A stretch of 32,168 nt of DNA from Bacteroidales bacterium (GTDB taxonomy: Bacteria > Bacteroidota > Bacteroidia > Bacteroidales > Muribaculaceae). Below, piece by piece: positions 1 to 32,168 of the stretch. The translations under genes were made by a program, and so were the position numbers. Each line of letters begins with the position of its first letter. Position 1 is the stretch's first letter. The notes under the pieces are model-generated. The model was not told where the DNA came from and did no database searches. It worked only from the letters and a program-made list of their open reading frames with translations. Where the stretch lies: assembly GCA_014800785.1 (NCBI GenBank), contig JAAVFK010000018.1, positions 57,602 through 89,769 of the forward strand, in the 5' to 3' direction.

Positions 1-92
1 GGCACTTCTTCGGCCGGGAACACAACGGTGTCTTCGCGACAGGCGGTGAGGAGCAGGGCCGCCACACCGATAACAGCCAGTTTCTTCACCAT
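1..92 (-). CDS. Surface lipoprotein, N-terminal part only (runs off window edge)
   Basis: Reading leftwards from an ATG at 92-90, the 30 visible codons begin MVKKLAVIGVAALLLTAC: a short basic start, a hydrophobic core and a lipobox (L15-T16-A17-C18), so this is a lipoprotein signal peptide. The residues after the lipidated cysteine are R-E-D, an acidic patch of the kind that in Bacteroidetes marks lipoproteins for display on the outer surface (established for the phylum; inferred here). It starts about 10 nt after the stop of the upstream surface-protein gene on the same strand, so the two are probably one operon. The mature domain is outside the window, so the family cannot be named; a BtuG-like or other corrinoid-binding lipoprotein is only a guess from the neighbour. 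Confidence 0.75.
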   Translation of the reverse strand, partial: MVKKLAVIGVAALLLTACREDTVVFPAEEV

Positions 93-102
93 ATTATCTG
101 AA

Positions 103-1125
103 TTATCTGACGATGATCGTTGTTCCACGGGCTCCGCGTTTGAGCGCGCGGCCTTCGGAGAGGGCGGGAAGTCCGCGGAGGTCTATGGCGCGGGGGGCGA
201 GGTCGTCGGCGGTCGGGAGGGAGAGGCCCGACTCCGGGAGCGGTGCGTCGGGATGGAGGTCTTCGGCACCGGCGACTTCGGTCGAGCTTTCGCCGAGCCA
301 GCCGAGAGTCTGGCGAACGCCGGTCTGGACCTTGATGAAGTCGATGTGGGTCAGTGCCACGGGACGGCCTTCGGCGTCGACGGCGTGACTGATATCGAAA
401 CCTTCGGGGTCGGTCAGGGGCTTGTTGTCGGCATAGCCCCAGTCATAAAAATAGGTGATGTAGTTGGTGCCTTTGCCGTTTGAGTCGACACCGTTGTCGG
501 GGAGACGGGTGACGTTCTCGAAGGTGATTGACTCGGCGTCGATCCACTCGGGCCAGTAGTTCTGTGAGTGTTCGCGGTTTTTCTCGAGCCAGCCCGAGGT
601 ACCGTCGGAACATTCCCAGGCGATGTATTCGGCGTCTACGAGATAGGATTTCTTGGAATCGGTCACGGGCTGATGGTCGGCCGAGGGACGGAAGTAGGTG
701 ATTGTAAGATGGCGCGAGGCATTTTCGGCTTCGGAGCCTTCGAGTTCGAACCATTCGTCGTCGGGGAGGCCGTTGCCGTTGGTGTCCTGGGACACCCATA
801 CGACTCCGGGTTCGGCCGAGCCGAGATGCTGAGCTTCGTTGGTCATCACGGCGTTGCCGTAGACGCGGAAGTCGGCTTCGCCGACGACATTGACGACGGG
901 GTGGTCGAATCCGAAGACGACGTAGCCGCCGAAGGCGCCGAGCGAGATGAGGCCGGGACGGGCATCGCCGACGAGCTGTTCGGCCGCGGCGTCGACGGGC
1001 GACAACGGCGCGACGACTTCGGGCACATCGTTCAGGAACTGGCCCGGAGCGGGACAAAATTCATAGACCCGGGCAATATAAGGAGAATGAGCAGCCAACA
1101 AAGCCGCCATCAAAATCGTATTCAT
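103..1125 (-). CDS. Conserved Bacteroidales cell-surface protein, possibly part of a corrinoid-uptake locus
   Basis: The 340-residue protein has a short hydrophobic N-terminus (residues 1-13) followed by SPYIARVYEFCPAPGQF, then ISLGAFGGYVVFGFDHPVVN (about 60-79) and a D114-rich stretch DTNGNGLPDDEW (114-126) that looks like a calcium-binding loop. From memory, Bacteroides proteins of this type, annotated only as 'cell surface protein', lie in vitamin B12 transport loci next to BtuB/BtuG genes; a BtuB-like receptor lies elsewhere in this window at 28551-30608. Molecular function is unknown. The C-terminus (ALKRGARGTTIIVR) vaguely resembles a degenerate sorting tail. A TAACTTTG box ends only 5 nt before the ATG, so the mRNA may be leaderless or translation may begin at M6. 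High GC and codon use match the core genome. Confidence 0.75.
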   Translation of the reverse strand: MNTILMAALLAAHSPYIARVYEFCPAPGQFLNDVPEVVAPLSPVDAAAEQLVGDARPGLISLGAFGGYVVFGFDHPVVNVVGEADFRVYGNAVMTNEAQHLGSAEPGVVWVSQDTNGNGLPDDEWFELEGSEAENASRHLTITYFRPSADHQPVTDSKKSYLVDAEYIAWECSDGTSGWLEKNREHSQNYWPEWIDAESITFENVTRLPDNGVDSNGKGTNYITYFYDWGYADNKPLTDPEGFDISHAVDAEGRPVALTHIDFIKVQTGVRQTLGWLGESSTEVAGAEDLHPDAPLPESGLSLPTADDLAPRAIDLRGLPALSEGRALKRGARGTTIIVR

Positions 1126-1130
1126 GCCCG

Positions 1131-1138
1131 CAAAGTTA
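1131..1138 (-). promoter_or_regulatory. -7 promoter box of the cell-surface protein gene
   Basis: Minus-strand TAACTTTG matches the Bacteroidetes TAnnTTTG element exactly. It lies 5 nt upstream of the ATG at 1125, which would put the transcription start at or next to the start codon. No clear TTTG was identified at the -33 spacing. Confidence 0.55.
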
Positions 1139-1202
1139 ACGAAAATTTCGAGTAGGATTATTAGAAATTTTTGTTAATTTCGTATCTTAATATCAGAATC
1201 AG

Positions 1203-2126
1203 ATGGAAGAAAACAATAATATAACTTTGAATCCATTATCCGGGAATAATAATTCTGGACTAATGCCTGTTGAAAATCTCATTCATATCATAAGAGGGCA
1301 ACAAGTCATGATTGACAGTGATTTGGCGCGGTTATATGGGGTAGAGACAAAGCGATTAAATGAGCAAGTAAAACGCAATATCGACCGCTTCCCGGAAGAT
1401 TTTATGTTCCAACTCACCAAAAGTGAATCTGAAGATTCAAGGTCGCAAATTGCGACCTTGAAGCAGGGGCACAATATAAAATATCAGCCTTATGCCTTTA
1501 CTGAGAATGGAATTGCCATGTTGAGTAGTGTACTACGATCTAAGAGTGCAATTGAGGTAAATATAAGGATAATGCGAGCTTTTACTGCGATGCGTAGTTT
1601 TCTGATGAGTAATGCGCACATATTCCAGAGACTTGAAACTGTAGAACACAATTATTTACTCGTTAATCGCCATCTCTCTGAACATGACAGGAAGTTTGAG
1701 GAAATACTATCTCGTCTTGATGACAAGGAAGCCGAACCAATCGAAGGTTTCTTCTATGAAGGACAAATATTTGATGCATATACTCTGATCTCAGATTTAG
1801 TCAGGAAGGCTGATGCTCGTATTATCCTCATAGACAATTATGTTGACGATCGGGTTCTGAAAACACTTGATAAACGTAAGGATGGTGTTTCGGCTACAGT
1901 ATTCACTAATCCGCGTAATTCACAAATCAATCTTGATATTAGAAGACATAATGCCCAATATCCGGCTATCAACCTCCGGCATTGCACTAACGTCCATGAC
2001 AGATTCCTGATAATTGACGATACTGTCTATTTTATCGGCGGATCTATCAAAGACCTCGGGAAAAAGATAGTTGCCTTCAGCCAAATGCATCAGTCCCCGG
2101 ATGATATTCTATCCAAAATCAGGTGA
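1203..2126 (+). CDS. ORF6N-domain protein with C-terminal PLD-like domain
   Basis: The 307-residue protein has an ORF6N-type DNA-binding domain at about residues 22-110 (LIHIIRGQQVMIDSDLARLY, RFPEDFMFQL, YAFTENGIAMLSSVL), the domain found in phage antirepressor-like and chromosomal regulators. Residues 135-175 look helical or coiled-coil. Residues 185-295 resemble a phospholipase-D-like half with H265-DRFLIID and G279-GSIKDLGKK; the HxK position reads H-D-R, so catalysis is doubtful. The gene is clearly AT-richer than the genes at both sides and is convergent with the ATPase/nuclease pair, consistent with an acquired patch. It likely binds DNA; a regulatory or defence role is inference. Alternative start: M21. 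Confidence 0.85.
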   Translation: MEENNNITLNPLSGNNNSGLMPVENLIHIIRGQQVMIDSDLARLYGVETKRLNEQVKRNIDRFPEDFMFQLTKSESEDSRSQIATLKQGHNIKYQPYAFTENGIAMLSSVLRSKSAIEVNIRIMRAFTAMRSFLMSNAHIFQRLETVEHNYLLVNRHLSEHDRKFEEILSRLDDKEAEPIEGFFYEGQIFDAYTLISDLVRKADARIILIDNYVDDRVLKTLDKRKDGVSATVFTNPRNSQINLDIRRHNAQYPAINLRHCTNVHDRFLIIDDTVYFIGGSIKDLGKKIVAFSQMHQSPDDILSKIR

Positions 2127-2241
2127 TAGTTCGACACTATTGTCAAACTCGGGAATTAAACGAAATTTTCGATAACCCGCACCCACCCGCCCATTATCTG
2201 ACATCAGCAAAACCGCATATCTCGCGCGTCCCGCCCAGCTA

Positions 2242-2256
2242 TCAAGGAATCCTTGA
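2242..2256. repeat. Short perfect palindrome in convergent intergenic gap
   Basis: TCAAGGA and TCCTTGA are separated by one base. It sits between the convergent ORF6N gene and the nuclease-like gene (gap 2127-2367). No T-tract follows, so it is not a clear terminator. The rest of this gap is AT-rich and shows no gene. Confidence 0.3.
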
Positions 2257-2367
2257 CAACTGCTTCTGATGGTAATAAATATAAGACCAAATATTATAAC
2301 CTTGATGTCATCATATCCGTTGGGTATAGAGTAGGGAGGTCGTCCGAGGATGGAACAGCGTGAGCAA

Positions 2368-2871
2368 TTAAAGGTTTATGGGGAGGTCGGGTTGGTTGTT
2401 CTTCAGGATGCGGAGTTCAATGTTGTATTGTTGCTTGAAGCGGACACGGGCTTCTTCAACCTTAATTTTCGAACTGCTTTTCGGGCCACATCCGGCTGTC
2501 ACGATTCTGGCCCGGGTCTTGTCTTGCGCAGACGGATACGGTTTGAATAATTTATTCTTTACAGTCGCCTCAAGCTGTTCTATCGCATGCTCTATATCTT
2601 TCCCCTTAAGTTCGAGGAATACAGCTATGCCTCTATCACCATTAGGGACAGGCTGATCGGAAACCAATAATAATTTGTCACACTTAAATCCATCCTTTAT
2701 GATATAATCGTCAATCTGAAACACAGCGGAGACAGAAGAGCCGGAAATATTTACCCTATAGGATTTCCCGTTCTCGGACACACGGACCGATGTCCGTTCC
2801 TGCCATGGCTGAGCAGCCCGGAATCCTTTTTCTTTAAGCCTGTTGACGAGCAGGAGAGCAAAATCAGCCAT
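2368..2871 (-). CDS. Small PD-(D/E)XK-like nuclease candidate, partner of the upstream ATPase
   Basis: I do not recognise a named family. The 167-residue protein shows the layout of a PD-(D/E)XK nuclease core: strands leading to C64-D65-KLLLV, then AVFLELKG with E87-x-K89, then a helix with Q99-L (HAIEQLEAT), as in RecB-like and related nucleases. D65, E87, K89 and Q99 would be the active-site set. This is pattern recognition, not a database match. The gene overlaps the end of the ATPase gene by 8 nt, so the two are translationally coupled and probably form a complex. The pairing (ATPase first, small nuclease second) resembles Septu-like defence modules in organisation, but Septu uses an HNH nuclease. 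AT-rich relative to flanks. Confidence 0.75.
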   Translation of the reverse strand: MADFALLLVNRLKEKGFRAAQPWQERTSVRVSENGKSYRVNISGSSVSAVFQIDDYIIKDGFKCDKLLLVSDQPVPNGDRGIAVFLELKGKDIEHAIEQLEATVKNKLFKPYPSAQDKTRARIVTAGCGPKSSSKIKVEEARVRFKQQYNIELRILKNNQPDLPINL

Positions 2872-4051
2872 AGATAATGTCGTTGAGGGCCAGTATCAGA
2901 TTCTCATACTCATCGGAAGTGGAATCAAGATAGGTTCCGTCAATCATGTGAAGTTCGGTATCAAGCAATTGTGAGCATTTTCCGTCCGCCACACTCCATG
3001 CACCTACCATTGACGAATCCAGTTCGGGAATATCAAGATTCAAATTATCGTATACTTCGGGAGATTTCCGACGGGCCTTATGGGCAAGCATCATGATATT
3101 AAGAGCCGTCAATATGTACGGACTGTGAGTAGCCATAGTCAGATCCATCACAGCCTTGTCAGCCTTCAGACATTCTCCTACAAGATAACGCATCAGTCCC
3201 CATTGATTGGACGGAAAGAGACTAAGTTCCGGTTCTTCGAGGTGCAGACTTATCCTGCGATATGGGAAACTTCCGATATTGAGGCTTGTGGAGAATTTCG
3301 AAAGATTATCCCCTGCGGCCAAGAAGCGTATAATGGAGGAGTTCATCGCATCCACTATATTATAGTAGCGGGAGAAGTAAGCGGCGATCAGATGTAGCGC
3401 GACGCTACTCTGCATTCCGGAGGAAGCACTCGTAAGAGGGAGATTATCGAATCCCGAATTGTGGCCCGAACGTTCCGAACTAACTATCACTCTTCGTCCG
3501 GCAGTAGTCTTTCTCACCGACATCTTCACACCGAGGTACTTCATTTCCTCAACGGATATCACCTCAATCGCTTTCTGATAATTAAGGAATGTCTCGTCCA
3601 GATAGAACATATTGTGACGCAACGTCACATTTCCGGCAGCCAAATCAGGGATAAGCACCCTTTTGTCGGAGATATACCCTATCTTTTGCAATGTAAGCTG
3701 AGCTTCCTCGACCATCTTCTGCGGAAAACTGAGATGATTTCCTTTCATGCAGATGAGGAAAGAACCATAGGTGTAGACAATTTCCGAATCATGACGTACA
3801 AAATGTTTCAGGCCATTATCGGAAAGTATGGAGTCCGAGCGAAACCGGAAAGGAGTGGGAATACCGGAATTCTTAAAATAAGAACGCACACAACACATCT
3901 TATAAATCCATCTCATCATGGCAAGCACCTTCATGATAGTACTTTTCCCACTTCCGGACTCACCTATAAAAACGTTGAAGCGCTTTATATCGGACAAAAC
4001 CACTTCTTCTATGGGTCCTAACCGACGAATTACGAGGCTTTCTTGCAACAT
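2864..4051 (-). CDS. SMC/OLD-like AAA (ABC-type) ATPase
   Basis: The 395-residue protein has Walker A G30-ESGSGKST (30-38), an ABC-signature-like segment SASSGMQS (208-215), Walker B RISLHLEEPELSLFP with catalytic glutamate E272/E273, and an H-loop-like ATHSPYIL (H309). No transmembrane segments and no TOPRIM motif are seen, so it is not a complete OLD/GajA nuclease. Such soluble ATPases (AAA_15/AAA_21-type) act as sensors or motors in many prophage-defence systems such as PARIS, Septu and Gabija. Here it is the first gene of a two-gene operon with the nuclease-like protein, starting 20 nt after the hairpin that follows tRNA-Ser. No good -7 box was found between hairpin and ATG; transcription may come from the tRNA promoter. 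Confidence 0.85.
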   Translation of the reverse strand: MLQESLVIRRLGPIEEVVLSDIKRFNVFIGESGSGKSTIMKVLAMMRWIYKMCCVRSYFKNSGIPTPFRFRSDSILSDNGLKHFVRHDSEIVYTYGSFLICMKGNHLSFPQKMVEEAQLTLQKIGYISDKRVLIPDLAAGNVTLRHNMFYLDETFLNYQKAIEVISVEEMKYLGVKMSVRKTTAGRRVIVSSERSGHNSGFDNLPLTSASSGMQSSVALHLIAAYFSRYYNIVDAMNSSIIRFLAAGDNLSKFSTSLNIGSFPYRRISLHLEEPELSLFPSNQWGLMRYLVGECLKADKAVMDLTMATHSPYILTALNIMMLAHKARRKSPEVYDNLNLDIPELDSSMVGAWSVADGKCSQLLDTELHMIDGTYLDSTSDEYENLILALNDIIYG

Positions 4052-4071
4052 AACAGAACGAGGGGATATGA

Positions 4072-4100
4072 TTAACCCCGCCGAGTGTCAGCGGGGTTAA
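4072..4100 (-). terminator. Hairpin after tRNA-Ser (terminator or attenuator)
   Basis: Perfect 10-bp stem TTAACCCCGC / GCGGGGTTAA with a 9-nt loop (4082-4090). It lies 14 nt beyond the encoded CCA end of tRNA-Ser and 20 nt before the ATPase ATG. No long T-tract follows on the minus strand, so termination may be partial. Confidence 0.6.
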
Positions 4101-4114
4101 ATAGATTGATGTTA

Positions 4115-4202
<88 letters not shown>

Positions 4203-4230
4203 TTATAGCGGGTTGGTGGGTTTTGCGGTG

Positions 4231-4262
4231 CAAAGTTACATCTTTTTTCTGTTTCCACCAAA
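4231..4262 (-). promoter_or_regulatory. Promoter of tRNA-Ser
   Basis: On the minus strand a TTTG at 4262-4259 is followed after 20 nt by TAACTTTG at 4238-4231, matching the Bacteroidetes sigma-ABfr consensus in both boxes and spacing. The tRNA 5' end is 28 nt downstream. Confidence 0.8.
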
Positions 4263-4352
4263 TTTTAGACGATTTTTTTGATGCGCACCCCCATTTTTCT
4301 ACTTTGGCTGTGGTTTACGCGCTTTTGATGATGTTTTTTCGCCTCTTTTTAC

Positions 4353-4360
4353 TAATTTTG
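4353..4360 (+). promoter_or_regulatory. -7 promoter box of the GlsB-like gene
   Basis: TAATTTTG matches TAnnTTTG. It implies a leader of about 75-80 nt before the ATG at 4446, and makes the upstream GTG at 4374 less attractive as the start. The -33 TTTG is not at ideal spacing. The promoter is divergent from that of tRNA-Ser. Confidence 0.55.
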
Positions 4361-4445
4361 CAGATTATGGGCAGTGAACGCTTTTCGAAATGGCCTGCAG
4401 GCTGTAGAGGGGGTTCGTCCGTGCCCGTGTACAGTAACCAGTATC

Positions 4446-5393
4446 ATGGAAGAAGTCATCGAGAAAGTTGATCGCCGGGCGATCGAGGCCGAACTTACGC
4501 CGGAGCGCTTTCTGCGCCCGACCAATAAGGCCGGAAACGAAATCTATGTAGTCGACGCCGTGTCGGCCCCGAATGTGATGCGCGAAATCGGACGCCTGAG
4601 AGAACTGGCGTTCCGCGATGCCGGGGGCGGAACGGGGAAGGCCCTGGATATCGATGAGTTCGACACGATGGATCCTCCGTGCCGTCAGCTGATCGTCTGG
4701 GATCCGGAGGCGAAGGAGATCGTCGGCGGATACCGCTTCATTCTCGGCGAGGAGATCCGGCTGGAGAACGGAGTGCCGCGCATCGCGACATCCCACCTCT
4801 TCAATTTCTCGGACAAGTTCATCAAGGAAATCCTGCCCGAGACCCTTGAGCTGGGCCGCTCGTTCGTATCGCCGAAGTATCAGAGCGCGACCGCGGGCCG
4901 CAAGGCCCTTTACGCTCTCGACAATCTCTGGGACGGACTCGGGGCGCTGACGGTCATCTATCCGAGTATCAAGTATCTGTTCGGCAAGGTGACGATGTAT
5001 CCCAATTACGGCACCCGTTCGCGCGACCTCGTCTTGGGATTCCTCCACAAGTATTTCCACGATCCTGATGACCTCGTGACGCCGATCAAGGCCCTGCCTA
5101 CCGCGGCGCTCTCGCCCGAGATTCAGGGCAATTTCACCGGATCGTCGTTCAAGGAGGACTACAAGATCCTGAACGCGGCGATCCGTGCAGACGGGCGCAA
5201 CATCCCGCCGCTGGTCAACGCCTATATGAACCTCTCGCCGACGATGCGTATGTTCGGAACGGCTATCAACGACGAATTCGGAGATGTCGAGGAGAGCGGA
5301 ATCCTGCTTAAGATCTCCGAAATCTTCGAGGAGAAGAAGGAGCGCCATATCGGCACCTTCACGATCCGGAAAGTAGAGGGAGAGAAGAACTGA
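4446..5393 (+). CDS. glsB: GNAT-fold N-acyltransferase, GlsB-type (glycine/amino-acid lipid synthesis)
   Basis: The 315-residue protein has the GNAT acyltransferase layout known from GlsB/OlsB-type enzymes: PNVMREIGRLRELAFRDAGG, DEFDTMDPPCRQLIVWDPEAKEIVGGYRF and ELGRSFVSPKYQ. In Bacteroides GlsB makes the mono-acylated amino acid (glycine-lipid precursor) from an acyl carrier; GlsA adds the second chain. No GlsA-like gene is in the window. I chose the ATG at 4446 because homologs recalled from Bacteroides begin near MEE and because an in-frame GTG extension at 4374 has no family-like sequence. It stands 119 nt before the nonulosonate genes on the same strand; a LegH-type sugar N-acetyltransferase is a less likely alternative since the motifs fit lipid acyltransferases. 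Confidence 0.8.
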   Translation: MEEVIEKVDRRAIEAELTPERFLRPTNKAGNEIYVVDAVSAPNVMREIGRLRELAFRDAGGGTGKALDIDEFDTMDPPCRQLIVWDPEAKEIVGGYRFILGEEIRLENGVPRIATSHLFNFSDKFIKEILPETLELGRSFVSPKYQSATAGRKALYALDNLWDGLGALTVIYPSIKYLFGKVTMYPNYGTRSRDLVLGFLHKYFHDPDDLVTPIKALPTAALSPEIQGNFTGSSFKEDYKILNAAIRADGRNIPPLVNAYMNLSPTMRMFGTAINDEFGDVEESGILLKISEIFEEKKERHIGTFTIRKVEGEKN

Positions 5394-5512
5394 AAACGCA
5401 GGCGTTGCGAACCTTATGGTGCGCGGCGCGGTTTTGAATTCCGGGGGGAGGCAGAGAAACCTTTTAGTTTTTAGTATTGAATGGTTTCTGAAACAAACGA
5501 CATTTTTTACAG

Positions 5513-6490
5513 ATGAAGAAAATAGTGGTCACCGGGGCCGACGGGTTCATCGGCTCGCACCTGACCGAGGCGCTGCTCGCCGAGGGATATGAGGTGAAGG
5601 CTCTGGCGCAATACAATTCGTTCAACAACTGGGGACACCTCGAGGGACTCCGCCACGAGAATCTGGAGGTGGTCACGGGCGACGTACGCGACGCGGCTTT
5701 CTGCCGTCACCTTCTGAAAGGGGCCGACACGGTCATGCACCTCGCGGCGCTGATAGCGATTCCATACAGCTACGTCGCTCCCGAGAGCTATGTGGACACC
5801 AACGTGAAGGGGACGCTCAACATCTGTCAGGCCGCGCTCGATCTCGGTCTGGAGCGGGTGTTGGTCACCAGCACGTCCGAGGTCTACGGGACAGCGCAGT
5901 ATGTGCCGATCGACGAGAAGCATCCGCGCCAGCCGCAGTCGCCCTACTCGGCATCGAAGATCGGCGCCGACGCGATCGCCAAGAGTTTCCACAATGCCTT
6001 CGGGCTCCCGCTGACGATAGTCAGGCCGTTCAACACCTACGGCCCGCGCCAGTCGGCCCGCGCGTTTATCCCGACAGTGATCACCCAGATAGCCAACGGC
6101 GCGCGCCAGATCAAGGTCGGCGACCTCTCCCCCACGCGCGACTTCAACTTCGTCACCGACACGGCGGCCGGTTTCATAGCCATAGCCAAATCTGACGAGG
6201 CTGTGGGCCGCGAGCTGAACATCGCGACCGGCACGGAGGTGTCGATGCGCGATACGCTGGAGACGGTGGCCCGGGTGATGGGCGCCGAGGTCGAATTCAC
6301 CGTTGACCCCGAACGCCTCCGCCCCTCGAAGAGCGAGGTCTTCCGTCTCTGCGGCGACAGCACGGAGCTCAGACGTCTGACCGGCTGGGCACCGAAGGTC
6401 ACCCTCGAGGAGGGACTGCGCCGCACGGCCGAATGGTTTCTCAACGACGACCATCTGAAACAATACAAGTCCGATATCTATAACCGATGA
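5513..6490 (+). CDS. legB: NAD-dependent sugar 4,6-dehydratase/epimerase (LegB-like)
   Basis: A 325-residue short-chain dehydrogenase fold: NAD-binding T7-GADGFIG (7-14), STSEVYG, YSASK (YxxxK catalytic pair) and RPFNTYGPRQ. The S-T-S-E arrangement is typical of nucleotide-sugar 4,6-dehydratases such as LegB, which makes the 4-keto-6-deoxy intermediate of legionaminic acid. The following genes (ATP-grasp, NeuB, NeuC, NeuA types) support a nonulosonate role. Its stop overlaps the next ATG by 4 nt (ATGA), so it leads an operon. A weak -7-like TAGTATTG at 5472-5479 is the only promoter candidate. Exact substrate (UDP- or GDP-GlcNAc, or another sugar) cannot be told from sequence. Confidence 0.8.
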   Translation: MKKIVVTGADGFIGSHLTEALLAEGYEVKALAQYNSFNNWGHLEGLRHENLEVVTGDVRDAAFCRHLLKGADTVMHLAALIAIPYSYVAPESYVDTNVKGTLNICQAALDLGLERVLVTSTSEVYGTAQYVPIDEKHPRQPQSPYSASKIGADAIAKSFHNAFGLPLTIVRPFNTYGPRQSARAFIPTVITQIANGARQIKVGDLSPTRDFNFVTDTAAGFIAIAKSDEAVGRELNIATGTEVSMRDTLETVARVMGAEVEFTVDPERLRPSKSEVFRLCGDSTELRRLTGWAPKVTLEEGLRRTAEWFLNDDHLKQYKSDIYNR

Positions 6491-7437
6491 ACAAGAATAA
6501 AATCACGATTCTTATGCTCGGCGGCGCGCGGCGCGTGTCGATGGCCGAGCTTCTCAAGCGCAGCGGCGAACGTATAGGCCGTGAAGTGGAGATCATCAGC
6601 TATGAACTGCTCGAACAGGTTCCCATCGCCATCGCGGGGCGTGTGATTGTCGGACTCCGGTGGAGCGACCCGAAGGTGGTCGACGACATCGTCCGCGTCT
6701 GCGGTGAGAACGACGTCAACATCATCCTGCCGTTCGTGGACGGCGCGATCGAGATCGCGGCCAAATGTAAGGAGGCGCTCCCCGACGTATTCGTGCCCGT
6801 CGGCGACTTCGAGACGAGCCGGATCATGTTTGACAAGATCGAGGCCGCCAAGGCCTTCGGCGAGGCGGGGCTTCCGATCCCTGCGACATACCGCGCGATC
6901 AACGCCGAGATGCCGGCCATCGCGAAGCCGCGCCACGGTTCGGCCTCGCGCGGAATCCACATCTTCCACAATATCGACGACCTTATGCACCTGCCCAACC
7001 TGCAGGACTATATCGTACAGGAATATATCGAGAACCGCGAGGAGTATACGGTCGACTGTTACGTCACACAGAAGGGCGAGATACTGACGGTCGTTCCCCG
7101 CGCACGCCTCGAAGTGATGGGTGGGGAGGTAACGCGTACCATCACCTGCCGTAACGCGACGCTCGACCGCATGAGCCGCGAGGTGATCACGAAATTCGGC
7201 CTCCTCGGCCCTGTGACGCTTCAGTTCCTCCACGATCTCGACACGGACCGCTATCTGCTGATGGAGGTCAATCCGAGACTCGGCGGCGGCGTGATCTGCT
7301 CGATATACGCCGGCGCACCGATAGCGGACTATATCATCGACGAGTCGCGCGGAATCCCCCTGAAGCCGTGTGACGACTGGGCCTACAACACTTTGATGGC
7401 CCGATATCAGAAAGAAGCTATTTTCTACGAAGGATAA
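6487..7437 (+). CDS. ATP-grasp enzyme in nonulosonate cluster
   Basis: The 316-residue protein resembles carbamoyl-phosphate-synthase-like ATP-grasp proteins: an N-terminal Rossmann-like lobe (ITILMLGGARRVSMAELL), the glycine-rich loop KPRHGSASRGI (near residues 148-158), QEYIENREEYTVDC, and the metal-binding LMEVNPRLGGG. ATP-grasp enzymes join a carboxylate to an amine or thiol through an acyl-phosphate. The partner substrate is unknown. It is translationally coupled to legB by a 4-nt overlap and is followed after 56 nt by the NeuB gene, so it probably modifies the sugar, its precursor, or attaches an amino-acid group. This slot is where LegC aminotransferase would often be found, but no PLP motif is present. 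Confidence 0.8.
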   Translation: MNKNKITILMLGGARRVSMAELLKRSGERIGREVEIISYELLEQVPIAIAGRVIVGLRWSDPKVVDDIVRVCGENDVNIILPFVDGAIEIAAKCKEALPDVFVPVGDFETSRIMFDKIEAAKAFGEAGLPIPATYRAINAEMPAIAKPRHGSASRGIHIFHNIDDLMHLPNLQDYIVQEYIENREEYTVDCYVTQKGEILTVVPRARLEVMGGEVTRTITCRNATLDRMSREVITKFGLLGPVTLQFLHDLDTDRYLLMEVNPRLGGGVICSIYAGAPIADYIIDESRGIPLKPCDDWAYNTLMARYQKEAIFYEG

Positions 7438-7493
7438 CGCGGGATAACGCGCGTACGCGTGCGGATCCCCGAACAAGAGATACAGAAATAAGT

Positions 7494-8579
7494 ATGAGCG
7501 CTATAATAATCGCCGAAGCAGGAGTGAACCACAACGGGCGGATCGATCTGGCCCGGCGGATGGTTCATGCGGCCAAAGAGGCCGGGGCGGACTACGTCAA
7601 GTTCCAGACGGCCGTTCCGGAACTCGTAATCTCCGAAATCGCCCCTCAGGCGGAATATCAGAAGGAGAACACGGGACGCGTCGAGTCACAGCTCGATATG
7701 TGCCGTCGGATTCATCTGCCCCTCTCGGCCTACGCTGAGCTGAAGGCGCTCTGCGAGGAGGTCGGGATTGGATTTATGTCCACCCCCTTCGACCCCGTCT
7801 CGGTCGACACCCTCGCGGCTCTCGGCCAGGACTGGTTCAAGATCCCTTCGGGCGAGATCACCAATCTCCCCTATCTCCGCCAGGTGGCCTCGAAAGGAAT
7901 CCCGGTGATTCTCTCGACCGGAATGTCTACCCTCGACGAGGTCGAGGATGCCGTCAAAATTCTGACCGGAAGCCATCCGGACTACCCCTCGGAGAGCCGA
8001 CTGACACGCGACGACATAATCGTGCTCCACTGCACGACGCAGTATCCGGCACCTTTCGGTGAGGTGAACCTGAAGGCGATGAAGACAATGGCCGATCGTC
8101 TCGGGGTCCGCACCGGTTATTCGGACCACACGCCCGGAACGGAAGTGGCCGTGGCGGCTGCCGCACTCGGCGCTGCCGTTATCGAGAAGCACTTCACTCT
8201 CTCGCGCCAGCTCGAAGGGCCCGACCACAAGGCGTCGCTCGAACCGCTGGAACTGGCCGATATGATCCGCCAGATCCGCAGCGTCGAGTCTGCTCTCGGC
8301 GACGGCGTCAAGCGCGTCGCGCCGAGCGAGGAGCCCAATATCGAGGTTGCACGCAAGAGCATCGTGGCAGCCCGCGCGATCAGGAAAGGGGAGACGCTTG
8401 ACGAGTCGAACTTAGCTGTCAAGCGTCCCGGGAACGGGCTCTCCCCTATGAAATGGGACTCCGTCTGCGGCACCCGCGCCCTCCGCGACTATGAAGCGGA
8501 CTCTCTGATCGATCCGGCGCAGGCCGAAACTGGATCTGATGATCACCATTCCACACCCTCCACTCACGAAAAACTATAA
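7494..8579 (+). CDS. neuB: Nonulosonate (sialic/legionaminic) acid synthase, NeuB/LegI family
   Basis: The 361-residue protein condenses phosphoenolpyruvate with a six-carbon N-acetylated sugar. The N-terminal TIM-barrel shows IIIAEAGVNHNG (4-15), ADYVKFQT, DWFKIPSGEITNLPYL, ILSTGMST, LHCTTQYP and GYSDHTPG, all hallmarks of the NeuB family; the C-terminal SAF (antifreeze-like) domain begins near RKSIVAARAIRKGETL. The SGEITN variant is shared by LegI- and NeuB-type enzymes, so sialic versus legionaminic product is not decided. The last ~20 residues (GSDDHHSTPSTHEKL) look like a poorly conserved tail. It is 3 nt from the NeuC-like gene. Confidence 0.9.
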   Translation: MSAIIIAEAGVNHNGRIDLARRMVHAAKEAGADYVKFQTAVPELVISEIAPQAEYQKENTGRVESQLDMCRRIHLPLSAYAELKALCEEVGIGFMSTPFDPVSVDTLAALGQDWFKIPSGEITNLPYLRQVASKGIPVILSTGMSTLDEVEDAVKILTGSHPDYPSESRLTRDDIIVLHCTTQYPAPFGEVNLKAMKTMADRLGVRTGYSDHTPGTEVAVAAAALGAAVIEKHFTLSRQLEGPDHKASLEPLELADMIRQIRSVESALGDGVKRVAPSEEPNIEVARKSIVAARAIRKGETLDESNLAVKRPGNGLSPMKWDSVCGTRALRDYEADSLIDPAQAETGSDDHHSTPSTHEKL

Positions 8580-8582
8580 ATT

Positions 8583-9722
8583 ATGATAGCAGTAGCCACT
8601 ACGACACGAGCCGACTGGGGACTTCTTCTCCCCCTGCTCCGCGAGCTCCGCGAACGCGGACATGAACCTGCGGTGATCGCAGCCAACATGCACCTCCTCC
8701 CGGAATACGGCAACACTATTGACGAAATACGCGCCTCGGGCTTCGAACCCGTGGCGAAGGTCCCGGCCAAGAGCGACCCGGCCCGCACGCTCTCGACCAC
8801 CATCGAAGGCTTCACCGACGTTCTGCGCAACCTGAAGCCCGACGCGCTCGTGCTTCTCGGCGACCGCTTCGAAACTCTCGGTGCAGCCTCGGCCGCACTC
8901 CTCGCGGGTGTGCCGATCGTTCACATCGCGGGCGGAACGATCTCGGAGGGGGCCATCGACGACTCGATCCGCCACGCGATCACCAAACTCTCGTCTCTCC
9001 ACCTCGTGGAGACCGAGCAGTGTCGCCACCGCGTGATCCAGATGGGCGAGGATCCTTCGACCGTCTTCACCGTCGGCGCCGCCGGCGTCTGGAACGCGCT
9101 CAACACGAAACTGATGACCCGCGAGGAGCTCGCAAAGAGCCTCGGATGGGTGATTCCGGAGAATTTCATTGTGGCTACGCTTCACCCCTGTACCCGCAGC
9201 GCCACACCCGCTCCGGAGCAGATGGAGAACTTCATCAAAGGCCTCGAACAGTCGCTCAAGGAGTTCCCGGGAATGGGCATCATCTTTACCTTCCCCAACA
9301 ACGACTCCGACCCGAAACCCCTGATTGAGCAGATCAAGGCTTTCGCCTCCCGCCATCCGGGTCAGGTGCTGGCGGTTCCCTCGCTGGGAATGCACCGCTA
9401 TCTGTCGGCTGTGGCTCTATCGAAGGGAGTCGTCGGCAACAGTTCAAGCGGCATCGTGGAGACCGCCTCTCTCGGCGTGCCGACCCTCAACGTCGGTGTT
9501 CGCCAGGAGGGTCGCGAGGCACCCCCGAGTGTACTCAACACTCCGGCCACTCCGCTCGGCGTCTCGATCGGCATCCAGAGCATGATGCGCCCTGTGACCC
9601 AGGAGCAGGCCCGTCTGAAGTTTAACCCATACTTCCGCCACGGAACCCCGAAGCTGATGGCGGATGCGATCCTGAAATTCGACTTCCACGCTTATCCGCG
9701 CAAGAAGTTCTATAACCTCTGA
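8583..9722 (+). CDS. neuC: UDP-sugar hydrolysing 2-epimerase, NeuC/LegG family
   Basis: A 379-residue GT-B-fold enzyme that hydrolyses and epimerises a UDP-N-acetyl sugar (UDP-GlcNAc to ManNAc for NeuC; the 2,4-diacetamido sugar for LegG). Motifs: TTTRADWGLLLPLL at the N-terminus, LVLLGDRFETL, IVHIAGGTISEGAIDDSIRHAITKLS, and the UDP-binding VVGNSSSGIVETASLGVPTLNVG. Full family length. Its stop shares a base with the ATG of the NeuA gene (TGATG), showing tight coupling. If the pathway is legionaminic this is LegG, which would need a 4-amino substrate made by enzymes not in this window. Confidence 0.9.
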   Translation: MIAVATTTRADWGLLLPLLRELRERGHEPAVIAANMHLLPEYGNTIDEIRASGFEPVAKVPAKSDPARTLSTTIEGFTDVLRNLKPDALVLLGDRFETLGAASAALLAGVPIVHIAGGTISEGAIDDSIRHAITKLSSLHLVETEQCRHRVIQMGEDPSTVFTVGAAGVWNALNTKLMTREELAKSLGWVIPENFIVATLHPCTRSATPAPEQMENFIKGLEQSLKEFPGMGIIFTFPNNDSDPKPLIEQIKAFASRHPGQVLAVPSLGMHRYLSAVALSKGVVGNSSSGIVETASLGVPTLNVGVRQEGREAPPSVLNTPATPLGVSIGIQSMMRPVTQEQARLKFNPYFRHGTPKLMADAILKFDFHAYPRKKFYNL

Positions 9723-10414
9723 TGAGAACCCTATTCCTCATAACCGCCCGCGGGGGGAGCAAAGGGATTCCGGGCAAGAACATCAAGCCGCTGGGGGGAC
9801 TACCGCTGATCTGTCACTCGATAGACCAGGCGCGCATGTTTGCCGAGGACCACGACATCTGTCTCTCGACCGACTCGGAGGAGATAGCGGCCGTGGCCGA
9901 GGCCCACGGACTGAGGGTGCCCTTCATGCGTCCCGCGGAGCTCGCGACCGACTCGGCCGGGAGCTACGGCGTGATCATGCACGCGCTCGACTTCTATCGC
10001 GAGCGCGGCGTGGAGTACGACCGGGTGGTACTGCTCCAGCCGACTTCTCCTCTGCGCACGCGCGAGGATATCGCCTCGGCCATCGGCCTCTGGACTCCGG
10101 AGATCGACATGGCCGTCAGTGTGACCGAGGCCAAGGCGAATCCGTACTACGATATTTTCGAGACCGACGCCGAGGGTCTGCTCCACATCTCGAAAGGAGA
10201 GGGCCGATACACCCGCCGGCAGGACGCACCGAAAGTATGGCAGTATAACGGCGCGGTTTATGTGATGAGCGTCCCCGCGCTCAGACGCGGACCGATGGGT
10301 GCGTTCACCCGGATCGTTCCCTCGCCGATGGACTCCACACACTCGGTCGACCTCGACACTCCCCTCGACTGGATGCTCGCCGAAGAACTACTGCGCAGGA
10401 AGGAGAAGGAGTAG
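9722..10414 (+). CDS. neuA: CMP-nonulosonate cytidylyltransferase, NeuA/LegF family
   Basis: The 230-residue enzyme activates the nonulosonate with CTP. Visible motifs: nucleotide-binding ITARGGSKGIPGKNIKPLGG (8-27), LSTDSEEIA, VVLLQPTSPLRTREDI, YTRRQDAPKVWQYNGAVYV and SVDLDTPLDW. These define the NeuA-type cytidylyltransferases. Size is that of the single-domain form, with no added esterase. It ends the compact four-gene string beginning with legB; a MATE gene follows after 69 nt. No glycosyl- or sialyltransferase for using the CMP-sugar is seen in the window. Confidence 0.92.
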   Translation: MRTLFLITARGGSKGIPGKNIKPLGGLPLICHSIDQARMFAEDHDICLSTDSEEIAAVAEAHGLRVPFMRPAELATDSAGSYGVIMHALDFYRERGVEYDRVVLLQPTSPLRTREDIASAIGLWTPEIDMAVSVTEAKANPYYDIFETDAEGLLHISKGEGRYTRRQDAPKVWQYNGAVYVMSVPALRRGPMGAFTRIVPSPMDSTHSVDLDTPLDWMLAEELLRRKEKE

Positions 10415-10483
10415 GCGGCATTTCAAAATGATGGGAAGGAGGATTTTACTCTGTGAAGGAGGAATTTAAAATAACGCACAACT

Positions 10484-11887
10484 ATGGCCGAATCAAAACC
10501 TGATCAGGCGGTGAGGCTCAAGGAGCTTGCTACCGCACCGATATGGAAGATGTTGCTGAAGTATAGCCTTCCGGCTGTCGTGGGCACCGTGGTCATGGCG
10601 CTCTACAACATCATCGACTCGATAGTCATCGGTCACGCGATCGATGACCCTAACGTTGTGGCCGGTATAGCGGTGACGTTTCCGGTCATGAACCTCGCGA
10701 CGGCACTCGGAATGTTGATCGGAGCCGGCGCGGCGACACGCATATCTATCGTGCTGGGTCAGAACGACCACCGGCGCGCCGAGATGATCCTCGGCAACTC
10801 GGTTCAGCTCTCGGTTATTGTCGGTCTGACCTATATCACCCTCTTCGCTATCTTCCTCGACAAGATCCTGGTGCTTTTCGGCGCCTCGCCAAACACACTG
10901 CCATACGCCAAGGAATTTCTGCAGTGGGTGATGCCGGGCATGGTGCTGATGAACCTCACTTTCTCCTACAACAACGTGATGCGCGCCTCGGGTTATCCCC
11001 GAAAAGCGATGTACACCAACTTCATAGGTGCCGGTATGAACGCCTGTCTCGCCCCCCTCTTCCTCTTCGGTTTCAAGTGGGGAATCCGCGGCGCGGCCAT
11101 AGCGACCGACATCTCTATGCTGGTCACGTGCTTCTTCGTGATGTTCCATTTCTTCCAGAAGAAGAGCGACCTGCACTTTGAAAAGGGGACGTTCAAGCTC
11201 AACTGGCCGATCATCCGCTCGGTGCTCTATATCGGTATGGCGCCGTTCCTGATCAACGTGGCGGGATCGATCATCAACGCGATCGTCAACAACTCGCTCC
11301 TGAAATATGGTGGTGACGACGCGATTGCGGCTGTCGTGGTCTTCAACCGTTTCGTGACGGTATTCGTCTTTATCGTGATCGGCATCTGCCAGGGTATGCA
11401 GCCAATCCTGGGCTACAACTACGGTGCACGCAAATATGACCGACTCTTCAAGACGCTGCGACTCGCCGCGACCTGCGCCGTCATTATCACGACCTGCGGA
11501 TCGCTGATCGGAGCTTTCAACCCGACCTCAATCGCCAAGATGTTCATGCGCGACCAGGCACAGATCGATTGTGCCGTCAACTGTCTGCGGATAACGACGA
11601 TGGGCTTCTGGATGGTCGGCTTCCAGATCGTGGCGACCAACTTCTTCCAGTCTCTCGGCTTCGCCGGCAAGGCTGTCTTCCTCTCCCTCACGAGACAGAT
11701 CATCTTCATGATTCCGTGTCTTTTCATCCTCCCCCCGATCTTGCATCTTAACGGCGTCTGGAGCGCGTTCCCGATTAGTGACTTCCTGTCGACGGTCGTG
11801 TCTTCGCTGATGCTCTGGTGGCAGGTTCGCCATATCCGCAACACGCCGGCGCCTCCGGTAGGGCCCGACTCGGAAGCCGGGGTGTGA
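10484..11887 (+). CDS. MATE-family membrane transporter (MepA-like)
   Basis: A 467-residue inner-membrane protein with about 12 hydrophobic segments. The start, PIWKMLLKYSLPAVVGTVVM and ALYNIIDSIVIGHAI, is typical of MATE exporters, as are the pseudo-repeat at about residue 240 (RSVLYIGMAPFLINVAGS) and QGMQPILGYNYGARKYDR. MATE proteins exchange cations for drugs or metabolites. It follows the NeuA gene on the same strand after 69 nt, so co-transcription is possible; a role in exporting a nonulosonate-containing product is speculation and generic drug efflux is as likely. Confidence 0.9.
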   Translation: MAESKPDQAVRLKELATAPIWKMLLKYSLPAVVGTVVMALYNIIDSIVIGHAIDDPNVVAGIAVTFPVMNLATALGMLIGAGAATRISIVLGQNDHRRAEMILGNSVQLSVIVGLTYITLFAIFLDKILVLFGASPNTLPYAKEFLQWVMPGMVLMNLTFSYNNVMRASGYPRKAMYTNFIGAGMNACLAPLFLFGFKWGIRGAAIATDISMLVTCFFVMFHFFQKKSDLHFEKGTFKLNWPIIRSVLYIGMAPFLINVAGSIINAIVNNSLLKYGGDDAIAAVVVFNRFVTVFVFIVIGICQGMQPILGYNYGARKYDRLFKTLRLAATCAVIITTCGSLIGAFNPTSIAKMFMRDQAQIDCAVNCLRITTMGFWMVGFQIVATNFFQSLGFAGKAVFLSLTRQIIFMIPCLFILPPILHLNGVWSAFPISDFLSTVVSSLMLWWQVRHIRNTPAPPVGPDSEAGV

Positions 11888-11947
11888 CGACGGCCTCTCC
11901 GGGCCCTAAAGAATACTTTCAAGCAAATCAATAAACTCCATATAAAA

Positions 11948-14713
11948 GTGGCAGACTACAATCATAAGGAAATCGAACAGCGCTGGCAAAACTACTGGCG
12001 CGACAACGATGTCTACAAAGTGAGCGAAGACTCTTCGCGCAAGAAATTCTATGTGCTCGACATGTTCCCCTACCCCTCGGGTGCGGGCCTTCATGTGGGC
12101 CATCCGCTCGGATATATCGCGAGCGACATCTACTCGCGCTACAAGCGCCAGCAGGGATTCAACGTGCTTCACCCGATGGGCTACGATGCTTACGGCCTCC
12201 CCGCCGAGCAGTATGCGATCCAGACGGGCCAGCATCCGCGCGTGACCACCGAACAGAACATCGCCCGCTATCGCGAGCAGCTCGACAAGATCGGCTTCTC
12301 GTTCGACTGGAGCCGCGAGGTCCGCACCTGCGACCCGGAATATTACCGCTGGACCCAGTGGGCGTTCATGGAGATGTTCAACCACTATTATGACCTCGAA
12401 GTCGGTAAGGCTCTTCCGATCGCCGACCTCGTTTCTCACCTTGAAAAGCACGGCACCGCCGGCCTGCACGCCGCCGAGTCGCGCCATATCGAGCTGACCG
12501 CAGACGAGTGGAACGCCATGAGCGAGAAGGAGCAACGCGAGATACTGATGAACTGGCGTATCGCCTATCAGGGCGAGACGATGGTCAACTGGTGTGCGGA
12601 ACTCGGAACAGTTCTGGCCAATGACGAAGTTTCCGAAGGCCTCAGCGTGCGCGGCGGTTTCCCCGTCGAGCAGAAGCTGATGCGCCAGTGGTGTCTGCGC
12701 GTCTCAGCCTATGCCCCGCGTCTGCTCGACGATCTGAAGCTCGTGGAGTGGAGTGATTCGCTCAAGGAGACCCAGCGCAACTGGATCGGTCGTTCTGAGG
12801 GCGCCGAGATGCGCTTCCCGGTTAAAGATAAGGACTTTGAACTTGAGATCTTCACAACCCGCGCCGACACTGTCTACGGCGTGACCTTCATGGTCCTCGC
12901 CCCCGAGTCCAAATATCTCGACAGCCTCGTGGCTCCCGAACAGCGCGCGGCCGTTGACGCATATCTCGACGAGGTCAAGCACAAGACCGAGCGCGAGCGC
13001 CAGATGGACAAGAAAGTGACCGGCGTCTTCACCGGTTCATACGCCATAAATCCGCTGACCGGCAAGGAGATCCCAATCTGGGTCAGCGATTATGTTCTCG
13101 CCGGCTACGGAACAGGCGCGATCATGGCCGTTCCGGCCCACGACTCGCGCGACTATGCCTTCGCCCGCAAGTTCGATCTGCCGATCGTCCCGCTGATCGA
13201 GGGTGCCGACGTTTCGGAGGAGAGCTATGACGCCAAAGAGGGCATCGTGATCAACTCCTGCGGTCCTGAGCTCGACCTCAACGGACTTCAGGTGAAGGAG
13301 GCGATCGCCCGCACGAAGCAGTTCATCGAGGAGAAGGGAATCGGCCACGTGAAGACCAACTACCGTCTCCGCGACGCGATCTTCTCGCGCCAGCGCTACT
13401 GGGGCGAGCCTTTCCCTGTCTACTACAAGGATGGCGTCGCCTATCTGATGGATGAGTCAGAGCTTCCGCTTGAGCTCCCCGAGATCGACAGCTACAAGCC
13501 GACTCCCGACGGCGAACCCCCGTTGGGCCGCGCCAAGGACTGGAAGACCAAGGAGGGTTACCCGATCGAGCTTTGCACGATGCCCGGCTTCGCCGGCTCG
13601 TCGGCCTACTATCTCCGCTATATGGATCCGCACAATCATGAGGCGCTCGTCAGCCCCGAGGCTGATGAATACTGGCGGCAGGTCGACCTCTATGTCGGCG
13701 GTGCGGAGCACGCCACCGGTCACCTGATCTACTCGCGCTTCTGGAACAAGTTCCTCTTCGACCTCGGCCGCGTCGTCGAGCCGGAGCCTTTCCGCAAGCT
13801 CGTGAACCAGGGCATGATCCAGGGTCGCACGAACTTCGTCTATCGTGTAAAAGGCACGAACACGTTCGTCTCCAAGGGTCTGAAGAAAGATTATGACGTG
13901 ACGCCGATCCGTGTGGACGTCAACATCGTCAGCAACGATATTCTCGACACCGACGCCTTCCGCAAGTGGCGTCCGGAGTTCGCAGACGCCGAGTTTATCC
14001 TTGAAGATGGCAAGTACGTCTGCGGCTACGCTGTCGAGAAGATGTCGAAGTCAATGTTCAATGTGGTGAACCCCGACAATATCGTCGAGCGCTACGGCGC
14101 CGACACTCTACGCCTCTACGAGATGTTCCTCGGCCCTGTGGAGCAGTCGAAACCCTGGGATACGAACGGTATCGACGGTGTGAACCGCTTCCTCAAGAAG
14201 CTCTGGTACCTCTTCGACCGCGCCGATTTCGAGAAGAATCCGAAGATGTCGAAAGAGGAGAGCAAGGCCGTCAACAAGCTCGTGAAGAAGGTCACCCAGG
14301 ACATCGAGAACTTCTCGTTCAACACGTCGGTGGCAGCGTTCATGATCGCGGTCAATGAGCTTCAGGCACTCCCGGCTGTGAGCCGCGAGGGTATGGAAAC
14401 GTTCGCTCGCGTGATCGCTCCCTTCGCCCCCCATATTGCCGAGGAGTTCTGGCACCGTCTCGGAAATGAGGGTTCGGTCGTTGACGCGCAGTGGCCCGCA
14501 TGGGACGAGTCCGCGCTGAAGGAGGACACGGTGAAGTATCCCGTGTCGTTCAACGGCAAGATGCGCTACACGATTGACGCACCGGCCGACGCAGACCGCG
14601 CCGCTGTCGAGGCTCTCGCTCTCTCGGCCGAGGGTGCGGCGAAATGGCTTGACGGCAAGCAGCCGAAGAAGGTGATCGTCGTTCCGGGCAAGATCGTGAA
14701 CGTCGTTGTCTGA
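11948..14713 (+). CDS. leuS: Leucyl-tRNA synthetase
   Basis: The 921-residue protein charges tRNA-Leu in the cytoplasm. Class I signature HVGH at residues 49-52 ([16 protein letters not shown]), the CP1 editing domain with [14 protein letters not shown] and [17 protein letters not shown], and KMSKS at 698-702. Length fits the bacterial family. The start is a GTG at 11948 giving [14 protein letters not shown], which matches the family N-terminus; no upstream ATG fits. It is 60 nt after the MATE gene. A strong hairpin terminator follows the stop at 14785-14815. Confidence 0.97.
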
Positions 14714-14784
14714 TCCCGGCTATAGTCCTAACGATATCTTTCTCTTAATCCGGTCTTTTCCGGACTTCATAACCATATAAAACC

Positions 14785-14815
14785 ACGCCCCTGTTCCTCC
14801 TCGGAACGGGGGCGT
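14785..14815 (+). terminator. Rho-independent-like terminator after leuS
   Basis: A 13-bp stem (14785-14797 with 14803-14815, one G-U pair) encloses a 5-nt loop and is followed by TTATA. It separates leuS from the following small membrane-protein gene. Confidence 0.75.
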
Positions 14816-14829
14816 TTATAGCTCTGTTT

Positions 14830-15510
14830 ATGCGTACTTTGATTTGGGTTCTAACCCTTTTCGTGATGATGATTCTGGGTGGGGGCGTCTGGTTCCTGAT
14901 GAACGACAGTCTGGTCAATCCGTGGCTCTTCTGGGGTGTGATCGGATTCGTTTCGATCGCAACGGGTGTAATATTGGGGCGCCGCTGGGAGAAGGTCACT
15001 CATGTGAGCAATTTCGCGGTGAACCTCGCCGTGCACGTTGTTGTGCTCGGACTTTTCCTGGCGTTCGGACTGCTTGTATTGAACTACTCTACGGCCCATT
15101 TGGCCGACGCGCCGCAGACAGACGTAACAGTTGAAAAGAAGTTCACCAAGACGCGCTATCACTCACAAAGATCAGGTCGTCGCACCTATCGGCGCGGCGA
15201 CCCGTATCAGGTTTATTTCATAGGTCTGGATATACCCGACTTTGGGGAGAGGTCGTTTGAGATTCCCCGCTCGATCTATTCATCGGTGCGAACCGGCGAC
15301 ACGGCAACCATCAAAATGGCACGCGGTTGTCTCGGCTTTCCCGTGGTGGACCGTATGTCAGTCAAACCACTCAGACCCAGGATTCACCGGAAGAGCAGAC
15401 GTGAATACCATTCTCCGTATGACTCTATCAGAAGCCGCGTTCTACAAGCCGCGAAAGCTCGGCGACAGTCTTATGGCCGGTCTCACGCATCAGCTCCTGA
15501 CCATCCTTGA
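14830..15510 (+). CDS. Small membrane protein of unknown function
   Basis: I do not recognise the family. The 226-residue frame has three hydrophobic segments (about 4-24, 31-49 and 63-86), then a soluble part with GDPYQVYFIGLDIPDFGERSFEIP and TIKMARGCLGFPVVDRMSVKP, which reads like a small beta domain as in DUF3592-type proteins (not certain). After about residue 180 the sequence turns arginine- and serine-rich (RIHRKSRREY...SYGRSHASAPDHP), looks non-conserved, and its last 83 nt lie over the end of the convergent thioredoxin-like gene. The functional protein may effectively end near VKP; an upstream stop may have been lost. Confidence 0.6.
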   Translation: MRTLIWVLTLFVMMILGGGVWFLMNDSLVNPWLFWGVIGFVSIATGVILGRRWEKVTHVSNFAVNLAVHVVVLGLFLAFGLLVLNYSTAHLADAPQTDVTVEKKFTKTRYHSQRSGRRTYRRGDPYQVYFIGLDIPDFGERSFEIPRSIYSSVRTGDTATIKMARGCLGFPVVDRMSVKPLRPRIHRKSRREYHSPYDSIRSRVLQAAKARRQSYGRSHASAPDHP

Positions 15511-15724
15511 ATAGAATCCAGGTCGGATAATGGAGGATGTTGTACTGATGTTTGAGTCGGTGATCATACGATGCGTCAACGCGGAGCAGATTGATGCGGT
15601 CACCATACTGTGCGCGTAATTCTTCAGCCTCTCTCTTGATTTCGGTCGCATCCTGCTGACCGGCATGCATGAAGACTGCTAACGAAGGGATTCCCTCATT
15701 GATTCTCGATTCAAATGTTTTCAT
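15428..15724 (-). CDS. Thioredoxin-fold protein lacking the CxxC motif
   Basis: The 98-residue protein shows the thioredoxin pattern: a strand PSLAVFMHA, helix, INLLRVDASYDH, then YNILHYPTWILFKDGQEL with the conserved cis-proline, and a final helix. At the place of WCxxC it has HAGQQDAT (residues 20-27), so both redox cysteines are absent and disulfide chemistry is not possible. It may act as a binding or chaperone-like module; function is unknown. The gene is convergent with, and overlaps by 83 nt, the membrane-protein frame before it. A perfect 2 x 19-bp tandem duplication lies directly upstream of its start. Confidence 0.8.
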   Translation of the reverse strand: MKTFESRINEGIPSLAVFMHAGQQDATEIKREAEELRAQYGDRINLLRVDASYDHRLKHQYNILHYPTWILFKDGQELMRETGHKTVAELSRLVERGF

Positions 15725-15732
15725 AATTCACT

Positions 15733-15770
15733 TATTCTGTTTTGTAATTGATATTCTGTTTTGTAATTGA
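15733..15770. repeat. Perfect 2 x 19-bp tandem duplication
   Basis: TATTCTGTTTTGTAATTGA occurs twice head-to-tail (15733-15751, 15752-15770), starting 8 nt upstream of the thioredoxin-like ATG on the minus strand, hence inside its leader or promoter. Confidence 0.95.
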
Positions 15771-15854
15771 AGCGTTTGTTTCCTATTTCCCCTCCACACC
15801 CCTACTCATCTAACGATCGCACCCCCCTGTTGGTTCTCAAAAGTTTCTTTGGTG

Positions 15855-15897
15855 GATTTTGACCATCGAACCATAGGGCCATATTTTTCCTTTGGTG
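15855..15897. repeat. Dispersed intergenic repeat, copy 1
   Basis: A 43-bp segment with the core GAACCATAGGGCCATATTTT recurs at 27192-27234 with only a few differences. CTTTGGTGGAT also flanks it on both sides (15847-15857 and 15890-15900). No coding potential is seen. Confidence 0.85.
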
Positions 15898-15989
15898 GAT
15901 ACAGCAGGCGCAATTGGGGATTACGGGTGACTGGCGACAGCGATGGCGTCTCGCCTGCGCATAAGAGCTCCCGATAGGTGAGTTTTTAG

Positions 15990-16029
15990 TAACTTTGCGG
16001 TTGTAATTAAATTTGCGGTTGTAATTAAA
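15990..16029 (+). promoter_or_regulatory. Promoter of the EamA gene with duplicated -7 core
   Basis: TAACTTTG at 15990-15997 matches TAnnTTTG. An 18-bp unit, TTTGCGGTTGTAATTAAA, is then duplicated perfectly (15994-16011 and 16012-16029), and the junction creates a second match, TAAATTTG at 16008-16015. The ATG follows at 16031. Confidence 0.7.
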
Positions 16030-16030
16030 T

Positions 16031-16960
16031 ATGACGATGAACAGATCTGTTAAGGGTTATGCGCTGGCGGCGATTGCCGCTGCTGCTTACGGTACAAATC
16101 CGGTTTTCGCGATTCCTCTTTATGAGCAGGGGATGAATCCGAATTCCGTGCTCTTCTTCCGATATCTGATGGGGCTTCCTGTGCTGGCGGCGCTGATGGC
16201 CGCTCGCGGTGTGGGGTTTGCGATCGAACGCCGTCAGATATTTCCCGTGGCCGTGCTCGGAGTGCTCATGGCTATCTCCTCGCTAACCCTTTTCGAGAGC
16301 TACAACTATATGAATGCCGGGGTTGCCTCTACCCTATTGTTCGTGTATCCGATTCTGGTAGCCGTACTGATGGTGGCCTTTTTCCACGAGAAGTTCCGCT
16401 CTTCGATCGTCATCTGCCTCGCCATAATGTGTGTAGGACTCTGGTTGCTCATGAAGCCTGAGGGGGACAGCCGGGTGAGTACTTTCGGCTGTCTGCTGGT
16501 GATGCTGTCGGCTTTCACCTATGCGGTCTACATCATAATGGTCAATGTGTCGAAAGAGGTCAGGACGATCCCGACCACGCGCCTTCTGTTTCATGTTCTG
16601 TTCTGGGGAAGCCTGGTGTTCGTGGTCAAGATGGCCTTCGGCACACCGCTGACGATACCGGCGAGAGGTGCCGACTGGTCGGGGCTGCTCGCACTCGCCA
16701 TCATCCCGACGGTCGTGTCGCTGACGTGCACCACGGTCGCGATCCAGCTTATCGGCTCGACACCGACGGCCATCTTCGGCGCGTTGGAGCCGGTCTCGGC
16801 CGTAGTCCTCAGCTATTTCGTGCTCCACCAACCGATCACGCCCACCGAAATCATCGGTGGCCTGCTGATAGTCATAGCGACCACCCTCGTCGTAGCCGGC
16901 CACAGCGTAGACCGCGCAATCCTCCGCGTCCGCAAGATGTTCCCCCGCCGCAACTCTTGA
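16031..16960 (+). CDS. EamA/DMT-superfamily transporter
   Basis: The 309-residue inner-membrane protein has ten hydrophobic segments in two EamA halves (about 8-140 and 155-295). Typical features are AAIAAAAYGTNPVFAIPLYE, FFRYLMGLPVLAAL, YNYMNAGVASTLLFVYPILVAVL with a following acidic HEKF, and in the second half STPTAIFGALEPVSAVVLSYF. Family members move small metabolites such as amino acids or nucleotide precursors; the substrate here cannot be read from sequence. Its leader is at most a few tens of bases because of the promoter position. Confidence 0.9.
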   Translation: MTMNRSVKGYALAAIAAAAYGTNPVFAIPLYEQGMNPNSVLFFRYLMGLPVLAALMAARGVGFAIERRQIFPVAVLGVLMAISSLTLFESYNYMNAGVASTLLFVYPILVAVLMVAFFHEKFRSSIVICLAIMCVGLWLLMKPEGDSRVSTFGCLLVMLSAFTYAVYIIMVNVSKEVRTIPTTRLLFHVLFWGSLVFVVKMAFGTPLTIPARGADWSGLLALAIIPTVVSLTCTTVAIQLIGSTPTAIFGALEPVSAVVLSYFVLHQPITPTEIIGGLLIVIATTLVVAGHSVDRAILRVRKMFPRRNS

Positions 16961-17036
16961 ACTCGCACTTAATGTGCGTGGGTATTTTTCGGTTACCTGC
17001 GTTATAAAAGTAGTATATGACTTAAATATTCAGGTT

Positions 17037-18029
17037 ATGAAAAATATCGACAATAAACATGGGGGGTATGGGAACGAGAATGCGCATGGGCATGAATATG
17101 GGCACGAGCATGGGCATGGTCACGGGCATCATCACGTTCATGTGCTTCCGGGGGAGGGAGGCTCGCTCAACAGTATCTTTCTGTGGGCTATCGGGCTGAA
17201 TTTAGGATATGTCGTGCTGGAGGCGGTTTTCGGACTCATCAACGGGTCGATGGGACTGCTCAGTGACGCGGGCCACAATCTGAGCGACGTGGCGTCACTC
17301 CTGATAGCGCTCATCGCCTACAAGGCGGCACGCAAGGCTCCGACGGCCCGCTATTCATACGGCTATGGGAAGGCCACTATCGAGGCCTCTCTGTTCAATG
17401 CGGTGATCCTTTATGTTGCGGTGATATTGATCGCGGTCGAAGCGATCGAGCGACTGATTCATCCGCGCGCAATCGAGGGTGATGTGGTGGCCTGGGTTGC
17501 TGGCGCCGGCGTGATCGTCAACGGTGTGACGGCCTGGATGCTGATGCGCCACAGCAAGGGGGACCTCAACGTGCGTGGAGCCTTCATGCATATGGCAGCC
17601 GACACGGCCGTATCGGTGGGCGTTGTTATCTCGGGTATTGTCATCAGCTTCACCGACTGGTATTGGCTTGACCCGGTGGTAGGTATTCTGATTGCGGTCA
17701 TGATCGCTGTCAGTTCCTGGTCTCTGCTCCGCGAGAGTATGCGTATGGCACTCGATGCCGTTCCGGAAAATGTCGACACCAAAGTCATAGAGCACACGAT
17801 TCTTGAGGTGCCGGAAGTCCTTTCGGTGCATCACATGCACGTCTGGCCAATGAGTACCACCCGCAACGCCCTGACTGTCCACGTTGTTGTCGGCGATTCG
17901 AACGACATCGACAAAACAATTACAGAAGTGCGCCGCAGGGTTAAAGCTCTGGGCATAGACCATTCCACCATCGAAGCAGAAACAACCGCCGGCCACTGCT
18001 CCGAATGCGAATGTCACGCTAACGCTTGA
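17037..18029 (+). CDS. Cation diffusion facilitator (CzcD/ZitB-type zinc exporter)
   Basis: A 330-residue CDF transporter. The N-terminus is very histidine-rich (HGHEYGHEHGHGHGHHHVHV, about 15-35), a metal-buffering tail. Six membrane segments follow, with the transport-site motifs SDAGHNLSD (in TM2) and HMAADTAVS (in TM5), HxxxD each time as in zinc CDFs. The C-terminal cytoplasmic domain (VLSVHHMHVWPMSTTRNALTVHVVV) and a Cys/His tail HCSECECHA close the protein. I prefer the ATG at 17037 over an in-frame GTG at 16974, whose extra 21 residues do not look like the family. It probably exports Zn2+ (also Co/Cd possible). Confidence 0.92.
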   Translation: MKNIDNKHGGYGNENAHGHEYGHEHGHGHGHHHVHVLPGEGGSLNSIFLWAIGLNLGYVVLEAVFGLINGSMGLLSDAGHNLSDVASLLIALIAYKAARKAPTARYSYGYGKATIEASLFNAVILYVAVILIAVEAIERLIHPRAIEGDVVAWVAGAGVIVNGVTAWMLMRHSKGDLNVRGAFMHMAADTAVSVGVVISGIVISFTDWYWLDPVVGILIAVMIAVSSWSLLRESMRMALDAVPENVDTKVIEHTILEVPEVLSVHHMHVWPMSTTRNALTVHVVVGDSNDIDKTITEVRRRVKALGIDHSTIEAETTAGHCSECECHANA

Positions 18030-18113
18030 CACGGACCATCCCTCGGTACCGCAGGCGTTCCGTCTGTGCACCGAAGATCCGGGGACGGGTGACGAGGTTT
18101 GGAATAGATTTAT

Positions 18114-18121
18114 TAATTTTG
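18114..18121 (+). promoter_or_regulatory. -7 promoter box of rsmF
   Basis: TAATTTTG matches TAnnTTTG and ends 4 nt before the ATG at 18126. Transcription would start at or next to the start codon, suggesting a leaderless message. Confidence 0.5.
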
Positions 18122-18125
18122 CAGG

Positions 18126-19556
18126 ATGGAAATTAAAGAGTTGCCTGAAGAGTTCGGGCGGATGATTGTAGCGCTTTTCGGCGAGGCCGAGGGGCAGGCG
18201 CTTCTCGCGGCTTTGAGCGGAGGGGCGTCGCCAGTTTCGATAAGGGTCAATCCGATGAAGCCGGCCGGGACTCCCCTTTATGACGGAATGAAGAGGGTTC
18301 CGTGGAACGATAACGGTTGCTATCTGCCGGAGCGTCCGCAGTTTACTCTCAATCCGTTGCTCCACGCCGGCGCTTTCTACGTTCAGGAGGCGGCGTCGAT
18401 GATCCACGCGTGGATCGTGTCGGGTCTGGGATTGAAAGCGGGTTCCAAAGCGGTCGATCTCTGTGCGGCGCCGGGCGGAAAGACCGGGGCGGTGATTGAG
18501 GCGCTTCCCGAAGACTCGCTGATGGTCGCCAACGAATTTGTCGGCCAGCGGGCAAACATCCTGCGTGAGAATATGGCCAAACTCGGTTATCCGAGAGTCG
18601 TCGTGACCAATTCGGCGGTCGAGGCCATAGGCAGATTGGGCTCGACGTTCGACCTGATGGTGGCCGACGTGCCTTGCTCGGGCGAGGGAATGATGCGCAA
18701 GGAGGATGTGGCGCGCAGCCAGTGGTCTCCGAAGCTCATCAGAGAGTGTCGCGACCTTCAGCGCTCGATTCTCAATGACGCTCTGCCAGCACTGCGTCCC
18801 GGAGGCTATCTGATCTACAGCACCTGCACGTTCAACAAGCAGGAGGACGAGGAGAACGTCCGTTGGCTGATGGAGGAACACGGGCTCGAGAACATCCCGC
18901 TCGATCCGCCGGCGGAATGGAATGTCGCGCCGTCGGTTGACCCGGCGGTCAGCGCGATGCGGTTCCTCCCCCACAGGACGGCTGGCGAGGGATTATTCGT
19001 AGCTCTTCTCCGGAAGCCCGAAGGGGCCGAGGAGGCGCTCCCCTCGCTCAGACCTGCGAAAGAAGCCGCAGGCAAGGATTTTCGCAAGAAGGGGAAAAAC
19101 ACACGCGAGCCGGAACGAAAGGGTGCGACGGTCAAGGATATCAGGGAAGCGGAGAAATGGCTGAGTGACAGCCGTCTGAAGCTGAGCGTTGACGAGAAAG
19201 GAAACGTAAGCGCTATGGACACGGAGACGGCCGATATGGGCGCCTGTCTTCGCCGGGCAGGAGCCCGCGTGCTTTCGGCCGGGGTGGAAGTGGCCACAGT
19301 CAAGGGGCGCGATCTGGTTCCCTCAGCACCTCTCGCCCTCACGACGGCACTTGCGCGCGACGCCTTCCCGTCGGTCGAACTCGGTCTCGACGACGCACTC
19401 GATTATCTGCGCCACGAGGCGGCGAGGATGCCCGATGACACACCGAGAGGATTCGTCATCGTCACCTTCGGCGGGGTTCCCTTAGGCTTCGTCAAGAATA
19501 TCGGCAACCGCGCCAACAACCTGTATCCCGCCGAGTGGCGGATACGTAAATTATAA
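18126..19556 (+). CDS. rsmF: RsmF-like 16S rRNA cytosine-C5 methyltransferase
   Basis: The 476-residue NOL1/NOP2/Sun-family enzyme methylates cytosine in rRNA using SAM. Seen: PVSIRVNPMKP, FYVQEAASMI, SAM-binding KAVDLCAAPGGKT, and the two catalytic cysteines C184 in DVPCSGEGMMRK and C234 in YSTCTF. A linker rich in Lys/Arg (about 300-345) leads to a C-terminal RsmF/PUA-like RNA-binding domain ending GFVKNIGNRANNLYPAEWRIRKL. Length matches the RsmF class rather than shorter RsmB. The first ATG fits the family start although it is next to the -7 box. Its 3' end is the first unit of a decayed triple repeat. Confidence 0.92.
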   Translation: MEIKELPEEFGRMIVALFGEAEGQALLAALSGGASPVSIRVNPMKPAGTPLYDGMKRVPWNDNGCYLPERPQFTLNPLLHAGAFYVQEAASMIHAWIVSGLGLKAGSKAVDLCAAPGGKTGAVIEALPEDSLMVANEFVGQRANILRENMAKLGYPRVVVTNSAVEAIGRLGSTFDLMVADVPCSGEGMMRKEDVARSQWSPKLIRECRDLQRSILNDALPALRPGGYLIYSTCTFNKQEDEENVRWLMEEHGLENIPLDPPAEWNVAPSVDPAVSAMRFLPHRTAGEGLFVALLRKPEGAEEALPSLRPAKEAAGKDFRKKGKNTREPERKGATVKDIREAEKWLSDSRLKLSVDEKGNVSAMDTETADMGACLRRAGARVLSAGVEVATVKGRDLVPSAPLALTTALARDAFPSVELGLDDALDYLRHEAARMPDDTPRGFVIVTFGGVPLGFVKNIGNRANNLYPAEWRIRKL

Positions 19557-19608
19557 AGAATAGCGGATCTGCAAATTATAGAGTGGCGGATCCGTATACT
19601 ATAAATAG
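19533..19608. repeat. Degenerate triple repeat spanning the rsmF stop codon
   Basis: GCGGAT followed by an A/T-rich TATAA block occurs at 19538, 19563 and 19586 (spacing 25 and 23). The first unit encodes the last residues and stop of rsmF; the next two are non-coding near-copies that fill the gap to copA. Confidence 0.75.
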
Positions 19609-19633
19609 AACTCGACAGACAACTCTCAGCATA

Positions 19634-21829
19634 ATGAAAGCGACTTTTCCGATCACCGGTATGATGTGCGCCGTCTGCGCCGGCACCGTCGAGCGAGTGC
19701 TCCGCTCCGAGAAGGGGGTGGAGAACGCCGCCGTCAATCTGGCCGCGGAGACCGTCGAAGTCTCGTGGGATCCGGAGGTCACCACACCCGAACGTATGGC
19801 TGAGGCTCTGAAGGGGGACGGATATGAGATGATCATTGAGAAATCGGCCGTCAAGGCGGCGCTGAGAGCCCGCGACGAGGAGGAACGGCGCTACAAGGAT
19901 CTGCGGCGCAAGGTTATCCTCGCCTGGATTCTGACGTTGCCGATCGCGGCGGTCTGTATGATCCACATACACTTTCCGGGAGAGCAGTGGTTCATGTGTA
20001 TCGGTACGCTGATCGTAATGACAGTCTGCGGAAACCGCTTCTTCATCAACGGCTTCCGTTCGCTTATCCGTCGCCATCCGGGAATGGATGCGCTTGTGGC
20101 AGTCTCGACAACAGTCTCGTTTCTCTTCTCACTGGTCAGCACGATCCGGCCCTCCTTATGGACCGAACAGGCCGTCGTCCCCTCGATGTATTACGAGACG
20201 GCGGCAATGGTCATCGCGTTCGTACTGACCGGAAAACTGATGGAGACCCGGGCCAGACGTTCGGCCGGGAGCGCCATAGCCGATCTGATGGGCCTCACCC
20301 CCACCGAAGCACAGATACGGCTTCCGGATGGATCGCTTGAGCGCGTGCCTGTCTCGGAGGTTCGCCCCGGGGTCATTGTCTGCGTCAGCCCGGGAGAACG
20401 CATCCCGGCCGACGGCAAGGTGGTGGAGGGTGTCTCGGCTGTCAACGAGAGCATGCTCACCGGCGAACCGCTCGGTGTGGAGAAAACGCTCGGATCCAAG
20501 GTATTCGCCGGGACCATCAACGGTAACGGCACACTCTTCGTCGAGGCACTTTCGGTGGGCAACACCACTCGCCTCGCCCGCATAATCGAAAATGTCCGCC
20601 ACGCCTATGGATCGAAAGCTCCGGTCCAGAAACTCGTGGACCGTATAGCCGGGATCTTCGTCCCGGCCGTGATGCTTATCTCGCTGATCACCTTCGGGGT
20701 CTGGATTTCGTTCGGACTCGACAAACTCCCGATGGCCATTCTCGCAGCGGCGTCTGTGCTTGTCATAGCCTGTCCCTGCGCGCTCGGTCTGGCAACGCCG
20801 ACGGCTATCATGGTGGGTGTCGGGCGCGGAGCGCGCCACGGTGTGCTGGTCAAGGATGCCGAAGCACTCGAACTGTTGGCCGACATTGACCTCTTGGCTA
20901 TCGACAAGACCGGAACCCTCACCGAAGGTCGACCTGTCGTCACCGACTGCCGATGGTTTGCCGAAGAGAGTGAGCGCCGGAGGTTCCTCGACCTGCTGAC
21001 CGCGCTCGAACAGGGCAACGCCCATCCCCTCGCCGGCGCCATCACGGCGTGGGCGAAGGAATCGGGGGCGTCGCCGGCGCCACTCGGCAGATTTGAATAT
21101 ATTCCCGGAGAGGGAGCCACGGCCGTGACCGCCGACGGCGAGACCATCTGGGCCGGATCTTCCGAGCTGGCCCGACGTATGGGGGCCGAGGTCACGGAAA
21201 ACGATGCCAAGCCAGGCGAAGGAACGGTTTACGCAGGGCTGAACGGCACGTGTTGCGTGCGCATCAACGTGACAGACACACTGCGCCCGGAAGCGGTCGA
21301 GACCGTCAAGGAACTGAAGGGGCTGGGTATTGAGCCGGTGCTTCTGACGGGAGATTCCGAGTCGACGGCGCTCCACATTGCCCGGCTGTCCGGAATCGGA
21401 CGTGTCATAGCCGAGGCCAAGCCGGAGCGTAAGCTCGAAGTGATAGAAGAACTGAAGAAGACGGGGAAGCGGGTGGCGATGGCCGGCGACGGGATCAACG
21501 ACGCGGCGGCGCTCGCTGCGGCCGACGTCTCGATCGCCATGGGGGGAGGAAGCGACATCGCGATGGAGGTCGCCCAGCTGACTATCGTCCGCGCCGATCT
21601 CGCGCAGATTCCGATGGCGGTGCGTCTTTCGCGCGCCACACTGAAGGTGATCCGCCAGAACCTCTTCTGGGCCTTCATCTACAACATCATCGGCATCCCC
21701 GTGGCCGCCGGCGTACTCTATCCCGCCTTCGGGTTGATGCTGACCCCGATGTTCGCATCGGCCGCTATGGCCTTCTCCTCGGTCTGCGTGGTCACGAACT
21801 CATTGCGTCTCAAACGCGTTTCAATATAA
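19634..21829 (+). CDS. copA: Copper-exporting P1B-type ATPase
   Basis: The 731-residue protein pumps Cu+ out of the cytoplasm. One N-terminal heavy-metal-associated domain has C12-AV-C15 in ITGMMCAVCAGTVE. Membrane segments flank the actuator loop (MLTGEP), the metal-site C380-P-C382 (VIACPCALGLATPTAI), phosphorylation site D424-KTGT, the HP motif in GNAHPLAGAI, LLTGDSES and MAGDGINDAAAL. I chose the ATG at 19634, giving MKATFPITGMMC, since an upstream in-frame ATG (19583) would add 17 unrelated residues. The TAA stop lies at the very edge of a 184-bp inverted-repeat element, beyond which is a small HMA protein, so copA and a chaperone-like gene are split by that element. Confidence 0.95.
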   Translation: MKATFPITGMMCAVCAGTVERVLRSEKGVENAAVNLAAETVEVSWDPEVTTPERMAEALKGDGYEMIIEKSAVKAALRARDEEERRYKDLRRKVILAWILTLPIAAVCMIHIHFPGEQWFMCIGTLIVMTVCGNRFFINGFRSLIRRHPGMDALVAVSTTVSFLFSLVSTIRPSLWTEQAVVPSMYYETAAMVIAFVLTGKLMETRARRSAGSAIADLMGLTPTEAQIRLPDGSLERVPVSEVRPGVIVCVSPGERIPADGKVVEGVSAVNESMLTGEPLGVEKTLGSKVFAGTINGNGTLFVEALSVGNTTRLARIIENVRHAYGSKAPVQKLVDRIAGIFVPAVMLISLITFGVWISFGLDKLPMAILAAASVLVIACPCALGLATPTAIMVGVGRGARHGVLVKDAEALELLADIDLLAIDKTGTLTEGRPVVTDCRWFAEESERRRFLDLLTALEQGNAHPLAGAITAWAKESGASPAPLGRFEYIPGEGATAVTADGETIWAGSSELARRMGAEVTENDAKPGEGTVYAGLNGTCCVRINVTDTLRPEAVETVKELKGLGIEPVLLTGDSESTALHIARLSGIGRVIAEAKPERKLEVIEELKKTGKRVAMAGDGINDAAALAAADVSIAMGGGSDIAMEVAQLTIVRADLAQIPMAVRLSRATLKVIRQNLFWAFIYNIIGIPVAAGVLYPAFGLMLTPMFASAAMAFSSVCVVTNSLRLKRVSI

Positions 21830-22011
21830 GTAAGTGTTCAAATTTAACCGATAGTAAGTGATCAGAAATCTTTTATACTATATGCGGCTTCTTTTTTATC
21901 AATTCCGAATTGTCGTTCAGTCGCTTAGCTCGCTAAGCTCCTTCTCTCCGCATCGGAATTGCCTAAAAAATAAGCTCGCATATAGCATAAATTAAATTTG
22001 AACACTTACTT
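21828..22011. mobile_element. MITE-like 184-bp inverted-repeat element
   Basis: Perfect 20-bp terminal inverted repeats: AAGTAAGTGTTCAAATTTAA (21828-21847) and its complement at 21992-22011. Further inside, the arms 21876-21908 and 21953-21986 pair imperfectly (both contain CTATATGCG and CAATTCCGA-like blocks in opposite orientation), and the centre is a perfect hairpin GCTTAGC-TC-GCTAAGC (21923-21938). There is no open frame for a transposase and no target duplication was seen. It can also fold as a very long RNA hairpin and might act as a terminator or attenuator between copA and the HMA gene. Confidence 0.7.
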
Positions 22012-22025
22012 AAAAAATCAAATTT

Positions 22026-22241
22026 ATGGATTTCAAGACAAATGCAAAATGCGGAGGTTGCTCCTCCAAGATCATAGCCGGCGTTAAGAACCGGTTCCCT
22101 AACGCCGAGCTTGAGCTCGACCTCAATTCGGCCGACAAGATTCTTCACGTCCACGGGATTCCCGAAGATGGGGAACATGCGGCGCAGGTCGAGGCGGCTA
22201 TCGCGGAGACCGGTTTCAAGGGCTCATGGGTAGAACGTTGA
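22026..22241 (+). CDS. Small heavy-metal-associated (HMA) protein, copper-chaperone-like
   Basis: A 71-residue ferredoxin-like HMA domain: MDFKTNAKCGGCSSKII with a metal-binding C9-GG-C12, the middle ELELDLNSADKILHVHG and a final AIAETGFKGSWVE. CopZ-type chaperones deliver Cu+ to CopA, whose gene lies upstream on the same strand; the GGC spacing differs from canonical MxCxxC (here no Met before). The next gene, LolD-like, starts 4 nt after its stop. Confidence 0.85.
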   Translation: MDFKTNAKCGGCSSKIIAGVKNRFPNAELELDLNSADKILHVHGIPEDGEHAAQVEAAIAETGFKGSWVER

Positions 22242-22245
22242 GCCG

Positions 22246-22932
22246 ATGCTGAATATAGTCGGCATATCCAAATCTTTCGGTCAGCTGAAAGTGCTCGACG
22301 ACATCACGTTGAGTGTCGCCGAGCGTGAGATTGTGGCTATTGTCGGTCCGAGCGGAGCGGGCAAGACCACGCTCCTGCAGATCGCCGGGACTCTTGAGCG
22401 GCCCGACACGGGGCGCGTCGAGTTCAACGGCCGCGAGGTCACGTCGCTGTCGGACCGGAAACTCTCCGAGTTCCGCAACCGCCACATGGGGTTCGTGTTC
22501 CAGTTCCACCAGCTTCTTCCCGAACTGACAGCTTGCGAGAACGTCGCCCTCCCGGCGATGATCGGCGGCGAGTCGAAGGGAGTAGCCATGAAACGCGCGG
22601 CCGAACTGTTGGACCGCTTCGGACTCGGCGACCGTCTGACCCATAAGCCCGGTGCGCTCTCGGGGGGAGAGAAACAGCGCGCCGCGATAGCGCGCGCACT
22701 CATCAACAACCCCGGCATCATCTTCGCCGACGAGCCGACGGGATCGCTCGACTCGGCCAACCGCGACGAAATCCAACACCACCTCGTCAGTCTTCGCGAC
22801 ACATTCGGCCAGTCGGTCATCATGGTGACCCACGACCCGAGTCTCGCGTCGATAGCAGACCGTGTGATCACGTTGCGCGACGGCCGCATCGTGACCGAAG
22901 ACAACTTCCAGACAACCTCCACACCAGAATGA
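22246..22932 (+). CDS. ABC transporter ATP-binding protein, LolD-like
   Basis: The 228-residue ATPase has Walker A G34-PSGAGKT41, the Q-loop in FVFQFHQLLPELTACENVALP, signature LSGGEKQR, Walker B IIFADEP and the H-loop MVTHD. The FQFHQLLPE and ENVALP segments are typical of the MacB/FtsE/LolD group, and LolD (release of lipoproteins from the inner membrane) is the usual annotation. No permease (LolC/E) is adjacent. The end overlaps the next gene by 4 nt (ATGA). Confidence 0.88.
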   Translation: MLNIVGISKSFGQLKVLDDITLSVAEREIVAIVGPSGAGKTTLLQIAGTLERPDTGRVEFNGREVTSLSDRKLSEFRNRHMGFVFQFHQLLPELTACENVALPAMIGGESKGVAMKRAAELLDRFGLGDRLTHKPGALSGGEKQRAAIARALINNPGIIFADEPTGSLDSANRDEIQHHLVSLRDTFGQSVIMVTHDPSLASIADRVITLRDGRIVTEDNFQTTSTPE

Positions 22933-23693
22933 CACTCAAACCAGCCTTATATCTCGTCCCGGTGACGATCAGCAACGCACCGGTCGATGATGTCCTCCCT
23001 CCGGCCAATATCGGGATTCTCCGAGGAATCCGCCACATGATCGTCGAGAACGTGCGCACGGCGCGGCGCTTTCTGAAGCGCTGCGACCCGGGATTCGACA
23101 TTGCTCCGGTGACCTTCTACGAACTCAACCGCCACACGGATCTCACGCAGGTCGCGACATATCTCGAACCTCTGCGACGCGGCGAACCGATGGCGGTGAT
23201 GAGCGAAGCCGGTTGTCCGGCCGTGGCCGACCCGGGTGCGCTCCCGGTCGAGATCGCGCGCCGCGAGGGTCTGGCGGTCGTTCCGCTCGTGGGGCCGTCG
23301 AGCATACTGATGTCGCTGATGGCCTCGGGATTCAACGGCCAGGGATTCGCGTTCAACGGCTATCTGCCGATCGACGGCGCCGAGCGCGGAAAAGCGATCC
23401 GCGATCTTGAGGCCGAGTCTGCTCGCAAGGACCGGACACAAATCTTCATCGAGACGCCCTATCGCAACAACCGGATGATCCTCACGCTGGCCGAGACGCT
23501 GAGACCCGACACGATGGTCTGCGTAGCGGCCGACATCACCGATCCGGACCGCGAGGAGATTGTGGTTCTCCCGGCCCGCGAGTGGCTGACGCGCAAGTAC
23601 GATTTCGACAAGCGTCCCGCCATCTTCCTGATCTATCGCCCGCAGGCTCACGCTCCGCGCGACCGGCGCAAGGGTTCCCGCGAGAGGAAATGA
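22929..23693 (+). CDS. RsmI-like SAM-dependent (tetrapyrrole-methylase fold) methyltransferase
   Basis: The 254-residue protein shows ALYLVPVTISN, ILRGIRHMIVENVRTARRFLK, GEPMAVMSEAGCPAVADPGALPVEIAR and VVPLVGPSSILMSLMASGFNGQGFAFNGYLP, the signature stretches of RsmI, which 2'-O-methylates C1402 of 16S rRNA. The N-terminal (I/V)x(T/S)P(I)GN loop reads VPVTISNAP and is atypical, as in the shorter Bacteroidetes RsmI-like group, so the exact target is uncertain. It is coupled to the LolD-like gene. Confidence 0.8.
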   Translation: MTLKPALYLVPVTISNAPVDDVLPPANIGILRGIRHMIVENVRTARRFLKRCDPGFDIAPVTFYELNRHTDLTQVATYLEPLRRGEPMAVMSEAGCPAVADPGALPVEIARREGLAVVPLVGPSSILMSLMASGFNGQGFAFNGYLPIDGAERGKAIRDLEAESARKDRTQIFIETPYRNNRMILTLAETLRPDTMVCVAADITDPDREEIVVLPAREWLTRKYDFDKRPAIFLIYRPQAHAPRDRRKGSRERK

Positions 23694-23748
23694 ACCATAT
23701 CGAAAGCCATAATGTTATAGATTCAAACACTAAAACACTATAAATACT

Positions 23749-24336
23749 ATGGCAGACACATTGAATCTCAAAGGAACCAAGACTGCGGACAATCTGGCTC
23801 TGGCCTATGTTGCCGAGTCGACCGCTTATACCCGTTATACCTATTACGCCCAGCAGGCGGAGAAAGAACAGTTGTTCCAGTATCGCGATATCTTCAACGA
23901 GACCGCCGACAATGAACTTCACCACGGCAAGATCTTTCTCAAGTATCTGGTCGAGGGTGGCGTGACACCCGGCACCGTTAGCGTCGATTCGGGCGTTCTG
24001 AGCGACACGAAGACCAATCTGCAGATCTCCATCAAGGAGGAGACTTTCGAAGGCGTCGACCTTTACCGCAAGGCGGCGAAGACTGCCCAAGAGGAAGGTT
24101 TCGCGGATCTGGCCGTGCAGTTCAACGCTATCGCCGACGTTGAGGACCACCACCGCGCACGTTTCGAGCGCATGCTGAAACGTCTGGAGGAGGGTACCGT
24201 ATGGAAGCGCAACGAGCCGGTTGAATGGAAGTGTGAGGTCTGCGGCTACATCTTCAAGGGCACCGAGCCCCCGAAGGTATGCCCGGCCTGCAAGCACCCC
24301 TACCAACACTACGATGCCCCCGACTATTGGGCATAA
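23749..24336 (+). CDS. Rubrerythrin
   Basis: A 195-residue cytoplasmic peroxide-scavenging protein. The N-terminal ferritin-like diiron domain carries Glu/His ligands in AYVAESTAYTRYTYYAQQA, NETADNELHHGKIF and AIADVEDHHRARFERML; the C-terminal rubredoxin-like iron site is C162-EVC165-GY and C178-PAC181-KHPY. Size and domain order are those of classic anaerobe rubrerythrin, where it reduces H2O2 to protect against air exposure. It stands alone, 55 nt after the RsmI-like gene, with a strong terminator behind it. Confidence 0.96.
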   Translation: MADTLNLKGTKTADNLALAYVAESTAYTRYTYYAQQAEKEQLFQYRDIFNETADNELHHGKIFLKYLVEGGVTPGTVSVDSGVLSDTKTNLQISIKEETFEGVDLYRKAAKTAQEEGFADLAVQFNAIADVEDHHRARFERMLKRLEEGTVWKRNEPVEWKCEVCGYIFKGTEPPKVCPACKHPYQHYDAPDYWA

Positions 24337-24380
24337 GTTATCAAGAACACACCAGAGCGGTCAAGCTCTGTCATCCCGAC

Positions 24381-24412
24381 GGACGCGCCAAACGGCGCGC
24401 CCGTTTTTTTTT
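24381..24412 (+). terminator. Rho-independent terminator after rubrerythrin
   Basis: GGACGCGCC (24381-24389) and GGCGCGCCC (24394-24402) form a 9-bp stem with one mismatch and an AAAC loop, followed by G and nine T residues. Confidence 0.92.
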
Positions 24413-24510
24413 GTAAACGGGTAACACGGATAGCAGTGATTTTTTACCGAATTAAATCATTTATTTAGTGCGTCTTATCTATCCACCCCTCAAAATAAGT
24501 GTAAAAATTC

Positions 24511-24542
24511 CTTGGTAATAACACTCTTATTTCGTAATTTTG
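24511..24542 (+). promoter_or_regulatory. Promoter of the structured leader / candidate ncRNA
   Basis: TAATTTTG at 24535-24542 matches the -7 consensus, and CTTG at 24511-24514 lies 20 nt upstream as a 3-of-4 match to the -33 TTTG. Start of transcription is expected near 24549, more than 400 nt before the next start codon. Confidence 0.65.
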
Positions 24543-24548
24543 CAGTCG

Positions 24549-24855
24549 CAAGCTATCCCCGGCGGATAGTGGGAAGATTACATCACCTCGGCAATTCGCT
24601 TACCTCCGGCTCGGCCGGAGGCTTGGGAAAGTGATGGGACCGCTCCTCTTCCCTGAACAGGCTTCCGCCCGTTCTAAATTTAGAGAGTATCGGAGTTATC
24701 GTCTGATCGGCAGACCAACGGCCCCCTCTCTATATACATAGTTGCTTCCGGTTTGCAATAATTGACCTGAAAGGTTTATTATTATGGAAGCCAATACTGT
24801 ACCCTTACACATCGACGCCCCCAATGTCACCCCCGACAGAGTGCCACTCTATCGG
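24549..24855 (+). ncRNA. Candidate structured RNA (independent ncRNA or long 5' leader)
   Basis: About 300 nt downstream of a promoter and upstream of the LRR protein carry nested complementary blocks. A rod: GGCGGA (24561) with TCCGCC (24664), GGGAAGA (24571) with TCTTCCC (24647), CATCAC (24581) with GTGATG (24631), capped by CCTCCGGC-TCG-GCCGGAGG (24603-24621). A second: TAGAGAG (24681) with CTCTCTA (24726), containing GTCTG/CAGAC. A third: AATAAT..ACCT-GAA-AGGT..ATTATT (24757-24783). A fourth: 24833-24855. No frame is convincing. The first rod with an internal bulge recalls 6S-like RNAs but no family was recognised. 24856-24966 shows nothing else. Confidence 0.45.
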
Positions 24856-24966
24856 AGGCAATCTCATTGTGTTATCTGCCACCAAACGCCACGCAATTCT
24901 CATCAAAACTAACTCTATCAATCATATAATGATTCAATCCTACAAACTCATTAACCGATAACCATA

Positions 24967-26934
24967 ATGCAACTAACAAATCTAATTAAAGGCACGAGCA
25001 TACGCCTGATATGGCTGTGCCTGACAGCGGTTCTTCCGCTGTTCGCTCATGCTCTGGTACACACCGACGTCACAATCGGCCAGCTGAAGTATGATCTGGA
25101 CGACGAAACACTTGAAGCTACAGTCAAAGGATTCGGGGCCAATGTTGGTAATGGCTCAATCAGGAATCTGGTTATACCTGAATCTGTTTCTTCGGGTTCA
25201 CGATCGTATACAGTAACCACTATAGGCTATAAGGCCCTCAGTTTCAGCGGGGCCTTTGCTAACAGGCTCTCCGGTTCTTTGACACTCCCGGAGTCTTTGA
25301 AAACAATAGAAGCCCAAGCTTTCAGCGGCTCTTCAAGTCTGACGGGATCTTTGATCATTCCTAATTCCGTAACTTTTATAGGTCGTTATGCCTTTTCTGA
25401 ATGTTCCGGTTTCAACGGTACGTTGACTATCGGAGAGAATGTGACCACGATTGAGGAGAATGCTTTCTATCTATGCTCAGGATTTACCGGTTCATTAACT
25501 ATCCCTGAGTCGGTTATCAAGATTGGCCAAGGAGCTTTTCGTGGATGTTCCAGTCTTACCGGTTTCCTAACTATTGGTAATTCCGTTAAAACAATTGAAT
25601 GCAGTGCCTTTCATGGCTGTTCCGGTTTCAACGGTACGTTGACCATCGGAAAATCCGTAGAGACAATTAAGCTGATGGCTTTTTATAACTGCAAGTTCTC
25701 TGAAATCTTCTCATACGCGGCAGTGCCTCCGGCTTTAGGAGAGAATGGTAGCTACCTGGGCTATTCCTTTGATTCAAGCCAATATTCAAAACCTCTATAC
25801 GTCCCTGCCGGAAGTATTGACCTGTATCGGGATGCATATGAATGGGAAAACTTCCTTACCATACAACCCATTATTGTTCAACCGGCTACCATAAGTCTGA
25901 ACATAACGGAGAAAAACATACTTGTTGGAGACCATTTCAGCCTCACCGCGGTCATTCTTCCTGACGATGCTTCTCAAGAGGTGATTTGGAGTACGTCAGA
26001 CAGCTCGATCGCAACAGTCTCAGCCGATGGCGAGGTTTCGGCGATCAATCCCGGGACTGCGCTTATCACCGCGACTACTACCGACGACAGCGAGCTGTCA
26101 GCCTCCTGCGAGGTGAAAGCGTGGCTGAAGGGTGACGCAAACGGGGATAATGTCGTCGACGTGGCAGACGTGGTAACAACCATAAACTATGCTGCCGGGA
26201 AGGAGGTCGAAACATTCATCAAGATTGCTGCCTACTTCGATGGAGATGGAGAAATAACCACCAATGATGCTGTCCTGATCGCAGAATATATCACCGATAG
26301 TCTGACCTCTAACACACAAACAAAGGTCGCTTCTGATCGTGCTTCTGCTTACTCAACCGATATGGATTATCTTAAGGTCGTCAACTCCGGAAACAAATTT
26401 GTCATCTCTCTTATAGGTAACGGATTCTCTGCGTTCCAGACGGATATACGTATGCCTGAAGGAGCTGAATTGACCGACATCGCTCTTACCGAGACCATAG
26501 AAGAAACACATACCCTTATCCGCTCAAAGGAGATCGACGGCATGGTGAGAATTATGGTATATTCTCTTGAAAACGCTGAATTCGATGGTAACGGCACACC
26601 TTTGGTAGATCTGACTTTCGCCGGCGACACGACCGGTCTTGAGGTTCTAAATGCAAAGGCGTCTACTCTTGAAGGTCAGAGCCGCGAATTGGGAGTTGAG
26701 ATTTCAAATGTCCCGACAAGCGTTGACGAGCTATCCGCTAAAGTTTCAGTCATCGGTGTCAACAACGGTATTGCAGTCCGCGGAGGCGAAGGAGAGACGC
26801 TGCGCATCTACTCCTCAAATGGTCAGGAATTCTGCTGCAAGGTTCTCGCAGCAAAAGAGACCGTTGTGAATCTTCCTAAAGGAATCTATATTATCGTGGT
26901 CGGCGAGACGACCGACAAAATCGCAGTGAGATAG
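24967..26934 (+). CDS. BspA-like leucine-rich-repeat surface protein with Ig-like and dockerin-like domains
   Basis: The 655-residue secreted protein starts with a signal peptide (hydrophobic RLIWLCLTAVLPLFAHA, about 13-29). Residues 60-265 are BspA-type LRRs of the form 'LTIPESVxxIGxxAFxGCSSLTG', with near-identical DNA repeats at 25404 and 25620. A Big_2-like Ig domain follows (about 305-385: VGDHFSLTAVILPDDASQEVIWSTSDSSIATV). Then a dockerin-like pair of calcium loops, D393-ANGDNVVD401 and D425-GDGEITTND. The end (LRIYSSNGQEFCCKVL...LPKGIYIIVVG) resembles a type IX secretion sorting domain. Roles of such proteins are adhesion or glycan binding at the cell surface. It is AT-richer than its neighbours. 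Confidence 0.88.
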   Translation: MQLTNLIKGTSIRLIWLCLTAVLPLFAHALVHTDVTIGQLKYDLDDETLEATVKGFGANVGNGSIRNLVIPESVSSGSRSYTVTTIGYKALSFSGAFANRLSGSLTLPESLKTIEAQAFSGSSSLTGSLIIPNSVTFIGRYAFSECSGFNGTLTIGENVTTIEENAFYLCSGFTGSLTIPESVIKIGQGAFRGCSSLTGFLTIGNSVKTIECSAFHGCSGFNGTLTIGKSVETIKLMAFYNCKFSEIFSYAAVPPALGENGSYLGYSFDSSQYSKPLYVPAGSIDLYRDAYEWENFLTIQPIIVQPATISLNITEKNILVGDHFSLTAVILPDDASQEVIWSTSDSSIATVSADGEVSAINPGTALITATTTDDSELSASCEVKAWLKGDANGDNVVDVADVVTTINYAAGKEVETFIKIAAYFDGDGEITTNDAVLIAEYITDSLTSNTQTKVASDRASAYSTDMDYLKVVNSGNKFVISLIGNGFSAFQTDIRMPEGAELTDIALTETIEETHTLIRSKEIDGMVRIMVYSLENAEFDGNGTPLVDLTFAGDTTGLEVLNAKASTLEGQSRELGVEISNVPTSVDELSAKVSVIGVNNGIAVRGGEGETLRIYSSNGQEFCCKVLAAKETVVNLPKGIYIIVVGETTDKIAVR

Positions 26935-26995
26935 AATGTTATACGGAGATGACCTGGAAACGCATCTTGAAGTGATCCGTATTCCCGGTGTCTAA

Positions 26996-27054
26996 CTTTG
27001 TTGGCGCTTCGGCTTCGCCTCGCGATAATCGGGCGCAGCCCCCAGCCAACAAAG
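26996..27054. repeat. Inverted repeat CTTTGTTGGC / GCCAACAAAG
   Basis: Perfect 10-bp arms at 26996-27005 and 27045-27054 enclose a 39-bp GC-rich interior with smaller complementary pieces. It lies 60 nt after the LRR-protein stop. The left arm overlaps a chance TAnnTTTG match (26993-27000). Confidence 0.7.
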
Positions 27055-27095
27055 GCGCGGAAAGAAATATCCCGCTCAACTTAATACTAACCAGC

Positions 27096-27127
27096 CTCGG
27101 TCGGATGCGCGAATGCATCCGGCCGAG
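27096..27127 (+). terminator. Terminator-like hairpin downstream of the LRR protein
   Basis: A 13-bp stem (27096-27108 with 27115-27127, one T-G pair) with a GCGAAT loop is followed by TACTTTTATA. It lies 160 nt after the LRR gene stop. Confidence 0.65.
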
Positions 27128-27191
27128 TACTTTTATATCGCCAATCGAATTGTTGACCATAGTTCCATAATTTCCTTTTGCCTACTCCTCT

Positions 27192-27234
27192 GATTTTTGA
27201 CCATAGAACCATAGGGCCATATTTTGCTTTGGTG
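27192..27234. repeat. Dispersed intergenic repeat, copy 2
   Basis: Matches 15855-15897 over 43 bp with the identical core GAACCATAGGGCCATATTTT. A shorter decayed copy with GACCATAG..CCATA precedes it at 27153-27180. Confidence 0.85.
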
Positions 27235-27284
27235 TGGGATTTTCAATGTCGAGCGTAGATGGACCGGTACCGATAACCTTGTAG

Positions 27285-27304
27285 GGACGCACGGTCGTGC
27301 GTCC
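27285..27304. repeat. Perfect 20-nt palindromic hairpin
   Basis: GGACGCACGGTCGTGCGTCC has 9-bp arms and a 2-nt centre. Sequences of this kind recur between genes in other bacterial genomes as REP-like repeats (from memory, not checked). No T-tract follows. Confidence 0.8.
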
Positions 27305-27414
27305 GATCCCACACACAGCAGAAAAATCCGCAGATGGTTGCGGATGGGCGTGGATTTTTTATTTGGTGCGATCCGCAGTCGTTGGATGGGGTTGCGTAAA
27401 AGAAATAGATTGAT

Positions 27415-27422
27415 TATCTTTG
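27415..27422 (+). promoter_or_regulatory. -7 promoter box of the Rpn-family gene
   Basis: TATCTTTG matches TAnnTTTG; GTTG at 27391-27394, 20 nt upstream, is a partial -33 match. The ATG follows 22 nt downstream. Confidence 0.6.
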
Positions 27423-27444
27423 CATTTCCACAATAATCACAGGG

Positions 27445-28446
27445 ATGAAAACAGCAAACAGCGGGTTTATCAAGACCCCGTTCATCAATCTGCAGTCTGA
27501 CTTCGGTTTCAAACGTGCGTTTGGCTCCGAGAGGTTCCGGAATGCCTTGATAAAATTTCTTGATGCGGTGCTTGGCGATGAAATAACGGTCACGGATGTC
27601 CGTTTTCACGACAAGGAGGTTCTGCCCTCGTCTGTCGAGGGCAAACGTATCGTCTACGACATCTACTGCACGATGGACGTGCCCTCCGAACAGACCGGTT
27701 TCTCGTCCAACTATCCGCGCCTGAGAGAACCTGCGGAATGCGTGTCCCATCACTTCATTCTGGAGATGCAGAACATATATGAGCCTCCGTTTGAAGAAAG
27801 AATGGTGTATTATGCGTTTAAATTAGTAGCAGAACAGGGGAAACGCGGATGGACCTACGAGATTGATCCGGTGATCTCGATCGCCGTCACGGACTTTGAC
27901 TTCTCGTTTCTGAGCAAGAAAGTGCTTCAGGATTTTCAGCTCAGGGAGAGGGAGACCGGTGAGATACTGACCCGCAAGATCAGGATGCTGTTCCTGTCCC
28001 TGAAACAGGTTCCTGAAAAATGGGAAGAATGTGAGAATGAACTTCAACGTCAACTTTATCTTATAAAGAATATGGAAAAACTCGATAAGAATTCCGTTCC
28101 TTATAAGGACGGAGGGTATGATGATCTCTTCCGTGCCGCGGAGAGTGCCGACATCGTCGGTGAGGAGATGGTTCGCTACAGCGAGTCTCTCGACCGCCTG
28201 CGCTCATACCAGGCCGGTGTTGACTACGCAGCAGAGAAATCCCGCCTTGAAGGCATCCAGGAAGGCGTGGAAATAGGAATTGAGAAAGGAATAAGGAAAG
28301 GAATTGAAAAAGGGATAGAGAAAGGAATTGAGAAAGGCGTGGAGAAAGTTGCCATACGGCTTATAAAAAGCGGCATGGACGATATACTTATCGCCGATAT
28401 GACGGACCTCTCGCTTGAGCAGATAAAACGGCTCAGAGCAAGATGA
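27445..28446 (+). CDS. Rpn-family PD-(D/E)XK nuclease / putative transposase
   Basis: The 333-residue protein starts with FINLQSDFGFKRAFGSE and carries the nuclease core D72 (YDIYC) and E107-M-Q109 (HFILEMQN), as in PDDEXK_2 / recombination-promoting nuclease proteins abundant in Bacteroidales. Related Rpn proteins cut DNA and some act in phage defence or recombination. The C-terminal quarter has GIEKGIRKGIEKGIEKGIEKG, from six 12-bp tandem DNA units at 28276-28347, then a short helical tail (MTDLSLEQIKRLRAR) typical of the family. No transposon ends were found around it. It has its own promoter. Confidence 0.9.
   Translation: MKTANSGFIKTPFINLQSDFGFKRAFGSERFRNALIKFLDAVLGDEITVTDVRFHDKEVLPSSVEGKRIVYDIYCTMDVPSEQTGFSSNYPRLREPAECVSHHFILEMQNIYEPPFEERMVYYAFKLVAEQGKRGWTYEIDPVISIAVTDFDFSFLSKKVLQDFQLRERETGEILTRKIRMLFLSLKQVPEKWEECENELQRQLYLIKNMEKLDKNSVPYKDGGYDDLFRAAESADIVGEEMVRYSESLDRLRSYQAGVDYAAEKSRLEGIQEGVEIGIEKGIRKGIEKGIEKGIEKGVEKVAIRLIKSGMDDILIADMTDLSLEQIKRLRAR
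28276..28347 (+). repeat. Six in-frame 12-bp tandem repeats in the Rpn gene
   Basis: Units of the type GGAATTGAGAAA (encoding G-I-E-K) at 28276, 28288, 28300, 28312, 28324 and 28336. Because each unit is 12 bp, gain or loss keeps the frame and changes only protein length. Confidence 0.9.
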
Positions 28447-28550
28447 CGGCGAGAATCGGTTGTTGCGAGATATCGAAAGCCGTAGAGATAGGCTGATGTA
28501 GGAATATACCCTCGTTAAGGTTTAGGTCGCGGGGGTTGTTGAGTTTGGGG

Positions 28551-30608
28551 TTAGTAGGTGTAGGTCAGGAGGAGCTTGAAGTTGCGGCCGGGCATGGGGT
28601 AGTTTTGGATTACTTCGTATTGCTGGTTGAAGAGGTTGTTGATTTCGAGACCGATGCGGAGCGTCCCGGCCTCGGGGCGCAGGGGCGTCACCCAGTAGAG
28701 CGAGAGGTCGTGGGTGTACCAGGGCTGCTCGTGGTTGGCGGGGATGTTTGAGGAGTTGTGCCAGCGTTCGCCGACATATATCCAGGCGTAGTTAAGGCTC
28801 CAGCGACGCCATCCGACATTAGCCGTCGCCGATCCGCTATGGACCGGAATATAGGCTATCTGTCCGCGATAGGTTCCTGCGGAGTCCTCGTTGTCTGAGG
28901 GGTCGGTATAGTCAAGGGCCTTCTGCCAGGTATAGGTCAGGCGTCCTCCGGCACTCCAACCGCGTCCGAAATCGAGCGAGAGATCGGCCGAGAGGTCGAG
29001 ACCCGTGATGTGCACCCGACCGATGTTCATCATCATCCACCGATACTGGCTGTTGCCCTTGGGAACGGCTATGATCTTGTCGCGAACGCGGTTGTGGTAG
29101 AATTCGGCACCGAAACGCAACAGCGGCACAGCGGCTGACAGTTCACGCCCCCACGATGTGCCGACGGAATATTGGTCGGCCGACTCCGGACGGAGCGACG
29201 CATTGCCTATATCGGTGTAATAAAGATCATTAAAAGTCGGCAGACGGAATGAGCGCTTCGCAAAGGCATGGAGCTCCAGCGGAGCGTAGGTCTCCGGGCG
29301 CCAGGAAAGGGTGAACGAAGGGGACCAGCGGGAAAGGCGCGACGTGGAGACGGGTTTGCCCGAAGGGTGAAGCCGATCCAAGGCAGAAGTCAGCAGTATC
29401 GACGCCTGAGCACGGAGGCCGCGCCACTCGGCCGCTGTCGCCAGGGCCGTGAAGAGCGTATGGCGCTGCGGACGCACGAACTCGGCCAGTGTGGACGAGA
29501 GAGTGTTCCACTGCCAGTCAGCAGCCAGCGACGCCTCCCAGAAATCGGTTATGCGCACGCGCCCCGTCGCCGAGAGATAAGCTTCGTTCTGGGCGAACCG
29601 GTTGTCGGTGTACATGAGGGTTGTGTCAGGATTGAGGTATCGCAGTCGGTCGTGTGCGAACTTGCCTTTGGCCATGAAGTCGACACGCTCGCTGAAGGAG
29701 TGTTGCCAAGCCCCCTGGGCGAAAAAATTGCGGTCCCACTGGCGTTGGGAATTTTTCCAGACATTGTTGACGATCGCCCCCGGAATACCCTTCACGCCGT
29801 CATAGAAATAAACCTTCGCGTCCCAGCGGCCGCGGTCGGTGCGCCCGAAGAGGGCCGCTTCGAGGCGCAGGGCATGGATGTCGCCGTTGCGTCGCGTAGC
29901 GGTGGTGTCCCAGGCCACGGTTCCGTCGGGGAAGACACGGCGGTAGCGGAAGCGGTAGCGGCCGTTGGCGTAAGTATATTCGGCGTTGACCGAGGCCGAG
30001 AGTCGGTCACTCAGCCGGAAATCGACGCGAAGCGACGGATTGACGAGGCCGAACGAACCGGTGCGGAACACGGCGCGGAGCGCATAATTGCGACCCGCTG
30101 CGAACTGCGGACGGCGCGTCTCAAGATAGACCGCCGAAGCGGAAGAGAAATCCTTGGCGGACTGAAATATGCGCGATTTCTCACCGTTGTAGAGCGTCAC
30201 CGCCGCAATATTGTCGAGCGAGTACTTGCCGAGATCTACCTGACCGTTCTGGGCGTTGCCGAGCTCCACACCGTCATAGAAGACTCCGAGATGGGCCGAG
30301 CCCATGGAACGGACATCGACCGTCTTGACGCCTCCCACGCCCCCGTAGTCCTTGATCTGCGCACCTGAAAAATAGCGTATGGCGTCGGCCACGGAATGGG
30401 CTGAGAGTTGTTCGAGCCTCTCGCCCCCGAGTCGCTGGGCCGGCACGAGGTCGCGGTCGGCCTCCGTAGGAGCCGAGACGACAAGGTCGGGGAGCGCCAC
30501 AGCCGCGGAATCAGCCGGATTCCCGACCGCGACACCGGCGGAACCGACAGAGACGGAGAGCGTGAAGGCCACACACGTCAATACAATTTTCAGGGCCCGG
30601 AAATTCAT
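28551..30608 (-). CDS. btuB: TonB-dependent outer-membrane receptor, BtuB-like
   Basis: The 685-residue receptor has a signal peptide (MNFRALKIVLTCVAFTLSVS), a TonB-box-like LPDLVVSAPTE, a plug domain (SAHSVADAIRYFSGAQIKDYGGVGGVKTVDVRSMG, VFYDGVELGNAQNGQVDLG) and a 22-strand barrel ending INNLFNQQYEVIQNYPMPGRNFKLLLTYTY with the terminal aromatic. The plug and end are most like BtuB, the cobalamin receptor, and the surface-protein gene at 103-1125 is of a corrinoid-locus type; substrate remains inference. The open frame continues upstream through tRNA-Gly, so I place the start at the ATG at 30608, right before the signal peptide. No cobalamin riboswitch fits in the 22 nt to the tRNA terminator. 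Confidence 0.88.
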   Translation of the reverse strand: MNFRALKIVLTCVAFTLSVSVGSAGVAVGNPADSAAVALPDLVVSAPTEADRDLVPAQRLGGERLEQLSAHSVADAIRYFSGAQIKDYGGVGGVKTVDVRSMGSAHLGVFYDGVELGNAQNGQVDLGKYSLDNIAAVTLYNGEKSRIFQSAKDFSSASAVYLETRRPQFAAGRNYALRAVFRTGSFGLVNPSLRVDFRLSDRLSASVNAEYTYANGRYRFRYRRVFPDGTVAWDTTATRRNGDIHALRLEAALFGRTDRGRWDAKVYFYDGVKGIPGAIVNNVWKNSQRQWDRNFFAQGAWQHSFSERVDFMAKGKFAHDRLRYLNPDTTLMYTDNRFAQNEAYLSATGRVRITDFWEASLAADWQWNTLSSTLAEFVRPQRHTLFTALATAAEWRGLRAQASILLTSALDRLHPSGKPVSTSRLSRWSPSFTLSWRPETYAPLELHAFAKRSFRLPTFNDLYYTDIGNASLRPESADQYSVGTSWGRELSAAVPLLRFGAEFYHNRVRDKIIAVPKGNSQYRWMMMNIGRVHITGLDLSADLSLDFGRGWSAGGRLTYTWQKALDYTDPSDNEDSAGTYRGQIAYIPVHSGSATANVGWRRWSLNYAWIYVGERWHNSSNIPANHEQPWYTHDLSLYWVTPLRPEAGTLRIGLEINNLFNQQYEVIQNYPMPGRNFKLLLTYTY

Positions 30609-30630
30609 GGACGCAAGATTAGCAGGTTTC

Positions 30631-30661
30631 AAAAAAGGTCGCGCCGGAGAAGCGCGACCTT
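30631..30661 (-). terminator. Terminator of tRNA-Gly
   Basis: On the minus strand AAGGTCGCGC pairs perfectly with GCGCGACCTT (30652-30661 and 30635-30644), 7-nt loop, followed by a run of T (the A run at 30631-30636 of the plus strand). It lies between tRNA-Gly and the receptor start at 30608. Confidence 0.88.
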
Positions 30662-30666
30662 GAGAG

Positions 30667-30739
30667 AGCGGTAAACGAGGCTCGAACTCGCGACCCTCAG
30701 CTTGGGAAGCTGATGCTCTACCAACTGAGCTATTACCGC
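30667..30739 (-). tRNA. tRNA-Gly (anticodon CCC)
   Basis: Minus-strand cloverleaf: acceptor GCGGTAA (30739-30733) pairs with TTACCGC (30674-30668), discriminator U at 30667 as usual for tRNA-Gly. D-arm TAGCTCAGTTGGTAGAGCA, anticodon arm TCAGC-TTCCCAA-GCTGA giving CCC, T-arm with GTTCGAGCC. CCA is not encoded. Followed by a strong terminator. Confidence 0.97.
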
Positions 30740-30791
30740 ATTGGGGAATATACCGACGCATCCCTAAGCGGGTGCCGATTGTTTTCCACGG

Positions 30792-30822
30792 CAAAATTAG
30801 GAATTTTTTTGGATAAAACAAA
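30792..30822 (-). promoter_or_regulatory. Promoter of tRNA-Gly
   Basis: Minus-strand TTTG (30822-30819), then 19 nt, then TAATTTTG (30799-30792): an exact match to the Bacteroidetes promoter in both boxes and spacing. Confidence 0.85.
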
Positions 30823-30829
30823 GTATTGT

Positions 30830-30874
30830 ATAAATTAAATTTGAACACTGAAGTCAAGAAGTCTTCACTTACTT
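30830..30874. repeat. Partial copy of the MITE-like terminal repeat, interrupted
   Basis: ATAAATTAAATTTGAACAC (30830-30848) is identical to 21987-22005, and TTACTT (30869-30874) matches the outer 6 bp of the same end; 20 extra bases (30849-30868) separate them. It sits 7 bp upstream of the tRNA-Gly -33 box. Confidence 0.7.
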
Positions 30875-31043
30875 AAACCGGTTTCAAACGCCAAGCCATG
30901 CAGTAAAAATATTTTTCGAGGTGATTACAATAATTAACACGAAACATACGTTTTTGATTTGAGCGGTTTAGCGCGCGTGCGCAAAACGGCTCCGAACCCC
31001 GGGAAAGCCGGGGGTCGCGCAGTGCGTAAAAGTCTGTTAATAC

Positions 31044-32096
31044 ATGAAACTATCGCAATTTAAATTCAAGCTACCCGAAAATCTGATCGCGTCACATCCC
31101 TCTGAAGTGCGCGATGAATGCCGTATGATGGTGGTCGACGCCCGCGACGGCTCGATCACTCACCACATTTTCAAAGACCTCATCAACTATTTTGATGAAG
31201 GCGACGTCATAGTCTTCAACGACACCAAAGTCTTCCCAGCCCGTCTGTTCGGTAACAAGGAGAAGACCGGCGCCTGCATCGAGGTCTTCCTTCTCCGCGA
31301 ACTCAACGAAGAAAATAAATTCTGGGACGTCCTTGTCGAGCCGGCCCGCAAGATCCGCATAGGCAACAAGCTCTATTTCGGCGACGACGAGTCGATGGTG
31401 GCCGAGGTGATCGACAACACGACCAACCGCGGCCGCACGCTCCGATTCCTCTATGACGGCCCCCACGACGAGTTCAAGGCCAACCTCTTCGCCATGGGCG
31501 AAACCCCGCTTCCCGATTATATAGAGCGCCGGGCCGAACCGGAAGACGCCGAGCGCTACCAGTGCATATACGCCAAGAATGAAGGTGCCGTCATGGCTCC
31601 GGCCGCCGGTCTCCACTTCTCGCGCGAGCTGATGAAACGGCTCGAGATCAAGGGTGTCGAACGCGGATTCCTCACTCTCCACTGCGGCCGCGGCAACTTC
31701 CGCGACATCGACGTCGAGGATCTGACCAAACACCGCATGGACTCCGAGGAGATGATCGTCGGCGACGAACTCGTGGAAATGGTCAACGCGGCCAAAGACC
31801 GCGGTTCAAAGGTCTGCGCCGTCGGCACCTCGACAATGCGCGCCCTGGCTACGAGCGTCTGCATGAACGGCCACCTGATGAACTACTCCGGATGGACCAA
31901 CAAATTCATCTTCCCCCCCTATGACTTCACCGTCTGCTCGTCGATGGTCTCGAACTTCCATCTTCCCCAGTCGACGCTCCTGATGATGGTCTGCGCCTTC
32001 GGAGGCTACGATCTCATCATGAAAGCCTATGAGGTCGCCGTCAAGGAGGGCTACAAGTTCGGAGCCTACGGAGACGCGATGCTGATTCTCCGATAA
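31044..32096 (+). CDS. queA: S-adenosylmethionine:tRNA ribosyltransferase-isomerase
   Basis: The 350-residue enzyme transfers and rearranges the ribosyl part of SAM onto 7-aminomethyl-7-deazaguanine in tRNA to make epoxyqueuosine. Family stretches: [100 protein letters not shown] and [19 protein letters not shown]. Full length. The ATG at 31044 gives [16 protein letters not shown], matching the family N-terminus. No other queuosine genes are in the window. Confidence 0.97.
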
Positions 32097-32104
32097 AAAT
32101 TTTG

Positions 32105-32143
32105 TAACTTTGCAAAGGCATGTCAACATAAGGACATGCCTTT
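32105..32143 (+). promoter_or_regulatory. Promoter and leader hairpin of the next (unseen) transcription unit
   Basis: TAACTTTG at 32105-32112 matches the -7 box 8 nt after the queA stop. A perfect 11-bp stem AAAGGCATGTC / GACATGCCTTT (32114-32124, 32133-32143) with an 8-nt loop begins right after it, so the new RNA would start with this hairpin. It could also serve as the queA terminator (TTT follows). Confidence 0.55.
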
Positions 32144-32168
32144 GGCATGTTAAACATAAGGCAGGGGA

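Follow-up and report, generated by a model that had tools for sequence, protein, structure and literature searches.

A conserved pair of a PtuA/AriA-type ATPase and a predicted PD-(D/E)XK-like nuclease behind tRNA-Ser, probably of the PDC-M29 kind

The tRNA-Ser locus and its two proteins

The window, i.e., the whole stretch of 32,168 nt that was analyzed, carries on its minus strand, in this order, tRNA-Ser(tga) (4115-4202), an ATPase gene (2864-4051; 395 aa), and a gene for a small nuclease-like protein (2368-2871; 167 aa), both protein genes having an ATG start in the ORF list. The tRNA gene, on the same strand and 63 nt before the ATPase start, marks the beginning of the site occupied by the module. 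The two reading frames overlap by 8 nt (2864-2871), a spacing (-8) that also recurs among relatives, and translational coupling is likely. GC content was 0.40-0.45 across positions 1001-4000; the 1-kb intervals on either side had 0.62 and 0.54. The ORF and tRNA positions agree with the initial annotation, which had placed the overlapping pair behind tRNA-Ser and had noted that known ATPase-nuclease systems often lie in AT-rich islands at tRNA genes.

Facing the pair is a convergent gene (1203-2126, plus strand) for an ORF6N protein (Pfam ORF6N, 8.5e-36), which matches the PADLOC single-gene candidate PDC-S05 (6.9e-117) and is outside the two-gene module. It is flanked by a 16-nt inverted repeat (1135-1150 and 2161-2176; 94% complementary), which may be due to chance or may mark the edges of an inserted piece. 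Only short repeats were present within positions 1100-4400, and a promoter and terminator scan gave counts near shuffled numbers. No attachment repeat was seen: over 12 nt or more, the 3′ end of tRNA-Ser recurs nowhere else in the window. Beyond the tRNA, the plus-strand genes at 4374-9722 include one for a GNAT acyltransferase (Acetyltransf_5) and resemble, by eye, a surface-glycan cluster of the acidic-sugar (sialic-acid) type.

The ATPase contains what we take to be a Walker A motif (G30...G35-K36-S37), an ABC signature (S210-S211-G212), a Walker B motif with E272-E273, and an H-loop (H309). When it was aligned with 66 adjacent ATPases of 340-470 aa, G35, K36, G212, and E273 were present in all 67 rows and S210, S211, E272, and H309 in 66. 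Pfam assigned it to AAA_21/AAA_15. Its best PADLOC family was PDC-M29A (4.4e-31, residues 5-332), the only one to reach 1e-10; the runner-up was AriA (2.3e-10). At the same threshold, 66 of the 67 rows matched PDC-M29A (best E 6.9e-88) and 66 matched an AriA model (best 5.1e-36). A PtuA model was matched by 14 of 67 rows, with a best E (2.2e-87) about equal to that of PDC-M29A, so PADLOC may label some relatives Septu; for the window ATPase, the NCBIfam PtuA model scored 12.3 bits against a cut-off of 500. When the window ATPase by itself was compared with the sequences of solved structures, the best value was 0.11. In the fold comparison, PtuA (of Septu and retrons) was the best solved match; AriA and PtuA were among the closest solved or modelled ATPases, and Rad50 and SMC heads were also similar in fold. 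Judged by its sequence, the first protein belongs with the ABC ATPases of the PtuA/OLD/AriA type, and its motifs are intact.

The small protein carries the motif D65...E87-x-K89...Q99. E87, K89, and Q99 were kept in 14/14 rows and D65 in 13/14 (14 of the 16 family-genome sequences, L011 and L016 being left out). In a larger alignment of the window protein with 75 of 83 small genes (76 rows; lengths outside 125-200 aa, one duplicate, and L122 excluded), D54, D65, and Q99 were each present in 75 rows and C64 in all; conservation of E87 and K89 in this set is no evidence, because the loci had been retrieved with the pattern ELKGxD[VI]xHA. The AF2 model (pLDDT 93.6) had a PD-(D/E)XK-like layout with strands at 66-71, 82-88, and 118-125 and a helix at 93-105, which puts D65, E87/K89, and Q99 at the places expected for this fold. 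Matches of the model to solved structures were weak; the nuclease rows among them were mostly DNA enzymes, and the fold neighbors included XPF/Mus81, NucS/EndoMS, and Can2. Sequence searches of solved structures and of Pfam gave no match for the small protein, and neither an HNH nor a TOPRIM (AriB) family was among its Pfam, NCBIfam, and PADLOC matches. PADLOC PDC-M29B matched the window protein alone weakly (E 0.0033) but 9 of the 14 rows of its relatives at E ≤ 0.01, and two PDC-M29B models matched 43 and 6 of the 76 rows, respectively, at E ≤ 1e-3. The small protein is a predicted nuclease, whose active site and modelled layout are PD-(D/E)XK-like. Thus, the ATPase motifs, the likeness to Septu (PtuA being the best solved fold), the D...ExK...Q residues, and the nuclease class (by motif, model topology, and weak fold matches) all held up as initially annotated. 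Two nuclease relatives (L068 9992-10924, 310 aa; L070 9989-10915, 308 aa) carry an extra C-terminal part, and in L068 an additional, weakly ATPase-like ORF lies upstream.

Pairing, spread, and genomic setting

The small protein was found in 16 of 297 family genomes, the window's own included, and the ATPase precedes its gene in 14 of 15 loci from relatives. At L013, where it does not, the small gene is at a contig end, and the opposite end of that contig carries an ATPase gene (L036), so that the contig is probably circular. A scan of named genomes confirmed 147 loci, of which the best 80 were kept, and a viral scan added 4. In 81 of these 84 loci, the small gene directly follows a same-strand ATPase gene (80 by profile, L102 by inspection), and a contig end lies 72-139 nt from the start of each of the three unpaired loci (L065, L081, and L106). 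Some loci are copies of one element (L065 and L066), so that not all are independent. Spacings ranged from -104 to +59 nt, values that depend on the chosen start codon. The best 80 of the 147 genome loci belonged to Bacteroidota (45), Cyanobacteriota (15), Bacillota (11), Pseudomonadota (4), Verrucomicrobiota (1), and Spirochaetota (1), six phyla in total, with 3 unplaced. The two proteins form a conserved co-directional pair, and this conservation across loci excludes chance as its source. One phage record holds a nuclease relative.

Within the genus, presence was patchy: a close ATPase (E ≤ 1e-90) was found in 8 of 111 genomes, the window's own included. In six of these carriers (the window's own, G338, G336, G300, G269, and G213), a same-strand tRNA-Ser(tga) ends ∼50-105 nt ahead of the ATPase start; G238 and G204 have no such tRNA in front of the gene. 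Three of the eight loci (L225, L226, and L231; genomes G338, G336, and G300), all behind tRNA-Ser, combine a broken nuclease with a whole ATPase frame, the genomes being draft assemblies of 66-85% completeness. In G338 and G336, nuclease residues 49-122 are missing, including D65, E87, and K89; their ATPase genes differ at 15 of 1176 nt, and the losses are probably one event. In G300, only about the first 43 nuclease residues are recognizable.

tRNA-Ser(tga) was found in 41 of the 61 genus genomes drawn. Of the 40 other than the window's own, 24 gave at least 850 nt behind the tRNA (27 loci scanned, 3 shorter; 3 pieces of 76-77 nt left out). Among these 24 stretches, the ATPase was present in 4 and a PDC-S05-like match in 8 (one comprising 26 residues at a contig end). 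Among the matches listed, integrases followed the tRNA at no more than 1.5 kb in G265, G297, and G307; in G302, a relaxase gene is located a few kilobases farther on. The site therefore takes up different elements, which supports the reading of a variable site behind a tRNA gene. The PDC-S05 relatives at this site can have a RhuM-type front (Virulence_RhuM 2.1e-20, L164) with a similar C-terminal half, and the DNA-binding front end of such proteins seems exchangeable. Beside the pair in G269, a RhuM-type PDC-S05 gene (L175 4429-4911, minus strand) stops prematurely, close to where its C-terminal half begins.

Among 72,556 plasmid records, two plasmids carry the pair; one is typed MOBV and has a resolvase gene adjoining the pair. 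On plasmid CP061010 (L259 6621-7679), a resolvase gene (4.3e-45) directly follows the pair, and a Mob_Pre relaxase is found farther on. A plasmid of Bacteroides finegoldii (L258 1-763 and 10893-12456) has the pair embedded in an extended series of glycosyltransferase genes. In this series, the gene for an ATP-binding protein also shares 8 nt with that of a protein weakly matching DUF4276 (7e-5, short of the Pfam cut-off), and the two may be a second ATPase pair. The capsule-locus association seen in B. finegoldii was rejected as a general feature, as queries from that one locus picked up glycosyltransferase-like neighbors at just four (L050, L071, L088, and L109) of the 57 loci that were scanned.

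The neighborhood was also compared by PADLOC at 1e-20, using 94 near and 69 far genes from the 24 loci that extend 8.2 kb or more to each side; the tally covered the first 25 of 38 near families and 25 of 30 far families, each matched through one member, and counted families, not proteins. No enrichment of defense genes near the relatives was visible. Among the matches listed, near neighbors included PD-Lambda-5 A and B, methyltransferases, and SoFic, and far neighbors included PDC-S05/S23 and PDC-M37B/DolB. Of the neighborhood survey proposed at the outset, the co-occurrence of the two genes stood, but the defense-island setting did not appear around these 24 relatives.

The ATPase tail and a second type of partner

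In 12 loci (L025-L034, L039, and L040), the gene after an ATPase of the same family encodes a different partner, 212-242 aa long. In a tree built from residues 1-330, the core of the ATPase, the seven rows of the window clade joined 11 of these 12 ATPases (SH-aLRT 100), that of L039 falling elsewhere. In the nuclease tree, the window clade joined 15 other Bacteroidota pairs (99/97), with a median nuclease identity of 35% (26-46). The core of the window clade had a median identity of 36% (26-41) to the 11 other-partner ATPases and 23% (17-26) to the 15 Bacteroidota pairs, but for residues 331-395 the corresponding values were 20% (10-30) and 30% (21-43). In 30-residue steps, the reversal was located at 361-390 (19% versus 37%) and 391-395, with overlapping ranges, and residues 331-360 did not differ between the two groups (19% and 17%). 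A chimera formed by recombination was considered and dropped: with three groups, the core and nuclease trees fit one history, and only the co-variation is claimed here.

As tail identity tracks partner type, the ATPase's last ∼35 residues (about 361-395; 2864-2971, minus strand) may hold the nuclease as a docking tail, a hint to be read with the overlapping ranges in mind. The alternative partners are probably diverged relatives of the small nuclease. Profiles from four subsets of them reached probabilities of 58-89% when compared with the 76-row alignment and of 1.5-77% with the 14-row alignment; of five partners scanned, that of L034 matched PDC-M29B (1.7e-6), and the other four were without any match at 1e-3. 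Read by eye, all 12 have S, T, N, or C at the position of the ExK lysine, which would mean either a displaced lysine or no activity. One reading of these data, put forward tentatively and with rather less than even confidence, is a sensor ATPase with an exchangeable effector: the head would stay constant, the last ∼35 residues and the partner would change together, and the tail would act as a plug choosing an active, altered, or dead effector. The partner-dependent tail and the lysine-less partner family offer a way to test how ATPases of the Septu/PARIS type choose and restrain their nucleases.

Possible mode of action and relation to known systems

The reading that we consider moderately probable is a two-gene module of the PDC-M29 kind in which the ATPase gates the nuclease, as drawn from the anatomy of the module and as in PARIS and Septu. 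The ATPase would form an oligomer and restrain the nuclease via its C-terminal tail; a product of the phage, or some structure that arises in the infected cell, would alter the ATP-driven state; the nuclease would then be released or activated and cut nucleic acid, and phage replication would stop, often along with the host cell. The outcome would probably be abortive infection. The patchy presence, the carriage on plasmids, and the integrases and relaxase at the same tRNA-Ser speak for this module, and the broken nuclease beside an intact ATPase in 3 of 8 genus loci fits a costly effector; such copies amount to natural experiments. The lack of visible PADLOC enrichment near the 24 relatives counts against a role in defense.

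Given the fold neighbors XPF/Mus81, NucS/EndoMS, and Can2, DNA is the more likely substrate. tRNA has to be considered as well, since it is what the related systems AriAB and PtuAB cleave: AriB does so according to PMC12409363, and PMC13096335 describes tRNA cleavage by Septu/retron PtuAB, with tRNA-Tyr cut in Septu. A variant of the same gated design, in which the freed nuclease cuts host tRNA and translation is shut down, draws on AriA and PtuA being among the closest ATPases but is rather doubtful, as the effectors AriB and PtuB are TOPRIM and HNH proteins, whereas the nucleases among the solved fold neighbors here are mostly DNA enzymes; the adjacent tRNA-Ser is an insertion site and no evidence of a target. 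Unlikely, too, is a toxin-antitoxin arrangement, with the nuclease as toxin and the ATPase as keeper, selected for stability of the island or plasmid and not against phages. It would account for the plasmids, the tRNA site, and the unenriched neighborhood, with the broken nucleases as a trace of a keeper outliving its toxin, but the pair matches a PADLOC defense candidate, its ATPase family is that of Septu, PARIS, and Gabija, and maintenance and defense overlap as readings. A DNA repair or housekeeping pair, Rad50- and NucS-like, is suggested by folds resembling Rad50 and SMC heads on the one side and Mus81 and EndoMS on the other, but is very improbable for a module so patchily distributed (16/297 family and 8/111 genus genomes), with low GC, plasmid carriage, and broken nuclease copies.

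The proposed gated nuclease module resembles PARIS in having two genes and an ATPase of the same class as AriA, which keeps AriB inactive until a phage trigger protein binds (PMC12409363). It differs in the effector: AriB is a TOPRIM tRNase (same source), whereas the partner here has a different motif. Likewise, PtuB of Septu and retrons is an HNH nuclease, and the partner here is PD-(D/E)XK-like with D...ExK; in Septu, ATPase and HNH motifs are both required, mutants in either losing immunity (PMC13096335). PMC12839542 describes OLD-type ABC ATPases that, close to BREX systems and in 594 taxa, are paired with HNH, PD-(D/E)XK, or PIN nucleases; it states, citing Krishnan 2020, that such couplings were reported before. 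Their pairs with PD-(D/E)XK nucleases share both classes with the module, a likeness at the level of class. These pairs, together with the PDC-M29A (4.4e-31) and PDC-M29B family matches, contradict the initial annotation of an undescribed system without a name; of its overall reading, the pair, the protein classes, and the site stand, but the novelty does not. PDC names denote candidates found through "guilt by embedding" (PMC12988326); the term PDC-M29 occurred in none of the papers searched, and we found no test of the candidate. The sequence, structure, and distribution data gathered here now stand behind that candidate, with the pair known in six phyla. Like PDC-M29, the module consists of two adjacent genes whose ATPase matches PDC-M29A and whose small-protein family matches PDC-M29B; it differs in the marginal match of the window nuclease alone and in a PDC-M29A match that ends before the ATPase C-terminal end. 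On these sequence matches, it is probably a genuine, diverged member of this catalogued candidate kind.
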